Of a DNA stretch of 64,000 nt, positions 1-64,000 are shown in pieces. Both the position numbers and the translations under genes were made by a program. The stretch lies in assembly GCF_016888165.1 (NCBI RefSeq), contig NZ_JACSWC010000203.1, positions 1 through 64,000 of the forward strand, written 5' to 3'. Under the pieces are notes generated by a model. It was not told the origin of the DNA. It worked only from the letters and a program-made list of their open reading frames with translations, and made no database searches. Position 1 is the stretch's first letter; every line of letters starts with the position of its first letter. Source of the stretch: Halomicronema sp. CCY15110 (lineage in GTDB: Bacteria; Cyanobacteriota; Cyanobacteriia; Phormidesmidales; Phormidesmidaceae).

Positions 1-174
1 AGTTCTCGAAAGTGACGACTTTCTCACGATGAGACTACCGATACTTTGCTCCCAAAACTTTTCTGCACCAGTGAGGAGAACCTACATCCAGACGCTCCTT
101 GATACCCGATAAAGAGAACAGAGTTTCATAATGTCTATGGCACTTTAGTCTTTATTCAAGTAGCTTCAACCCGC

Positions 175-2037
175 CTAGCCCAACGACTCGCGGTATTCGG
201 CCAGCAGTTTGGGCAAGTAGTCGTAGCCATCGACGCCAATTTGCTTCAGGAAGGCCGGACGATAGGCTTCCAGCGCAGATTGAAAGGCCTCTGGCCCCAG
301 TTGACCGTAGAGGATGCTCAGCGTACCGGCGGGCTGATGCCACTGCTCAGAGTTGATTTGCCACAGCAGATACATACTCAGCGCCGCGCAGAACACCGAC
401 ATTTTGGTGTTTTCGAGGTTTTGGTAGGCGATCGCCAGATAGCTGTAGTTCACTCCCTGCAAAAAGACATCGCCGATCGCTTGGGAAATGTGCAGCCCCT
501 TTTCTAACGCGCCCACCGCCTGGTCATAATGTCGCAGCATCACTTGGGCCACGCCGAGACTATTGGCACAAAGCGCTTCGCTGGGGCGGTCTTGCACTTG
601 CTCGCTAAGCTGTAACCCCTGTTCTAAATACGTCAGCACTGACTCGATCTGCTCCGGCTCGACGGCTTGTTCTTGAGCGCGGGAGATTTCGCTGTAGCCA
701 AAGTTAGCCAGGGCATTCGCTTCACCGACACGATCGCCCGCCTGCCGCGCCAAGATCAACGCTCGCTGACTGTGGGCGATCGCCCCCGCAAAATCCTGCT
801 GCATCACACAGGTGCGGCTGAGATGGTTGAGGTTGGCAATTTCGCAGCGCTGATCTTTCACTTCACGCGCACTCTCAATCGCCCGTTCGTGGAACTGTTG
901 CGCCAGGTCATAGCGGCCCAAGGCCCGTTGAGAGTAGCCCAGCAGCGTCAAGATGCGGGCCTTAGTGGCGGTATTGGGCACTTCCCGCAGCGGTTGATCG
1001 AGATAGTCCAGCAGCGTCCGCAGCGGTTCGCCAGAGAGAGCAGTGAAGAGACCGCCATATAAGGGAAAGTAGTCTTGTTGAGAAAACTGTCGCAAGACTT
1101 GCAGCGCCATCTGAAAGCAGCCTTCAGCGAGTAACGGTTGCCGCAACTCGCTCAGCCGCCGCGAGAGCTGACTCCACACCACGGCAAAGGTGAGGAAGGT
1201 GGCGATCGACAAGCGTTTACCCGCTTTAGGGTCGTAGGGCTGCTGGTCAAACCAGGTCACGAGGGAGAGCTGGAGCCGTTGGAGGGCGATCGCCATTTCC
1301 ACCCAAGTTCTGACTTCGAGGGGAATGGGCAACCCCTGCGCCGTCACCGCCTGATGTTCCGCCAGGTCAGTCAAGATGCGCTGAATGCTGGTGGTTTCCA
1401 CCTGCTTCGCCCAGTAGGGCCAGGGGCCTTGGGGAGTGTCATTGCCAAAGCCGATCGACTGCTGGCTCTGGTCATAAATCCAACTAACGGTGTGGCCTTC
1501 GAGCTGTTGCCAGGTGTTGAGTCCCTGGAGTAATCCGGTGGACAACTCTTGGAGCGTCGGTTCGGCCGTCGGTTCGGTTTCCAGTTGTCGGAGCTGCTGG
1601 GCCAGGGTTTTGATTTCGTCACGGCTGAGGTGATGGGGCTGATTGGGATCGATCGCTTGCAGCAGAGCATTGAGTCGATCTTGGTCGGTGGTGCGGATCA
1701 GGGTGGCGATCGCACTAGACAAGGCTGCCGTGCTTTGATTGTCCTTTTGCCAATGCTCAAACTCACTTTGCAAGGTGGTGAGAGCCCGCTGGCGACGGGT
1801 GGCTTTCGCCTGTTTCAGCTCATCGGTTTCGCTCTCTAAAATCGCGGCCACGGCAGCCACTTCCGCCGTCAAAACTTGCTCAAACACCTCGCCTTCCCCC
1901 GGCTCAATATCTGTTTGCAGCAGCTTTAAAACCTGTGCCTTAGAGCGAATTTGCCCTTTCATCGTCATCTTGACAATACGCTCAAGCAATTCCTGAGACC
2001 GCGTCTCTGGGCTTGGGGAGAGATTGGCATCAGCCAT
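175..2037 (-). CDS. TPR-repeat protein, unknown role
   Basis: A 620-residue soluble protein. The first ~160 residues are Gln/Leu-rich helices. The region from about residue 355 to 590 contains tetratricopeptide-type helix pairs (for example the stretch around ALGRYDLAQQFHERAI and the later HYDQAVGALEKGL), so it is probably a protein-interaction scaffold. There is no signal peptide or membrane segment. The ATG start at 2037 has GAGGA about 7 nt upstream, which supports it. The gene stands alone: the next gene on the same strand (the amidohydrolase) ends ~190 nt upstream. The TPR call rests on the repeat pattern; no specific partner or pathway can be read from sequence or context. Confidence 0.8.
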   Translation of the reverse strand: MADANLSPSPETRSQELLERIVKMTMKGQIRSKAQVLKLLQTDIEPGEGEVFEQVLTAEVAAVAAILESETDELKQAKATRRQRALTTLQSEFEHWQKDNQSTAALSSAIATLIRTTDQDRLNALLQAIDPNQPHHLSRDEIKTLAQQLRQLETEPTAEPTLQELSTGLLQGLNTWQQLEGHTVSWIYDQSQQSIGFGNDTPQGPWPYWAKQVETTSIQRILTDLAEHQAVTAQGLPIPLEVRTWVEMAIALQRLQLSLVTWFDQQPYDPKAGKRLSIATFLTFAVVWSQLSRRLSELRQPLLAEGCFQMALQVLRQFSQQDYFPLYGGLFTALSGEPLRTLLDYLDQPLREVPNTATKARILTLLGYSQRALGRYDLAQQFHERAIESAREVKDQRCEIANLNHLSRTCVMQQDFAGAIAHSQRALILARQAGDRVGEANALANFGYSEISRAQEQAVEPEQIESVLTYLEQGLQLSEQVQDRPSEALCANSLGVAQVMLRHYDQAVGALEKGLHISQAIGDVFLQGVNYSYLAIAYQNLENTKMSVFCAALSMYLLWQINSEQWHQPAGTLSILYGQLGPEAFQSALEAYRPAFLKQIGVDGYDYLPKLLAEYRESLG

Positions 2038-2227
2038 AACGAATCCTCGAATGAAAGCAGCAATCAGTCGTCAACTAATAATCAGCAACCAGGGGTACCC
2101 TTCGCCTTATAGAAATGAACTGGTATGCGCTTCATTGTAATGATCTGTTCTCCCGAACAACTTTTACCTGGGGAGAGTCGTGCGCGGGGGGGCCAGCCGA
2201 AGCTCGCCATTGCCAGTCTTAGGATAA

Positions 2228-3457
2228 TTAGGCCGCTTTCGAGTCATGGGCCGTCTGCCCCTGCTCGGGCAAGGAAACTTGGAACGTTTCCCAATATCGC
2301 ACGATCGCATAAGCCAGAGTGGTCACCCCGGTCGCGATCGCCACCTCGTTGGCCTCAAACTTGGGGTGATGTAAAGGATGGTTCGGCGTGCCTGGCGTAC
2401 CGATGCCCAAACGAAACATCGTGCCGGGGGCATGTTCCAGATAAACCGAAAAGTCTTCGGCCCCTAACGAGGGTTCACCAATTACCTGCACATGGTCATC
2501 ACCACAAACGCCTCGGGCGCACTGTTCCAGCAGCTGCGTCAAGGCCGGGTCATTCATGACACCAGGCACGCCGGGCCGATAGCTGACCTCATATTTCGCC
2601 CCAAAGGGTTGACAGACCCCAGCGACCACATCGTCAATCCAACCGGGCAGCTCGCGGCGCGTATCGGGATGCAGCGATCGCACCGTGCCCGTCATCCGCA
2701 CATGATCCGCAATGACATTCGGTGCCCGCCCCCCTTGAATCTGGCCAATGGTCAGCACAACTGGACGCAAAGGATTGTGGGTGCGGCTGATGGCCTGCTG
2801 TAACGTCGTGATCACCTGGGCGGCAATCCAAATGGCGTCGATCGCCTCGTGGGGCCGCGCGCCATGCCCCGACTCCCCGACAATATTGATTTCCAGGTCG
2901 TCGGCAGCGGCGGTAAGCGCCCCATACCGAATGCCAATGTCTCCCCCCATGACGGAGGGATAAACATGGACGCCAAAAATCGCCGCGACCCCCGCCATCA
3001 CATCATCCGCCACCATCCAGCGAGCGCCCTGGGCTGTTTCTTCCGCTGGTTGAAAAATGAATCGCAGTGGCCCTGGCAGCGGGACTCCCAGTTCGGCCAA
3101 CACCATGGCCACCCCCAAACCGACCGTGGTGTGAATATCGTGACCGCAAGCGTGCATAACGCCGGGCTTTTGCGAGGCAAACTCTAGGGGTGCCTTTTCT
3201 AAAATGGGCAGGGCATCCATATCGATGCGCAAGGCTAAAAAATCGGCCCGTTCGCCCGTCCCAGGCAGCTCGGCAATGACGCCCGTTTTTCCCACTAATT
3301 CTTGCGCTTTCAACCCGCAGGAAGACAGCACCCCAGCCACATAGGCGGCGGTTTGATATTCTTGACCGCTCAGCTCAGGATGGCTGTGGAGGTGACGGCG
3401 GATTTCAATCAAACGGGGGGTCAGATGGTCGGCGATCGCGCGAATTCGGTCAAGCAT
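2228..3457 (-). CDS. M20 family metallo-amidohydrolase (N-acyl amino acid / hippurate hydrolase type)
   Basis: A 409-residue protein of the M20D peptidase/amidohydrolase family, which cleaves N-acyl amino acids or small conjugates such as hippurate or IAA-amino acids. Visible family motifs are HSHPELSGQEY near residue 24, the metal ligands in MHACGHDIHT (Cys104, His106), the PAEETAQGA acid pair near residue 138, and GARPHEAIDAI in the dimerisation domain. The Cys-x-His arrangement is typical of the M20D subgroup. Length is usual for the family and there is no signal peptide, so it is cytoplasmic. The start is an ATG at 3457 with a weak ribosome site. The exact substrate cannot be told from sequence. 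Confidence 0.9.
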   Translation of the reverse strand: MLDRIRAIADHLTPRLIEIRRHLHSHPELSGQEYQTAAYVAGVLSSCGLKAQELVGKTGVIAELPGTGERADFLALRIDMDALPILEKAPLEFASQKPGVMHACGHDIHTTVGLGVAMVLAELGVPLPGPLRFIFQPAEETAQGARWMVADDVMAGVAAIFGVHVYPSVMGGDIGIRYGALTAAADDLEINIVGESGHGARPHEAIDAIWIAAQVITTLQQAISRTHNPLRPVVLTIGQIQGGRAPNVIADHVRMTGTVRSLHPDTRRELPGWIDDVVAGVCQPFGAKYEVSYRPGVPGVMNDPALTQLLEQCARGVCGDDHVQVIGEPSLGAEDFSVYLEHAPGTMFRLGIGTPGTPNHPLHHPKFEANEVAIATGVTTLAYAIVRYWETFQVSLPEQGQTAHDSKAA

Positions 3458-3577
3458 GAACGGCTCACAGTAGCGTATTCACATCTTAGAGCGGCTAGCG
3501 GTGGTCCAGTTGCTCAGAGCGCAAATCCTCGGGATGAGGGGAGGCAATTGCCGGGCGCGATCGCAGACAATGTCACA

Positions 3578-3615
3578 ATAAAAACGTGACCGTGCCCAAG
3601 GCTGCGATCACGTTT
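3578..3615 (-). terminator. Rho-independent terminator after psb30
   Basis: Read on the minus strand, AAACGTGA pairs with TCACGTTT across an 18-nt loop and runs into a short T tract (TTTTTAT). It lies 82 nt downstream of the psb30 stop codon. Confidence 0.6.
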
Positions 3616-3696
3616 CCTGATCTTGTGAAGCCAGTCGAACCTCGAAGCGACCAAAGGAGTTCCACTGACAAATGGTCACCAAAAAGTTGTCGTCGC

Positions 3697-3828
3697 CTAC
3701 AGGTCGCCGCCCCGTGCCGCTAGTAGGAAAACAATGACTGGCCCAGCAATCACAATCATGGCTAGCATAGTGAGCTGTGCAATCAGCTCAAAGTTAATGC
3801 CACCGAACAAATTTGAAATGAACTCCAT
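3697..3828 (-). CDS. psb30: Photosystem II protein Psb30 (Ycf12)
   Basis: A 43-residue protein. It starts MEFISNLFGGINFE, continues with the signature INFELIAQLTMLAMIVIAGP, and ends LLAARGGDL. A single membrane helix spans about residues 14-36. Psb30/Ycf12 is a small subunit of the photosystem II core, located at its periphery near PsbJ and cytochrome b559, and it helps stabilise the complex. The ATG at 3828 has GGGAGG 5-10 nt upstream, an excellent ribosome site. A terminator-like hairpin follows, so it is probably transcribed alone. It is divergent from the cysteine-cluster gene at 3948, with the shared control region at 3829-3947. The stop coordinate could be off by one base from manual counting. 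Confidence 0.9.
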   Translation of the reverse strand: MEFISNLFGGINFELIAQLTMLAMIVIAGPVIVFLLAARGGDL

Positions 3829-3947
3829 GGATCCTCCCAGACAACAAATTGGCCCTTCCACAGGCCCGACTGCGCTATTTTATCCGGTGTTGGGAACAGA
3901 CATTTAACTAACTTTACAAAATTCTAAGGGAAGGAACCTGCGCACCG

Positions 3948-4310
3948 ATGGCACATTGGCAATGTATTCAAGGCTGTGGCGCTTGCTGTCAGCTCAACCC
4001 GAGCGATCGCCCCGACCTCGACAGCTATCTCAGCCCGGATGAACTCGCTCACTATCTCAGTCTGGTGGGGGAGGACGGCTGGTGCATCAACTACGACCAC
4101 GACCAGCGGCGCTGCAAAATTTATGAGACCCGCCCCGACTTTTGCCGCGTGCAGCCCGACACCTTCAGTCGCATGTTTGGCATCGACCCCGCCGAACTCG
4201 ATGAGTTTGCCATTGACTGCTGCGAGCAACAAATTGCCGGGGTCTATGGCAACCAAAGTGAAGAACTGGGTCGGTTTGTCGCGGCGGTAGACCCCGACCC
4301 TGAGACGTGA
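3948..4310 (+). CDS. YkgJ family cysteine-cluster protein
   Basis: A 120-residue small protein with the YkgJ (UPF0153) cysteine pattern: Cys6, Cys10, Cys13, Cys14, then Cys46, Cys56 and Cys66 in the segment YETRPDFCRVQP, and a Cys-Cys pair near residue 95. Such clusters are thought to bind zinc or an Fe-S centre; the biochemical role of the family is not established. It is cytoplasmic, with no membrane segment. It is divergent from psb30, and the two may share a promoter region. Full length for the family. Confidence 0.85.
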   Translation: MAHWQCIQGCGACCQLNPSDRPDLDSYLSPDELAHYLSLVGEDGWCINYDHDQRRCKIYETRPDFCRVQPDTFSRMFGIDPAELDEFAIDCCEQQIAGVYGNQSEELGRFVAAVDPDPET

Positions 4311-4610
4311 ATGGCGACCTCGAAGTGAAGAATACTGCGAAAATTCGCTCACGCGGCAAAAAAATTGCTCTAATACGAATAGAGAACTGCTTTAAGTAGT
4401 CGTTATTACAGGCATCTGTGTTTAGCCCGACGCTTCTACCGATCCCCCTGAGCTCTCTCTTTTAAAACGAGACTTCGAGCCGAAATGTTGATCGCCTCCT
4501 CGATCAGGGGGCGACCGCCAGGGATCGCATCGACCCGCGAAACAGACCCTGACTGTTGGTCAAAGCGACCGTTACCTGGCCCACCCACTATTTTTAATTC
4601 CCCGTTTTCA
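4311..4610. other. Intergenic region upstream of Anbu gene
   Basis: About 300 nt with no convincing gene. An upstream in-frame ATG at 4485 extends the Anbu frame by 42 residues, but this extension is rich in Arg and Pro, unlike Anbu proteins. I read it as untranslated leader. Confidence 0.5.
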
Positions 4611-5387
4611 ATGACTTATTGTTTAGGCATTCACGTTCGGCAAGGGGTGTTGCTTGCCGCCGACTCACGCACCAATGCCGGGGTTGATTACATTTCCCGC
4701 TATCGCAAGCTATTCGACTTTTCGGTGCCGGGCGATCGCGCCCTCATGCTCTGCACTTCCGGCAATCTTTCCATTACCCAAGCGGTGATGCACACCCTCG
4801 ATCGCGACCTGGTTACCGACTCCGAGGTGAATCTGTACGCCCTGCCCACGATGTACGACATCGCCCGGTATATCGGCACCTGCATTCGCAACCTGCAAGA
4901 AATCGATCGCCCCTGGCTGCAAAAAGACAAAATCGACTTTCAGTGCAGCTTTCTATTGGGCGGACAAGTCAAAGGCGAGGCCCCCCAGCTGTATCAGATT
5001 TACAGCCAGGGCAACTGTATTCGTAGCACGCCGGAAACGCCGTTTCTGCAAATTGGCGAAACCAAATACGGCAAGCCGATTCTCGATCGCACCCTCACCT
5101 ACGAATCAAGCATCGAAGATGTAGCCAAATATGCCTTACTCTCAATCGACTCCACCATGCGCTCAAATCTGTCGGTGGGGCCACCCATCAACCTGATCAT
5201 GTACCACACCGACAGCTTCCAGATTGGGCATAAGGCACGGTTCATTGCGGGCGACCCTTACCTGTTGAAGATGCGCAAACATTGGGAAGTGGCCCTGCGG
5301 GAGGCCGCCGCCAGTATGCCCGAAATTGAATGGAATTCTTCCGCTTTGCCCGATGGCCCCGACCTGAGTGATATCTCAGAACCGTAG
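4611..5387 (+). CDS. Anbu: bacterial proteasome-like peptidase
   Basis: A 258-residue N-terminal nucleophile hydrolase of the proteasome beta-subunit superfamily (Anbu, ancestral beta subunit). The start at 4611 is chosen because it gives Met-Thr at the N terminus. Removal of Met exposes the catalytic Thr, with the conserved Asp in LLAADSRTNAG (Asp18) and Lys33 in YRKLF at the expected spacing from it. An alternative start 126 nt upstream would bury this Thr. Anbu proteins form open helical or ring assemblies of uncertain peptidase activity. The next three genes (ATP-grasp, alpha-E, transglutaminase-like) are its typical partners, which suggests processing or turnover of a peptide product. 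A long inverted repeat separates it from the ATP-grasp gene. Confidence 0.92.
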   Translation: MTYCLGIHVRQGVLLAADSRTNAGVDYISRYRKLFDFSVPGDRALMLCTSGNLSITQAVMHTLDRDLVTDSEVNLYALPTMYDIARYIGTCIRNLQEIDRPWLQKDKIDFQCSFLLGGQVKGEAPQLYQIYSQGNCIRSTPETPFLQIGETKYGKPILDRTLTYESSIEDVAKYALLSIDSTMRSNLSVGPPINLIMYHTDSFQIGHKARFIAGDPYLLKMRKHWEVALREAAASMPEIEWNSSALPDGPDLSDISEP

Positions 5388-5411
5388 GAGATCGCGTGCC
5401 CCCATTCCCCC

Positions 5412-5445
5412 AGGGGACGGTCCCCTCAACAGGGGACCGTCCCCT
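5412..5445. repeat. Perfect 15-bp inverted repeat
   Basis: AGGGGACGGTCCCCT and its exact reverse complement are separated by CAAC. Each arm is itself nearly palindromic, so the element can fold as one long hairpin or two small ones. It lies between the Anbu and ATP-grasp genes. No T tract follows on either strand, so it may attenuate or protect mRNA rather than be a classical terminator. Confidence 0.85.
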
Positions 5446-5587
5446 ATTCTGCCTCTATGGCAAAGTGCGTTAAACCGGCTTGTGTCATGCTTGTGTTGGC
5501 ATTAAGCTTTGCCCGACCGTATCTGCTGTTACGGTACATCGGTCAGGTAACCCAGTATGAGTGATTTGACGGCCTTGGAGGGAATGC

Positions 5588-7033
5588 ATGACCAGCTTGG
5601 AGACTTATGATCCCGGCGATTTTTACGATGAGCTGTTTGCGTCACCAGGAACGCCTCGTCCGGCTGCTGCTGAACTGGTAAGGCGCATCCAATCCTTGCC
5701 GTTTGCAGAGCTACAGCGTCGGCAAGACGCCGCCCAAAAAATGCTCTTTAAGTTGGGGGTCACGTTCAACGTTTATAACGATAACCAAGGCACCGAGCGG
5801 ATTTTTCCCTTTGACGTCATTCCCCGGTTTGTGCCCTATAGCGAATGGGAAGGTCTCGAAAAAGGGCTTAAGCAGCGGATTGCCGCGTTGAACTGCTTCA
5901 TTCATGACATCTACAACGACCAAAAAATCATTCACGATGGCGTGATCTCGCGAGAAGCGATCGAAACCGCTCCTGGTTTTTTGCCCGCTTGCAAGGGGCT
6001 GCAGCCCCCCAAAGGCATTTGGTGCCACATCACCGGCACCGACCTCGTCAAAGATCGAGACGGCAGTTGGTATGTGTTGGAAGACAATCTGCGCTGTCCC
6101 TCCGGCGTTTCCTATGTGTTAGAAAATCGCCGGGTGATGAAAAGCTCGTTTCCCAGATTTTTTGATGCGCTCGACATTCAACCCGTGGATGACTATGCGA
6201 GCCAACTGCTGGAAGCCTTGCTGAATCTCGCGCCGTCAAATGTATCCGACCCCTGTGTGGTCTTGCTGACACCCGGCATCTACAACTCCGCCTATTTTGA
6301 ACATTCCTTTCTCGCGCAGCAGATGGGCATTGAATTGGTAGAAGGTCGCGATTTAGTCGTGGCTGATGGCTATCTGCAAATGCGCACCACTAAAGGCTTG
6401 CGACGGGTGGATGTGATTTATCGACGCATTGACGATGATTTTCTCGATCCGCAAGCTTTCCGAGCCGATTCCATGTTGGGGGTGTCGGGCTTGATGGAGG
6501 TCTATCGTCAGGGCCGGGTGGCGATCGCCAACGCCCCCGGTACGGGCATCGCGGACGACAAGATGATTTACGCCTACGTGCCGCAAATGATTCGCTACTA
6601 CCTGGACGAAGACCAGATTTTGCAAAACGTGCCCACCTATCTCTGTGAAGATGCCAAACAACGCGAGTACGTCCTCACTCACCTCGACGAACTGGTGGTG
6701 AAAGCGACGAATGCGTCTGGTGGCTACGGCATGCTGATGGGGCCACACTCCACTGACGAAGAACGCGCTGCCTTTGCGGAAAAAATCAAAGCCGATCCGC
6801 GCAACTACATCGCCCAGCCGACCCTTAGCCTGTCTCGCGTGCCCACCTTGATAGACGGCCAGTTTGAGGGGTGCCACGTCGATTTGCGCCCCTTCATTTT
6901 GTATGGCAAAGAGGTTTACGTGAATCCGGGCGGGTTGACCCGCGTGGCGCTGCGGCGGGGGTCGCTGGTCGTGAATTCGTCCCAAGGGGGCGGCAGCAAA
7001 GATACCTGGGTGGTCAAGGAGAGCACATGTTAA
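5588..7033 (+). CDS. Circularly permuted ATP-grasp type 2 family protein
   Basis: A 481-residue protein of the circularly permuted ATP-grasp family (formerly DUF404/DUF407). Characteristic segments are [20 protein letters not shown] (about residues 160-180), [25 protein letters not shown] and [20 protein letters not shown]-grasp enzymes make amide or peptide bonds through acyl-phosphates, and this family is predicted to build or extend a peptide. The start at 5588 has GGAGGG about 8 nt upstream. Its last codons overlap the start of the alpha-E gene by 7 nt, so the two are translationally coupled. The actual substrate is unknown. Confidence 0.92.
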
Positions 7034-7983
7034 GCCGAGTAGCGGATTCAATTTACTGGCTCAATCGTTATGTCGAGCGGGCGGAAAATGTCGCGCGATT
7101 CGTGGAGGTAAATCTCAACTTACTGTTAGATACCTCCGTTGCGGGGATGCCCCAGCAATGGCAACCCCTGGTGACGACGACGGGCGATCGCCAACTGTTT
7201 GAAGAGCGGTATGGCGACGCCAGCGCCGAAAACGTCTTAAAGTTTTTGACCTTTGATAGCGCTTATTCCAACTCGATTTTGTCTTGTGTGCAGTCGGCGC
7301 GGGAAAATGCGCGGGCCGTGCGCGAAATTATTTCGTCCGAAATGTGGGAGCAGGTCAATACGTTTTATTTGTGGATGAAAGAAGCCGCAGAGAACGACTA
7401 CTCGCTGGAACAGCTCTACAGCTTTTATCCCGAAGTCAAAATGTCGAGCCATCTCTTTGCCGGGGTGACCGATGCGACGATGGCCCATAACGAAGGGTGG
7501 AATTTTGGCCGACTGGGGCGGTTACTCGAACGGGCTGACAAGACGGCGCGCATTTTGGATGTGAAATACTACATCCTGCTGCCCTCCGTTAAGCATGTGG
7601 GGACGCCCCTGGATGAGCTGCAATGGATTTCGCTGCTGAAATCGGCCAGTGCTTATGAGATGTATCGCAAGCGGCAGCGGCGGGTGTCGCCTGAGGGCAT
7701 TACCAAGTTCTTGACTTTAAATTCAGAGTTTCCCCGGTCGATCCTCTTTTGTCTATTGCAGGCCGAGCGATCGCTGCACCAAATCACGGGCACGACCATG
7801 GGCAGTTGGTGCAACAACAGCGAGCGCACCCTGGGCCGACTCCGCTCAGAACTGGAATACATGACCCTAGAAGAGGTCTTTGACATCGGGCTGCACGAGT
7901 TTCTTGATAAGCTGCAAACGCGGCTCAATACCGTGGGTGAGCACGTCTATGAAGATTTTATGGCGGTGCCGCTGACCTCTTAG
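7027..7983 (+). CDS. Alpha-E domain protein (DUF403)
   Basis: A 318-residue, almost wholly helical protein beginning [20 protein letters not shown], the signature of the alpha-E family (DUF403). The start at 7027 overlaps the end of the ATP-grasp gene, and the longer upstream frame is out of frame with real coding sequence. Alpha-E proteins nearly always occur beside or fused to the circularly permuted ATP-grasp enzyme. Their biochemical role is unproven; they have been predicted to act with it in peptide ligation. It ends 13 nt before the transglutaminase-like gene, so the three form an operon. Confidence 0.92.
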
Positions 7984-7996
7984 TTGAGTATTCTCT

Positions 7997-8860
7997 GTGC
8001 GCTATCACGTTTCTCACACGACCCACTATCTCTATCCCCACCCGGTCAAACTGGGTGCCCACACCGTGAGATTGCGACCGCGCAGCGATGGCAGTCAGCA
8101 CTTGCAGCGGTTTGCGATCGTGGTTTCTCCCGAGCCGGATAAAAAGTCGGAACTGTTAGATATCGAAGGCAACACTTGTCTGCGGCTGTGGTTTCCCGAT
8201 GAGGAAATCAAAGAATTACGCATCTACACCCAAGCCGAAGTGGAAACCGTGCGCGATAACCCCTTCGACTATCTCAGCGAACCCTGGGCCATCACGGCTC
8301 CGATTGACTATCCGCAGGCGATCGCGGCCCACCTTGCCCCTTACCTACAACCGTCACTATCCACCCGGTTCAGCCCGCCCGTGGTGGACTGGGCCCAAAC
8401 CTTGCTCCAGGACGTGCAGGGCAATGTCGGTCAGTTTCTCTCGCAGTTAACCCAAGCGATTTACGAAGAGTTCCAATACTTTCATCGGCCCGAGGGCGAT
8501 GCGCAGCCAGCGGGGGTCACGATGAGCCAAAAAGCTGGTTCCTGCCGGGATTTTGCAGTGCTATTTGTCGAGGCTTGTCAGGCGGTCGGGTTGGCAGCGC
8601 GCTTTGTCAGCGGCTACCAAGAAGGCGATGAAGCGCAGCAAAGTCGGGAGCTGCACGCCTGGCCCGAGGTGTACCTGCCCGGTGGCGGTTGGCGCGGTTT
8701 TGACCCCACCCATGGGCTGGCGGTGAGCGATCGCCACATTGCCCTAGCGGCGGCAGTCCACCCCCAAAATGCGGCCCCGGTGACGGGTACCCTGCAACCT
8801 GGCTATTTCGGACAGTCGACCCTCAAATATCAGATCCAGATTCAGCGATCGTTCCGCTGA
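7997..8860 (+). CDS. Transglutaminase-like cysteine protease family protein
   Basis: A 287-residue protein with an N-terminal beta domain (bacterial transglutaminase-like N-terminal region, starting MRYHVSHTTHYLYPHPV) and a transglutaminase/papain-like core. The catalytic triad is visible: Cys183 in KAGSCRDFAVLF, His220 in RELHAWPEVYL and Asp236 in WRGFDPTHG. Family members act as peptidases or amide-forming enzymes. It uses a GTG start, 13 nt after the alpha-E stop, completing the ATP-grasp/alpha-E/transglutaminase operon. There is no signal peptide, so it is probably cytoplasmic. Confidence 0.92.
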   Translation: MRYHVSHTTHYLYPHPVKLGAHTVRLRPRSDGSQHLQRFAIVVSPEPDKKSELLDIEGNTCLRLWFPDEEIKELRIYTQAEVETVRDNPFDYLSEPWAITAPIDYPQAIAAHLAPYLQPSLSTRFSPPVVDWAQTLLQDVQGNVGQFLSQLTQAIYEEFQYFHRPEGDAQPAGVTMSQKAGSCRDFAVLFVEACQAVGLAARFVSGYQEGDEAQQSRELHAWPEVYLPGGGWRGFDPTHGLAVSDRHIALAAAVHPQNAAPVTGTLQPGYFGQSTLKYQIQIQRSFR

Positions 8861-8909
8861 GATTCCCCAGCGGCTAGCCCCGCTGATGCGAACCCATGAT
8901 GATCGCAGC

Positions 8910-10022
8910 CTATGGCTGGCTCAACTCCAAAATCGCGTGATTATCGATCGGGCGATATCGTCCGGCGTCATCGACGGCCCCAAAGGCTTGGAATAACGGC
9001 TGCATTTCAGCCGGAAAATGAGCGTAATCAAAGCGACCATCACCGCTAGAGATATCAGCCCAAAAGTCCTCTAAGTCTGGAGCATAAAACTCAGCCTTGG
9101 CTGTCGACAAATTAAACGGTGGACTCATGAGAAAGCGCACCATGAAATTTTGGGAGCGATCGCGCATCCACTGACGCGACGTGACTTGTAAATCGGGCCA
9201 GTCGGGCACCGCTTGCACCCGATGACTCTCGACGGCCAACTGCCACTGACTAGACAGTTGCGGCGTTAGCGTCAGCAACCGATAGGGGTGGGGATAGCTG
9301 ACCAACGACCCCGTGGTAATTTCCCACAAGTCGCCCTCCTGGGCGATGTCTTGCACATGTAGGTGCCCGGTAAACAAGAGGTTGACTTGGCCCTCGCGTA
9401 AACGCCGGATCAACTCATTTCGATTTTTCGTGATGTAGCGCCGCCCCATGGGATGCCGGGCCTGACCGGGCAAATGTTCCAACACATTATGGTGAATGGC
9501 GACCATCACCCAATCGCCGCGTAACTGTTCCAGCGTGGCCGACAGCCAATCTAGTTGCTCCGCATCGACAAACCCAGAGAATAGCTGTTGCCCTGTCTCG
9601 TCAAAGGCAATCGAGTTCAGGCCAATTAAATGTACATTGGGCAGAATTTCTTGATGATAATAGGGGCGATCGCTGCGGTAGCCAAAATCGCGATAAAGCT
9701 GGGGAAAGTCCGTCAGCCCAATCGTGTGCTCGTCCCCATCGCGGGTAATAATGTCGTGGTTGCCCGGCACCACATAGGCCGGAAAGGGCAGCTGTTTGAG
9801 ACGGTTAATCAACCATTCGTGGTTTTCGCGCTCGCCATGCTGAGTGAGATCCCCCGGCAGCAGCAAAAAGTCGAGAGCCTGCGTTTCGAGCGATCGCAAA
9901 ATCTGCTCAATGGCGGGAATGCTGACTTCCACCAAATGAAATCGCTGAGGCGTGTGGGCGATGGTGTGCGGTAACGCGATGTGAGGGTCGCTGATGATGG
10001 CAAAACGCAAAGGACGAACCAT
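8910..10022 (-). CDS. Calcineurin-like metallophosphoesterase
   Basis: A 370-residue metallophosphoesterase. The motif set is ISDPH (Asp12, His14), LPGDLTQHGERENH, VPGNHDI and FTGHLHVQD, giving the two-metal site of the CpdA/3',5'-cyclic nucleotide phosphodiesterase-like group. The C-terminal ~100 residues are an extra domain with no clear identity. I chose the start at 10022 (MVRPLRFAIISDPH), since the metal motif normally lies within the first 15 residues; an in-frame ATG 93 nt upstream would add a Cys/Phe-rich stretch. Substrate is unknown. It is transcribed away from the gene at 10144, with ~120 nt of shared upstream sequence. Confidence 0.88.
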   Translation of the reverse strand: MVRPLRFAIISDPHIALPHTIAHTPQRFHLVEVSIPAIEQILRSLETQALDFLLLPGDLTQHGERENHEWLINRLKQLPFPAYVVPGNHDIITRDGDEHTIGLTDFPQLYRDFGYRSDRPYYHQEILPNVHLIGLNSIAFDETGQQLFSGFVDAEQLDWLSATLEQLRGDWVMVAIHHNVLEHLPGQARHPMGRRYITKNRNELIRRLREGQVNLLFTGHLHVQDIAQEGDLWEITTGSLVSYPHPYRLLTLTPQLSSQWQLAVESHRVQAVPDWPDLQVTSRQWMRDRSQNFMVRFLMSPPFNLSTAKAEFYAPDLEDFWADISSGDGRFDYAHFPAEMQPLFQAFGAVDDAGRYRPIDNHAILELSQP

Positions 10023-10143
10023 AGTGTGTGTATCGCTGGCAAAACACAAAAACTGGCTCCAGCCTAGCCCAAAGCTCTCTGCAACAGCTTCACCAACGCT
10101 GGTTCTACCGTACATTTCTGACCAGATCTAGCGCCGTATTTCC

Positions 10144-10554
10144 ATGTGCAAACTCTTCGTCTATGGCACGCTGAAGCCGGATGAGTCCGCTTATGCCAAC
10201 TATTGTGCGCCCCACGTGATGCGGGCCGAGGTCGCTCTTATGCAGGGGCAGCTATTTCACTTGCCGCAGGGCTATCCGGCCATGACTGTGGGCGATCGCT
10301 GGGTGACCGGGGCCTTACTCACCTTGCGAGACGAAGCGGCGATCGCCCACATCGATCAGTTCGAAGACTACGATCCCACCCTTCCCGCCACGAGCAATCT
10401 ATATCAACGACTCCAGCGTCCAGTTTTCGCCACAACCCAAGCCCCCTTGGGCACCGCTTGGGCTTACCTGATGGCCGCCGAGAGAGTGATCGCCCTCGGC
10501 GGTATACCAATTGACGAGGGCATTTGGTCAAGACGCACCTTCCCCTCGATTTGA
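10144..10554 (+). CDS. Gamma-glutamylcyclotransferase-fold (AIG2-like) protein
   Basis: A 136-residue protein with the family opening CKLFVYGTLKPDES, whose YGTL loop binds substrate, and an acidic segment IDQFEDYDP that supplies the catalytic Glu position. Relatives release 5-oxoproline from gamma-glutamyl amines or dipeptides, but many members are uncharacterised. Cytoplasmic, of normal length. Confidence 0.85.
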   Translation: MCKLFVYGTLKPDESAYANYCAPHVMRAEVALMQGQLFHLPQGYPAMTVGDRWVTGALLTLRDEAAIAHIDQFEDYDPTLPATSNLYQRLQRPVFATTQAPLGTAWAYLMAAERVIALGGIPIDEGIWSRRTFPSI

Positions 10555-10688
10555 ACCGCCCCTGTCGTGGCGGGCAGCCTTGGGCAAATACCCCCCATGC
10601 GCAAATAAGTCCCCAGATCTGATTGGTTTGAACATTGGCTAATTCCTGAACTCATGTAAGGTGGGTAAGATGTGTTTTTTCGAGCCGT

Positions 10689-12137
10689 ATGGTGGATGCA
10701 CTTTCCTGCTTTAATTTCTTCGGCAGTTTCCTGGGGATCCCCCCCTTCTCAGTAACTTGGCCGCCCTTTTTGGCCGAAGTCAATGAAGCGGAAATTGAAC
10801 CTTTAGTATTGGCCGGCGTGTTGCTGAGCCTGATCACTGTTTATCTTGCTGCCAAGATCGGTGGCGAATTGTGTGCCCGGGTCAATCTCCCCCCGGTGCT
10901 GGGTGAGTTGCTCGGGGGCGTCGTTGTCGGCGTGTCAGCCTTGCATCTCATCGTCTTTCCAGAAGGGGCGGGCGAGTCCGGCTCAGTACTCATGCAGCTG
11001 GTCGAAAGCACCAGCAGCGTCGGGCCAGAAGGGTTGCTTTCCGTCTTTCGAGGAGAAAGCGAAGTGGTCTCGGTGCTCGCTGAGTTGGGAGTGATTATCC
11101 TGCTATTTGAGATTGGCCTCGAATCGGATTTGAAAGAGTTGATCCGGGTGGGGCCACAAGCCGCAATCGTCGCTGTCATTGGCGTGGTCGTACCGTTCGC
11201 GCTAGGTACCGCTGGCCTCATTGCGCTGTTCAATATTGCTACGGTGCCAGCGGTGTTTGCCGGAGCTGCTCTCACGGCAACGAGTATTGGTATTACTGCC
11301 AAAGTGCTCGCAGAGATTCAAAAACTGAGCTCTAAAGAAGGGCAAATTATCATTGGTGCTGCCGTCTTGGATGACGTGCTCGGCATCATTGTGCTGGCAG
11401 TGGTCGCCAGCCTTGCCAAAACCGGCGAAATTGAAATCAAAAATGTGGCGATTTTGATTGTCAGTGCAGCTGTTTTCTTGGTTGGAGCCATCTTGGTCGG
11501 TCGTTTGCTCAGCCCCCTCTTTGTCGGGCTAGTGGACAAAATGGAGACCCGGGGTGAGCTGATTATTAGCTCGCTGGTTTTTGCCTTTGCACTGTCTTAT
11601 ATTGCTGCGACCATTCAGCTAGAGGCGATTCTCGGAGCCTTTGCAGCGGGGCTGATTTTGGCCGAGACGCCTAAACATAAGCAATTGGAAGAGCAGATTA
11701 TTCCTATTGCGGATATGTTGGTGCCCGTCTTTTTTGTGACGGTGGGGGCTCGCACCGATGTGAGTGTGCTGAATCCACTCGATCCGGCCAACCGCGAAGG
11801 GCTCATCATTGCCTCTTTCTTGGTGATAGTCGCCATCGTCGGCAAAGTCGTCACCGGGTTTGCCGTATTTGGTCAACCAGGCGTCAATCGATTGGCGATC
11901 GGGGTCGGAATGATCCCCCGAGGCGAGGTGGGCTTGGTCTTTGCGGGTGTCGGCTCGGCGAGTGGTGCCCTCTCAGAATCCTTGGAAGCGGCCATTATTG
12001 TGATGGTTATTTTGACCACCTTTGTGGCACCGCCCTTACTGCGCGTGGTCTTTAAAGATTCCGACAGCATTCCTCCAGACGAAGAAGTCCAGGTGGCGGC
12101 GAGTACTTCCTCGGAAGAACAGCCTTCAGCCTCCTGA
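10689..12137 (+). CDS. Cation:proton antiporter, NhaS3-like (CPA2)
   Basis: A 482-residue polytopic membrane protein with about 12 hydrophobic helices. Family features are LPPVLGELLGGVVVG in the second helix, a loop rich in Ser/Glu, LGVIILLFEIGLESDL, AALTATSIGITAKVL and VLDDVLGIIVLAV (the ion-binding Asp-Asp). Overall it resembles cyanobacterial NhaS3, a Na+/H+ antiporter of the thylakoid membrane needed for salt and pH homeostasis. The tail is a short acidic cytoplasmic segment. The N-terminal extension before VNEAEIEPLVLAG is variable, so the exact start is uncertain. The gene stands alone and is followed by a GC-rich hairpin. Confidence 0.9.
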   Translation: MVDALSCFNFFGSFLGIPPFSVTWPPFLAEVNEAEIEPLVLAGVLLSLITVYLAAKIGGELCARVNLPPVLGELLGGVVVGVSALHLIVFPEGAGESGSVLMQLVESTSSVGPEGLLSVFRGESEVVSVLAELGVIILLFEIGLESDLKELIRVGPQAAIVAVIGVVVPFALGTAGLIALFNIATVPAVFAGAALTATSIGITAKVLAEIQKLSSKEGQIIIGAAVLDDVLGIIVLAVVASLAKTGEIEIKNVAILIVSAAVFLVGAILVGRLLSPLFVGLVDKMETRGELIISSLVFAFALSYIAATIQLEAILGAFAAGLILAETPKHKQLEEQIIPIADMLVPVFFVTVGARTDVSVLNPLDPANREGLIIASFLVIVAIVGKVVTGFAVFGQPGVNRLAIGVGMIPRGEVGLVFAGVGSASGALSESLEAAIIVMVILTTFVAPPLLRVVFKDSDSIPPDEEVQVAASTSSEEQPSAS

Positions 12138-12146
12138 ATAGGATCT

Positions 12147-12172
12147 GAGGTGGGCGATCGCCCCCACCTCAT
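12147..12172 (+). terminator. Hairpin after the antiporter gene
   Basis: TGAGGTGGG pairs with CCCACCTCA across a HIP1-containing loop, 10 nt after the stop codon. The stem is strong but no T tract follows, so intrinsic termination is only likely, not clear. Confidence 0.45.
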
Positions 12173-12586
12173 GCCCACATTTCCTCAAGGCATGTGCCAT
12201 AGTTCGGTGTTGTGCCCTAGTTGTTACCAGCTAGGGCACGTTGATAGCTATGAGCGACTCCATTCAGCACTCACAACTAGACCAAATTCGTCGGTCTGTG
12301 TGGTTTCACCTCACCAGCCCCGTGCAGCAATTGGTGGTTAGGCTAGCGCGCGATCGCAACTATCCTTTAGCCATCATTCTCTTTTTTTAACCGCGACCAA
12401 TAATTTACTCGCTCCTTCATAACGCTTGTGGGGGAGTCCAGTCAGTAGTGTCGAAAAGAATCTTAGGTAAGCCAAAGTAATCAGCATGTCAATCACGGTT
12501 CAGAAAAACTTCCAGTGAATCAGAACTAAGTTGACTTCGGCTCATCGCCTTATTCAGCATTGATACTTCCTTGATTGCATGTTTTT
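12173..12586. other. Non-coding stretch
   Basis: No supportable gene. The 63-codon frame starting at 12150 has no ribosome site or family resemblance. This part is not shared with the downstream duplicated unit. Confidence 0.5.
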
Positions 12587-13151
12587 ACGGAAGCCATTAG
12601 TCCGTAAGATATGTAAAGTTTATACAAAGAAAACCGCTGCGTTCAGGTCTTAATGACTAAGAAATTATACGGAAACCGCTTTAGTTTCCTTTAGTAGAAT
12701 TTCATGATCGCGCAGCGAGTTTTTCGAGGCTCTGATGGTGCAAATCTACCAAATACGGTGATGTCAGGGTCGGAAAAGACAATACTAGCCCGTGAAGATC
12801 TATAGGATTTCTAGAATTCCTCGGCGCAACTTAAGGAGCGTACGACTTTCTAGAAGAGAACGAGTTGGCGAGAGTTCAGGGCAAAAAAATTGATTTTAGC
12901 TTGATTAAAAACTTAAACTGTCAAGCTTGAGTTTTTAATCCGCATTAGCATTTCTTTCTTCGCTCCCCAAGACCGCAGCAAGATTTTTTCCCTGAGCAAA
13001 AAGCCTATTCGGGGTCCTTCAGCGTGCACTTTTGGGACTCTAAATTTCTTGCCAAATTCTCACATCCCAACCATTATCGGTTACTGTTTCAGCGTCTTTT
13101 TCGCCCTGGTTTCACCGGTTCATTATCTGAAAACACCTTCAGGGAAAAACC
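12587..13151 (+). repeat. Upstream copy of a duplicated leader region
   Basis: This ~565-nt non-coding region is repeated, diverged, at 14793-15370. Shared blocks include AAGAAAACC-CTGCGT, AAATTATACGGAAAC-GCTTTA, CTCTGATGGTGCA, GTGATGTCAG-GTCGGAAAAGAC and the last ~50 nt before the start codon, with TTCAGGGAAAAACC serving as ribosome site. Each copy sits directly before one of two paralogous genes, so promoter, leader and gene were duplicated together. Conservation over several hundred bases of non-coding DNA suggests a long regulated 5' leader. Confidence 0.7.
12903..12940. repeat. 11-bp inverted repeat in the leader
   Basis: GATTAAAAACT and AGTTTTTAATC are separated by 16 nt. This hairpin is inside the upstream leader copy and I do not see it at the matching place in the second copy. 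Confidence 0.7.
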
Positions 13152-14612
13152 ATGAAACTCATTAGTCTGAATGAAAACACGGTCAAGTTTGGGCCAAGTA
13201 CCTCAGAGGCAAGCTTAAAAGCCAGCGGTGCCGCTAGCATTACGTTTGGCAGCACCACAATTTACATCGGTACCTTCCAAGCATCGAGTAATAATCAAGA
13301 CCCCATTGTGACCAGTTTCACCAATGGCAGTCGCAACTGGACGCAATACTACGACACCTCTGGGATTGATGGTCGGGGTGTGGGCTTGCTGTGGGACGGG
13401 GTATCTCAAAACTTGTACGGGGTATTCACGGCTGATGGCGGCTCCCAGGGCGGCAATACTTTTGGGCAAGCCACTCAAGGCGGTTGGCTGTCGGGCTATG
13501 GCTCGGGTGGCGGGCCGAAGGTGAGTGTATTGCTCAAGCTCAACCCCACGACAGGGGCATCGGAGGCGGGAACGTTCATCCGCGCCCAACTTTCCAACGG
13601 TAATACCAATACCCTGACGCCTGTCGATTTAGATTTCGTTGACAATCAAGTCGTCTTTTTCGGTGACTCTTTCTTCACCCCTCTGGATGTGAATGGCCAG
13701 CGGTTCAACAACCAAAATCCAGCTTTCACCAGTCCATTTGACTATCGGGTGGTTTTTAGCACGGATCTGTCGCGAGCGACCAGCGCTGCAGCCATTGGTT
13801 GGAATGGCGTCACGACCTTGGGCGCGGCTGGAGGACATTCGGCAAATCGTTATAGTGGCAGCGGTCTCTTTCTCGCATTGAGCCTGTCTGCCCAAATCGG
13901 CGCAGCCGGATTTGGGCAACCCGTTAACACCTTCGGTAACGTGGTGAATGGTATTAACATTGAGCACATTTTTGACGAGGGGTATTATTTAGCCACTAAT
14001 CCTGATGTTGCTGCTGCTGTCAAAGCCGGATGGGTCAAGTCGGGCTATCGACATTTTCTCGTTGCAGGCTTGGCAGAAGGTCGTGAGCCATTCCAGTTTT
14101 ATGACGAAGCGTTCTACCTTGCCCAAAATGCCGATGTTGCCGCAGTGGTAGGGTCTGGAGCCTTAACGAGTGGGTTACAGCACTTTCTCTCGTTTGGTCA
14201 TGAAGAAGAGCGGGATCCTGCCGCTACGTTTGATAGCAGTGACTATTTGCTGAGCAACCCAGATGTCAAGAATGCTGTTGCTCAAGGTGCGATCGCTAGC
14301 GCATTTACACACTTCGCAAATTTTGGTCTAGCTGAAGGACGTTTTTCAGATGTCCTCTTATTTGATGAAAAGTACTACCTGGCAAATAATTCTGATGTCG
14401 CGCAAGTCGTAAATGCTGGCCTGGTTAGCTCCGGATGGGAGCATTTCCTCGCTTTTGGCCAAACCGAAAAACGTGATCCCAGTGCTGGCTTTAGCCAAGA
14501 TACCTACTTATCACTTCATCAAGATGTGGCGGTGGCGGTAGCCAACGGGGGTATGCCGAGTGCTTTTTATCACTATGCAGCCTTTGGTATTGCTGAAGGT
14601 CGAGTGATTTAG
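13152..14612 (+). CDS. Paralogue of the PEP-CTERM protein, without signal peptide, with five C-terminal repeats
   Basis: A 486-residue protein. Residues ~8-222 are closely similar to the PEP-CTERM protein at 15371 (shared TTIYIGTFQ, NNQDPIVTSFTNG, QYYDTSGIDGRG, LDFVDNQVVFFGDSFF). Compared with that copy, 23 residues covering the signal peptide core and cleavage site are missing at the N terminus. After residue ~222 it diverges completely. From residue 274 to the end there are five ~43-residue repeats of the form FDExYYLxxNxDVAxxVxxGxxxSxxxHFxxFGxxEGR. Such repeats are common in large bacterial secreted, often type I-exported, proteins. There is no PEP-CTERM tail. I infer a cytoplasmic protein or one leaving by a C-terminal signal. 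The ATG is preceded by AGGGA. Confidence 0.8.
   Translation: MKLISLNENTVKFGPSTSEASLKASGAASITFGSTTIYIGTFQASSNNQDPIVTSFTNGSRNWTQYYDTSGIDGRGVGLLWDGVSQNLYGVFTADGGSQGGNTFGQATQGGWLSGYGSGGGPKVSVLLKLNPTTGASEAGTFIRAQLSNGNTNTLTPVDLDFVDNQVVFFGDSFFTPLDVNGQRFNNQNPAFTSPFDYRVVFSTDLSRATSAAAIGWNGVTTLGAAGGHSANRYSGSGLFLALSLSAQIGAAGFGQPVNTFGNVVNGINIEHIFDEGYYLATNPDVAAAVKAGWVKSGYRHFLVAGLAEGREPFQFYDEAFYLAQNADVAAVVGSGALTSGLQHFLSFGHEEERDPAATFDSSDYLLSNPDVKNAVAQGAIASAFTHFANFGLAEGRFSDVLLFDEKYYLANNSDVAQVVNAGLVSSGWEHFLAFGQTEKRDPSAGFSQDTYLSLHQDVAVAVANGGMPSAFYHYAAFGIAEGRVI
13971..14609 (+). repeat. Five protein-level repeats of ~43 codons
   Basis: Tandem units beginning FDEGYYLATNPDV, FYDEAFYLAQNADV, TFDSSDYLLSNPDV, LFDEKYYLANNSDV and GFSQDTYLSLHQDV. 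Each ends near a FG-x-x-E-x-R motif. The DNA is well diverged between units, so the array is old rather than a recent expansion. Confidence 0.85.
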
Positions 14613-14792
14613 CGCTTGAGCCGAAGAGGCAAGGCTCACTGCTCATAAGGCAGTAAATGCGCATTGCCGCTGCTGAATTGAGCGAAGTTTGAGGCTGTAT
14701 CCAGGCTGCTGGCTTCATGAAGTCTTGAACAAAGTTGGGACAGTTGTGTAGAAAATACTGAGGCACTAATACCTGTATCATTCAATATTTTC
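14613..14792. other. Non-coding spacer
   Basis: No gene or clear signal between the repeat-protein stop and the second leader copy. Confidence 0.5.
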
Positions 14793-15370
14793 ACGGAAGT
14801 CAGTAGTCCTCGGTATGTGTGAAGGTCTCATAAAGAAAACCACTGCGTCAGCTTCTCATGATTAGGAAATTATACGGAAACTGCTTTAATTTCCTTTAGG
14901 AGAATTTCATGATGACGTAACTGGATTGTCTGTGCTCTGATGGTGCATGTCTACCAGGAACAAAGTGATGTCAGAGTCGGAAAAGACGATAACTTGCCCG
15001 CGAATGTCGACAGGATGTCTAGGATTCTTCAGCGTTGTTCTTATGAGTGCATAGTTCTAATGAGCACCCAGTTTCCTAGTGGAAGATGAGTTAGTAACCG
15101 TTCGGGTTCAACAAGTTGGTTTTAGGTTTGTCCACAATTTGAGCTCCCAAGCCTGACTTTAAGGTCGGTATCACTGGCGACTACTCGTGTCCCCAGCGGC
15201 GGCAGTATTATCTAGCCGTTTTGGCCGGCACTCGACAGATTCATCGTGAGTCTGCTGGCCGTGTTACCGATCTCCGAACGCTTACTGCACCGCGTCTTCG
15301 TCCCTTTGAAAGTCTTTTTTGCTCTGGTTTCACTGGTTCATCATCTGAAAACACCTTCAGGGAAAAACCC
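14793..15370 (+). repeat. Downstream copy of the duplicated leader region
   Basis: Diverged second copy of 12587-13151, directly before the PEP-CTERM gene. It ends with the near-identical TCATCTGAAAACACCTTCAG and ribosome site AGGGAAAAACCC. A reading frame open from 15221 runs into the gene, but its first 50 codons are leader, not protein: the true ATG is followed by a signal peptide. Confidence 0.7.
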
Positions 15371-16438
15371 ATGAAATCCATTTTTGCGGCTGCGATCGCG
15401 GCTACCTTGGGCTGTTTGAGTGCTCTACCGGCTCACGCTGCGGCGTTGAGTAGCCTGAATAATGGGGTCGTCAAATTTGCCCCTAGTACCTCAGAAGCCG
15501 ATCTGCTTGACCTTAATGCTGCCAGCATTTCATTTGGCGACACCACAATTTACATCGGCACCTTCCAAAAAGGGAGAAATAACCAAGATCCCATTGTGAC
15601 CAGTTTCACAAATGGGGTGCGCGACTGGATTCAGTACTACGACACCTCCGGTATTGATGGTCGGGGCGCTGGCTTACTATGGGATGAAACCTCTCAAAAC
15701 TTGTACGGAGTATTCACAGCTGATGGCGGTTCCCAAGGGACAGAAACCTTTGGGCAGGCGACTCAGGGCGGTTGGCTCTCGGGCTATGGTGCCGGGGGAG
15801 GCGCTGCAGTGAGCGTATTACTCAAGCTCAATCCGAACACTGGTGACTCTGAAGCGGGAACCTTTATCCGCTCTGCCCTCTCCAGTGGCAACACCAATAC
15901 CGTTAGACCAACCGGGCTAGATTTCGTTGACAACCAGGTGGTCTTTTTTGGGGATTCTTTCTTCGCGCCTGTGGATATCAACGGGCAGCGGTTTGATGAT
16001 CTAGCTCCTGGCTTTAATACTCCATTTGAGTATCGGGTCGTGCTAACAACCGATCTGTCACAGGCGACTCGCGCTGAATCTATCGGGTGGAATGGCGTGA
16101 CTGAGTTTAGTCCACTAACGACCGCAACAGGTAGCGAGAATTCTGGCTCGGATGACTCTGAGAACCCGACAGATAGCGGGACGACGGGCGCTGAAGGAGG
16201 AGGAGCCGGGACGCCAGAGGATAGCGGCGGTGCAACGGCTGGCGACGCCACAGGTCAAGACGATACGCCTGCTACTGGTGGTACGGGTGATAGTGGTAGC
16301 GAGATTGTCGATGATATCGAGCCTGGCAAAGAGGCCGAATCAGTTCCAGAACCAGGGGTTTTAGTTGGGTTATTAGCAATTATGGCCGTTGGGGTGTGGC
16401 GACAGCGATCGCACACATCCGCTTCCAAGGCCGCCTGA
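15371..16438 (+). CDS. PEP-CTERM sorting domain protein
   Basis: A 355-residue exported protein. It has a Sec signal peptide MKSIFAAAIAATLGCLSALP with cleavage after AHA (residue ~23), a ~220-residue domain shared with the upstream paralogue, a ~100-residue low-complexity linker rich in Gly, Ser, Thr and Glu, and a C-terminal PEP-CTERM signal: VPEP at about residue 327, a hydrophobic helix GVLVGLLAIMAVGVW, then RQR. PEP-CTERM proteins are sorted by exosortase, often to the envelope or extracellular matrix. No exosortase is in the window. The start at 15371 is fixed by the signal peptide and by AGGGA just upstream. The function of the shared domain is unknown. Confidence 0.9.
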   Translation: MKSIFAAAIAATLGCLSALPAHAAALSSLNNGVVKFAPSTSEADLLDLNAASISFGDTTIYIGTFQKGRNNQDPIVTSFTNGVRDWIQYYDTSGIDGRGAGLLWDETSQNLYGVFTADGGSQGTETFGQATQGGWLSGYGAGGGAAVSVLLKLNPNTGDSEAGTFIRSALSSGNTNTVRPTGLDFVDNQVVFFGDSFFAPVDINGQRFDDLAPGFNTPFEYRVVLTTDLSQATRAESIGWNGVTEFSPLTTATGSENSGSDDSENPTDSGTTGAEGGGAGTPEDSGGATAGDATGQDDTPATGGTGDSGSEIVDDIEPGKEAESVPEPGVLVGLLAIMAVGVWRQRSHTSASKAA

Positions 16439-16459
16439 TCACCCAGAAGCTATAACTAT

Positions 16460-16497
16460 GCGGACTGCGTACCTTAAATGCGAAGCAGTCCGCTTTT
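16460..16497 (+). terminator. Rho-independent terminator after the PEP-CTERM gene
   Basis: GCGGACTGC pairs perfectly with GCAGTCCGC across a 16-nt loop, followed by TTTT. Confidence 0.8.
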
Positions 16498-16584
16498 CCA
16501 TCATCGAAAACAACAGTACGGCTTTGGATTACTCAACCATCTAAGGTCATGCCCATGCTGACGACAGTTACTGTAAAGCCTAGC

Positions 16585-17811
16585 TTAGGGCAACTTCGCG
16601 CCACAGGCTCGGCAGTGCGGCAACAAGCGATAGGTCGAGACGTGACAAGTGGGACATTCCCGCAACTGACCATACCCGCAGTGAGGACAATGGGTTTCGG
16701 CATGATGCAGCTTTTTGGCACAGCGAATGCAGCGACCTTTTTGCACTCGCCCCGCTGCCTGCACCTTGGGATTGAAGACAACTTTTTGGAAAAATTTGAT
16801 CAGGCCAAAGCCCAACAGCGGAATCAGTAAGATATACAGATAGCTCACCAGGAACTGTAGGCCGCCGAGCAAGACGATCGCCAGATCCGTTAGCACCGAA
16901 AAGAGTGCCCCCACCTGCAAAATCTGGAAGACTTTCACAATCAGCGGCACAGTGAAAATCACCAACAGATGCCAACTCAGGAGCGCGACTAGGCCGTAGT
17001 TGCGGCGTTGAGCAAGTTGATGCACCGCCCAGGCGATCGTCAGCAACGGTATCAAAAACAGTCCCTGAAAGAAGATTTGAATCGTGGGGTGCCAAAAGTT
17101 GGCGCGATTATATTGCTGTTCAAGTTGGGCAAATTGTCCGTCATTCATCAGCAGCGAGAGGATAGGTTGACTGCTGGCGTCAGCCACCACCTCCGCCTTG
17201 AGTGCATCAATCTCATCCGTCAAGCTTTCGATCTGAGCGGTGTTGCGATCGAGTTCCTGCTTGGCGTTAGCCGCTTCAACCTCGTTGATCGAGAGTTCTT
17301 CAGACTGTCCGGCTAATGCTTCTAACAGCGTAGAATCGTATTGCTCACGAATTTGGCGGTTAGCCGCTTCGAGGCTAGCGATTTCACCCTCCCGCTGATT
17401 GATGGCGGCCAGGCGCTGCTGATTCGCCGCTGTCTGCACTTGATCGTAGCGGCTGGCATAGGTTTGGCAGATTTCAGAGACTTGTCCTAGGTGTTCGCTG
17501 GTAGTGGTTTGGTAGCGCTCTTGAAGGGACTCCTCTGCTGGCGATCGCACCAGTGCTGCTTGCAGAAACTCGAACGACTTATTCTCGTTCGTTTGCTGTC
17601 GGTAAGCCACCCACTCGCTGTAGCAAGGATGTTCTTGTTGAGGGCTGATCGGCCAATTGCCAACATCATGCAAGCCCCAGAACACATTTGACAAGATAAA
17701 CAGGTCAATCAAAATGATGACGACCAAGCTGACTTTGTTGATGGGCTCGTTGTTGACCTGATTGCTTTTGCGAAAGAAACGGCGCAGACTGCGCTTGAGT
17801 GGATTCGCCAT
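16585..17811 (-). CDS. Membrane protein with coiled coil and C-terminal zinc ribbons
   Basis: A 408-residue protein of unknown function. In order: a basic N terminus, one membrane helix (~26-48, VSLVVIILIDLFILSNVFWG), a long coiled coil (~100-215, rich in Gln, Glu, Ala and Leu), three further hydrophobic segments (~235-335), and a C-terminal double zinc ribbon with CxxC pairs CIRC, CPHC, CPTC and CRAC. The ribbons resemble those of ribosomal L40e or double-zinc-ribbon proteins and should face the cytoplasm. It stands alone, convergent with the PEP-CTERM gene. No annotated family is recognised for the whole chain. Confidence 0.75.
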   Translation of the reverse strand: MANPLKRSLRRFFRKSNQVNNEPINKVSLVVIILIDLFILSNVFWGLHDVGNWPISPQQEHPCYSEWVAYRQQTNENKSFEFLQAALVRSPAEESLQERYQTTTSEHLGQVSEICQTYASRYDQVQTAANQQRLAAINQREGEIASLEAANRQIREQYDSTLLEALAGQSEELSINEVEAANAKQELDRNTAQIESLTDEIDALKAEVVADASSQPILSLLMNDGQFAQLEQQYNRANFWHPTIQIFFQGLFLIPLLTIAWAVHQLAQRRNYGLVALLSWHLLVIFTVPLIVKVFQILQVGALFSVLTDLAIVLLGGLQFLVSYLYILLIPLLGFGLIKFFQKVVFNPKVQAAGRVQKGRCIRCAKKLHHAETHCPHCGYGQLRECPTCHVSTYRLLPHCRACGAKLP

Positions 17812-18381
17812 CTCGTTACCTCAGCTGAGACTCCTGCCCCAAAATAACCTGGAGCAACTGCCCTGAGTATGGCGAGGAACGCGGCAATTACTGAGACCAG
17901 ACTGACAGATTTTGAGGCGGCGGCACTAGTGCTCTGTCAGTGCTTGATTTTAGGGTGATACACACTCGCCAACATCCTATTGCCTGCGGCAAGGCAAGGC
18001 CTACGACAAACTCAGGATGAGCGGGATCTGTGCATTCGGGCTGAGCTGGTCGTTCGCCCAGTGGCTCCCTCCAAGAGCATGCCCTAAGTTTTAGGCTTGA
18101 CGCTGCATTAGCCTGTTTTCAACTTCTTGACTACAGCAACATGCTCTTAACCTGACACGAATCCCCACTGTGAAAACTCTGTCCTTGCCAAGACGCTCAG
18201 AAATTGGCTTAATCATCCATTTCCAGAGACTCAACGCCTGTGTTCTCAGCGCTGGCACCATGCTATCTGTCCAAAGTCAAAGACTACTTAAGCGCAAGAA
18301 AGCCGTCAGCATTACGACGCCGATGAGCATACTCCAGGTGAGACTGTTGCAGAAGCGAGATTGCAGTTAACCCATTAACGC
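17812..18381. other. Non-coding stretch of ~570 nt
   Basis: No supportable gene. The 66-codon frame from 18170 starts with GTG, has no ribosome site and no family resemblance. Confidence 0.5.
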
Positions 18382-18408
18382 AAAAACCCTACTCAGAGGC
18401 GTAGGGTA
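18382..18408 (-). terminator. Rho-independent terminator after the SRPBCC gene
   Basis: On the minus strand CCCTAC pairs with GTAGGG across an 8-nt loop and is followed by TTTTT. Confidence 0.75.
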
Positions 18409-18433
18409 CATCATCCGCTAACCGAAGCAACAA

Positions 18434-19003
18434 CTACGCACTGCCGTTAGCCACGATCGCATAATTACGAATCGCCTGTAAATTTTGGGTTAAATCATTT
18501 CGTAAATGCCGTTCAATCAGCATGGCGGGAATAGCCCGAGGCGGACAAACCGTAATTTCGTAATTTAAGCGAGTGACTTGATCCGACTCATTGGCTTGCT
18601 CCAACTTCCAGACCCCTTCAAAAGATTTGAAGTCGCCCTCAACCATAGAGAAGCCAATACGGTGGGGAAACTGCTCGGCCATATCAAGCACCACCCGGGC
18701 GCAAAACTGGATATTGAGGAAGCATTGAGAACCCACTTGCTCCAGCAAAGTACGCGAGTCACCCGTCTCTAGGCGGCGGCTCACCGTCAGGTTAGGAATA
18801 AAATTGGACAAATTTTCGTAATCCGTCAAAATACCCCACACTTGCTCAACCGGACAAGGAATGGAAATCGAAGCGAGAATCCGGCGGTGGCGTTGTGGTA
18901 ATTTTTCTGTCTCAATGCACAAGTTGCCTGCACTAAATAAGTCGTCCAGTGCAGGTTCAACTGGCATATCTTCTAAGGCTTCGAGCGGAGTCGCGTCAGT
19001 CAT
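18434..19003 (-). CDS. SRPBCC (START/cyclase-like) family protein
   Basis: A 189-residue helix-grip protein. After a ~40-residue acidic leader comes the family core: SISIPCPVEQVWGILTDYEN, then LSNFIPNLTVSRRLE, and a C-terminal helix. This matches polyketide cyclase/dehydrase or COQ10-like lipid-binding proteins, common in cyanobacteria. Ligand unknown. It has its own terminator and is divergent from the HerA-like gene 292 nt away. Confidence 0.85.
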   Translation of the reverse strand: MTDATPLEALEDMPVEPALDDLFSAGNLCIETEKLPQRHRRILASISIPCPVEQVWGILTDYENLSNFIPNLTVSRRLETGDSRTLLEQVGSQCFLNIQFCARVVLDMAEQFPHRIGFSMVEGDFKSFEGVWKLEQANESDQVTRLNYEITVCPPRAIPAMLIERHLRNDLTQNLQAIRNYAIVANGSA

Positions 19004-19295
19004 TGTGATGCTTGCCGATACCTACTGCATATTAGACCTAAATTGCCACGATTGATCAAGTCCACCGCATGAATGGATGCCTCAATGGTGACTAATATTG
19101 AGTCGTTAATTTATAGAATACTGCGGGGCTTTGCTGTCATATCACCGTGGAATCGCGGCAGTTTTTGCACGGACGGTGTCCGGCTCCGTAAAACCCGTAT
19201 TTTTGCTGAGCGCCAGAAAATATCGATCTTGCCAGTTGCTGCTGCATCCGAAACATTTGCACTATAGTTTTTCTTAGGAGAATCCGGAATCCGCT

Positions 19296-20966
19296 ATGAC
19301 CGCAGACATGCTTCAAGTTGTCGGCACTGTTAAAGGCCCCGGCGAAAACGGGAATGAATATTTGTTCATCACCGCCGATAACCGCGAGGTCAAGATTGGC
19401 GAATTTGTGGCGTATCAAGTGCAGCAGGGGCATGAAACGCTAAGCATTCTCGGCAAGATTGCCGATCGCCGCTTAATTGATCATCTGCCCGATCGCATTT
19501 TTGCGGATACGGGCATCAGTCCTGATGCGATCGCGGCCCTTGTCGGCTTCGCGTACCCGGATCCAGAAATTTACGAAGTCACCGTTGCGGTCATTGGTTA
19601 TTTCCATCCTGCTTTGGGATTCATCAATCCCCGACTGACACCGGATCCCGGCTCCAAAGTCTATCGGGTTGACGATGCCACGCTGGTCAAGGTGGTTAAT
19701 AAAAAGCAGCCGGGAGAAATCGGGGGGGCGCATGTTGGTTCCCTACTGCTGAGACCGGGAGAAACGGTGCCCGTCGCGCTGGACGTGAAGGAACTGGTGA
19801 GTACCCACATGGCGATTTTGGCGGGGACGGGCTCCGGCAAATCGTACACCGCTGGTGTGCTGATTGAAGAATTGCTACGGCCTAACAATCGCGCCGCCGT
19901 TCTCGTCTTTGACCCCCATGGGGAATACGGCACGCTGGGCGATATGCGGGGACATCCTGCTTTTCAAGGCGACGACGGCTACGCCCCTCAAGTCAAAGTG
20001 CTGACGCCAGAAGACATTCGCATTCGCATGTCATCGCTTGATTATTACGACGTGATGACCCTGCTGCCGAATATGAGCGATCGCCAGCAGGCGATTCTCA
20101 GCAAGGCTTTCAAGATTCTCAAGCGCCATCGCCACGGCGATTATCGGTGGGATGTAGAAGACCTGATCCGTGCCGTGAATGAAGCGGACACTAGCGAAGA
20201 CGATGACGGCAATCCCAAGATCGGGTCGTCGGCTCCCGCGATCGAATGGAAGCTTGAAAAGCTCGCGAGTTCTGACTACTTCCACCGAGCGGAGCATCTC
20301 GCACCGAAGGATCTCTTTGAGCCGGGTCAGGTCACGGTGCTGCAAATGAACGAAATTAGCCAGGAAGAGCAGCAAGTGATTTGTGCTGCCGTGCTACGTC
20401 AGACTTACCAGGCGCGCATGGGGACAGAGAAAGAAAATATTTCCGAGGCAGATGAGAATTATCTGCCCTATCCAGTCTTCATTTTGTTGGAAGAGTCGCA
20501 CCGGTTTGCGCCGGCTCACGAGCCGGCCCGCTGCAAGCAAGTGCTGCGTACCATTCTCAGTGAGGGACGTAAGTTTGGCATGGGGGTAGGGCTGATTACC
20601 CAACGCCCTGGCAAACTGGACTCGGATGTGCTGTCGCAATGCATGAGCCAATTTCTGATGCGCATTGTGAATCCGGTGGATCAGGAAAGTTTGAAATACG
20701 GCGTGGAAGCGGCGGGTCGGGATCTGCTTAAAGAACTCCCCTCTCTCACCAAGGGACAGGTCATTATTTCCGGGGCCTGTGTGAACACCCCGGTGCTGTG
20801 CCAAGTCCGCCAACGCCTAACCCAGCACGGCGGCGAGACGATGGATGCGCCGCAAGACTGGCAAAAGTATTTTCAACAGCACCACGCGCGCAAACGCAAA
20901 ATTGAGCAGGCCACCGTGGCTCGCCCGAAACCGGCCGAAACCGTCGGCGGAATCAGCATTGAGTAG
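19296..20966 (+). CDS. HerA-like ATPase (DUF87 / FtsK-HerA superfamily)
   Basis: A 556-residue ATP-driven DNA-translocase-type protein. It has an N-terminal beta-barrel of the HAS-barrel type (residues 1-~120), Walker A GTGSGKS near residue 175, VLVFDPHGEYG, Walker B FILLEESHRFAP (~residue 394), and arginine-finger region ITQRPGKL. In archaea HerA pairs with the nuclease NurA in end resection; here no NurA neighbour is present. Bacterial copies also occur in defence systems, but this one stands alone next to tRNA-Ser and I see no such context. AGGAG lies ~16 nt before the ATG. Confidence 0.88.
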   Translation: MTADMLQVVGTVKGPGENGNEYLFITADNREVKIGEFVAYQVQQGHETLSILGKIADRRLIDHLPDRIFADTGISPDAIAALVGFAYPDPEIYEVTVAVIGYFHPALGFINPRLTPDPGSKVYRVDDATLVKVVNKKQPGEIGGAHVGSLLLRPGETVPVALDVKELVSTHMAILAGTGSGKSYTAGVLIEELLRPNNRAAVLVFDPHGEYGTLGDMRGHPAFQGDDGYAPQVKVLTPEDIRIRMSSLDYYDVMTLLPNMSDRQQAILSKAFKILKRHRHGDYRWDVEDLIRAVNEADTSEDDDGNPKIGSSAPAIEWKLEKLASSDYFHRAEHLAPKDLFEPGQVTVLQMNEISQEEQQVICAAVLRQTYQARMGTEKENISEADENYLPYPVFILLEESHRFAPAHEPARCKQVLRTILSEGRKFGMGVGLITQRPGKLDSDVLSQCMSQFLMRIVNPVDQESLKYGVEAAGRDLLKELPSLTKGQVIISGACVNTPVLCQVRQRLTQHGGETMDAPQDWQKYFQQHHARKRKIEQATVARPKPAETVGGISIE

Positions 20967-21257
20967 CGCGATCGCCCCCACGCCCCCTGGCAGAACGTTG
21001 CCAAATGTTATGGACATTGCCAGCGATCTACAACAGTTGACGCGTCGATACGGAAAACTGGCGTCAATCACTGGGCATCAATCGACGCAGCTATTCGATA
21101 GATTATCTAACAACCGGGTTCATGCATGGGTTTGGATACTCCCCGCCACTCTCCCACGCTTATTTCACCTGGGTTGTCTGCAGTCCTAAAAATCAGGGGT
21201 TACGTTGCAGACAATCCAGGGCTATAATATCCAAGCTAGTGTGAATAAACACTCCTT
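20967..21257. other. Intergenic region before tRNA-Ser
   Basis: About 290 nt without a gene. The last ~30 nt (GGGCTATAATATCC) contain a good -10-like TATAAT, a likely tRNA promoter. Confidence 0.5.
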
Positions 21258-21346
21258 GGAAGCGTGGCTGAGCGGTTGAAAGCGCCTCCCTGCTAAGGAG
21301 GTAGGGGGGGTAACCTCCCTCGAGGGTTCGAATCCCTCCGCTTCCG
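21258..21346 (+). tRNA. tRNA-Ser (anticodon GCU)
   Basis: An 89-nt class II tRNA. The acceptor stem is GGAAGCG paired with CGCTTCC, with discriminator G. The anticodon stem CCTCC/GGAGG holds loop CTGCTAA with anticodon GCT. It has a long variable arm (GGGGGGGTAACCTCCCTC region) and T arm GAGGGTTCGAATCCCTC. CCA is not encoded. It reads AGC/AGU codons. Confidence 0.97.
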
Positions 21347-21362
21347 TTCTTGATGTCATCCC

Positions 21363-22922
21363 CTATCCGCCTGACCGCAGGCTGTCAATTTTCCGTACGA
21401 ACAGATCACTGAGAATGGTGATGACGCGGCGTTTGCGCAGCTTGATATTGGCTGTTACCGACATCCCTGATTGCAGCGGCAGCGCTTCGCCCAATAGTTG
21501 ATCTTGTAGTTCAATCTCTGCGGGGAATCGATAGTAGGGATTCACGTCGTCTGGGGGCAAAGCATCGGAACCGATGTGGACGACTTCCCCTTCAACATCA
21601 CCAAATTCGCTAAAAGGGAATGAATCGATGCGGACATCAACCATTAGCGGCTCTTCGGAATCTTGAAACCGCTGGGTCACAAAACCGATGTCGCGATTCG
21701 TGATAAAAACTCGCGCTACTAACGTGTCATTGGGCACGATTTCCAGAATCGGCTCGGTGGCATTCGCCACATAACCCGGCTGGTTAGCCCTGAGGTTAAA
21801 GACCTGCCCATCTAGGGGAGCCCGCAGTTCCTGATTCTCTAGGGCAAACTCAAGCTGGCTAATTTGCCCGCCAATTTCCTCTAACTGTTTTTCGTTGTCC
21901 ACCACGACTTTCGTGATCTGACTATCCAGGTTGGCGATTTGGTTATCATTGGCCGCAATTCGCTCCAGCAGTTCTTCGTCCGACACCACTTGGGTGCGCA
22001 GCAACTCTTCTTGGGCCTGGTCGATCGCCAGCAATAGTCGCTGCTGCTCTTCTTGCAGACTATTCACCTCCGTTTGGCGATTGCTCACCTCTTGCTGCTG
22101 CCGCAATCCTTGCAGTTCAGAGATGCCGCCCTGCTCAACCAGCGGGGCGATGCGGTCATAAATCTCCTGTTCCACCGATAACGACTGCACCGCGTTAGCC
22201 AGTTGGGTGGTGGCTTGGTCAAGCTGTTTATCCAGCTGCTCGACTTCGAGCTGATTGATGGCAATCTGGGAATCCAGTCCCCCGAGAGTGGTGGCGACTC
22301 GTTCCCGCTGGCGAGGGGATAAGTTGGCCGCATTCAGGTCGCCGCGCAAAATCGCCCGATACAGTTCGTTCTCTTCCACGAGGGCCACGCGATTGCTGGT
22401 CAACCGGGCGATCTCAGGCGAAACCGTGACCGGAGCACCTGCCACTTCCGGCTGCGCACTGAGCTGCGAGCGGTAATACTGGTTTTCTTCGCGCAGACGC
22501 GCCCGAATATCCTGCAACGCCCCCAATTGAGCGCGGGTCGCTTTCGGGTCCAGGGTGACCAGCACCGTCCCCCGCTCCACCGTTTCGCCCTCGCTCACAT
22601 GAATTTCGGCGACGACCCCTCCGACCGGTGCCTGCACGGGCTGGACCACCCCTTCTGGTTCCAGCTTGCCCTGGGCCGGGATCGCCTCCTCAATTTTGGC
22701 TAGGCACGCCCAGGCCACCGTCGCCACCGTGACGCCCACAATACCCCAGACCACATACCGCGCCCAGCGGGGCGACTGTCGCAAAATGACTGATCGCTCA
22801 AAGCCGGAAGTCGGTGGCGTGGGGGGAACTTGAGGCGGCGTTGGCGGCACCGCGCCGTTGCCGTTGCCATTGTGCCCATTCTGGATAGTGCCGTTTGGAG
22901 TCACGTGCGATCCGGAAGTCAT
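21363..22922 (-). CDS. HlyD family secretion adaptor
   Basis: A 519-residue membrane fusion protein. In order: a Gly/Asn/Pro-rich cytoplasmic N terminus (~60 residues), one membrane helix (VVWGIVGVTVATVAWACL), a lipoyl/barrel-sandwich half-motif (EGVVQPVQAPVGGVVAEIHV), long coiled-coil hairpin (~125-370), the second lipoyl half (LRAPLDGQVFNLRANQPGYV) and a beta-barrel C terminus. It bridges an inner-membrane ABC exporter to an outer-membrane TolC-type channel. It lies 76 nt downstream of the ABC exporter gene on the same strand, so the pair is an operon. GAGGA precedes its ATG. No TolC gene is in the window. Confidence 0.92.
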   Translation of the reverse strand: MTSGSHVTPNGTIQNGHNGNGNGAVPPTPPQVPPTPPTSGFERSVILRQSPRWARYVVWGIVGVTVATVAWACLAKIEEAIPAQGKLEPEGVVQPVQAPVGGVVAEIHVSEGETVERGTVLVTLDPKATRAQLGALQDIRARLREENQYYRSQLSAQPEVAGAPVTVSPEIARLTSNRVALVEENELYRAILRGDLNAANLSPRQRERVATTLGGLDSQIAINQLEVEQLDKQLDQATTQLANAVQSLSVEQEIYDRIAPLVEQGGISELQGLRQQQEVSNRQTEVNSLQEEQQRLLLAIDQAQEELLRTQVVSDEELLERIAANDNQIANLDSQITKVVVDNEKQLEEIGGQISQLEFALENQELRAPLDGQVFNLRANQPGYVANATEPILEIVPNDTLVARVFITNRDIGFVTQRFQDSEEPLMVDVRIDSFPFSEFGDVEGEVVHIGSDALPPDDVNPYYRFPAEIELQDQLLGEALPLQSGMSVTANIKLRKRRVITILSDLFVRKIDSLRSGG

Positions 22923-22998
22923 GATTCATCCTCGTAGGAATCTGAGCGAAAACAAGAACTGAGGCAGGTGCCGCTAATCAGGCTAGCGCTTTAACCGC

Positions 22999-25971
22999 CT
23001 ATTCAGGGGTATGAATCTGTTGTTGATACAAGGTGTAATACCGCCCCCGCAGCGCCATCAGCTCTTCGTGGGTGCCCTGTTCCACCGCCGCCCCGCGATC
23101 CATCACCAAAATGGTGTCGGAGTCTTGAATGGTGCTCAGTCGGTGGGTGATGAAAAACACCGTGCGGTCTTGAGCCCAAGTTTTGAGGTTATTACACACT
23201 TGCTTTTCGGTGTCATAGTCGAGGGCGCTGGTGGCCTCATCCAAAATCAACAGGCGGGGATTGTGGAGAATGGTGCGGGCGATCGCAATCCGCTGGCGCT
23301 GCCCCCCGGACAGTGACGCTCCCCGTTCACCGACGCGGGTGTTGTAGCCCAACGGCAAATCCATCACGAATTCGTGGGCTCCGGCAATCCGGGCGGCCAT
23401 AATAATGGCGTTATCATCGGCCTCCGGGCGCGTCAGCGAAATATTTTCTTGAATGCTGCCCTCAAACAAGAGGCTGTCTTGCGGCACGATGCCCACCTGC
23501 TGCCGCAGGGAATACAACTCCACCTTGCCGATGTCGTACTTGTCGATCAGGATGCGGCCCGATTCGACTTCATACAAGCGCGGCAGCAGCTTCATCAGCG
23601 TACTCTTGCCGGAACCGCTCTGGCCCACAATGCCGACAAACTGGCCCGCCGGAAACTCCAAGTTAACGTTGACTAACTGCAATGGGCCAGAAGGGGCAAA
23701 CCGAAACGCCACATTTTCATAAGTCACTTGGCCCTGAATATCGGGCATCTGAATTTGATTACGGCCCTGCTCTTCGGCCTCGCAAGGATGATCCAAAATG
23801 TCGCTCAAGCGTTCCAACGACAGCGCTGTCTCTTGGAAGTTTTGCCAGAGCTGGGCTAAACGCAAAATCGGCGCGGTCACGTAGCCCGAAATAATGCGGA
23901 AGGCGATCAGCTGACCCAGGCTCAGTTCCCCTTGCAGCACCAGATAAGCGCCCACCCAGAGCACCAACAGCGCCGACAGCTTATTCAAAAAGTTGCTGGC
24001 GGCCCCTGCCGTGGTGGAGGTCAGCACGGTGTTGAAGCCAGCGCTGACGTAGCTGGCGTAGCGCTCTTGCCATTGCCAGCGGGTGCGCAACTCAATGTTT
24101 TGGGCCTTCACCGTTTGAATGCCTGACAGCGCTTCCACCAAGAAGGACTGGGTCGAGGCGTTGCGCTCGGCCTTCACCCGCAGTTGCTTGCGCACAATGG
24201 GCGCGACCAACACCGTCAAAAAGACAAACAGGGGAATCGTCGCCAGCGCCACCAGGGTCAGCAGCCAGCTGTAAATGAACATGACGACGATGTACAGCAC
24301 CGAGAACACGGCGTCGAGCACCACGGTGAGGGCAGTGCCGGTCAGAAACTTACGGATATTCTCCAACTCGTTGACCCGGCTCGAGAGTTCTCCCACGGGG
24401 CGGTTGTCAAAGTAGCGCAGCGGCAACCGCAACAAGTGATCGATAATCTCGGAGCCCAGTGCCATGTCAATGCGGTTCGTTGTATCCACAAACAGATACG
24501 TTCGCAGGGCGGTGAGTATAGCCTCAAAGACGGCAATGACCAGCAGAAAAACGCCGAGCACTTGCAGGGTGTCGGTGCTGTTTTGCACGATCACTTTGTC
24601 GATGATGACCTGCACCATCAACGGATTGGCCAGGCCAAACAGCTGCACAAAGAACGACGCAATGAGCACTTCCACAAGTACCCAGCGGTACTTTTTGAGC
24701 GAGGGAATAAACCAGCTCAGGCCAAAGCGTTCTTGGGGGGTTTCGCGGGTCTTTTCTAAAAGAACGACTTCGCCTTCATCGCCCCAGGTTTCTTCGAACT
24801 CGATGGGCGATCGCTGAATCAGCCCCACGTCGGGCACCGCTAGCACCCGCGCCTTCGCGTTCGTTTCATACAGAATGGCGTAGCCTTCTTCCCAGCTAAT
24901 CAACGCGGGGGTGGGCAGGCGGCTGATGGCGCTCGCAGGCACCTGCGTCATTTGGGTGCGCAGGCCCATGAATTCGGCCACTTTGCCCGCCAGGGGAAGG
25001 GAGAGTTGCCCTAAGCGATCGCGCTGGTTAGTCAAAATCCGACGAATAATGTCGCGGCGAAAGGGCATGCCAAAGTACTGGCTGACCATTTCCATGCAGG
25101 CCAACATGCCTTCGATGTCGCCTCGTCCCCGCACAAATGGATAATCCGCTGCGGTGGCCGACGGCTCGGGTTCCGGCTCCGGCAAATGTTCCGGTGCGTA
25201 GGGAATCGCCCCTGGTTCGGCCGCCGCCATTGCCCCTGCTGCTGCGGTACCGGGCGGCGGCAAGGCAGGCGACAACGCAGGGATATCGGGCAGTCCCACC
25301 AGGCGGGCTCCCTGGGGACTAATCACGTCTAACTCATTGCCCGCCCACTCCAAATTGAGCCGACTGCCCATGGGTTGGTTGATGATCGTGCCGCTGCTCA
25401 CGAACCAGGTGTAATCATTCTGACTGGGCAGGTGCAAAGGCCGCTTGCCATAGGGTAAATAGTGTACCCGGCCAGCCTGCTGGGCCTGTTTAGCCAACTG
25501 CGCCAAATCGCCCGCATCGGCGGCTTGGTCGTTCACCTGCCGCGCCAATAGGTCAAAGACTTCGGCCAGATACAGCTGATCTCGCACTGCCGTCGCAAAG
25601 TCGGGATATTGGTCCAATGTTTGCTGAAAGATCGCCATGGAGAACTGGCAGCCCACCACCTCAGAGGAGGCGATCGCGGTTTCACAGGGTTGCCCCCGCA
25701 GCAGCCCCACAATGCCCAGCAGCGCCCCCTTATCCAGCAGTTGTAGCGTGATGGGCTTGTCGGTGCGGGGGTCTTCGCCCAAGAGTCGGGCCTGTCCTTC
25801 GGTAATCAGCACCAGCTGCGGCAACGCCTCTGGACGCACAATCGGTTGACCAATGCGGTACCGCAATAGTTGACCGCTCTGGGCCAAGTTCGCGATCGCT
25901 GTCCCAGGCAATTGGTCAAAGGGCGCAACCCCAGAAAGAATTCGTTGCAGGGATTGAGAAGTTACCGTCAT
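22999..25971 (-). CDS. Type I secretion ABC exporter with cNMP-binding and inactive C39-like domains
   Basis: A 990-residue fused exporter. Residues ~12-140 form a cyclic nucleotide-binding-like domain. About 160-275 is a linker, with a Pro/Ala/Glu-rich end. About 278-400 is a C39 peptidase-like domain. About 428-710 are six membrane helices. About 745-985 is the ATPase with Walker A GQSGSGKST, signature LSGGQRQRIAIAR and Walker B LLILDEATSALD. In the C39 domain the segment DIEGMLACMEM aligns with the catalytic ECGxxC region, but Gly288 stands where the active Cys is expected, so it should bind rather than cleave substrates, as in HlyB. It forms an operon with the HlyD gene. The cargo is not encoded next to it. 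Confidence 0.93.
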   Translation of the reverse strand: MTVTSQSLQRILSGVAPFDQLPGTAIANLAQSGQLLRYRIGQPIVRPEALPQLVLITEGQARLLGEDPRTDKPITLQLLDKGALLGIVGLLRGQPCETAIASSEVVGCQFSMAIFQQTLDQYPDFATAVRDQLYLAEVFDLLARQVNDQAADAGDLAQLAKQAQQAGRVHYLPYGKRPLHLPSQNDYTWFVSSGTIINQPMGSRLNLEWAGNELDVISPQGARLVGLPDIPALSPALPPPGTAAAGAMAAAEPGAIPYAPEHLPEPEPEPSATAADYPFVRGRGDIEGMLACMEMVSQYFGMPFRRDIIRRILTNQRDRLGQLSLPLAGKVAEFMGLRTQMTQVPASAISRLPTPALISWEEGYAILYETNAKARVLAVPDVGLIQRSPIEFEETWGDEGEVVLLEKTRETPQERFGLSWFIPSLKKYRWVLVEVLIASFFVQLFGLANPLMVQVIIDKVIVQNSTDTLQVLGVFLLVIAVFEAILTALRTYLFVDTTNRIDMALGSEIIDHLLRLPLRYFDNRPVGELSSRVNELENIRKFLTGTALTVVLDAVFSVLYIVVMFIYSWLLTLVALATIPLFVFLTVLVAPIVRKQLRVKAERNASTQSFLVEALSGIQTVKAQNIELRTRWQWQERYASYVSAGFNTVLTSTTAGAASNFLNKLSALLVLWVGAYLVLQGELSLGQLIAFRIISGYVTAPILRLAQLWQNFQETALSLERLSDILDHPCEAEEQGRNQIQMPDIQGQVTYENVAFRFAPSGPLQLVNVNLEFPAGQFVGIVGQSGSGKSTLMKLLPRLYEVESGRILIDKYDIGKVELYSLRQQVGIVPQDSLLFEGSIQENISLTRPEADDNAIIMAARIAGAHEFVMDLPLGYNTRVGERGASLSGGQRQRIAIARTILHNPRLLILDEATSALDYDTEKQVCNNLKTWAQDRTVFFITHRLSTIQDSDTILVMDRGAAVEQGTHEELMALRGRYYTLYQQQIHTPE

Positions 25972-26442
25972 ACCCTTGCTATCAATAAATTAAGTTTGCT
26001 ATCGAACTAAAAGGTCGTCCGCAGTCCAGGCTACCCAGACTACAGCAGATTAATACCGGGCCGAAAAAATTAGGCCTCGATGTCTAATCTCAGAGCAACC
26101 TAGCTGCAGAACACTCCCAGCCAGAGAACTCCGTAGCTCAAAAATGAGGCAAAAAGACGTCATACGTCGCTTAGTGTAGGCAAAATTTTCCTCAGTCTAG
26201 TGCAAGCTTTTTAATTTCTTCGGTTGAGCCCGCAGAATTTCTCCAAACGTAAACTTTTGCCGCTCAGAGGCGATCGCGCTGCCGCCGCCATCGATAACGA
26301 CTCATTTGCCGCCCGGTGCCCGGCTCGGGCACCGGTCAAACTAGCCTGACAGAATTAACGGTTGAGATGCGATCGCAAGCATTATCCTTAGTGCAGTCCT
26401 GCCATCGGCAAGCATGATCACATAGAGAGGAGTAGCCCCAAG
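25972..26442. other. Divergent control region between the secretion operon and the GUN4 pair
   Basis: About 470 nt without a gene. It must hold the promoters of both divergent operons. It also carries a perfect hairpin at 26313-26335. Confidence 0.5.
26313..26335. repeat. Perfect 10-bp GC-rich hairpin
   Basis: CCGGTGCCCG and CGGGCACCGG are separated by GCT. No T tract is present on either side, so it is not an evident terminator. It could be an operator or RNA structure upstream of the GUN4 genes. Confidence 0.75.
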
Positions 26443-27990
26443 GTGGAGAGCGTCCGACCAGCTCGCATACTTTTACGAGTCATTGACAGCTCACTGAATA
26501 TCGTTGAGCGCGATCTGGCCGTGCAGGAGTTTTGGCGCGCGTTGCCGCAATATGACATGAGCCCCGGCGAGCGCATCAAACCGTTAAGAACTCCCCCTGA
26601 AGGGGACACCCTGTATGGCCTCGATATCCGCTTGCCCGAGCCCGAACGAGTCGCCACCTGGCTAGAGTGCATCAGCGCTTGTCTGGAGGACTTGGGCGTC
26701 AGCGACCTACTGCCAGTCGATCACGTTACCATTCGCCTCACTTGCACCATTGAGCACGTCACGACCCAAGTTGAGACCGCCTCCGGTGAGGTCGTCCTGA
26801 GCCTGTTACCCGCCGTCAACATTCTGTTGCCGGAGCAGCAACTGTTCCAAGCCCGAGCAGCCCTCTATGCCCAGCATGAGGGGGAGTTTTCGCCCATCGA
26901 AGAAGAAAATTTGGAACTTTTGCGGAATCAATTGCAACTTGATGAGGAAACCGCCGAGCAAATCAAAATTCGCGCCCTGGGCCCCTATCAGGATCGGCAA
27001 ACCAAGCTGGAACGCTATCGCACCTTGCTCAGCCATGAGCTTGACCGCCAAATGCCCTTGAGCGCGCACACGCAGACCGAACTCGCCCGCTTTTGCGAAG
27101 CGATCGGCCTGGCCGCCAACGACGAAGAAATTGCCACCATCAGCATCGAAGAAATTGCCCAGCGCCAATCCTCGGAAAACACCCCGGACTCTGAATCAGA
27201 AGAGTCTGACGATCGCCCCCCTAAACAACCCGAATCACCGTCGCCCCAACAACTGTTGGCCATGCAGCAACAGCGGGCAGAAGCGTATCGCCAGGAGTTT
27301 GCCGGGGCGATCACCCGGTCGCCTTACCCCAGCGAATTTGACCGGGGCCGCCTCGAACAAGCCCGCCGGAACTGGCAGTTGGATCGGGAAATTGTGCGCG
27401 CGATCGAACGTGAAGCCACCGATGAGCGGTACGGCCACATTGATTCAGCCTTGGGCCTGGACTACACGCGTCTCCGGCAATTGCTGTGGCTCAACCATTG
27501 GGAAGCCGCTGATCAAGAAACTGAGCGCCTGCTCTTATCCGCTCTGAGCCACGACATGCGTCCCCTCGCCACCGATACCTTATTGAGCTTGAGTCAGTAC
27601 TGTGCCGACGTGCAAACTATCGATCAGCTGTGGGCGCGCTACAGTCAAAACAAGTTTGGGTTTGCCGCGCAGCAGCAGATCTATGCGGAGTGCGATCGCC
27701 AGCCCGGCGAGTTTTTGACCGCTGTCGAGTGGATCGAAAACGTCGGCATCGGCAACGTCAGCCTCCTCGTCCGCCGCAAAGCCTATCGCCATCTCCAGTT
27801 TCATTTGCAGGCCCCCCCGGGACATTTGCCCACCTGGCGCTGGGCCGCCAATAGCCTTGAAGGCGACTATGTGGTGAGCGAAGACATCATTCCCCAACTA
27901 TTCCACGATGTCATTGAACACTGCTTGCCCCACCTGAAAAAATCCAGCAGTCCCCCGCCCCCCTCGGCAGGAGATGACGAGCCATCATGA
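26443..27990 (+). CDS. GUN4-domain protein with long N-terminal region
   Basis: A 515-residue protein starting with GTG. Residues ~1-135 are an unrecognised alpha/beta domain. About 145-235 is a helical, acidic repeat region (FSPIEEENLELLRNQLQLDE... and a second similar unit), a pattern seen in other cyanobacterial GUN4 multi-domain proteins. A charged linker follows. The C terminus (~345-490) is a GUN4 domain: LDYTRLRQLLWLNHWEAADQ, TIDQLWARYSQNKFGFAAQQ. True GUN4 binds protoporphyrins and stimulates Mg-chelatase in chlorophyll synthesis; paralogues like this may sense tetrapyrroles in other settings. Its stop overlaps the next GUN4 gene by 4 nt (ATGA). Confidence 0.85.
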   Translation: MESVRPARILLRVIDSSLNIVERDLAVQEFWRALPQYDMSPGERIKPLRTPPEGDTLYGLDIRLPEPERVATWLECISACLEDLGVSDLLPVDHVTIRLTCTIEHVTTQVETASGEVVLSLLPAVNILLPEQQLFQARAALYAQHEGEFSPIEEENLELLRNQLQLDEETAEQIKIRALGPYQDRQTKLERYRTLLSHELDRQMPLSAHTQTELARFCEAIGLAANDEEIATISIEEIAQRQSSENTPDSESEESDDRPPKQPESPSPQQLLAMQQQRAEAYRQEFAGAITRSPYPSEFDRGRLEQARRNWQLDREIVRAIEREATDERYGHIDSALGLDYTRLRQLLWLNHWEAADQETERLLLSALSHDMRPLATDTLLSLSQYCADVQTIDQLWARYSQNKFGFAAQQQIYAECDRQPGEFLTAVEWIENVGIGNVSLLVRRKAYRHLQFHLQAPPGHLPTWRWAANSLEGDYVVSEDIIPQLFHDVIEHCLPHLKKSSSPPPPSAGDDEPS

Positions 27991-28508
27991 TGACCACCGA
28001 CATCCAAGACGGCCTGCAAGAGCTCGACAGCCTCTTAAGCCACGCCGACTGGCAACTGGCCGATGAGGTCACCCTCCAGATCATGCTGGCCGTCAGCGAT
28101 CGCCGGGAAGCGGGCTGGCTCGATCAGGCGGCGATCGCCAACTTTCCCTGCGCTACCCTGCATGAACTCGACCAGCGTTGGCTGTTCTACAGCAGCGGCC
28201 GATTTGGTTTCAGCACGCAACTCCACATTTATCGTGAAGCCGCTGAGCGCTCCAGTTTTGAGTTTAGCCGTCAGGCTGGGTGGGTGATGAATCTTTGGCA
28301 GCCCATCGGGTTTTTCAACTTTTACCACTGGTTAAATTTTTCTCTAGACGCCCCTCAGGGACATTTACCAGCCCTCTGGTTTTGGGAAATGCCCTGGTAT
28401 CGCTCTTGGCTCATCGGCGGCTTTGGCACCGGGCGGGGCGGGGGCTTTGGCGACCCGAGCCTGTTCGATGCGCTCATGCTGCGATTAGAACGATGCCAAT
28501 CCATTTAA
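27987..28508 (+). CDS. Small GUN4-domain protein
   Basis: A 173-residue protein consisting almost entirely of one GUN4 domain: LQELDSLLSHADWQLADEVT, then GWLDQAAIANFPCATLHELD and LFYSSGRFGFSTQ, followed by a Trp-rich segment. Its start overlaps the preceding GUN4 gene by 4 nt, so the two are translationally coupled and probably act together. GUN4 binds porphyrin through a loop-rich surface. Whether this is the canonical Mg-chelatase cofactor or a paralogue is uncertain; the tandem arrangement favours a paralogue. Confidence 0.85.
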   Translation: MMTTDIQDGLQELDSLLSHADWQLADEVTLQIMLAVSDRREAGWLDQAAIANFPCATLHELDQRWLFYSSGRFGFSTQLHIYREAAERSSFEFSRQAGWVMNLWQPIGFFNFYHWLNFSLDAPQGHLPALWFWEMPWYRSWLIGGFGTGRGGGFGDPSLFDALMLRLERCQSI

Positions 28509-28643
28509 AGAGCCTCAGCGGCTTCTCCATCATTTTAAGTTCGATACAAAGCCCATCATTCGACCCGTCGGCCGCAGAAACGGATGGAGCAACGAACTCT
28601 GCCGGAGGATCGCTCTACTCCCTCAGAGAACGGCATGGGAGAG
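28509..28643. other. Spacer between GUN4 pair and tandem repeat
   Basis: No gene seen. It leads into the 98-bp repeat array. Confidence 0.4.
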
Positions 28644-28935
28644 GCGATCGCCCTCTCACCCAAAACGAGCGATCGCTCACGGTGGCTCGGATGCGATTGG
28701 GGCGATCGCTCTCAAATCACTTCGGCAGCGACACGAGAAATGCGATCGCTCCCTTACCCAAAACCAGCGATCGCTCAAAGTGACCCGGATGCGATGGGGC
28801 GATCTCACTCAAATCACTTCTGCGTCGGCACGGGAAAGAAGATCGCGGTCTCACCCAAAACCAGAAATCGCTCAAAGTTGCTCGGATGTGATGGGGCGAT
28901 CGTTCTCAAAATACTTCAGCGATCGGCTCAGAAAA
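28644..28935. repeat. ~98-bp tandem repeat, three diverged units, HIP1-rich
   Basis: Units start at about 28644, 28742 and 28839. Each follows the order: GATCGC, CTCACCCAAAAC-AG, GATCGCTCA, CTCGGATGCGAT-GGGGCGATC, CTCAAATCACTTC, and a GGCACGGGAAA-like end. The first two units hold several intact GCGATCGC sites; the third has lost most of them by point changes. Frames open across it are low-complexity and not protein-like. Confidence 0.85.
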
Positions 28936-28984
28936 AGCATCTTAGAAAACAAAAACCTCATAAATTTTGTCACTCTAAAAGTCC

Positions 28985-29650
28985 TTAAGGCTGCAAATCC
29001 CCTCCACCCAAATAACTGTATGATTCAGTTTCAATATCACTATTTTGTTCAATTAAAATTTGTGAAGATTCGACTTCCGGCTGTGACGTAAAATACTTGA
29101 AGGCAAACACAACTGTAGTCACCAGGACAATAATAACCAGTATCACAGAAATTTTTATTGGTACAGAAATCCGCCTTTTATCATTGCTTTCAGAAAATAA
29201 AAAATCAGAATCGACCTGAATGATGAGAGGCGCTTCTCCATCAACCACCACTTTTTTTGAATTCATTTCATTGGCAGGAAGCGGATACAATGTACTGTAA
29301 GTATCAGACACCATATTCCAGATTCTATTTTTTAAATTAAAATCGTCAAATTCAACTTCTAAATATTCAGCATCAAAATAAACTAACTCGTGCGGAATAA
29401 CTCTACCTGAGCGATCTTTTCTGCGTTCAGGATCCGTGAAAATAAAAGCAACATAAAAAAAACTTCGATTTTCGAGCAAGTTAATTTTGCCACGGCAGGT
29501 ATAATCTGATACCGAAACTTGTTTGTACTTGAAAACTTCCTCATAGATTTCCAGCCAGTTTCTAGAAGCAACATTTATATTAGGGTGAAGTAGAAATCGA
29601 AAACCCCAGTCTTCACCACGAGTTGACCAAAGCACATTTTGTAAATTCAT
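28985..29650 (-). CDS. Single-TM protein partner of the adjacent GTPase, unknown family
   Basis: A 221-residue protein. It opens MNLQNVLWSTRGEDWGFRFL, continues as an alpha/beta domain (~1-160), has one membrane helix (~165-187, KISVILVIIVLVTTVVFAF) and a short acidic tail. The N-terminal domain is therefore cytoplasmic or external with a C-terminal anchor. Its ATG overlaps the stop of the GTPase gene by 4 nt (ATGA), which implies coupled expression and a joint role. The DNA is markedly AT-rich next to its neighbours and has few HIP1 sites, consistent with recent acquisition. I do not recognise the domain with certainty. The layout resembles GTPase plus GTPase-associated protein modules proposed as conflict systems. 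Confidence 0.75.
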   Translation of the reverse strand: MNLQNVLWSTRGEDWGFRFLLHPNINVASRNWLEIYEEVFKYKQVSVSDYTCRGKINLLENRSFFYVAFIFTDPERRKDRSGRVIPHELVYFDAEYLEVEFDDFNLKNRIWNMVSDTYSTLYPLPANEMNSKKVVVDGEAPLIIQVDSDFLFSESNDKRRISVPIKISVILVIIVLVTTVVFAFKYFTSQPEVESSQILIEQNSDIETESYSYLGGGDLQP

Positions 29651-30783
29651 TGCTTATCCGAAAAGTAAATCTTTTGAGTATCGTCGGTTCTCAATTTTCC
29701 AGCAAAAGCTGCAACTACTGCTGAGGCTGAATCGCCCTTTTTTCTGGCTGAGATTTTTATATCCTTCAACTTGTCCGTAGCTGATTTAGCAGTATCATCT
29801 AACAGCATGAAAACATTTCCAACAAGAGGCAAGTACTTCATCCAGTTGGTTGTGAGATTACGGAAAATTTCTAATATCTTATAGATCCCTGCATTGCCTT
29901 GCTCACCTACTCTTGCCCAAAGTAAGGCTCTTTTAATTGGCAGAATTATTGATATAGGAGGGATAAGATCAATCCCAATATTTTGCTTTAGGTCAACTAT
30001 CTTGCCTGTTTCTGGGTTGAATTTTGCAGAAGATAGCAGCAAGAAGTCTTCACCAATTGATTGGTATTGATCACCATTCAAAATTTCTCCCAATACTGAC
30101 TTTAACTCTATTATCTCGTCGGCAGCAGCTCTATGTACTTCATCTTTAAACCAATAGACGTCCTTGTCAGGAAAAAGATCCGACTTCGAAAGACATATGA
30201 CCCATATTCGAGGAAACGTTGTTAACTTTTTTTGGTCAGATAGAACCGCATTTTTCTGACGTTCTAATTCATCCCTAAAGCTACCAAATAAACGTCTGAT
30301 ATACTTGCCGCCTTCGTTTTTCAAGGATTGACCATCACATAAGAAAAAAGCAATATCTGATTCTAAGAGCGAACGGAAAGCTTCCAGCTTTCTTCTGGCC
30401 TCAACTTCTTTCTTATTCTCTGTCCACCATTCTCCAGGATAATCGTGCCATACAATTGAACCAGCCGGTCTTTCCAGGTCTTTAACGGTGATTGTAAACT
30501 TAAACGAATGATATTGATATCTTGTAGTTTCGGGCAGTAAGCTTTCCTTCATTTTGAGATATCCATTGGAAAGTCTTAACCCTTGATTAGCATCTTCTGC
30601 GAGTAAACTATAGCCAACATTTTGCTTAAAGGCAGGCTCTTTATGCCATCCATAGAAGGTATTTAGGAGTGTTGTCTTGCCACTGCCAGATTCACCGAAT
30701 ACGGCAATATGTTGCTCAATTTTTTTGCGTGGACGGAATATATTGTCCTTCAGCTTTTGTAACTTTTTTGTTGCTTGGCTCAT
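29647..30783 (-). CDS. TRAFAC-type GTPase, unknown system
   Basis: A 378-residue protein with a full set of G motifs: G1 GESGSGKT (30-37), G3 DYPG (114-117) after WH, G4 SKSD (199-202) and G5 SSAK (251-254). The long insert between G1 and G3, and the hydrophobic WHDYPGEWW, are unlike Ras, Era or septins. The C-terminal third (~265-378) holds an amphipathic or weakly hydrophobic stretch (LIPPISIILPIKRALLW, MKYLPLVGNVFMLL) that may touch membrane. It is AT-rich, with AAGGAA before the ATG. It is the first gene of a two-gene operon with the single-TM protein. GTP use is strongly supported; the biological role is not known. Confidence 0.82.
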   Translation of the reverse strand: MSQATKKLQKLKDNIFRPRKKIEQHIAVFGESGSGKTTLLNTFYGWHKEPAFKQNVGYSLLAEDANQGLRLSNGYLKMKESLLPETTRYQYHSFKFTITVKDLERPAGSIVWHDYPGEWWTENKKEVEARRKLEAFRSLLESDIAFFLCDGQSLKNEGGKYIRRLFGSFRDELERQKNAVLSDQKKLTTFPRIWVICLSKSDLFPDKDVYWFKDEVHRAAADEIIELKSVLGEILNGDQYQSIGEDFLLLSSAKFNPETGKIVDLKQNIGIDLIPPISIILPIKRALLWARVGEQGNAGIYKILEIFRNLTTNWMKYLPLVGNVFMLLDDTAKSATDKLKDIKISARKKGDSASAVVAAFAGKLRTDDTQKIYFSDKQ

Positions 30784-30853
30784 TATTAGTTCCTTGTGGC
30801 GGCTTGCTTGCTCTTATGTATAGTTCCCTGTTGTTAGAGAATTTACCCCTTCC

Positions 30854-31132
30854 TTATATGAAAACTTTAATGATGGTACAGGTGCTGGTGAAACGCTTGC
30901 CGAATGAGGTATTGCCCCATCTGTCATAGGGGGCTTAGAGTCGATCAACCAGATCGACGAAATCCTTGCCTTTAGTTATCACAATCGCCTTTTGAGCTTT
31001 TGCCGTTGCGAAAATCTCAGGATATTCGGTATCTCGTAGGCCAAGATCGCGCAATGCGATTGCTGTCACCTCAAAGTCATCGGTTATCCAAGCCGCGATC
31101 GCGGGTAAAAGTTGGGCATCAACCCAGATCAT
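30854..31132 (-). pseudogene. Broken DUF5615 (PIN-like) toxin gene
   Basis: The frame from 31132 encodes 65 residues typical of DUF5615 PIN-like toxins: MIWVDAQLLPAIAAWI, ALRDLGLRDTEYPEIF, VITKGKDFVDLVDRL. It then hits TAA at 30935, where intact members continue with Gly-Pro-Pro and IW-CGNTS. In the same frame beyond the stop, the family motif is still visible as WGNTS, followed by ~16 residues and a second stop at 30854. So there is a premature stop plus a small internal deletion. No DUF433-type antitoxin frame is found upstream. The product would be a truncated, probably inactive fragment. Confidence 0.75.
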
Positions 31133-31253
31133 TTTCAGAGGGTTGTGATGCCTCTCATCTAGGCTTTTGCGGTTCCGGCTGTTTGCGCCTAAAAAAGGGA
31201 TGGCCGCTCAGAGCAACCATCTCCTTAAATTAAAAGCATCTAGCGTCCGTTAT

Positions 31254-33071
31254 CTACCCCAACAAGTCTCCGGTTTCTTGGAGCATGTGAAGGCGGTGGT
31301 AGAGACCGCCGTGGTTGAGCAGGTCTTCGTGGCTGCCCATCTCCAGAATGCGACCCTGATCGAGCACCACGATCGCATCCGCATCCCGTACCGTGCTCAA
31401 GCGGTGAGCGATGATCAACGTCGTGCGGGTGCCAAGGATGCTGCGCATCGCCAGTTGGATGGCCCGCTCCGATTCGTAGTCGAGGCTGGAGGTCGCTTCG
31501 TCAAAGATCAGCACATCGGGGTTCATCAGCAGGGCGCGGGCGATGCCGAGCCGCTGACGCTGTCCCCCCGAGAGGCGCACGCCCCGTTCGCCCACCACCG
31601 TCGAATAGCCGCCGGGCATCTGGTGAATGAACTCGTCCACGCGAGCGATCGCGCAGGCTTCATCCACTTCCTCCCGCGTGACGCGGGGATTCCCGTAGGT
31701 CAGGTTATCCATCAGCGTGCCGTTGAAGACGTCTACTTCCTGGTGCACGATCGCCAATTGTTTGCGATAGCCCGTAATATCCAGCTTGCGAATGTCTTCC
31801 CCATCGATCAGGATGCGGCCCTGCTGCGGCTCAAAATAGCGGAACAGCAGCTTCACCAGGGTGGACTTGCCGGAACCGGAACGACCTACCAGCGCGACAG
31901 TCTGCTTCGGCTGAATCAGCAAATCGATGTCTTGGAGAACGGGGCGATCGCTGTCATAACCAAAGCTCAGATGCTCGAAATGCACCTTCCCCGTGAACTG
32001 GTAGTGGGTGACCGCTTCCGGGGATCCTGCCACGCTCGCCGCTTCGATGCCCGTGGGCTGCTGCAAAAATTCGTGAAAGCGCAGCATCGAGGCATAGCGC
32101 CGGGCAAACATTTCCGCCAGGTTGCTGATGGGTTCCAACTCGGAGTAGGCCATGCTGGACACCGTCAGCGTGGTGACGAAGTGCCCCAGGGAGATGGTGC
32201 CCCGCAGGGTCGCCACCAGCGTGAGCACGAGGATGCCAAACACACAGGTCTGAATGAACAGTTCCTGCCAGGTCAGCAGCACCACGTAGCCTCGGTGAAT
32301 AATCTGCTCCACTACCGTCAGCTCTCGCTGCAACCGCTGCCGCTGCCGCGCCAGTTCGTCATGCTCCGTGGCAAAGGCTTTGACGGTTTTGATGTTGGTG
32401 ATGATTTCGGAAGTGCGGCTCTCGGTCGTTTCCATGTACTTGTCGAGGGTTTGCTCCTTCTTCGTCAGGCGAATCAGGTCGCGGAGACTGAAGGCCAAAA
32501 TCGCGATGAAGGACAGGGCAAAGAGTCCCGCAATGCGCCAGTCAATGACGGCGATGATACAAAAGATGCCCGCCACCCGAATCAGCTTCGGGAAGAGCTG
32601 TCCCGCAATTTCGGGATAAGTCCACGTGTGGTTCGACAAGCCGCGAGCGACCCGTCCGGCAATGCGTCCGGGGTTGTGCTCGTCGTAAAAACCGAGGGGC
32701 AGGCTGAGCAGCTTCTTCACCACTTCGCCCGCGTGATCGCGACGGGCTCGGAGGGCCACATCCCAGTGGAACCAAACGCCCAGCCACGGTTCAATCGGTG
32801 CCCGGACAACGGTGACGAGAAAAATCATCCCCAGCAGCAGGCCCAGAATGAGGGACTGGGTGACCGCCAATCCGGTAAATCCCGCCAGTCTGCTTGCCAA
32901 TCCTTGAGCCAGTTTGTCTACGGGCTGGTCAGACAGGACATTCAGCAGTTGACCGATCGCGTAGGGCACCACCAAATCCAGCAGCTCAAACAGACCGCTG
33001 GCAAGGATGCTGAAGACCGCGATCGCTTTGTAGTTTTTGTAGTATTTAATGACGTCTGCGAACTTCGCCAT
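31254..33071 (-). CDS. ABC exporter (fused permease-ATPase)
   Basis: A 605-residue half-transporter: six membrane helices in residues ~15-310, then the ATPase with Walker A GRSGSGKST, signature LSGGQRQRLGIAR and Walker B VLIFDEATSSLD, plus the H-loop IAHRLST. It should dimerise and export a lipid, peptide or drug-like substrate. No substrate-binding protein or partner half-transporter is adjacent. The minus-strand HIP1-rich DNA matches the core genome, in contrast to the AT-rich module downstream. A very long open frame on the opposite strand is a shadow. Confidence 0.92.
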   Translation of the reverse strand: MAKFADVIKYYKNYKAIAVFSILASGLFELLDLVVPYAIGQLLNVLSDQPVDKLAQGLASRLAGFTGLAVTQSLILGLLLGMIFLVTVVRAPIEPWLGVWFHWDVALRARRDHAGEVVKKLLSLPLGFYDEHNPGRIAGRVARGLSNHTWTYPEIAGQLFPKLIRVAGIFCIIAVIDWRIAGLFALSFIAILAFSLRDLIRLTKKEQTLDKYMETTESRTSEIITNIKTVKAFATEHDELARQRQRLQRELTVVEQIIHRGYVVLLTWQELFIQTCVFGILVLTLVATLRGTISLGHFVTTLTVSSMAYSELEPISNLAEMFARRYASMLRFHEFLQQPTGIEAASVAGSPEAVTHYQFTGKVHFEHLSFGYDSDRPVLQDIDLLIQPKQTVALVGRSGSGKSTLVKLLFRYFEPQQGRILIDGEDIRKLDITGYRKQLAIVHQEVDVFNGTLMDNLTYGNPRVTREEVDEACAIARVDEFIHQMPGGYSTVVGERGVRLSGGQRQRLGIARALLMNPDVLIFDEATSSLDYESERAIQLAMRSILGTRTTLIIAHRLSTVRDADAIVVLDQGRILEMGSHEDLLNHGGLYHRLHMLQETGDLLG

Positions 33072-33254
33072 AACAAAACCATGAGTTCGATATGAATTGA
33101 TCCAATATATACTACAAATACTACATAGACTACAGAAGCGATGAAATTTCTCGCAATGTTATTGGCAAATGGGCGATCGCGAGTGCCCCGCCAATGTGCA
33201 GTGGCTAAGTTTGCTAGCACGGCTCAATGATGAAGCAGCGCTGTGTTTTGGCTC

Positions 33255-33284
33255 CAAAAAAAGTCCCAGGAATTTCCTGGGACT
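33255..33284 (-). terminator. Rho-independent terminator after the small hypothetical gene
   Basis: On the minus strand AGTCCCAGG pairs with CCTGGGACT across a 5-nt loop and is followed by seven Ts. It closes the transcript of the 116-residue gene before the ABC exporter. Confidence 0.88.
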
Positions 33285-33313
33285 CAAAATGATATTCAGT
33301 TTTGACGCCCGGT

Positions 33314-33664
33314 TTACCACCAGGTGCGATCGCCATTTTCATCCGTGCGCGCTTGGCGAATGACATCAGAGATTTCTTCTGCATCATGAACGTGGTGTAG
33401 CGCTTTTTGACCTTCCTCCGGATCATTCACGACGAAATAGGTCGGCACAACGACCGGATGTCCGGTGATGTCCGCCACATTCACCGCAACTTTTTTCGCC
33501 TTTTCTTCTAAGGTCAATTCACGGTTCACGATGTCACCAGGATTCAAGGTCGGATTCCCTTCCTGCATGGCGGCGGCGTTTGCTTTGGCCTGTTCGGGAG
33601 ACACCTGTTCCGGCGTCAGCGGTTGGCGAATAGGTTGATTATTGGTTTGAGTTTGAGTATCCAT
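33314..33664 (-). CDS. Small hypothetical protein
   Basis: A 116-residue hydrophilic protein. The first ~50 residues are Gln/Thr/Pro-rich and probably disordered. The rest holds VADITGHPVVVPTYFVVNDP and ends NGDRTWW. AGGAGG lies ~14 nt before the ATG and a strong terminator follows the stop, so it is a real single-gene unit. No family recognised. Confidence 0.7.
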   Translation of the reverse strand: MDTQTQTNNQPIRQPLTPEQVSPEQAKANAAAMQEGNPTLNPGDIVNRELTLEEKAKKVAVNVADITGHPVVVPTYFVVNDPEEGQKALHHVHDAEEISDVIRQARTDENGDRTWW

Positions 33665-33894
33665 ATTTGGGATATCGCCCTCCTTTTCTTACATCTGTTA
33701 CCAGCATAAGTGGTGAAGACCCGGTGCGACATCACTCAAAAGCGACAAACTGCAAGGGATTCCGGTAAATTTTCTCCCTCATTCTATAGAGATGAGTCTC
33801 TAGCTGTGCGGCTGGACTGCTGGGCAAAATTGGGATCAGCAAAGCGGCCATGGCGATCGCCCCAGGGCTCTCTCTCCGGTAAATGTGAGCCAAC

Positions 33895-35241
33895 TCAAGG
33901 CTGCTGCACATCGGTTCCGGAGCCAGGGTGGAACGATCCGAATGGCGGTTGATTGCGAAAGTTCAGCGTGTAAATGTCGGTTGGCATTTCGATCCCCGCC
34001 GTTTCTAAACGCTCTTTGACGGCTTGGCGCACCTCCGAGGTCACCTGCAAAAATGACTTCCGCCGCGAGTTGACCCAAAAGAGAATTTCGAGATTCACGG
34101 TACTGGCAGCCAGCTCTTGTACGAGTACCAAGGGGGCGGGCTCAGCTTCAATGCCATCAATCGAGGCGATCGCGTCCAGAATTTCCCCTTTCGCTTGTTT
34201 CAGGTCGGCCTCATAGTCAATGCCCACCAGCATGCTACTGCGCCGGACGGGTGAGGCCGTGTTGTTGGTAATGCTGCTCTGAAACACCTCTTGATTAGGA
34301 ATGTACACCTGCCGTCCGTCGTAAGTCTGCACCGTGGTGACGCGCAGTTGCACCTGCACCACCCGCCCCTCATATTGATTGATCACGACTTCGTCACCAA
34401 TGCGAAAGGGTCGAGTTGCCAGCAAAATCAAGCCCGAAAGGTAGTTGCTCACAATATCCTTGAGGCCAAACCCGATCGCCACACTGGTCAGCCCCAAGGT
34501 GCCGAGCAAAGCAGCAAAATTCAGCCCTAATACACCCAAGGCAATGACGCTACCGAGCAACCAGACGCCCCCATAACTGAGGCGACTAATCAGGATTTCC
34601 GTCGCGCGATCGCCCTCCGTTTTTTCGGCCCAGAGGTAGCTGCCCCGTGACACCCCCATCGCCGCCAGCCAAGTGAATAGCAACACCAAGAGCGCCCCAA
34701 TCATGGACGAGAGATTGTTGAGAATGCTGCGTCGCAACTGGACCAGGGTTCCTTCTAGTCGCCCCACCACTTCCACTACGAGATTCGGTTGCTCCAAGGC
34801 GGCGTTTAGCTTTTGGGACCATTCCTGAGCCAGCACTTCCACCGTAGTGTCAAAGTCGAGCGCATCCTGAGGGGTCACCGTCATGATCACTCGATTGTTG
34901 AGTTGCAGCGTCGCCAAGTTACGCGGGTTGTCGTAGCGTACCTGCACTGCATCCAGGGGCTGCGGTTGTTGCACCAAGCCCGCAATGCGGCGGCTAATTT
35001 GTTGGGCGCGTTCAGTCGCACTCAGCTCCCCGACGCTACCCACCTGTAGCACCGGCTGCCCCCGCACCAGCACATCCGCAAAAAAGACGGCTTGAGTAGT
35101 CGCAGTCGAAGCGGGAGCAGGTTCCGCGATCGCGCCATTGTTCTGAGCTGCCCCCCGGTCAGGCAGCCCCACCGCCAAGAGTATCCCCAGCAGCAATCCC
35201 ACCATGCATCGGCTGAGCCGCATTGACCATTGCCGCCCCAT
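33895..35241 (-). CDS. MscS family mechanosensitive channel
   Basis: A 448-residue membrane protein with a signal peptide (LVGLPDRGAAQ-type cleavage near residue 33), a ~110-residue periplasmic domain, membrane helices from ~175 to 275, and the MscS pore and beta domain: LLGTLGLTSVAIGFGLKDIV, LSGLILLATRPFRIGDEVVI, and the C-terminal alpha/beta vestibule. It opens under membrane tension to release ions and solutes at osmotic downshock. AGGAG lies ~8 nt before the ATG at 35241, fixing the start. No operon partner. Confidence 0.92.
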   Translation of the reverse strand: MGRQWSMRLSRCMVGLLLGILLAVGLPDRGAAQNNGAIAEPAPASTATTQAVFFADVLVRGQPVLQVGSVGELSATERAQQISRRIAGLVQQPQPLDAVQVRYDNPRNLATLQLNNRVIMTVTPQDALDFDTTVEVLAQEWSQKLNAALEQPNLVVEVVGRLEGTLVQLRRSILNNLSSMIGALLVLLFTWLAAMGVSRGSYLWAEKTEGDRATEILISRLSYGGVWLLGSVIALGVLGLNFAALLGTLGLTSVAIGFGLKDIVSNYLSGLILLATRPFRIGDEVVINQYEGRVVQVQLRVTTVQTYDGRQVYIPNQEVFQSSITNNTASPVRRSSMLVGIDYEADLKQAKGEILDAIASIDGIEAEPAPLVLVQELAASTVNLEILFWVNSRRKSFLQVTSEVRQAVKERLETAGIEMPTDIYTLNFRNQPPFGSFHPGSGTDVQQP

Positions 35242-35511
35242 CCTGCTGTCTCCTCAACGATCGCGATTTCCTTGAGCCTGCCATCCTGCCGGATGCGGCG
35301 CAACCACCGACGAGGATATCCCGAAATCCTGGGCCGATTTCGGGAATGCCTGGATGAGTAGCGGCAATCTATACCTTTCAGCGATCGCAACTCTCTCGAC
35401 TAACGGAGTTAACTGGGACTACTTTTTCGTCAAAGTAAAACTACACGTTTAGCCATAGCGACCGTTGAGTTGCTCAGCTAAACAGAGACGCAGTAACGAG
35501 AACAGATCTTT

Positions 35512-36015
35512 ATGACAGCCCAAACAACGCAACAACGGCCCCCGACTCAAACTCAAGAGCTCGCGGTTTTTGATAACCGTCCAGCTGCTGAGGCCGCCCA
35601 AAAACTATTGCAAGAGCAAGCGAATCTATCCTTGAGCGATATCCGCATCCAAGGCGACATCAATACTTATGAAGAGGTCGCGGCCATGGGCACAACAGTC
35701 GGCCCTGAGGCTGGTTTGCTGATTGGTGCATTCTCTGGCGGAATCGTTGGCGTCGTCTTTGTCGCCATCTATTCCACCCTGGCGTACGGCGATCTAGTCA
35801 ACACCCCGTTCAATCAACTCTCCATTGTGGCCTTCACACTGGCCGGGGCGATCTTCGGTATCTTTACCGGGAATCGGATTCGCAACGCCCAATTGCCCGC
35901 CCAAAAGCAAAAAGGCAATTCAGAGGTGCCTCGCCGTTTTCAACTGATGGTTGAAGGCGATGCCGAAGCGCTGACTCAAGCCCGTGAATGCTTGGGATAC
36001 CCCACAGCTAGCTAG
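35512..36015 (+). CDS. General stress protein 17M-like membrane protein
   Basis: A 167-residue protein. After a Gln/Thr-rich start, LAVFDNRPAAEAAQKLLQEQ begins an N-terminal domain of the type seen in general stress protein 17M. Two Gly-rich membrane helices follow (LIGAFSGGIVGVVFVAIYSTL and LSIVAFTLAGAIFGIFTG), and then a short basic tail. Its role is unknown; relatives respond to stress in other bacteria. It is a single-gene unit closed by a terminator. Confidence 0.75.
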   Translation: MTAQTTQQRPPTQTQELAVFDNRPAAEAAQKLLQEQANLSLSDIRIQGDINTYEEVAAMGTTVGPEAGLLIGAFSGGIVGVVFVAIYSTLAYGDLVNTPFNQLSIVAFTLAGAIFGIFTGNRIRNAQLPAQKQKGNSEVPRRFQLMVEGDAEALTQARECLGYPTAS

Positions 36016-36049
36016 TCACAGCAGTTAGACTCAACTGGTTTTAATCCCG

Positions 36050-36078
36050 ACGGGAGCGTCACTGGCGCTCCCGTTTTT
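36050..36078 (+). terminator. Rho-independent terminator
   Basis: ACGGGAGCG pairs with CGCTCCCGT across a 7-nt loop and is followed by a run of Ts. Confidence 0.9.
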
Positions 36079-36334
36079 GATCGGTAATTTAGGTGTTCTT
36101 TAGAAATGAATATTCCCTCGTAGGTTGATGTCGAGGAACAAGACCCAACGTCTTAAATCCCTGCTGTTGTTGGGTTTCCTGGCGTCAACCGCAACCTACA
36201 CTACGCATTTTTCGGATAATTTCTTTTTCAGAGATCTCCTTAAGTGCATACCCGTTTGCCACCCCGCCCCGCTCCCGATAGTTTGTATTCAGCCCTGGGC
36301 CTTAGGAAGTTGCTTAAAAATAACGTCCCCGATC

Positions 36335-36363
36335 GTAGGGGGTTGGCAATGCCTAACCCCTAC
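36335..36363. repeat. Intergenic inverted repeat
   Basis: Near-perfect 14-bp arms around a central AA; resembles small dispersed palindromes of cyanobacteria. Confidence 0.7.
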
Positions 36364-36470
36364 AGAAAGCGTCGTAATGTTGGGGATGTCATTTAAGCGC
36401 AATTCCCTTAGGGGAACGAAGCGGTGGAGACGCGCGTGCAATTAAAGTACTGACTCCAAATACAGAACTG

Positions 36471-36502
36471 ACCCAGCTACCCAGCTACCCAGCTACCCAA
36501 CC
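36471..36502. repeat. 8-bp direct repeat array
   Basis: Three exact copies of ACCCAGCT followed by a diverged ACCCAACC. A simple-sequence tract that may vary in copy number. Confidence 0.85.
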
Positions 36503-36576
36503 ACTGCCGTTACCGGGATGTTATTTTCCCGCCGCTCCATCGGAGCTAAGGGTGATTCGATATGAGGTAAGCGGCT

Positions 36577-37518
36577 TCATGAGCCGGCAGCCATCGGAGT
36601 GGCCTCCGGCTTGGCACCCAACGTATCGCGCATAAATGCCCGCAGCAGTCCCACCACGACAGACGGTGCCTCAACATGGGGCAAAACGCCGACATCGGGC
36701 ACCACATGCACGGCCTGGATCGCTCGACGATTCATGGCGGCCAGCCGCTTGGTTTTGTCGGGACGATTAAATTGAGACTTTTCCCCCACGACGATGGTGG
36801 TGGGGACGGTGAGTTGGCCAATATAGCGGGTCAGGTCAAAGCAGACATTCCCTTTCAGAGAGGCTAATGCTGCATATTCGGCATTGGGTTGCTGGGTGCA
36901 GGTGGTGTACGCCTGCACAATTTCAGCGGTGATGCGATCGGGGTGGGCAAACAGAAAGTTGGTGAGAAACTGAGTCACTGCGGTTTCGTTCGCGGCCCCG
37001 AATTGGTAAATGAGGCGATCGAGAATGGGGGTACCCGCCAAAATCGCGGGCAGGCTGTAGCCGTAGCCCACCCCAAAATCGTCATTACCCGAGGGCGAGA
37101 CGAAAAACAAAGCCTGAAATAGCTCTGGCCGCTGAATCGCCAAGCGCACGACGACCCCCGCAGTCAACGAAGTCGCGGCAACGATCGCCGGCGCTCCCGC
37201 AACGTGTTCGATTAAATGCGCAATAATGTCGCAGTAATCCTCGGTGCAGTATTCACGCTCAGGATGCGCCGATTGTCCCCACCCCACCAGATCCGGCGCA
37301 ATGATGCGATAATCTGCCGCCAGGGCACCGTAAACCTTTGACCATTCGTAGGCCGAAGAGCCGCCCCCTAAACTATGCAGACAAACGAGGGTGGCGGACT
37401 CAGGGGAAGTAGCCACAGTTGACCACCAGCCATCAGCAGCTTGGGTGTAGTAAGCCATGATGCCCAAGGACGTGGCCGTGACCTTTTGCTCAAAGCCGGA
37501 GGGAAGAAATTGCAGCAT
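36577..37518 (-). CDS. Alpha/beta hydrolase
   Basis: A 313-residue alpha/beta hydrolase. Visible: the oxyanion region LVCLHSLGGGSSAYEW, APDLVGWGQS, nucleophile elbow around AATSLTAG (Ser), acid in VVGEKSQF, and His in VLPHVEAP. The start at 37518 (MLQFLPSGFEQ) is preferred: an upstream in-frame ATG adds 33 residues of Arg/Gly-rich sequence unlike the family. The resemblance is to cyanobacterial lipid- or quinone-related hydrolases, but no substrate can be named. It lies 150 nt downstream of ffh on the same strand. Confidence 0.85.
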   Translation of the reverse strand: MLQFLPSGFEQKVTATSLGIMAYYTQAADGWWSTVATSPESATLVCLHSLGGGSSAYEWSKVYGALAADYRIIAPDLVGWGQSAHPEREYCTEDYCDIIAHLIEHVAGAPAIVAATSLTAGVVVRLAIQRPELFQALFFVSPSGNDDFGVGYGYSLPAILAGTPILDRLIYQFGAANETAVTQFLTNFLFAHPDRITAEIVQAYTTCTQQPNAEYAALASLKGNVCFDLTRYIGQLTVPTTIVVGEKSQFNRPDKTKRLAAMNRRAIQAVHVVPDVGVLPHVEAPSVVVGLLRAFMRDTLGAKPEATPMAAGS

Positions 37519-37668
37519 GAAGGAGCCCACGCGGATTGCTACTGCTAGGGTACCGCCTGAACCGTAGGGATGGGGAAGATCGAACGAGTGTGATCCCCGC
37601 CGACTGGCCAGTCGCACCAGCTGCGAGGATCGCGGCCCTGGCCGATGCGATCGCTTTTCAAGCGCTCC

Positions 37669-39153
37669 TTACAGTTCGCCGAAGCCCTTCTTTTTCTTGT
37701 TCTTTTTCTTCTTTTTGCCGCCGCCCATGCCAGGGTAGCCGCGAAAACCAGGTTGTGCGCCGCCCCCCATACCGGGGAAGCCGCCGCCCATGCCAGGAAA
37801 CCCGCCACCCATGCCGGGGAAGCCACCGCCGCCCATACCGGGCATGCCCATCTGGCCGGAGCCCATTTGCTGCATCATGGTGCGCATTTTTTGGAAGTCG
37901 CTGACCAGCTTGCTCACGTCCTTGTCTTGGTAGCCCGCGCCCTGGGCGATGCGTCGCCGCCGACTGGGCGAGCTGGAGAGCAATTCCGGATTTTTGCGCT
38001 CTTCCTTGGTCATGGATTTGATCATGGCTTCGACGCGGCGCAGTTGGGTTTCGCCCTGTTGCAGCTGATCGTCAGAAATCTTGCCCGCCATCCCCGGAAT
38101 CATCTTCATGATGCCGCCCAGGGAGCCCATGTTCTTCATCAGGCGGGTCTGCTTGAGGAAGTCATCGAAGTCGAACTTCGCTTCGAGAATTTTTTCCTGG
38201 AGTTTTTCAGCATCGGCAATATCTACCGCTTCCTGGGCTTTTTCCACCAGGGTGAGCACGTCGCCCATGCCCAGAATGCGGGAGGCCATGCGATCGGGAT
38301 AGAAGGGTTGCAGGGCTTCGACTTTTTCCCCCACGCCGATGAATTTGATGGGCTGCCCAGAAATTTGCCGTACCGACAGCGCCGCGCCGCCGCGCGAGTC
38401 GCCGTCCATTTTGGTAAGGATGGCCCCGGTGATGCCAATTTCTTCGTGGAAGCTGCGGGTGAGGTTGGCGGCTTCTTGGCCGGTCATCGCATCGACGACC
38501 AGCAAGACCTCATCGGGCTGTACGGCATCCTTGATCTGGGCCAGTTCTGCCATCATTTTGGGGTCAATTTGCAAGCGCCCCGCCGTATCCACAATGACGG
38601 TATCCACGCCCTCTTCCCGCGCCTTGGCGACCCCCTGGCGGGCAATTTCGACGGGGTTGGCATCCGTGCCCATATCAAAAACGGGAATGTCGATCTGTTT
38701 GCCCAGGGTGATCAGCTGATCGACGGCGGCGGGACGGTACACATCGGTCGCGACCATCATGGCCGATCGCGACTCTTTCCGTAGGTGCAGGGCCAGTTTG
38801 GCGGTGGCGGTGGTTTTACCCGTACCCTGCAAGCCCGCCATCAAAATCACGGTGGGGGCGGTGGCGGCTTTCGCCAACGGGGCGTTGGTTTCCCCCATGA
38901 GCTTGGTCAGCTCATCATTGACGATCTTGATGAACTGTTGCCCCGGATTGACGCCGGCAACGACTTCGGCACCCTGGGCCTGGGCCTGCACTTCCGCCAC
39001 AAACGCTTTCACCACTTGCAGATTGACGTCCGCCTCTAGCAGCGCGCGGCGGACATCCCGCAAAGCTTCCTGAATATTGGCTTCGCTGATTTTGTCCTGA
39101 CCTCGGAGCTTTTTCCAGGCCGAGTCAAATCGTTCAGAAAGGGCTTCAAACAT
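37669..39153 (-). CDS. ffh: Signal recognition particle protein Ffh
   Basis: A 494-residue SRP54-type GTPase. The N domain (MFEALSERFDSAWKKLRGQ) is followed by the G domain with GLQGTGKTTATAKLA (G1), DTAGR (G3) and TKMDGDSRGGAAL (G4). A Met-rich M domain follows, with MKNMGSLGGIMKMIPGM and the SPSRRRRIAQGAG RNA-binding helix. It ends in a Gly-Met-rich repeat (GMGGGFPGMGGG) and a Lys-rich tail, longer than in E. coli. It binds signal sequences and 4.5S-type RNA and targets ribosomes to FtsY. A long opposite-strand frame over it is a shadow. Confidence 0.97.
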   Translation of the reverse strand: MFEALSERFDSAWKKLRGQDKISEANIQEALRDVRRALLEADVNLQVVKAFVAEVQAQAQGAEVVAGVNPGQQFIKIVNDELTKLMGETNAPLAKAATAPTVILMAGLQGTGKTTATAKLALHLRKESRSAMMVATDVYRPAAVDQLITLGKQIDIPVFDMGTDANPVEIARQGVAKAREEGVDTVIVDTAGRLQIDPKMMAELAQIKDAVQPDEVLLVVDAMTGQEAANLTRSFHEEIGITGAILTKMDGDSRGGAALSVRQISGQPIKFIGVGEKVEALQPFYPDRMASRILGMGDVLTLVEKAQEAVDIADAEKLQEKILEAKFDFDDFLKQTRLMKNMGSLGGIMKMIPGMAGKISDDQLQQGETQLRRVEAMIKSMTKEERKNPELLSSSPSRRRRIAQGAGYQDKDVSKLVSDFQKMRTMMQQMGSGQMGMPGMGGGGFPGMGGGFPGMGGGFPGMGGGAQPGFRGYPGMGGGKKKKKNKKKKGFGEL

Positions 39154-39481
39154 AAGTAAATTTGCTGCAGGTTAGCGGAAACGAACGTTAAAGTAGGCAA
39201 AATAGTTCGTAAAAGTATCTTGCCTGGCGGGATTATTTTTCAGAACCTCTATTGTAAAGGGTAGTCGCCTTGGACTATGGCTTCGGTGCCGACGGGTTTC
39301 TGGAAAATTGCCTTAACCGATTGAAGGGGTAGGCGTGTTTTAGGCCAATTGGCTAGTAGGCAAGGTGCATCAGAGTCTTCAGCTGAACCGCCGATTCAAA
39401 TTATTCCGAGACTTGTCGCGGATTGATGACGGGCACGCTGTCTTGGGATCGACCAGTGATGATCAGCCGGGGGACACCGTG
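39154..39481. other. Divergent control region between ffh and the GAF-like gene
   Basis: About 330 nt. An in-frame ATG at 39365 would extend the right-hand gene by 39 residues, but the internal ATG at 39482 has GGGGGA about 8 nt upstream and looks better. Confidence 0.45.
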
Positions 39482-41707
39482 ATGACAGAGGGTCAAGTAG
39501 AGCAGGCGCAGCAATTTGGTCAAGTCACAGTGCCGAGCTGGTGGTCGGTGCTGGAGCACCACAGTCGACTGTTGGTGGCGGCGATCGATATGGCGACCCA
39601 CCACATTGAGTGGACGAGCGATCGCTTTCGGCAACTGGTTGGCATGGTGGATATCCCCCCATCACTGGGAGATGCAGTGCTGAAGCGGCTGTCGGCGGAT
39701 GATCAGCTGTGGGTACGGGAGCGCATTCGCCGCCATATTTTGAACGCCATTTTGACGGAGCGCTACGGGCGGCGCGACCTGTTGCCTTCTCGCTGGCTGC
39801 ACGAGACGTTGATCGTTTCGGTGAGTCCGCTCGCTGGCGATCTCGCGCGGTTTGTGGAATTCACTGTGAGTAGCGACCAGCTCCAGTTATGCACCCTAGA
39901 GCCCGCCGTCCGAGCCGCATTGGATCGCTGCTGGCCACAACCCCCGAGTGCCAGTGAGGTCTTACAGCAGCTGCAAGATCCGCATTCGTCCCTCCAGGCG
40001 GTGTTGCAATTGCTCAATCCCCAAACCTACACAGCCAGCGGCATTGTGTTGATTGAGGGCATGGATGTGAGCGATCGCGAAGTGACTCAGCGGCTGATCC
40101 ACCTGCTGCTGGATCGCGAATCCATTTTGCAACCTCGACGATTTTTGCAGGCCAATCTGCTGCTGAAGCGCTTGTTTCGCGCCACCGACAGCTTCATCCT
40201 CACCGCTGAAGATAACACCGCTGTCCTGTATCTAGATTTGCATGAACCTGAATGGACGACCCATCCGCTGCCCGCCGATTGCTTACAAGAATCAGCGTTG
40301 TCCACAGCCGCCGCTGAGGGGACTGTGCTGAATCTCAAGGATTTGAGCGCGCCTTGTTTGTCGGCGTGTGAGCCGATGCTGCGGCAGCGCGGCGCGAAGT
40401 CCTTGTTGATCTTGCCGCTAGTGGTGAAATCAGCCCGTCTGCAAGATTCGCCCAAGTTGCTGGGGGTCGTGGGGGTGATGAGCGACCAACCCGATGCCTT
40501 TGATGCGATCGACGAACATAACGGCCAGACTCTGGCTCCGGCCCTGACCATTGCCATGCGCCAAAGCGTCAATGAGCGATTTATTCACATCCATGAATCG
40601 GTGCGCTGGCGATTTGAAGAAGAAGCCGAACGCCGGAGTCTGGGGTTGCCGCCCGCGCCTATCACCTTTCGCGACGTCTATCCGCTCTATGGCATTTCCG
40701 ATATTCGCGGTTCTTCCAACGAACGGAATCGGGCGATTCAGCAAGATTTACTGACGCAGTTTCGGCTGGCTTTGACGATCGCTCAGGCCGTTTGTGAAGC
40801 CACCCAGACGGCGTTTGCCGAGCAGTTTCGGCACGATCTGCAAGTCACCATTGAGCAGCTCCAGCGCGGGATTACCGTCGATGCGGAAATCACCCTCTTA
40901 CGCTATTTGCAAGACAACTTAGAAGCACACTTCGACTTTTTCAATACCTGCGGAAAGCAGGTGCAGGCGGCGATCGCGGCCTACGAAGCAGCCAAAGACG
41001 ACGAACATGACTGTGTGTACGATGCGCGATCGCTGTACGACCAGACCGTGCAGCACATCAACCTCTCCCTCCGGTCGACTTGGCAACGGTGGCAGCGGAC
41101 CATGCAGCAGGTCTCGCCCCACTACTGCGACATCGAATCCACCGACGGCATTGACCACATGATTTATGCGGGCCGCGCCATCGATCAGCGATTTTCGCCG
41201 TTTCACCTCCGCAGTTTGCGCTATGAGCAACTCCGGGCTGTGTGCGACTGTGCCCGCACGGGCTTTCGGCTCAAGGCGGAACATGCCACCGAGATGGACA
41301 TTACCCACCTCGTGTTAGTGCAAGACAGCACGGTGGATATTACCCATGACGAAAGCACCGAACGGCTGTTCGACGTGCGCGGCACCCGCGACACCCGCTA
41401 TGAAATTGTGAAAAAGCGCATCGACAAAGCCCTTGACGCCACCACCCACGATCGCATTACCCAACCCGGTTGCCTCACCCTCGTCTATTCCACCAATGAG
41501 GAATGGGAAGAATATCAAGAATACCTGCGCTACTTGCAGCGTGAAGGCTGGGTTGGCACCGACATCGAACAGGGAGTCGTGGAACCCCTGCAAGGCGTTA
41601 CGGGTCTCAAATTTGCCCGCGTCACCGTCTTGGCCGCCCCAACCCAAAAAGAAGATGCGTCCCCGTCAATAAACGCCTCCCTCAATAACCACAAAGCTGA
41701 GGTCTGA
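39482..41707 (+). CDS. Large GAF-like domain protein, unknown function
   Basis: A 741-residue soluble protein from the preferred start. Residues ~1-200 resemble a PAS-like or regulatory domain. A GAF-like domain lies at about 230-370 (LLKRLFRATDSFILTAEDNT ... KSLLILPLVVKSARL ... LGVVGVMSDQPDAF). The C-terminal half is mainly helical (TFRDVYPLYGISDIRGSSNE, LRYLQDNLEAHFDFFNTCGK) and ends in an alpha/beta segment. No kinase, cyclase or HTH output domain is visible. The motif DVYPLYGISDIRGSS is a striking conserved-looking block. Cyanobacteria carry relatives of this architecture, unstudied as far as I know. Confidence 0.75.
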   Translation: MTEGQVEQAQQFGQVTVPSWWSVLEHHSRLLVAAIDMATHHIEWTSDRFRQLVGMVDIPPSLGDAVLKRLSADDQLWVRERIRRHILNAILTERYGRRDLLPSRWLHETLIVSVSPLAGDLARFVEFTVSSDQLQLCTLEPAVRAALDRCWPQPPSASEVLQQLQDPHSSLQAVLQLLNPQTYTASGIVLIEGMDVSDREVTQRLIHLLLDRESILQPRRFLQANLLLKRLFRATDSFILTAEDNTAVLYLDLHEPEWTTHPLPADCLQESALSTAAAEGTVLNLKDLSAPCLSACEPMLRQRGAKSLLILPLVVKSARLQDSPKLLGVVGVMSDQPDAFDAIDEHNGQTLAPALTIAMRQSVNERFIHIHESVRWRFEEEAERRSLGLPPAPITFRDVYPLYGISDIRGSSNERNRAIQQDLLTQFRLALTIAQAVCEATQTAFAEQFRHDLQVTIEQLQRGITVDAEITLLRYLQDNLEAHFDFFNTCGKQVQAAIAAYEAAKDDEHDCVYDARSLYDQTVQHINLSLRSTWQRWQRTMQQVSPHYCDIESTDGIDHMIYAGRAIDQRFSPFHLRSLRYEQLRAVCDCARTGFRLKAEHATEMDITHLVLVQDSTVDITHDESTERLFDVRGTRDTRYEIVKKRIDKALDATTHDRITQPGCLTLVYSTNEEWEEYQEYLRYLQREGWVGTDIEQGVVEPLQGVTGLKFARVTVLAAPTQKEDASPSINASLNNHKAEV

Positions 41708-41787
41708 TGGCGGGCCTCTCCCCAGCTTGGGCTACTACGTACACAAAAGTTATCCGTCATAACTTGCCAGCGATTCAGCCCCCTAAA

Positions 41788-41839
41788 TCCCCCAAGTTTG
41801 GGGGACTTTGAATTCTGGTCTCCCCCCAGAATTGGGGGG
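41788..41839. repeat. Paired G/C-run palindromes
   Basis: TCCCCC-AAGTTT-GGGGGA and CCCCCC-AGAATT-GGGGGG lie 16 nt apart, flanked by CCCCCTAAATC and GAAGGGGGG. This is the layout of small dispersed intergenic elements found widely in cyanobacteria. It lies between two convergent genes. Confidence 0.75.
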
Positions 41840-41996
41840 ATGAAGGGGGGCTAATGCAGCATTTTGAGGGAGCCATCGAGATGTGTGTACGTAGTAGCCA
41901 GCTTGGGAGAAAGACGAACGCCAACAGTCGGCGGCTCTCGGTTGCATGCGGCGATTCAATTGCCACCGATCGATCGCAAGGGATGCAGCGATGCGC

Positions 41997-42554
41997 CTAA
42001 GTCTGCTTTTGCTCCACTCCGAACCCCGCCAAGCGCACCGTTTCCAGGGGCGCGTGATCGACGGGAGGGCGCTGATAGTTGAGAATGCGGCGAATGCGCA
42101 GGGTGGGATTCACCAGGATGATGGAATCGACAGAGACGACCTGGGTGTAGCGGGTTGTCATGAGCAATTCGCGATGGTGCAGCCCAAACCGGAAATGGGA
42201 AATGATCGGCTTCGCCTCTTCATAGGCGCGATCGCGCAAATAATCCCCCTCCAAAAAGCCGTCGCCAGTGAGCCTGGGGACAAACAGCATCCGCAGTTCT
42301 TGACTCACCTCTTCCCCCGTTTCGGAGACGGTGTGAAAGCCGAGGCGAAAGCCTGGCATGGTGTCGATCTCCTTGACCTCGCCGTACTGGTTATCCGCCA
42401 AAACTTTCTCTTTGAGGTCGCGGGTGATGGGGGCGACGGCAAACTCGGTGCGCGATCGCTCCACCTCTTGCTGCGTTAGGTAGTGATAGGTGCGCTCGGT
42501 GACCCACTCCCCCACGCAACAGTCAAAAAAATCGTAAAACGGTTGAATATCCAT
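41997..42554 (-). CDS. CpcS/CpeS family phycobiliprotein lyase
   Basis: A 185-residue lipocalin-fold protein. The N-terminal MDIQPFYDFFDCCVGEWVTERTYHYL and the motif ERSRTEF match the CpcS/CpeS/CpcU chromophore lyases, which attach bilins to Cys residues (Cys84-type) of phycobiliproteins. FRFGLHHRELLMTTRYTQV and RRILNYQRPP fit the C-terminal strands. Length is normal. It is not next to phycobilisome genes here, which is common for S-type lyases. Which subunit and bilin it serves cannot be told. Confidence 0.85.
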   Translation of the reverse strand: MDIQPFYDFFDCCVGEWVTERTYHYLTQQEVERSRTEFAVAPITRDLKEKVLADNQYGEVKEIDTMPGFRLGFHTVSETGEEVSQELRMLFVPRLTGDGFLEGDYLRDRAYEEAKPIISHFRFGLHHRELLMTTRYTQVVSVDSIILVNPTLRIRRILNYQRPPVDHAPLETVRLAGFGVEQKQT

Positions 42555-42790
42555 GGTGCGATCGCCCCAGCCAGGTCGTGCTCACTATTGCATAGTAAGC
42601 CATTCGCTCAGCGATTCCCTCTACTGTTTTACACTTAGCAGTAAAGTTCGGCTGCCTACAACGTCTCCCACTCCAGCGAAGTACAGTCCAGACCGTGAAG
42701 TCATTGTCAAGCCTAAATTTCAGGCCTGAATTTACGCCTCACTCGATTGGGAAAAACTGTAAAACTTTTAAAGCACTCTCCTAGAGCTTT

Positions 42791-43821
42791 CTACTTTCTA
42801 GAGCTTTTCATCAAAATACTTTCAACCAACCTCGAAATATGCTCTACATCGACGCAAAAATTCGAATCCCGATCAACCCCTGACTCAGGAAACCAAGGTA
42901 TGTAGTTGTGATTCAAGGTTTTCGACAAGTATTCATAATGAGGGCGAGAACATTTCAATGGAAATAACTCCAGGACATTTAAACCATCCGAGAAAATAAT
43001 ATTTGTCAAACCTGCACCGTGTGGCGAAACGACAAAAGATGCATCGTAAAACAGATTGATCTGTTCTTGAACAGACATGTCTTCAAGGTGGTATCTTTGA
43101 AATCCATAAGATTCCAGCTTCAATAACAGATCATCTTCATTCAGTACACACCGTTTACTATTCCTCCCCGAGAGCTTTCGGGAAATGTAAACTAGCTTCT
43201 CCTTTCTTCTTGGCCGATCTGGCAACACACTGCTACGAAAAAAATCAAGGTAATCAATGGGTAGACCATCAGGATATCTATTTATTATATAATCTGGCAA
43301 TAAAATATGCTTCAAATGATAAATTCGATCTGCATCAACAGGCACAGCTTCAACATCTTCCGGCAAAATTTTTTCAGTGAAGAACTTTTCTGTTTCAGTC
43401 AGACCGCCAGGCACTAACAACTTAATCTTTCCTAGGCTTTGAAAAGTACTCTTGTATTTTTTATGAGGTATAGTCTTGGTAGATGATCAATGACCGTATG
43501 GTAGTAGTTTGAATGCCTGAACATTGATCTAAAGACACTGCAGATGCCGTCTATCTCATCTTTTGAAGATAGGTGCAATTTCCTTAAACTATATTTTTCT
43601 GGTTTAAAGTGACCTTTAACTGATTCTAGAATCAATCTTCCTTGACTATCGAAAACTGTATTGTACTTGGGATAATAAGTGACATTGTCCAGCATTACGG
43701 CATGAGCGTTAGTGCCAGTATAGGTATATTTAGAGGTTTGATCGCCAGGCACTATTTTAGGTCTTTTATGAATGAGTGCTTGACGTATTTTCTTTTGGAT
43801 TGAAATCTTTAAATCATTCAT
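42791..43821 (-). pseudogene. GT61 family glycosyltransferase gene, split by a frameshift
   Basis: Two frames encode one GT61 (DUF563) protein. The first, from 43821, gives 129 residues, with SMFRHSNYYHTVIDHLPRLY (the N-terminal GT61 motif). The second, in the -1 frame and ending at 42791, gives the C-terminal part, with KLVYISRKLSGRN and FVVSPHGAGLTNIIFSDGLN. The break lies at the T run 43457-43462 (A6 in the gene). One extra A there restores a single frame through ...LIKKYKSTFQSLGKIKLLVPGG. Together ~340 residues, a normal length. GGAG precedes the ATG. GT61 enzymes add xylose, GlcNAc or similar sugars to glycans. AT-rich DNA suggests acquisition. Confidence 0.85.
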
Positions 43822-44460
43822 TTGATGATTTCTCCATTTATGGGAAGCTCAAGGTGCATTTGATAAAAATCATTTTGATTGCCTAGAGTATTGGGGGTTG
43901 GCAGAATTATGTTTTAAGAATAGCATCCTCTGATTTTCTCGAGTTTCGGCTGTTTGGCTCCATGTTTCAGTGAATGATTGATTTGAATACTTTATTTTTG
44001 ATGTTTCTGAAGTTTTCTACGGCATGTTAGTCGACTTAGTAAGACAGTGCTTTACAAGAAGGTGCACTCAAATGTCCTCAGGCAGATACCTTTAAAATTG
44101 CGCATCTTTAGTGCAGTGGCAGCCCATTTACAATTAACTGACTTCTAGAAATCTGTGAGACGAAAGCATGGGGTTCGATCAAATACCCGATTGGATGTGT
44201 TGTCACATATTCTCGAGATATTCTCCACTTGCTGTCGATACTAACTAAGGAGTCATAAGCAATGAATCCGTGTGGCGAAAATATTTATCTAACCTTCAAA
44301 CTTCGGGGTGTTTAAAAAAACTTGTTTCACCACGATGCTCTTCACCGATGACTCTTGTATTTGTATCCAACAATACCGATAGCTTAAGTAAAGCAGTTTC
44401 TTTGACCAGTGCCCTCCTAAATCAAACACACCAGCCGGAACCGTTTCACCTCGATCAGCT
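43822..44460. other. AT-rich non-coding stretch
   Basis: No supportable gene in ~640 nt. A 17-codon frame at 44262-44315 has a good AAGGAG 8 nt upstream of its ATG, and could be the start of a lost gene or a leader peptide, but nothing recognisable follows in any frame. Confidence 0.5.
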
Positions 44461-45042
44461 TCAGGTATTATCCACAGAATTCATAATCCACAGCGTAAAG
44501 ACCAACCCGACGAAATGCGCCAGCAAAATGTTGGTATTCGCCTGGATGATAAAAATATCGAGGGGCTGCACGTACTGACTGATGCCGCCCGGAGCGCCAA
44601 ACACCGCTGCGCCCTGGGGTTGCGAAAGGGCCTTGGCCAGCAGCGCCCCCACCGTGGCTTCGGCCCCTAGCAGGGTGGCTAGCATGCCCCCTAAGCTAAT
44701 AAATAGGCCAATCTTCAACGTGCGAATGACATCTTTGGGTTTGGGCCGTTTGGTCTCGTCGCGGCTGCGCAGTTGGCGTCCTAAACGGGTGTAGCGAAAG
44801 GCCCAAAAAGCACTGAGAAAGACGGCAATTTGTCCCGCTGAGGTAAAAAACAGTCCCGCCCCTGCTCCTGGGTTGTTGCCGCCGTTACGGGCAGACAAGC
44901 TCGCGATCGCGAACAATAATGCCAGACTGGCAATCACGCCCAGCACAATTTGCGCCCAAAAGCTAATCCAGCCAAAGCGACGAAACGCAGTGGAGATGCG
45001 GCGAATGGCCGGGGGTAAGGAATACTCTAGCTCTGGGGTCAT
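44461..45042 (-). CDS. DUF3611 family membrane protein
   Basis: A 193-residue protein of the DUF3611 family, found in cyanobacteria and chloroplasts. It starts MTPELEYSLPPAIRRISTAF and has four hydrophobic segments: IVLGVIASLALLFAIA, AGQIAVFLSAFWAF, LKIGLFISLGGMLATLLG and ILLAHFVGLVFTLWIM. A TTG codon 27 nt upstream could also start it, but the ATG matches the family's usual N terminus better. Function unknown. Divergent from tldD. Confidence 0.88.
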   Translation of the reverse strand: MTPELEYSLPPAIRRISTAFRRFGWISFWAQIVLGVIASLALLFAIASLSARNGGNNPGAGAGLFFTSAGQIAVFLSAFWAFRYTRLGRQLRSRDETKRPKPKDVIRTLKIGLFISLGGMLATLLGAEATVGALLAKALSQPQGAAVFGAPGGISQYVQPLDIFIIQANTNILLAHFVGLVFTLWIMNSVDNT

Positions 45043-45204
45043 GGCGGCAAGCTCAGCCGGGATGCTCAATTCACAATGGGATCGCGACAGCCATTTAACT
45101 GTCGTTGTGATTCTAGACTACATCCTGAACGGGGCCGTCGATTGGGAAAAAGCGCGGCACAATAGTTAAAGTTCCAATCAGGCCAACCCTTGGAGGCTGC
45201 TTGC

Positions 45205-46599
45205 ATGTCGCGGTCGTTTAACCACTACACCGATCAGATTATTGACTTGATGGCCCGCTATCGCGATCGCGTCGATTTTCTCACCATTCGCTTGGAAGCA
45301 TCGGAAGGCACCGATATTTTGCTGCGGGGCGGCAAGGTGGAAACCCTGAGTGAAGGCATTTCACTAGGCGGGCAGGTGCGGGCCTGCCACAAAGGCGGCT
45401 GGGGCTTTGCCAGCTTTAACCAGCTGGAAGATTTAATTGAGCGCCTTGAGGGGGCCATCCATGCGGCGCATTTGGTCGGCGATGACGAAACCCTGCTCGC
45501 GGCCATTGATCCCGTGCAAGTGCGATCGCCCCTGGCCATGAGCGGCACCAGTCCCCGCGCCATCTCCCTTACCCAGAAAAAAGCCCTCTGCACTCACTAC
45601 GACGAGATTTTGCAGAGCGTCGACGCCCGCATTGCCACCACCTCCGTGCGCTATAACGATGTCACCCAACGATTGTTGCTGGTGACTTCGGAAGGCACCC
45701 AAATCGAGCAGAGCTGGTCCGATATGGAATTGCGGCTGGCAGCCACGGCCCGCAATGGCGATACCGTGCAAACCGGGCGAGAAACGAATGGGTCTCGCCA
45801 AGCCTTTGAAGATTTGAAAAATCTGGATGCGCAAGTACGCAGCGCAGCGGAACGGGCCGTCGCCGCGTTAGAGTTGCCGCCGGTGAAGGGCAATAGCTAC
45901 GACGTGGTGATCGACCCGGTGCTGTCGGGCTTGTTCGTCCACGAAGCGTTTGGCCATCTGTCCGAAGCGGACATGGCCTACGAAAATCCTGACTTGTTGG
46001 AAGTCATGACCCTGGGCCGCCGCTTCGGCCCGCCCGAGTTACAAATTTTTGACGGAGCTGCCTTGGAAGGCCACCGGGGCAGCTATGACTATGACGATGA
46101 GGGCTGCCCCGCCACGACGACGCAACTGATTGAAGATGGGGTGCTGGTGGGGCGGCTGCACTCACGCGAGACCGCTGGCAAGCTAGATGAGCAACCCACC
46201 GGCAACGCCCGCTGCCTGAGCTATCACTATCCGCCCCTGGTGCGCATGACGAACACCTGGATTGGCCGGGGCCATACCCCCGTTGCCGATCTCTTTTCTG
46301 GCATTGAGACGGGGGTCTACGCCAAAAACTGGCTCGGCGGCATGACCAATGGCGAAATGTTCACCTTTACCGCTGGGGAAGCCTGGATGATTCGCAATGG
46401 CGAACTGGCGGAGCCGGTGCGGGATGTGACGCTGTCGGGCAACGTGTTTCGTACCCTGGCGGATATTGAGGGCATTGGCGACGACTTTTATTGGGATGAG
46501 TCGGGGGGCTGCGGCAAGGGCGGACAAAGTGGGCTACCCGTTGGCTGTGGTGGCCCGAGCTTGCGGATTCGCAATGTGGTGGTGGGGGGAGAGGCTTAG
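45205..46599 (+). CDS. tldD: TldD family metalloprotease
   Basis: A 464-residue TldD/PmbA-type protein. TldD with TldE (PmbA) forms a zinc protease that trims peptides and degrades unfolded short peptides. The metal site is seen in LFVHEAFGHLSEADM (HExxxH, ~residue 245-255), with later Gly-rich blocks GCPATTTQLIEDGVLVG and NWLGGMTNGEMFTFTAGEAW. The ATG at 45205 has GGAGG ~10 nt upstream; an in-frame TTG just before it is not preferred. TldE is not in the window. It is 5 nt ahead of the nuclease gene, so they are co-transcribed. Confidence 0.92.
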   Translation: MSRSFNHYTDQIIDLMARYRDRVDFLTIRLEASEGTDILLRGGKVETLSEGISLGGQVRACHKGGWGFASFNQLEDLIERLEGAIHAAHLVGDDETLLAAIDPVQVRSPLAMSGTSPRAISLTQKKALCTHYDEILQSVDARIATTSVRYNDVTQRLLLVTSEGTQIEQSWSDMELRLAATARNGDTVQTGRETNGSRQAFEDLKNLDAQVRSAAERAVAALELPPVKGNSYDVVIDPVLSGLFVHEAFGHLSEADMAYENPDLLEVMTLGRRFGPPELQIFDGAALEGHRGSYDYDDEGCPATTTQLIEDGVLVGRLHSRETAGKLDEQPTGNARCLSYHYPPLVRMTNTWIGRGHTPVADLFSGIETGVYAKNWLGGMTNGEMFTFTAGEAWMIRNGELAEPVRDVTLSGNVFRTLADIEGIGDDFYWDESGGCGKGGQSGLPVGCGGPSLRIRNVVVGGEA

Positions 46600-46604
46600 A
46601 CGCT

Positions 46605-47384
46605 GTGCTGCGATTGTCTCAAGGTCAACTGAGTCTGCTGGAATATTGTTCCCGACGGTATCAGCACACCATTTTGGAATCGCTGTCAGTGCCGTCGTCA
46701 CCGGAATTGCTGGCGGCGCAGCAGTGGGGCGATCGCTTTCACCTGCTGATGCAGCAGCGCGAAATGGGTCTGCCTATTGACCCAGTGCTCCAAGCCGATC
46801 CAGAACTCCAAACTTGCCTGACCCAGTTGCAGACCCAAGCGCCCGATCTCTTTGCCCCCACGGGAGAGATTTTTCGCCAGAGCGAACACGAGCGATCGCT
46901 CTCCTTTTCGCCCTATAGACTGACAGGGGTGTATGACCTGTTGCGGCTATGGCGCGATCGGGCCGAAATTGTCGATTGGAAAACCTACCTCAAGCCCAAA
47001 CGCCCCGACCATCTCACAAAAGATTGGCAAACTCGTCTGTATCTGTACGTCTTAGCGGAGACGACTGACTATCCACCCGACGCCATTTCCATGACTTACT
47101 GGTTTGTGCGCACGGTCGATGCTGAGTCGGGGGAACTCAACCCGCAGCAGGTGCGCATTCCCTATTCGGCGGCACAACATGAACACACTCGACAAGACCT
47201 GGAACGATTGACGCAGCAACTCACGGATTTACTGGCCCACGGGATCCCGTTTCCGCAGATTGCGGGTGAATTGGAGAAATGCGATCGCTGCCCGTTCACC
47301 ATTCGCTGCCAGCGGGCCAAATCAGACAGTGACCCAGCGGCTGAGCTGATGGCATTTGAGGAGATTCCTGAGGTGGTTATTTAG
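46605..47384 (+). CDS. PD-(D/E)XK nuclease with probable 4Fe-4S site
   Basis: A 259-residue nuclease-fold protein of the RecB/Cas4/AddB-like group. Catalytic residues are Asp111 (TGVYDLL), Asp124 and Lys126 (EIVDWKT), and the QxxxY motif WQTRLYLYV. Four cysteines fit the iron-sulphur pattern of this group: Cys15 near the N terminus, then Cys226, Cys229 and Cys235 (Cx2Cx5C) near the C terminus. Such enzymes bind or cut DNA ends. It starts with GTG, 5 nt after tldD. No CRISPR or RecB/AddA partner is adjacent. Confidence 0.85.
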   Translation: MLRLSQGQLSLLEYCSRRYQHTILESLSVPSSPELLAAQQWGDRFHLLMQQREMGLPIDPVLQADPELQTCLTQLQTQAPDLFAPTGEIFRQSEHERSLSFSPYRLTGVYDLLRLWRDRAEIVDWKTYLKPKRPDHLTKDWQTRLYLYVLAETTDYPPDAISMTYWFVRTVDAESGELNPQQVRIPYSAAQHEHTRQDLERLTQQLTDLLAHGIPFPQIAGELEKCDRCPFTIRCQRAKSDSDPAAELMAFEEIPEVVI

Positions 47385-47560
47385 TCAGGGGCAAATATCA
47401 GGTGGGAGCTGGAAGGGTAATGAGGGGCAAGACAGCGGGGCAGCGAGCCAAACCTGAACGGCCTTCTCCTAAAGCTCCTTTTTGTCCAATATATAAACGA
47501 TTTATACTGCGACAGCTTACGTATGGTCGATTATCCGACCGGTTTGAGGAAATTAAACTG

Positions 47561-48121
47561 ATGCCCCAACTACCCGGTTGCGTTGCTTTCGCGAGTATTT
47601 TGTTCGGGTTGCTCACAGGGTGCGCTGCCCAAAATCTCACCACGGCTACCGACAGTCTCTCTCAACAGTCCCTGGGCAACCGACCTGGCTTGAACGCGAT
47701 CGCACCCGCAGCGCTCCCGCCCTTGCGCCAGGGGCAGGTCATTTACGTGCCCATCTATTCTGAGGTTTACGACTTTAATCAAGAGCAAACCTTCCAGATT
47801 ACGGCTACCCTCAGTTTGCGCAATACCGATTTAGCTCACCCCATTGTGATCGAGACAGTAGATTACTACGATTCTGCGGGCGAAAAAATTAGAACCTATT
47901 TGGAACAGCCCCTAGAGTTAGCGCCCCTCGCCTCGTTTGAAGTGGTCGTACCCAAGGATGATCAGACAGGGGGAGTGGGGGCAAATTTTATTGTGGTTTG
48001 GCGCGCCGCTGATGCGGTGAGTAACCCTGTCGTGGAAGCGGTTATGATCAGCACGATTTCACAGCAGGGAATTTCGTTTGTCAGTCCCGGTCGGGTCATT
48101 CAAGAACGCTCTGGCGAATAG
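47561..48121 (+). CDS. DUF3124 lipoprotein
   Basis: A 186-residue lipoprotein. The signal peptide MPQLPGCVAFASILFGLLTG ends in the lipobox LLTGC with lipidated Cys21. The mature part is a DUF3124 beta domain: VIYVPIYSEVYDFNQEQTFQ, LSLRNTDLAHPIVIETVDYYD. Family function is unknown. An in-frame upstream ATG at 47402 adds a basic stretch that would hide the signal peptide, so the internal start is chosen. It is followed by a hairpin and then the TrkA-type gene. Confidence 0.85.
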   Translation: MPQLPGCVAFASILFGLLTGCAAQNLTTATDSLSQQSLGNRPGLNAIAPAALPPLRQGQVIYVPIYSEVYDFNQEQTFQITATLSLRNTDLAHPIVIETVDYYDSAGEKIRTYLEQPLELAPLASFEVVVPKDDQTGGVGANFIVVWRAADAVSNPVVEAVMISTISQQGISFVSPGRVIQERSGE

Positions 48122-48123
48122 GG

Positions 48124-48147
48124 GCTGACTAACAAGTCAGCTTTATT
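48124..48147 (+). terminator. Rho-independent terminator after the DUF3124 gene
   Basis: GCTGACT pairs perfectly with AGTCAGC across AACA and is followed by TTTATT. Confidence 0.75.
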
Positions 48148-48165
48148 GAGAGGAAGTAAGGCACA

Positions 48166-48846
48166 ATGTACGTTCTCATTGGTGGGGCTGGCATGATGGG
48201 TTTGGAACTGGCGAAGACGTTGTCGCAAATAGAGCACACTGTGGCGGTGGTCGATACCGATTCATTGGCCTGTCAGCATGCCCGCGAAAAAGTGGGTGTG
48301 ATGGCGTTCGAAGGAAGCGCTGTCAATACGACGACGTTGTTGGAAGCGGGGATTCGTAAGGCCAATATCGTCGTCGGTACCCTGCGGGAAGATGCCCTCA
48401 ATCTGGCGTTGGTCACCCTTTCCAAGCATTACCAGGTGCCGCAAATTGTTGTCCGGATGCGCGATCGCGACTTTGCGGAACCTTACCAGCTAGCGGGGGC
48501 CACCCACATTATTAGCACCACGGAACTCGCCATTAACCGCGTCGTGAACGCGATCGAATATCCTCAAATCGATGCCATGATGCACTTTGAGCAAGGCCAG
48601 GTAGAAGTCCTGAAACTCTCGATTCCGCAAGGCTGCACCATTGTGAACCGCAGCGTGGCCGAGGTGGCCCAGGACCCTCGCTTTCCGGCGGGTACGTTGA
48701 TCATCGGCTACCAAGCTCACCCCCACGAAGATCTGGTCATTCCCAATGGCCGCACCCTCCTAGAGAGTGGCTCGACGATTCTGGCCGTGACCAAGCCTGA
48801 ACTCGTCCGGCAAATGCTAGATTTTATGGGCTTGTGTTCTCCCTAA
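48166..48846 (+). CDS. TrkA/KtrA-type potassium channel regulator (RCK domain)
   Basis: A 226-residue regulator with an N-terminal Rossmann RCK_N domain (MYVLIGGAGMMGLELA, Asp at the end of the second strand in VAVVDTD) and a C-terminal TrkA_C domain (~140-220). These proteins gate KtrB/TrkH-type K+ transporters by binding NAD(H) or ATP. No membrane partner is adjacent. GAGAGG lies ~16 nt upstream. It converges on the CPA1 antiporter gene with a 4-nt overlap of the two stop regions. Confidence 0.9.
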   Translation: MYVLIGGAGMMGLELAKTLSQIEHTVAVVDTDSLACQHAREKVGVMAFEGSAVNTTTLLEAGIRKANIVVGTLREDALNLALVTLSKHYQVPQIVVRMRDRDFAEPYQLAGATHIISTTELAINRVVNAIEYPQIDAMMHFEQGQVEVLKLSIPQGCTIVNRSVAEVAQDPRFPAGTLIIGYQAHPHEDLVIPNGRTLLESGSTILAVTKPELVRQMLDFMGLCSP

Positions 48847-50465
48847 TCTTTTAGAGACAAAAGTTTCTCATCCAACGTTTGCAGATAGGTTTGGGCTGCC
48901 GCATCAGCCAACAATCCTTGACGGACGGCGTCATTGATCGCCCCTTTTTCTGCCAGGTAAAGGCGTCGCCAGGTACCATCGAGATGGTTGTGCTTTTCCT
49001 GGTTACTGATGCCATCGGTAATGCGCTGGTTGTACAGGTCACGCAGTTCTCGTTCGGACGCCGCAATCCGGGACTGGTAGGTCGCAAACAGTTCTTCATA
49101 CAACGCCTTTGGTAAACTGCCAAACTCCAGTAGATGTTTGAGTTCTGCTTGGGCCGCTTTCGCCGCAATCATATTGAGCTGTAAGGTTTCCAGTCGCTCC
49201 CGCATGGCCGAGGGCACTGATAAGCGCAGTCGCTTGACCAGCCACGGGAGGCTCAGACCCTGTCCGATTAATGAGACCAGTACCGTACTAAAGACCAGGG
49301 TGATGACCTCCGGGCGACCCGGTAGGGTAAATGGCAGACTAAGGGCTAGCGCCATCGATAATGATCCTTTCACATTGCCAGCAATCAGGACATGCTGCCA
49401 GCGTAACGGCAGGGGGCGATCGAAAAATCGTAGCAAAAACAGCAAGGGATAAATCGCTAGAATGCGCCCAATCTGATACGCCAACACGGCTAATAGGGCC
49501 GCCGGAATGGTTTGGATGAGAATCAGCGGTTCGACTTCAATCCCCACTAGCAAGAAGATGAAGGTGTTCACCCCAAATCCAGCATATTCCCAGAAGTTCA
49601 AGAGGGTCACGCGGGTCGAAGCCGAGGTGCGGCGAAACCCCAAGTTGCCGATCACTAGACCCGCCACCACCACTGCGATCGCGCTGGATACGCCCAACGC
49701 CTGTCCAATTTGAAAGGTACCCAACGACACTGCTACGGTCAGCAGAATGTTGCTCAGCGCATCATCCAACTGACGAAACAGACCGATGCACAGATATCCC
49801 AGCCCGACCCCTAACAAGCCCCCGCCCACACAAGCGATCGCCATTTGCTGAATGCCTTCACTCAAACTGAAAGACCCTTGCAGATGAATCGTGGTGATCA
49901 AGCTCAGCAACACCAGCGCAATGCCATCGTTAAATAGGCTTTCCCCTTCCACAATGGTGGTGAGCCTTGCGGGCACCTGGACGCTTCTGAAAGCCACAAT
50001 TACCGAAACCGTGTCCGTAATCGTGAGAATGACTCCCACTGCGGCTGCCGTAATCCAGGCTAAATTGAGCCAGGTCTGTAACAAAACTGATGTGATTACC
50101 GCTGACAGGATCACCCCCGGTCCTGCCAAGAGGGCAATGGGCTTGAGTGTGCTACGCAAACGACTAATGTCTGTGTTGATCGCCGCCTCAAAGATCAGAA
50201 TCGGCAGAAACAGATTCAAAATCACATTGGGGTTGAGGCCAACAGATTCGGGTAAGGCTTGTTTGGTAATGGCTAACCCGGCCAGCACCAAGCCTACTAC
50301 ATATGGGATGCGTAGCCGCCGGGTGACGAGGGCCACCCCAGTGGCCACCAGCAGCAGCACGATCAGGGTGTTGACTAATCCGGTGAAATCTCCGTCGATC
50401 GGCGCTGAAAGCGACTGGTTTAAAGTCGGAGATTCAAATCCACTTGCTAATACAGAGTTGACCAC
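48843..50465 (-). CDS. CPA1 family Na+(K+)/H+ antiporter
   Basis: A 540-residue membrane protein with ~12 helices: VVGLVLAGLAI, LFLPILIFEAAINTDIS (the conserved FExxLxxD-like block), GVILTITDTVSVIVAFRSV, GESLFNDGIALVLLSLI (ion-binding Asn-Asp) and NVKGSLSMALALSLP. The C-terminal ~110 residues are a charged cytoplasmic domain. It exchanges Na+ or K+ for H+. The start is GTG at 50465 and could be a few codons off. It converges with the TrkA-type gene, so K+/H+ functions are paired at this locus. Confidence 0.9.
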   Translation of the reverse strand: MVNSVLASGFESPTLNQSLSAPIDGDFTGLVNTLIVLLLVATGVALVTRRLRIPYVVGLVLAGLAITKQALPESVGLNPNVILNLFLPILIFEAAINTDISRLRSTLKPIALLAGPGVILSAVITSVLLQTWLNLAWITAAAVGVILTITDTVSVIVAFRSVQVPARLTTIVEGESLFNDGIALVLLSLITTIHLQGSFSLSEGIQQMAIACVGGGLLGVGLGYLCIGLFRQLDDALSNILLTVAVSLGTFQIGQALGVSSAIAVVVAGLVIGNLGFRRTSASTRVTLLNFWEYAGFGVNTFIFLLVGIEVEPLILIQTIPAALLAVLAYQIGRILAIYPLLFLLRFFDRPLPLRWQHVLIAGNVKGSLSMALALSLPFTLPGRPEVITLVFSTVLVSLIGQGLSLPWLVKRLRLSVPSAMRERLETLQLNMIAAKAAQAELKHLLEFGSLPKALYEELFATYQSRIAASERELRDLYNQRITDGISNQEKHNHLDGTWRRLYLAEKGAINDAVRQGLLADAAAQTYLQTLDEKLLSLKD

Positions 50466-50701
50466 AGGTGTCCCAGCCGAGAGAAAGCTTGTAACATCCT
50501 AAGGGTCTTTATTTAGATATGAAGAGAAAATGCTTCTTCAGAAGAATGGTTGCCCAAATGGGGGGAGCGATAACTCAGGCGTTGCAAACCATCACTCTGA
50601 GGCGAGTTAGTTTCAAAGGAGTCCGTGGGCTGCTTTGAAAGCTTGATGACCAATATTGTCCGCTGCTCAAACTCAGTCTGCTGAGAATTTTGCCGGGATT
50701 A

Positions 50702-51904
50702 TTAGGCCGGAAGCTCAACGATCGCGATTTCGCTGAGTGCCCCCACCAGTTGTTGAATGTGCGACGGCTCATGGGTAGCCATGACGGTTAGGCGCAGGCG
50801 ACTGGTGGGCACCGTGGGGGGGCGCACCGCTGAGACGAGGAATCCGGCGGTGGTCAAGCGCTGCCCTAGAGCCATGACCGTCGCCGCATCGGGCACTTCG
50901 ATACAGAGAATTGGGGAGTCGGAGGGGAGCAGTGAGGTGAGGGCGGTGGTGGTGGATTCGGCGATGAGGGACTGGAGAGATCGCTGGAGGTGCTGCACGT
51001 TTTGCCACAGGCGATCGCGCCGTTGCGGCTCCGTCTGCACAATGTCGATGGCGGCAAGGGCGGCAGCGGTGTCGGCAGGGGTGAGTCCGGTAGTGTAAAT
51101 CCAACTGGGGGCGCGGTTGCGCAGGTAGTCAATCAGAGTTGCCGAGCCGGTGACATAGCCGCCGAGGCTGCCCAGGGCTTTGCTCAACGTGCCCATCTGG
51201 ATCAGGGGGCGATCGCGGCAGCCCAACAGTTCCACCGCCCCTGACCCCGTCGCCCCTAAAATCCCCGTGCCATGGGCTTCATCCACCATCACCATACAGG
51301 TGTAGCGGTCAGCCAAATCAAGGATTTCTGACAAGGGACACAGGTCGCCATCCATGCTGAACACGCTATCGGTGACGATGAGGCTGCGCCGATGGTGCGA
51401 TCGCTGCTGCTCTAACTGCTGCTGCAAATCAGCCACATCACAGTGCTGGTAAGTTTGCACCGTGGCCCCGCTGAGATTGGCCCCGCTGATCAGGCTGGAG
51501 TGGTTGTATTGGTCGGCCACAATCAGGTCGCGACTGCCGACGAGGGCGCTGATCGTGCCGATGTTAGCGAGGTAGCCCGAGCTAAAGACGATCGCATCTT
51601 CCGTCCCTTTCCAATTCGCGATCGCCCGCTCTAGCTGGCGATGCAGGTCGCGATGACCACTGAGCAACCGCGAGCCCGTGCTGCCCGTGCCGTAGGTCTG
51701 AATGGCCGCGATCGCCGCCGCCGCCAGTCTGAGATCACCCGCCAGTCCGAGATAGTCATTGCTGGCAAAATTGATGACGGGTTGGCCCTCACAAGTCATC
51801 ACTGGGGCAGCTTTGCCGGCGAGCGATCGCACCGACCGATGCCAGTGCGCTTTGTGAATGGTGTTGAGTGACTGATGGAGCCAATCGTAGGCGGCGTTAG
51901 ACAT
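50702..51904 (-). CDS. bioF: 8-amino-7-oxononanoate synthase
   Basis: A 400-residue PLP enzyme of the alpha-oxoamine synthase family. BioF joins pimeloyl-ACP/CoA and alanine in biotin synthesis. Motifs: [46 protein letters not shown] and the PLP lysine in [13 protein letters not shown]. Length is normal. Assignment to BioF over other family members (KBL, HemA, serine palmitoyltransferase) follows the ASNDYLGL motif and size. It starts 2 nt after the TRIC-type gene, suggesting joint transcription. No other biotin gene is in the window. Confidence 0.9.
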
Positions 51905-51906
51905 GG

Positions 51907-52536
51907 TTATGGCTGATCGGTTAAACGATATACCGGCAGCGCCAATCCCCAGATGATCGCCGCCAGCCGCAAACCCATGATGGTGCCCATGCCCACTAGG
52001 GTGGCTGGGGCCGCTGCCAAGCCGACGGTTTTGAGCCCGAGGTAGAGGGCAATGCCCAGGATAGCCGCCGTCGCATAAATATTGCTGCGGCGCAAAATGA
52101 TCGGAATTTCGACCAGCAGCACATCACGAATCACGCCGCCCACCACGCCCGTACAGGTGCCCATCAGGATCACCACCAGCGCATGCAGTTGGGCGGCTTC
52201 AGCGATTTGCGCGCCGCTAATGCTCACCAGCGCTAACCCGCCCGCATCGGCCACCAGCAACGCCCGCTGCGGCGGTTTGAGGAAGTGGGTGTATAACACC
52301 GTGAGTAAGCCCGCAGCCAAGGCCACCAATAAATAATCGGGCTGCTGAATCCAAAAGACGGGGGCGCGATCGAGCAGCAGATCACGCAGGGTGCCGCCTC
52401 CCAAAGCCGTCACCAGGGCAATCACCAACACCCCGAGTAAATCGAGTTGCTTGCGGCCAGCGGCCAGCGCGCCACTGACGGCAAACACCGCGACGCCAAA
52501 CATATCCAGTAGGTAGAGAATGAGTTCAGTTGTCAT
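51907..52536 (-). CDS. TRIC-type channel / UPF0126 membrane protein
   Basis: A 209-residue protein with two repeats of the UPF0126 domain, each of three helices: [41 protein letters not shown], then [15 protein letters not shown] and [13 protein letters not shown]. Bacterial members form trimeric cation channels (TRIC family), earlier called YicG or glycine-transporter-like. It lies between the 1202-residue gene (27 nt) and bioF (2 nt) on one strand. Confidence 0.9.
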
Positions 52537-52563
52537 AGCGCAATGAGAGTGGGTGACGGATGC

Positions 52564-55500
52564 TTAGAGACGGATTTTGTTCACCCGCTTGATTTTAGGG
52601 ACGGTGACGCTGAAGTCGGTGGGGGCAATGGGTTCAATGTCAGGATCATGACCCCCGACTTGATAAGCCTGGGTGATCCAAACGGTTGCCCCCAGCTGCA
52701 AAAAAACCATCGTAATAATGTCGTTGGCCAAGCGGGGCAACAGCGATCGCCAACTCGCCAACGCCTTCATCACCGTTTTCCCCGGCGTCTCCCCCGCAAA
52801 ACGCCCCAGGGTCAGTTCTCCGGTGCGCCAGTCAGCGCGGGCAAACCCCAGCGGTTGCAATGCGGATTCGAGGGACTTGAGTAAATCAAACAGCAGCCGG
52901 ATGCGGTAGGTTTGTTCGTGGTCAGGATGTTCGCGCAGCCATTTCAGCATCAGGGGATTGAGCTGAAACTCCGCCACCAGGCGATTTAACGCGGTGATGA
53001 GCGCCTGAGTCGAGTCTTGCACGCAGGAATTGATTGGACTCACCATGGTGGTGCCGGTGCCGTCGCCAATGCGATATCGAGCGGACATCACATCCAGTTC
53101 ATGAATGAGGCGGTTCATCGGCGAAAACTTGACCCCATCAAAGTCATAGTCTTCGGTGAAGGGCGGGAACTTGATGATGACATCAGCCACGGGGCGCAAG
53201 CCGACGCGACCAAATTGGCGATCGCCCATAAACCGCGTCCAATGATTACTCCCCGCCACGACACCTTCGGAACTGTGGGTAAAAATCTGGCGATATTCAA
53301 TGTCAAACCGGAGAAGATCGGTCAGCGGCTCACGGATGACGGGGGCCACACCAAAGGAAAAATGACCAAAGTACACACCACCGGGGGCAAACTCTTTTTT
53401 GTGGCCGCCAATGCCGCCGTAGACCTCCATCAGTAAAGCGCGATCGCCCTCTCGCCAAATGTCCTCAATCGCCAGGGGCGAGTCGGTAGCCGGGGCCGGG
53501 GGCAGCAGTAAGGAATTCACCACCTGCCCTTTGCGCTGACGGGTGTCTTGCCAATATTCGTGGTTGATGTAGCGTACGGTGGCTTTGGGGTCGGTGAGGA
53601 CGATATCGGGCGTCAGGTCAAAGAGATGGCAGGGCGCGATCGCTTGCACCACAAATTCATCTTGGTCATTGAGAGCGCCATAGATATACCAGCCGGTTTC
53701 ATTCAGGGGCGACTGCTCAATGTCGCGGGTCGTGGATTGGTAGCGGTCATCACGGCTGGGCAGCACCGACGGCATGTAGACAATTTCTTCTGGGCCGTTA
53801 AAGTCATGACTGACGCGGCTGTAGTGCCGCACGCGAAAGCGATCGTCCCCAACGGCGGCCAAAATTTGGACAACCCCGTAAAACCGCCCCGTCACATGCA
53901 CCGGGTCACTTTTGATTCGCAGCTGCGTTGCTTGCGCCGAAGTCACCACCACCTCAACAGGGTCAGGCAATATAACCGCAACGTCGTCAATGGGATGAGC
54001 GCCCGCGATCGACTCCAGCGGATCGACCTTAGACCAGTGATTGAGGCGATCGGGATGCACCGTGCCCTGGCGGCTACTGACCACCACCTGCTCAGCAAAA
54101 TAGACATCCATTGTCACCAACTGCACATAGGCTTGGGTGGCGGCATCGTCGCTCCACCGCAAGGTCACCGTTTGCCCGATTAAATGAGCGTGGGGCAGCG
54201 GTGCACACCACACTTCAAACCTGACCTGCCGCACTGTCTGCCGTTCCTCGACAGTGGGCAGAATGAGTCGTCCCATCCAGTCGCCCAGCGGTCGATAGAG
54301 TTCAAGATTGGGAACCTTACCCAGCGGGTAATATTCCACCTGATTAAACGGTGCAGCTTGGTAGAGTTCGTAGTTGCTGGGGCGCATAAAATCGGCTTTA
54401 TTGAGGCCCGATCGCACCCAATCTTTGAGCAAAATGCCCGTCACAATATCGACGGTTTGTTGCAACGGCGTGCGCCCATCCGGCAACTGTCGATTGATGC
54501 TCATGGGGCCATTGCCGCCACTGTGTCCAAGCTCTCCTAACGAGATAAAAACGATGCGTCCCCGGCGCTTGGCCTTGTTCCAGTTGGAGAGTAGAGCGAT
54601 CGGCCAGCGCGCCGGAAAAAGTTTGACGCCCAGCCTTTCCACCGGGTCGCGATCGCCCGCCAGGTGATACAGCTTGTCCACGGTCATGGCCCCAGTGTTG
54701 CCGCTAATCACCCCCGCAATGGAAATGACTTCGATCGGCGCATCGGTAACCTGCTGCAAATACCGCACGCAGCCCATCGACATCTGTCCCCCGCCGCTAA
54801 AGCCAATCAAGCTAATGGGGGTGCCGCTGCCCGGTTGATACCCGTGAAAAATCAGACTGTCATACAGCACCTGAGCCAGCCCGCGATTTTGAATCGGGCC
54901 ATAGCGGGCATCGGCGGACATCATCACCGCAAAAATGTTGCGGATATTCACCACAAAGCCAATAGGCACGACAGGCACAGTGGCTTTAAACGCATCGACC
55001 CAACGCCAGACCCAAGCAAAGGCATTATCAGCGGTGAGCTGCGTATTGCTGACGGAGTAGGGAATGATGCCCTTCACCAGCAGGATGTTTGGCGGTAACG
55101 CCGCCGCCAGTTGAGCCAAAAAGCGTTCGACTTCTGGCAGGTAGCCGTAGGTGCCCTGGTTAATACCGTCTAAATAGGTAACATAGCGGGCCACCTCCTC
55201 GTCGGGTTGGTCAGGATCTCGCACCGCCACACCGGGATTGAGCGGGCGATCGCCCTGCCATCCTGCCCACCAACTTAAGGACTCCAACGGGGTCAAGAGA
55301 ATCGCCACACCCACCGCCAGCAACCCCAAGATCGTCACATTCGTAAACAGCCGCACCGTCTCATCTAACGCCTGAAACCAGAGTTGAAAGCCACGTTGTG
55401 AAGTGGTGATGACCCCCGCGAGGAGAAAACTGACAAACGCGATCGCTAGATATCGGTAAAGCCGTCGGCTAGTGGGTGACTGGCCGGGGGCAACTTGAGT

Positions 55501-56172
55501 GCCGACTTCATCAATCACATCGGCTTGGTAACGGGGAGGGCTCTGGGGCGCTCGTTGTTCCAGTAAAGTGTCCAGATTAGTAGGGCGGGTCGTGACCTGG
55601 TGCCCCGCTGAGAGACTGGTCAACCACTGCTCTAACCGTGCTAACGGCTGACCAATGGTGCGTTGCCCAAGTTGTAACAGCAGCCAGCCGAAACCAACTG
55701 CCAGAATCGCCTGCCAGGAGGCTAAAGTCGTGGTTGATGCAATCCCGACGAATATGGCTAACAACGTCCAAATTGAGAGCAGTACGGCGATCGGCATCCC
55801 GAAGTAAGGTGCAGCCACGAGAAAACCGAGCAGTTGCGGGGCGTAACTCACGGCCAAACCGCGAAAGACATTCTCAACTGTGAAGCCACTACGCCAAAGA
55901 AAATGCACACTCAGCCAAATACAGAGCACCCAGACCGTAAAAGTGACGAAGTAGACCAGAGCTGATATGCACAGACTTAAAACGAATCGCAAGGGCTTGA
56001 TGCGGTTGGCAAAGAGCACAATACTTTGGCCGATCGCCTGCGAAAGTCCCGCCAGCAATACCACCGTGGCCGCCACCCAGCGATCTTGCAGACTGTCCCC
56101 CACCTTGACGAAGACATCGGGATCCAGGCTTAACCCGCCAACGACTAGTTCCCAAAACTGTTGCCAAAACAT
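52564..56172 (-). CDS. Giant membrane protein with alpha/beta hydrolase-like domain, unknown function
   Basis: A ~1202-residue protein with no recognised family for the whole chain. N terminus (~1-165): several membrane helices of Yip1-like pattern (SLSLDPDVFVKVGDSLQDRW, then hydrophobic blocks). A Pro/Gln-rich linker is followed by two more helices (~235-310). The middle (~330-640) looks like an alpha/beta hydrolase, with nucleophile elbow LIGFSGGGQMSMG. The C-terminal ~550 residues are a large soluble part (YYPLGKVPNLELYRPLGDW, VRYINHEYWQDTRQR, KKEFAPGGVYFGHFSFG) that ends near a basic tail. The start is ATG at 56172, or GTG 21 nt upstream. It begins a probable operon with the TRIC-type gene and bioF. 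Confidence 0.75.
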   Translation of the reverse strand: MFWQQFWELVVGGLSLDPDVFVKVGDSLQDRWVAATVVLLAGLSQAIGQSIVLFANRIKPLRFVLSLCISALVYFVTFTVWVLCIWLSVHFLWRSGFTVENVFRGLAVSYAPQLLGFLVAAPYFGMPIAVLLSIWTLLAIFVGIASTTTLASWQAILAVGFGWLLLQLGQRTIGQPLARLEQWLTSLSAGHQVTTRPTNLDTLLEQRAPQSPPRYQADVIDEVGTQVAPGQSPTSRRLYRYLAIAFVSFLLAGVITTSQRGFQLWFQALDETVRLFTNVTILGLLAVGVAILLTPLESLSWWAGWQGDRPLNPGVAVRDPDQPDEEVARYVTYLDGINQGTYGYLPEVERFLAQLAAALPPNILLVKGIIPYSVSNTQLTADNAFAWVWRWVDAFKATVPVVPIGFVVNIRNIFAVMMSADARYGPIQNRGLAQVLYDSLIFHGYQPGSGTPISLIGFSGGGQMSMGCVRYLQQVTDAPIEVISIAGVISGNTGAMTVDKLYHLAGDRDPVERLGVKLFPARWPIALLSNWNKAKRRGRIVFISLGELGHSGGNGPMSINRQLPDGRTPLQQTVDIVTGILLKDWVRSGLNKADFMRPSNYELYQAAPFNQVEYYPLGKVPNLELYRPLGDWMGRLILPTVEERQTVRQVRFEVWCAPLPHAHLIGQTVTLRWSDDAATQAYVQLVTMDVYFAEQVVVSSRQGTVHPDRLNHWSKVDPLESIAGAHPIDDVAVILPDPVEVVVTSAQATQLRIKSDPVHVTGRFYGVVQILAAVGDDRFRVRHYSRVSHDFNGPEEIVYMPSVLPSRDDRYQSTTRDIEQSPLNETGWYIYGALNDQDEFVVQAIAPCHLFDLTPDIVLTDPKATVRYINHEYWQDTRQRKGQVVNSLLLPPAPATDSPLAIEDIWREGDRALLMEVYGGIGGHKKEFAPGGVYFGHFSFGVAPVIREPLTDLLRFDIEYRQIFTHSSEGVVAGSNHWTRFMGDRQFGRVGLRPVADVIIKFPPFTEDYDFDGVKFSPMNRLIHELDVMSARYRIGDGTGTTMVSPINSCVQDSTQALITALNRLVAEFQLNPLMLKWLREHPDHEQTYRIRLLFDLLKSLESALQPLGFARADWRTGELTLGRFAGETPGKTVMKALASWRSLLPRLANDIITMVFLQLGATVWITQAYQVGGHDPDIEPIAPTDFSVTVPKIKRVNKIRL

Positions 56173-56520
56173 GCCGTTATGCCTGCGATACACCTTGCTT
56201 CATCACGATACCGCGACCCCATGGGAGACAAAGCTCCTCCAGACCGGCTGCCCGATCGCCCGATGACGGCAAGATGCTGCAGCGGCCTGCTGGGCGATCG
56301 GGCATTCCCAAAACAGTCCCGGTCACAAGCTGCTTGCACCCTCCTGGTTGGGAAATTCGCTCATCGTATTGTACGGGGCAATTGCCGACAGCATTGGCGT
56401 GATCAAAACGGTGCTGACGTTAGCCCGCCCTTTTCCATCCTTCTAAGAATGCCGACGATGGGCGGTGCGCAGGGTGCCCTGCATCCACGGAACCGCGATC
56501 GCCCGAGAGTTGGGGCGGAA
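56173..56520. other. Spacer between the giant gene and a gene remnant
   Basis: About 350 nt without a real gene. It must contain the promoter of the giant gene. Confidence 0.45.
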
Positions 56521-56793
56521 TCGCAAAGCATCGTCGAAGTGTCAGAAAACTCCGTGCGCAAAACGCATTTGGAGTTTGGCGATCGCTGTCAGGCTGACGC
56601 AATGTTCAGTCTGCAACCAGAAGACGGCAAAACTCATATCATTTGGTCACCTGATGCAGATATGCGAGACGGCGTCAGCACCCTTCAGCAACCGATCAGT
56701 ACCTATGGTGGGTTTTTCATGGACGCTAGGATAGACCGGGAATATGAGACGGGACTCAAAAAACTTAAAGCATTGATAAAAGAGACAACGTGA
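56521..56793 (+). pseudogene. C-terminal fragment of an SRPBCC family protein
   Basis: About 90 codons resembling the end of SRPBCC/polyketide-cyclase proteins: RKTHLEFGDRCQADAMFSL, THIIWSPDADM, TYGGFFMDARIDREYETGLK and KKLKAL. The N-terminal half, with its start, is missing; the open frame upstream (from 56161) has no similarity and low-complexity sequence. I read this as a remnant. Confidence 0.55.
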
Positions 56794-56823
56794 GGGAGTG
56801 CTGCAGCAATAATTTCAATCTGC

Positions 56824-57117
56824 TTAATATTGGCCCTGAACCGGTTCGCCCTCGCGAGACATCAGATCTCGGTAAGCAAAGCTGTCGCCTTCATACATCA
56901 TGGAAGCGCTCTGTAGCGGCGCACCATCAAACACCTGATCCAGGTACAGCACGTAATTGCTCATCAAAAAATAAACTGACATCATCGCCACTGCCGAGGA
57001 AGCGACCAAAAAACCTGCCAGCATGAAGGAGAACTCCTGACTTTTCACCGCTTGTTCCATCAGACGCAGTGCCCAAGCGACCAAGGCGATAACGACAATA
57101 ACAGTGAGGAGGAGCAT
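56824..57117 (-). CDS. Small membrane protein, hypothetical
   Basis: A 97-residue protein with two hydrophobic segments (MLLLTVIVVIALVAWALRL and FMLAGFLVASSAVAMMSVYFLM) and a hydrophilic C terminus ending VQGQY. No family recognised. The AT-rich upstream DNA (57130-57190) could hold its promoter. Confidence 0.6.
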   Translation of the reverse strand: MLLLTVIVVIALVAWALRLMEQAVKSQEFSFMLAGFLVASSAVAMMSVYFLMSNYVLYLDQVFDGAPLQSASMMYEGDSFAYRDLMSREGEPVQGQY

Positions 57118-57386
57118 ACAGGTGCCTGGTAGGTCTCTTACCTTTACATTAAACAGTTTATGTTAAGCAGTGTAACAGGAATTTAATGAAGTTGTTAGCT
57201 TTTGGGCGATCGCTCTTGTTACCGTGCCACGGCGCATTGACGGATTCCAAGCCAGTTCAGCATCTGCACAATGAGGCTCCGACGGGCTCCGATGATGGAG
57301 ATGTCGCCCTGCGGCCCTCATAGAAGATAGGCTCAGTCACAGAATCTTGGGAATCTGACCCTACTGCGCCTAACTGGCAACGGCAG

Positions 57387-58160
57387 CTAGGCGGCAGGTC
57401 GAGTAGGGATCTGATGCTCCGCTAGGTAAGTTTTAATTTCATCGACGGTGAGCTGCCCGTAGTGGAGCAGCGAGGCGAGTAGGGCGGCTTCGGCTTGGCC
57501 CGTGGTCAAGGCTTCATAAATATGTTGGCAATTGCCTGCCCCACCAGAGGCAATCACAGGCACATCCACTTGTGTCGCGATCGCTTGGGTCAGGGGCAGG
57601 TCATAGCCCGCTTGGGTGCCATCGGCATCCATGCTAGTGATTAGCAGCTCTCCAGCGCCACGCCGCACGACATCTTTGGCCCATGCCACCGCGTCCAATC
57701 CGGTATTTTGCCGTCCCCCGCGCACGTACACATCCCAACCGAGATGGTCGGTAGCCTCGCGCTTGCGGGCATCGATCGCCACCACAATGCATTGATCCCC
57801 AAAGCGATCGCTAGCCTGATCAATCAGTTCTGGCTGGCGCACGGCGGCTGAGTTAATGCTGACTTTATCGGCTCCGGCCCTTAACAATTGTTTGATTTGT
57901 TCTAAGGAATTAATGCCGCCGCCGACCGTGAGGGGAATGAACACCTGATCTGCCGTGCGATAAACCACATCCAGCAAGATGGCTCGGTCTTCGTGGGTGG
58001 CGGTGATATCTAAAAACACGAGTTCATCGGCCCCCGCATCGTTATAGGCCTGAGCCAGTTCCACCGGGTCGCCAGCATCGCGCAAATCCACAAAGTTGAC
58101 CCCTTTGACGACCCGCCCAGCGTTCACATCCAGACAGGGAATTATCCGCTTTGCCAGCAT
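57387..58160 (-). CDS. hisF: Imidazole glycerol phosphate synthase subunit HisF
   Basis: A 257-residue TIM-barrel cyclase. With HisH it turns PRFAR and ammonia into IGP and AICAR in histidine synthesis. Visible: [12 protein letters not shown] with catalytic Asp near the N terminus, [36 protein letters not shown] (second catalytic Asp), [12 protein letters not shown] and VIASGGAGN. The start ATG at 58160 is the family norm; an in-frame GTG two codons upstream is possible. HisH is not adjacent. Confidence 0.96.
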
Positions 58161-58308
58161 AATCACTCACCATAGCCACCGTTGGGGGGTGGGAATTTAT
58201 TTTCGCTATCTACCTTAGTCCAGGATGGCGCAAGACGCTGATAAACTGTGGATTGGTCGGCGTTAGCGCCGATAATAAATCTCTCATTTTCAGGTGGTTA
58301 GGTTAGGC

Positions 58309-58509
58309 ATGGCCTTAGAAATTGGACAACAGGTGAAAGTTCTACGGTTGCGCGATCGCGTCGCCCCAGACGTCGCTGAGCGACTCGGCAAAACCGGCGT
58401 CATTCGTCAATTTAGGATGGTGGATGGCAGCGGTGTTGGGGTTGTAGTTGAGTTCGACAGCAACTATTCCACCTGGTTTTTTGAAGACGAATTGTCCCCG
58501 GTTCAATAA
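58309..58509 (+). CDS. DUF2862 family protein
   Basis: A 66-residue cyanobacterial protein: MALEIGQQVKVLRLRDRV, GKTGVIRQFRMVDG, ending WFFEDELSPVQ. The fold is probably a small SH3-like barrel. Function unknown. ATG at 58309 preferred; a GTG 15 nt upstream is in frame. 41 nt ahead of the ArsA-like gene, so possibly co-transcribed. Confidence 0.85.
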   Translation: MALEIGQQVKVLRLRDRVAPDVAERLGKTGVIRQFRMVDGSGVGVVVEFDSNYSTWFFEDELSPVQ

Positions 58510-58550
58510 TTGAATAGATTGAACTTAGCGTTACTCAATAAATAAGACCT

Positions 58551-59639
58551 GTGCCTCAAATTTTGACCTTTCTTGGGCAATCGCGCAGTAGCTGTGCGAT
58601 CGCCTCCGTTGCTTTTGCACGGCAATTAGCGCAGCAGGGGGCGCGGATCCTCTGGATGACTCAAGATACGGGGCCATTGCCAGCCGCGCTCTGGGGCCAG
58701 CCCTTAGCGACCGAGGCCCAAGCCTGCGGGGCCAACTTGTGGACACTACAACTCCAGTCGGCCCAGCTCCTCGAAAAAAGCTGGGAAGTGGTCAAAGGCA
58801 TTGAGGCGCAGTATCTGCGGAATCCTTTGCTAAAGCAGGTCTTTGGTCAGGAGCTCGTGTTGCTGCCCGGCATGGAAGATGCGCTGACCCTGGATGCCAT
58901 TCGCGTGCTGTATGACAGCCAAGAGTATGACTATCTCATTGTGGACAGCGTCTCGGCCAAGGCGTCGCTGCGGATGTGGGGCTTGCCCGAGCAGATGGAC
59001 TGGTATATTCGGCGCTTTCAAAAGGTGCTGACCGAGTCGGAGTTGGCCCAAACCCTGTCGCCCTTTATTCAGCCCATCGCGGGGGCGGTGCTCAATATCA
59101 GTGGCAGCCAAAATTCCATCAATCAACCAGTACAGCAAGCTCGCGACTTCCTGGCAGCGGGACGGCAGGTGGTGCAGTCGGCAGCGCACCATCTGAGCTT
59201 TTTGGTTACCACGGCGGAGCCCGGCGATGCGGCCATGGCGCGTTATCTCTGGGGCAGTTCGCAGCAAATTGGGATGACCGTTGGGGGCGCGATCGCGTAT
59301 CAAGCTCAACTGGACGACCAAGCCTTTGCCCCTTTATCCATTCATGACCTGCCAACGCTGACTGAAGACCATTGGCAACCGCTCATGGCCGCCGTTCCCA
59401 GTCTGGATGCGGCGGTACAAAATGCCCCGGCTCCGGTGACAATTGATGAGGCAGAAAAACAGGTCAAGCTCTTTCTGCCTGGCTTCAGCAAGGCCGATAT
59501 TGACCTGACGCAATATGGCCCGGAAGTCACAGTGACCGCGGGCGACCAGCGGCGCAATTTATTCTTGCCCGCCAGCCTCAAAAACCGTTCGGTGACGGGG
59601 GCGAAGTTTCAGGAAGACTACCTCATCTTGTCGTTTTAA
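58551..59639 (+). CDS. ArsA/Get3-like protein with degenerate P-loop and HSP20-like tail
   Basis: A 362-residue protein. The first ~270 residues have the ArsA/Get3 fold: LTFLGQSRSSCAIASVAFAR at the N terminus is where the deviant Walker A (GKGGVGKT) should be, but Gly-Lys-Thr is missing. YDYLIVDSVSAKASLRMW is the switch region. The last ~70 residues form an alpha-crystallin/HSP20-like ArsA tail (VTIDEAEKQVKLFLPGFSKADI ... LFLPASLKNRSVTGAKF). The family sorts tail-anchored proteins or acts as a chaperone; this member probably no longer hydrolyses ATP. GTG start. Confidence 0.85.
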   Translation: MPQILTFLGQSRSSCAIASVAFARQLAQQGARILWMTQDTGPLPAALWGQPLATEAQACGANLWTLQLQSAQLLEKSWEVVKGIEAQYLRNPLLKQVFGQELVLLPGMEDALTLDAIRVLYDSQEYDYLIVDSVSAKASLRMWGLPEQMDWYIRRFQKVLTESELAQTLSPFIQPIAGAVLNISGSQNSINQPVQQARDFLAAGRQVVQSAAHHLSFLVTTAEPGDAAMARYLWGSSQQIGMTVGGAIAYQAQLDDQAFAPLSIHDLPTLTEDHWQPLMAAVPSLDAAVQNAPAPVTIDEAEKQVKLFLPGFSKADIDLTQYGPEVTVTAGDQRRNLFLPASLKNRSVTGAKFQEDYLILSF

Positions 59640-59857
59640 GCCGACTCGGCACCAGGGTGTGGGCGATCGCGGCCCCCGATCAGGCCCGCGCCGGATGCAA
59701 ATTTGTGGAGGATCGAACACTCCAAATAACGAAGTTTTGAGTTACCTTACTAACTTTGCAGTGATTTTCGAGGGCGTCTCGACTGGGTCACCCGTTTTCC
59801 GGTCATCCATCGCCCAAATCGCCCATCACCAACGCAGATACCTATCGGAGATTTTAT

Positions 59858-60859
59858 ATGGCTGACCCCGTATCTGAAGCACCTCAAGAAGCAGCAATGG
59901 AAGCTGCGAAAGGGAGCAAAGCGCGCCAGCTCCTGGGCATGAAAGGGGCGGGATCGGGCGAAACCTCCATTTGGAAAATTCGCCTCCAGCTCATGAAGCC
60001 CATCACCTGGATTCCCCTCATCTGGGGAGTCGTGTGTGGGGCCGCGTCCTCGGGCCAGTACGTCTGGAGTCTGGAATATGTGTTGATCGCTGCCGCCTGT
60101 ATGTTGATGTCGGGGCCATTGCTGACGGGCTACACCCAGACCATTAACGACTTTTACGATCGCGAAATCGACGCCATTAACGAGCCCTACCGACCGATTC
60201 CGTCGGGGGCCATTGCCATTCCCCAGGTGGTGGTGCAAATTTTGGTGCTGCTGGTGGCCGGTGTTGGTGTGGCTTACGCCCTCGACCAGTGGGCGGGGCA
60301 TGAATTCCCCACCATTACCGTGCTGGCGATCGGTGGATCGTTTCTCTCCTATATCTACTCCGCTCCGCCGTTGAAGCTGAAGCAAAATGGCTGGCTCGGC
60401 AACTATGCCCTAGGCGCGAGCTACATCGCTTTACCTTGGTGGGCAGGACATGCCCTGTTTGGTGAGTTAAACCTAACGATTATGCTACTGACGCTGTTTT
60501 ACAGCCTCGCGGGCCTGGGCATCGCAATTGTGAATGATTTCAAAAGTGTGGAGGGCGATCGCCAGCTAGGGCTCAAATCTTTGCCCGTCATGTTTGGGGT
60601 CGGCACCGCCGCCTGGATTTGCGTGTTGATGATTGATCTGTTCCAGGGGGGCGTGGCCGCCTACTTGATGAGCATTCACCAAAACCTGTATGCCGTCATT
60701 CTGGTACTGCTGATCATTCCGCAAATCACCTTTCAGGACATGTATTTTTTGCGGAATCCTTTGGAAAATGACGTGAAATATCAGGCTAGCGCCCAGCCGT
60801 TTCTGGTATTGGGCATGTTGGTGACGGGCCTTGCCTTGGGCCACTCGGCTCTGGTGTAA
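59858..60859 (+). CDS. chlG: Chlorophyll synthase ChlG
   Basis: A 333-residue UbiA-type membrane prenyltransferase. It attaches the phytyl or geranylgeranyl tail to chlorophyllide a in the last step of chlorophyll synthesis, in the thylakoid. Motifs: the N-terminal IRLQLMKPITWIPLIWGVVC, the metal/diphosphate site NDFYDREIDAINEPYRPIPS, and the second aspartate site NDFKSVEGDRQLGLKSLP. About nine membrane helices. GGAG lies ~8 nt before the ATG. Length normal. It is the clearest evidence for a cyanobacterial source. Confidence 0.97.
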   Translation: MADPVSEAPQEAAMEAAKGSKARQLLGMKGAGSGETSIWKIRLQLMKPITWIPLIWGVVCGAASSGQYVWSLEYVLIAAACMLMSGPLLTGYTQTINDFYDREIDAINEPYRPIPSGAIAIPQVVVQILVLLVAGVGVAYALDQWAGHEFPTITVLAIGGSFLSYIYSAPPLKLKQNGWLGNYALGASYIALPWWAGHALFGELNLTIMLLTLFYSLAGLGIAIVNDFKSVEGDRQLGLKSLPVMFGVGTAAWICVLMIDLFQGGVAAYLMSIHQNLYAVILVLLIIPQITFQDMYFLRNPLENDVKYQASAQPFLVLGMLVTGLALGHSALV

Positions 60860-61003
60860 GACACTTGGGGAGTCGCCGTTCGGGGATTGTCGATACAATC
60901 CGAAGGCTGATCACGGTTTCTCGGACAGCGTCTCTGGTATAGAGTGTGCTGAAGCGATCGCGGTAATGTTTCAATGTCAGTTGGTGAGAGGCTAAGTTGA
61001 GTC

Positions 61004-63406
61004 GTGGCTAATACTTTCGTTCAACGATTCAGACAATTATTTGCCAGTTCTAAAGTGGCTGATTCAGCACTGCCAGATCAGGGGCAAGTGATGGCTAACT
61101 CATCGTCAGCGGCGCAACGGCAAATATATCCCCCACCCGCGACGGCTACCGAATCCGAGCCCGAGCCCCGACCCCCCTATCGCCGTCCCCTCTACTACCG
61201 CCCCCTGTTTTGGCTGGTGGTGGTGGTGGGAGCCGTCGGTGCCACCGGCGTGAGTCGGGCCTATCGGATCTGGCAAGCAACGGAGGCCGAGCTGCCAGCC
61301 GTCACCGACTTAACAACCTTTGAGCGGCAGGGCACCATTACAATCACCTCAGCGGATGGCGTCATTCTGCAAAAGATTGGTCCCGCCACCCGAGAAAAAA
61401 TTGAGTATGAAGATATTCCCGACACGCTGATTGCCGCCTTTATCGCATCGGAAGATCGACGCTTTTATGAGCACAGCGGCATTGACTACCAGGGCATTGC
61501 GCGAGCCACCCTGGCCAATGTGCGCCAGCGCGACGTCGTGGAGGGCGCTAGCACTATCACTCAGCAGCTGGCCCGGATTGCGTTTCTGGATCAGGAGCGG
61601 AGTTTGCAGCGCAAAGCCAGGGAAGCGCTGCTAGCCCTCAAGATTGAAGATGAGTTTACGAAAGCCGATATTATTGAGCGCTATCTCAACCTCGTCTATC
61701 TCGGGGCGGGAGCCTACGGGGTGGCCGATGCCGCCTGGATTTACTTTGGCAAGCCAGTAGAGGACCTGACCCTATCGGAAGCGGCGCTGATTGCGGGGAT
61801 GGCTCCAGCCCCCAGTGCCTATTCACCTTTGGTCGATCCGCAGGCAGCGGAAGCCCAGCGCAATGTGGTGATTCGCCGCATGTTAGAAAATGAGAAAATT
61901 ACGCAGTCAGAGGCCACTGCGGCCCTAGCGGAGACAGTCGCCACGACGCCCAATGAGCCGAAGTTTCTCTACAGCGAATTTCCCTATTTCACGATTTTTG
62001 TGCAGCAGCAGCTGAGTGAGATCTTGCCGCCAGAAGTGGTCGAAGCGGGGGGACTCACGGTGGAAACGACCCTCAACACCGACTGGCAAAAGAAAGCTCA
62101 GGAAACCGTTAATGAGACGGTCGCCACGGTGGGCAGTCGCCAGCGGTTTAGCCAAGCGTCGTTAGTGGCGGTTGATCCACGCAATGGGGAAATTAAGGCG
62201 ATTATCGGTGGCACCGACTTTAACGACAGCCAATTTAACCGGGCGACCCAAGCCCTGAGGCAACCGGGCTCCACGTTTAAGACGTTTGTGTATGCGACGG
62301 CGATCGCCACGGGCATGTCGCCTTACAAAACCTATGCCGATGCCAAATTTGTGGTTGACGGCTACGAACCCAAAAATTACAGCGGCAAATATAGCGGCAC
62401 GGTCTCCATGCGCCAAGCATTGACTTCTTCCGTCAATATTGTGGCAGTCAAAGTCTTAATTGATGTGGGCTTTGATCCGGTCATTAACATGGCCCAACGC
62501 ATGGGCATCGAATCAGAACTGCGCCCGACCTATTCCCTGGCCCTGGGCGCGTCTGAAGTGACTCTGTTGGAACTGACCAGCGCCTACGGCACCCTAGCGC
62601 GTCAGGGCAAACACCATCCCGTGCATAGCATTCGACGTGTCCGCGACAGCTCGGGCCAAGTTATTTACGAAATTGATAACACCCCAACCCAAGCTGTCGA
62701 TGAAACGACGGCGGCGATCATGACCTGGATGCTGCGAGGTGTAGTTGAAGGCGGCACTGGCGGTCGAGCTTACGTGGGTCGTCCCGTGGCGGGTAAAACG
62801 GGGACTTCGGAGAACGATCGCGACCTGTGGTTTATCGGCTACATTCCCCAGTTGGCAGTGGGCATTTGGCTGGGTAATGACGACAATAGTCGCACTTGGG
62901 GGGCGAGTAGCTCAGCCGCCGCCACCTGGGGCGATTTTGTTTCTAAGCTGGTGGATGAAATTCCCGAAGAAGACTTTCCCCCTTTACCGCAGCTCGCGGG
63001 TCGGAAGGGCAGTATTGAAGCCGATCCGGTCAAACCCGGTCGAGTCAGAGCCGCCGATGCATCGAATGATGACGATGACGAGGCGGCGGCCGAGCGTGCG
63101 ACAACTGAGCCCGCAGCCTCGGACGCTGCCGACCCAGTAACCGATACAGCCCCTAGGGATGCCAGCCCGGCTCGCGAAGCTCCAGACTTGCCCGACGAGC
63201 CCGCTCCGGCTCCCGTTCCCGTTCCCGAAGCGCCTGCCCCTGCCCCAATTCCAGAACCGGCTCCGGCTCCGGCTCCCATCCCCGCGCCCGCCGCCCCAGA
63301 ACCAGCACCCGCGCCGCCGCCCGCCCCAGAACCGGCACCCGCTCCGGCACCCGCCCCGGCCCCGGCACCCGCCCCAAGCCCAGCCCCTCCGGCTGAGGAA
63401 GGTTAG
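61004..63406 (+). CDS. Class A penicillin-binding protein (PBP1A type)
   Basis: An 800-residue bifunctional peptidoglycan synthase. A cytoplasmic N terminus (Pro-rich) is followed by one membrane helix (~70-90, LFWLVVVVGAVGATGVS). The glycosyltransferase domain (~110-290) has FIASEDRRFYEHSGIDYQGI and GASTITQQLAR. The transpeptidase domain (~330-640) has SxxK in PGSTFKTF, SSVN and KTGTSE. The last ~120 residues are almost only Ala, Pro, Glu and Val in Ala-Pro repeats. It polymerises and cross-links glycan strands. The start codon is GTG. Confidence 0.93.
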   Translation: MANTFVQRFRQLFASSKVADSALPDQGQVMANSSSAAQRQIYPPPATATESEPEPRPPYRRPLYYRPLFWLVVVVGAVGATGVSRAYRIWQATEAELPAVTDLTTFERQGTITITSADGVILQKIGPATREKIEYEDIPDTLIAAFIASEDRRFYEHSGIDYQGIARATLANVRQRDVVEGASTITQQLARIAFLDQERSLQRKAREALLALKIEDEFTKADIIERYLNLVYLGAGAYGVADAAWIYFGKPVEDLTLSEAALIAGMAPAPSAYSPLVDPQAAEAQRNVVIRRMLENEKITQSEATAALAETVATTPNEPKFLYSEFPYFTIFVQQQLSEILPPEVVEAGGLTVETTLNTDWQKKAQETVNETVATVGSRQRFSQASLVAVDPRNGEIKAIIGGTDFNDSQFNRATQALRQPGSTFKTFVYATAIATGMSPYKTYADAKFVVDGYEPKNYSGKYSGTVSMRQALTSSVNIVAVKVLIDVGFDPVINMAQRMGIESELRPTYSLALGASEVTLLELTSAYGTLARQGKHHPVHSIRRVRDSSGQVIYEIDNTPTQAVDETTAAIMTWMLRGVVEGGTGGRAYVGRPVAGKTGTSENDRDLWFIGYIPQLAVGIWLGNDDNSRTWGASSSAAATWGDFVSKLVDEIPEEDFPPLPQLAGRKGSIEADPVKPGRVRAADASNDDDDEAAAERATTEPAASDAADPVTDTAPRDASPAREAPDLPDEPAPAPVPVPEAPAPAPIPEPAPAPAPIPAPAAPEPAPAPPPAPEPAPAPAPAPAPAPAPSPAPPAEEG

Positions 63407-63516
63407 AAGGGGGCTCAAACATCGCACACCAGTAGGTTTCAGCCGCCGCGATGGGGAGTAGAGCCGCCCCTTCCAGTGAGCGGCAACGCCAAGAAAAAAC
63501 CGAGGAACTGATGAGG

Positions 63517-63538
63517 CCCAGCCGATTAGGCTGGGTTT
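63517..63538 (+). terminator. Rho-independent terminator after the PBP gene
   Basis: CCCAGCC pairs with GGCTGGG across GATTA and is followed by TTT. Short T tract; could serve both flanking convergent genes. Confidence 0.6.
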
Positions 63539-63578
63539 GCCATTGCGGGCGGAATTTGATGGTTCAGCGGTGGCAGCC

Positions 63579-63944
63579 TCAGGTTTGGGACAGCTCGATA
63601 ATATTGCCGTCAGGATCTTGAGTGAACAAGGCGGCTCGGCCTGAGGCGCTCATTTGTAGCGGATAGCCTTGAGCATCCAAGCGGGCTTTGAAGACGGATA
63701 AGTCATCGACTTGTAGGGCAACGTGGGGGTTACGTCCCCACTGGTCGGGGCGGGGACAGGGGGCTTGCCAAGCCTCAGCCTGCATCAAATGCAGTTGAAA
63801 CTCGCCCACCTGCAACCAGTAGCCCGGAAAATTGAGCGATCGCGGGGCAACGGGCAACCCCAACAGGTCGCGATAAAACCCCAAACTGCGCTCCAAATCG
63901 CTGACGAGGAGCGCCACATGGAGCGATCGCATTACAGTAGCCAT
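63579..63944 (-). CDS. VOC family (glyoxalase/bleomycin resistance fold) protein
   Basis: A 121-residue vicinal-oxygen-chelate protein with two beta-alpha-beta-beta-beta modules: LHVALLVSDLERSLGFYRDL at the N terminus and NPHVALQVDDLSVFKARLDA in the second half, ending DPDGNIIEL. The His and Glu metal ligands are present (His in LHVALL, Glu in the final strand). ATG at 63944 is preferred because AAGGGTG lies ~8 nt upstream; in-frame starts exist 18 nt up and 12 nt down. Substrate unknown. Confidence 0.88.
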   Translation of the reverse strand: MATVMRSLHVALLVSDLERSLGFYRDLLGLPVAPRSLNFPGYWLQVGEFQLHLMQAEAWQAPCPRPDQWGRNPHVALQVDDLSVFKARLDAQGYPLQMSASGRAALFTQDPDGNIIELSQT

Positions 63945-64000
63945 GAATTTCACCCTTGGCACATCATGACAGTTCTAGCGCAGGTGCTCTCTATCCTCTA

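What the first reader, a model, noticed from the sequence alone, without database searches (positions are those of the whole stretch)
28985..30783. AT-rich two-gene module: unusual GTPase translationally coupled to a single-TM partner
The GTPase has all G motifs (GESGSGKT, DYPG, SKSD, SSAK) but an atypical long G1-G3 insert, and its stop overlaps the ATG of a protein with an N-terminal domain opening LWSTRGEDWGFRFL and one C-terminal membrane helix. The DNA is AT-rich and poor in HIP1 compared with both sides, and it lies beside a broken toxin gene. I infer an acquired module, plausibly a membrane-linked conflict or signalling system like the GTPase plus GTPase-associated protein systems proposed by comparative genomics.
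Basis: partly seen in the sequence, partly recalled or inferred. Interest (0 to 1): 0.7.

Follow-up and report, generated by a model that had tools for sequence, protein, structure and literature searches.

The report
DO-GTPase with coupled longin-like membrane partner
This is a laterally acquired two-gene bacterial switch: a GTPase of a family proposed to run cell-conflict systems, always paired with an undescribed small, often membrane-anchored protein that looks like the GTPase-switching-off 'longin' proteins of the eukaryotic growth-control pathway.

Summary
The two genes, the four G motifs, the ATGA overlap, the single C-terminal membrane helix, the AT-rich DNA and the broken neighbouring toxin-like gene are all there.

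The partner has no family in Pfam or NCBIfam, nor in PADLOC, and no GAP1-M gene is present: this is not a canonical GAP1 system.

Related pairs lie in Cyanobacteria, Desulfobacterota, Lentisphaerae, Planctomycetes, Actinobacteria and Moraxellaceae. The partner directly follows the GTPase in all 16 loci with sequence beyond it, and the two diverge in step (r = 0.86 non-redundant, Mantel p = 1e-4).

AlphaFold gives the partner a confident longin-type order (bbabbbaa). Its best Foldseek probabilities include FLCN/FNIP2 and GATOR1 chains, with E-values that are only suggestive. An invariant D-x3-R motif sits just before the last strand, where FLCN keeps its catalytic D160-SLA-R164. The same motif recurs in GAP1-N2 and in three further cyanobacterial DO-GTPase partner families.

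I propose that the partner is a membrane-anchored arginine-finger GAP of a conflict or envelope-stress switch. The pair is shown; the GAP role and the defence role are inferred.

The parts
29647..30783 (-). DO-GTPase2-family GTPase, 378 aa
   Evidence: PF19993 36.4 bits vs cut-off 27, E 5.7e-9; 23-70% identical homologues in 15 other loci
30673..30696 (-). G1/P-loop GESGSGKT (residues 30-37)
   Evidence: G30, G33, G35, K36, T37 invariant in 16 homologues
30433..30444 (-). G3 DYPG (114-117), followed by E118, the conserved glutamate of DO-GTPases
   Evidence: D114-G117 invariant, E118 nearly invariant (D in L005); family feature
30178..30189 (-). G4 SKSD (199-202)
   Evidence: K200 and D202 invariant
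30022..30033 (-). G5-like SSAK (251-254)
   Evidence: S251 invariant
29647..29650 (-). ATGA overlap of GTPase stop and partner start
   Evidence: junction sequence; partner starts within about -17 to +24 nt of the GTPase stop in the homologues
28985..29650 (-). partner protein, 221 aa, no known family
   Evidence: no significant Pfam, NCBIfam or PADLOC match; partner homologues have no Pfam match either
29261..29650 (-). partner cytosolic domain (residues 1-130), longin-type order b-b-a-b-b-b-a-a
   Evidence: AlphaFold2, most blocks pLDDT above 87; Foldseek probability 0.97 to 6ulg_N, 0.77-0.90 to GATOR1 chains, E about 0.01-0.04
29402..29416 (-). D79-R-S-G-R83 motif, proposed arginine finger
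   Evidence: D79 and R83 invariant in 16 homologues; lies in the b4-b5 loop; same pattern as FLCN D160-SLA-R164
29087..29164 (-). single transmembrane helix (residues 163-188), positively charged residues on the N-terminal side (KRR)
30935..31132 (-). truncated DUF5615 (PIN-like toxin family) gene, neighbour, probably not part of the module
   Evidence: PF18480 35.9 bits over profile 3-62/110; remnant beyond the stop

Best explanation
A laterally acquired two-gene GTPase switch. The DO-GTPase binds and hydrolyses GTP. The co-translated partner carries a cytosolic longin-type domain, tethered by one C-terminal helix to the inner membrane, which docks on the GTPase and switches it off by inserting the arginine of its D-x3-R loop (R83) into the active site, as FLCN, NPRL2 and SMCR8 do for their GTPases. 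An invader or envelope disturbance would break or change this contact, and the GTP-bound GTPase would then release a response. That response is sometimes encoded next door (HEPN/AbiU2 in Phormidium, kinase-FGS in a planctomycete) and is absent or elsewhere in this genome. Shown: the conserved pair, its coupling, the co-divergence, the family of the GTPase, the invariant motif. Predicted by model: the fold and the membrane topology. Inferred: the contact, the GAP activity, the trigger and the biological role.
For: GTPase above the DO-GTPase2 cut-off with E after DxxG. Partner adjacent in 16 of 16 loci with sequence beyond the GTPase, six phyla. GTPase and partner found in the same 2 of 386 cyanobacterial genomes when searched separately. 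Distance matrices correlate: r = 0.95 for all 16, 0.86 for 11 non-redundant loci, Mantel p = 1e-4. Partner model has longin order bbabbbaa, N-terminal domain confident. Leading Foldseek probabilities include FLCN-FNIP2 and GATOR1 complex chains. D-x3-R before the last strand is invariant in the partner and recurs in GAP1-N2 (S for D in two sequences) and in three other cyanobacterial DO-GTPase partner families; FLCN R164 is D160-SLA-R164 in the PDB sequence. Longin GAPs act by an arginine finger (PMC8213707); longin domains were proposed to derive from prokaryotic GTPase-binding GAP domains (PMC3521125). Defence-type surroundings: L049 has a type ISP restriction-modification enzyme and CBASS genes; a HEPN_AbiU2 gene overlaps the partner gene in L003; PIN-RelB in L040 and Pkinase-FGE-sulfatase upstream in L042.
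Against: Foldseek matches are weak (best E 9.3e-3, TM-score 0.32 on the full model) and mixed with PAS/LOV domains, which share the PAS-like fold. Profile-profile comparison of the partner with GAP1-N2 and with the other partner families does not clearly beat column-shuffled decoys, so their homology rests on motif and strand order. No complex or biochemistry. The D-x3-R match to FLCN is a short pattern and NPRL2 R78 (KKYSR) does not share the aspartate. 5 of 16 partners lack the membrane helix, so anchoring is not essential. In Moraxellaceae the setting is ordinary chromosome.
Confidence: 0.5

Rival explanations
1. The partner is the effector: a membrane protein that the GTPase assembles or releases to damage the membrane when infection is sensed.
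For: Single membrane helix in 11 of 16 partners; published DO-GTPase systems use membrane and SLATT effectors.
Against: Five partners have no membrane helix and three of them are only 111-115 aa, all conserved domain; the invariant residues lie in the cytosolic domain.
Confidence: 0.15
2. The module is a membrane-stress or polarity switch without an immune role, comparable to MglA-MglB or to the DO-GTPase found in some psp operons.
For: Ordinary chromosomal neighbourhood in a Moraxellaceae clade near valS; DO-GTPase genes in gammaproteobacterial psp operons, predicted to act in membrane stress (PMC11237479).
Against: Very patchy distribution, AT-rich insertion, plasmid-borne defence island copy, HEPN and toxin-antitoxin neighbours.
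Confidence: 0.25
3. The partner is a longin-type scaffold or exchange factor (like Ragulator or DENN) rather than a GAP.
For: Longin and roadblock domains also serve as scaffolds and exchange factors (PMC3521125; PMC5680233, listed); DENND10 is among the Foldseek matches.
Against: An invariant arginine at the arginine-finger position is expected of a GAP, not of a scaffold.
Confidence: 0.2

Closest known systems
DO-GTPase/GAP1 conflict systems (GAP1-N1 and GAP1-N2 types; Pfam PF19975, PF19993, PF20012-PF20014)
   Same: GTPase of the same Pfam family with the conserved glutamate; regulatory protein encoded immediately downstream; frequent membrane link; partner domain has the same predicted strand order and D-x3-R motif as GAP1-N2
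   Different: Partner is one small domain with or without a membrane helix, no GAP1-M, no zinc ribbon on the GTPase, no GASH or FNIII component seen; no significant profile match to GAP1-N2
Longin-domain GAPs FLCN-FNIP2, GATOR1/NPRL2, C9orf72-SMCR8
   Same: Predicted fold order and conserved arginine in the loop before the last strand, D-x-x-[AG]-R as in FLCN
   Different: Bacterial, single chain, no DENN domains; similarity by model and motif only; GTPase is not Rag, Arf or Rab
MglA-MglB (bacterial small GTPase with roadblock GAP)
   Same: Two-gene bacterial module of GTPase plus a small GTPase-binding domain
   Different: Roadblock is a circular permutation of longin (PMC3521125); in MglA-MglB the catalytic arginine comes from MglA (PMC8336837)
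Cyanobacterial DO-GTPase pairs with 'SRG' partners (loci L014, L017, L021-L028, L033, L034)
   Same: DO-GTPase-like gene followed by a protein with an N-terminal SRG/TRG motif and D-x3-R-x-I, often ending in a membrane helix
   Different: Partner longer, with a second domain; sequence relation to the window's partner is borderline (hhalign 22.9 vs decoy maximum 23.0)

Membership tests
DO-GTPase2 family (PF19993) | Score above the curated cut-off | tested here: met
   36.4 bits vs 27; L003 and L005 homologues 32.7 and 31.5
DO-GTPase2 family (PF19993) | Conserved glutamate in the Walker B/G3 region | tested here: met
   DYPGE118, nearly invariant in 16 homologues; feature stated in PMC7159879
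DO-GTPase/GAP1 conflict system | Downstream gene encodes a three-domain GAP1 (N, M, C) | tested here: not met
   Partner has no Pfam match; GAP1-M and GAP1-N2 absent from the genome and from 194 cyanobacteria searched; GAP1-C was not searched genome-wide
GAP1-N2 domain | Sequence-profile similarity | tested here: not met
   hhalign score 13.5, below several of 100 shuffled decoys
GAP1-N2 domain | Same strand/helix order and invariant T, G, D-x3-R, H pattern | tested here: inconclusive
   Order bbabbba in both models; motif order shared; no coordinate superposition possible
GAP1-N1 domain | Match to PF20012 | tested here: not met
   No partner matches it in Pfam scans; no GAP1-N1 sequences were obtained for a profile comparison
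Longin-domain GAP | Longin topology | tested here: inconclusive
   AlphaFold order bbabbbaa, Foldseek probability 0.97 to an FLCN-FNIP2 complex chain but E 9e-3 and PAS hits too
Longin-domain GAP | Catalytic arginine finger in the loop before strand 5 | tested here: inconclusive
   Invariant R83 in that loop; catalysis not testable here
Anti-phage defence system | Demonstrated protection against phage | not testable with these tools
   Needs an experiment
Anti-phage defence system | Recurrent location in defence islands | tested here: inconclusive
   Clear in L049, suggestive in L003, L040, L042, not in Moraxellaceae; no relevant match in PADLOC

The most novel reading that the evidence does not exclude
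The proteins encoded just downstream of bacterial DO-GTPases (this family, GAP1-N2 and at least three more sequence families in cyanobacteria) are all longin-fold, arginine-finger GAPs, i.e. bacterial counterparts or forerunners of the FLCN/NPRL2/SMCR8 GAPs of eukaryotic nutrient signalling, here working as the off-switch of membrane-linked conflict systems.
Probability: 0.33. Interest if true: 0.82.

Novelty: new variant of a known kind. Interest (0 to 1): 0.6.

Why it matters
It gives a minimal, two-gene form of the DO-GTPase systems, whose mechanism has been unknown since they were proposed. It also offers one testable residue (R83, and the equivalent arginine in GAP1-N2) for how the switch is turned off. 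If the longin reading is right, it links a bacterial conflict-system regulator to the GAPs that control mTORC1 in animals.

Tried and rejected
Search for close homologues with the single GTPase sequence in genome contigs found none; the alignment query found 14. Viral contigs gave no relative; the one 'phage' hit, MT835574, is an unverified, unannotated clone and is not counted as evidence for phage carriage. GAP1-N2 homology by hhalign: rejected at the profile level; all-against-all of five partner families gave at most borderline scores. A decayed HEPN effector or intact DUF5615 copy in the window: none found by tblastn. GAP1-N1 search was uninformative because nothing matched in any control genome. 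Paper searches for longin domains in bacterial conflict systems found nothing, but the library is partial.

Full report
What is there. The two genes lie on the minus strand at 30783-29647 (GTPase, 378 aa) and 29650-28985 (partner, 221 aa) and overlap by ATGA. All G motifs are present. The stretch has 37.7% G+C against 54.4% for the window and no HIP1 site, although the HIP1 deficit alone could be chance. Upstream is a truncated DUF5615 gene; downstream are a 97-bp HIP1-rich tandem repeat and two GUN4-domain genes.

What the GTPase is. It passes the curated cut-off of Pfam DO-GTPase2 (36.4 vs 27 bits) and keeps the glutamate after DxxG. The family was defined in 2020 with the DO-GTPase/GAP1 conflict systems (PMC7159879). 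It is the only gene in this genome that matches the family.

The pair is a unit. An alignment search of the GTDB species set found 14 relatives. With the search of cyanobacterial relatives and the plasmid and phage collections this gave loci from Cyanobacteria, Desulfobacterota, Lentisphaerae, Planctomycetes, Actinobacteria and Moraxellaceae. In all 16 loci with sequence beyond the GTPase, the next gene encodes a protein with LWxTRGxxWGFRFL (or LVWMTCGxxxGYQxLL in Moraxellaceae), starting from about 17 nt before to 24 nt after the GTPase stop. Three others (L004 and L035, which are the same contig, and L043) are cut by a contig end. Searching 386 cyanobacterial genomes separately with GTPase and partner profiles gave the same two genomes as strong matches. 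Distances co-vary (r = 0.95 for all 16; 0.86 and Mantel p = 1e-4 for 11 non-redundant). The unit is rare and scattered: 1 of 294 planctomycetes and 5 of 99 sampled genomes of the family around Agitococcus by strong match. That is the pattern of lateral transfer.

Neighbourhoods. In a Curtobacterium plasmid the pair sits between a TniQ-bearing gene cluster and a type ISP restriction-modification enzyme, followed by CBASS genes. A decayed partner copy lies beside the same kind of enzyme in another Curtobacterium plasmid. In Phormidium sp. FACHB-1136 a HEPN_AbiU2 gene overlaps the end of the partner gene, and an intact DUF5615 gene lies close by. In L040 a PIN-RelB pair is adjacent; in L042 a protein kinase-FGE-sulfatase gene lies upstream, and FGS proteins were reported in planctomycete GAP1-N2 systems. 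In Moraxellaceae the setting is ordinary chromosome near valS (valS named from its N-terminal sequence, not scanned). So defence is plausible but not established.

What the partner is. No library knows it. AlphaFold from 14 homologues gives a confident N-terminal domain, strands and helices in the order b-b-a-b-b-b-a-a, then a membrane helix at 163-188. Five of 16 homologues lack that helix. GAP1-N2, folded the same way, gives the same order b-b-a-b-b-b-a. Foldseek finds no match with E below 0.001. For the partner the strongest probabilities include an FLCN-FNIP2-Rag-Ragulator chain (0.97) and GATOR1 chains (0.77-0.90), among many PAS/LOV domains. GAP1-N2 hits mainly PAS/LOV. Longin domains are themselves PAS-like (PMC3521125).

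The motif. Sixteen of 16 partners have an invariant D-x3-R in the loop before the last strand. The same [D/S]-x3-R before a hydrophobic strand is found in 16 of 16 GAP1-N2 sequences, 12 of 12 'SRG' partners, 4 of 4 'DSFGR' partners and 2 of 2 of a third cyanobacterial type. FLCN's catalytic R164 is D160-S-L-A-R164 in the PDB sequence; NPRL2's R78 is KKYSR. That the FLCN and NPRL2 arginines lie in the same loop of the longin fold is from my own knowledge of those structures, not measured here. Longin GAPs work through this arginine (PMC8213707). The families do not match one another convincingly by profile comparison, so common ancestry is a proposal that rests on strand order and motif.

Mechanism. 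I commit to an arginine-finger GAP tethered to the membrane that keeps the DO-GTPase off until a trigger acts. The pair, the coupling and the motif are shown. Fold and topology are predicted. GAP activity, trigger and output are inferred. The window itself holds no recognisable effector next to the pair.

Novelty. The GTPase family and the general idea of a GTPase plus associated protein are known. The minimal single-domain partner family, its obligate pairing across phyla, and the longin/arginine-finger reading of DO-GTPase partners were not found in the papers I could search.

Noticed in passing
window 28600-28920: Tandem repeat of about 97 bp, 3 to 4 copies, rich in HIP1 octamers, between the GUN4 gene and the end of the partner gene.
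   Followed up: partly
window 26443-28508: Two adjacent overlapping genes each with a GUN4 domain (515 aa with a long N-terminal extension, and 173 aa).
   Followed up: no
window 42791-43821: Second AT-rich island with a glycosyltransferase-like gene apparently split into two frames (209 and 129 aa), possibly a pseudogene.
   Followed up: no
L014, L017, L021-L028, L033, L034: A much commoner cyanobacterial two-gene arrangement: DO-GTPase-like gene followed by an 'SRG' protein with D-x3-R-x-I-R-N and often a C-terminal membrane helix; no published description found.
   Followed up: partly
L010:8262-11745: DO-GTPase1-type GTPase overlapping a gene with an N-terminal DSFGR domain and WD40 repeats, then a Trypco2-domain gene, close to conjugation-like genes.
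   Followed up: partly
L031 and L032: Tandem pairs of DO-GTPase-like genes in cyanobacteria; a partner with VYGRTYExDFRFLA follows the GTPase in L013 and L016, from the same two contigs.
   Followed up: no
L051:4977-6461: Truncated copy of the GTPase beside an IS3 transposase on a Frondihabitans plasmid.
   Followed up: no
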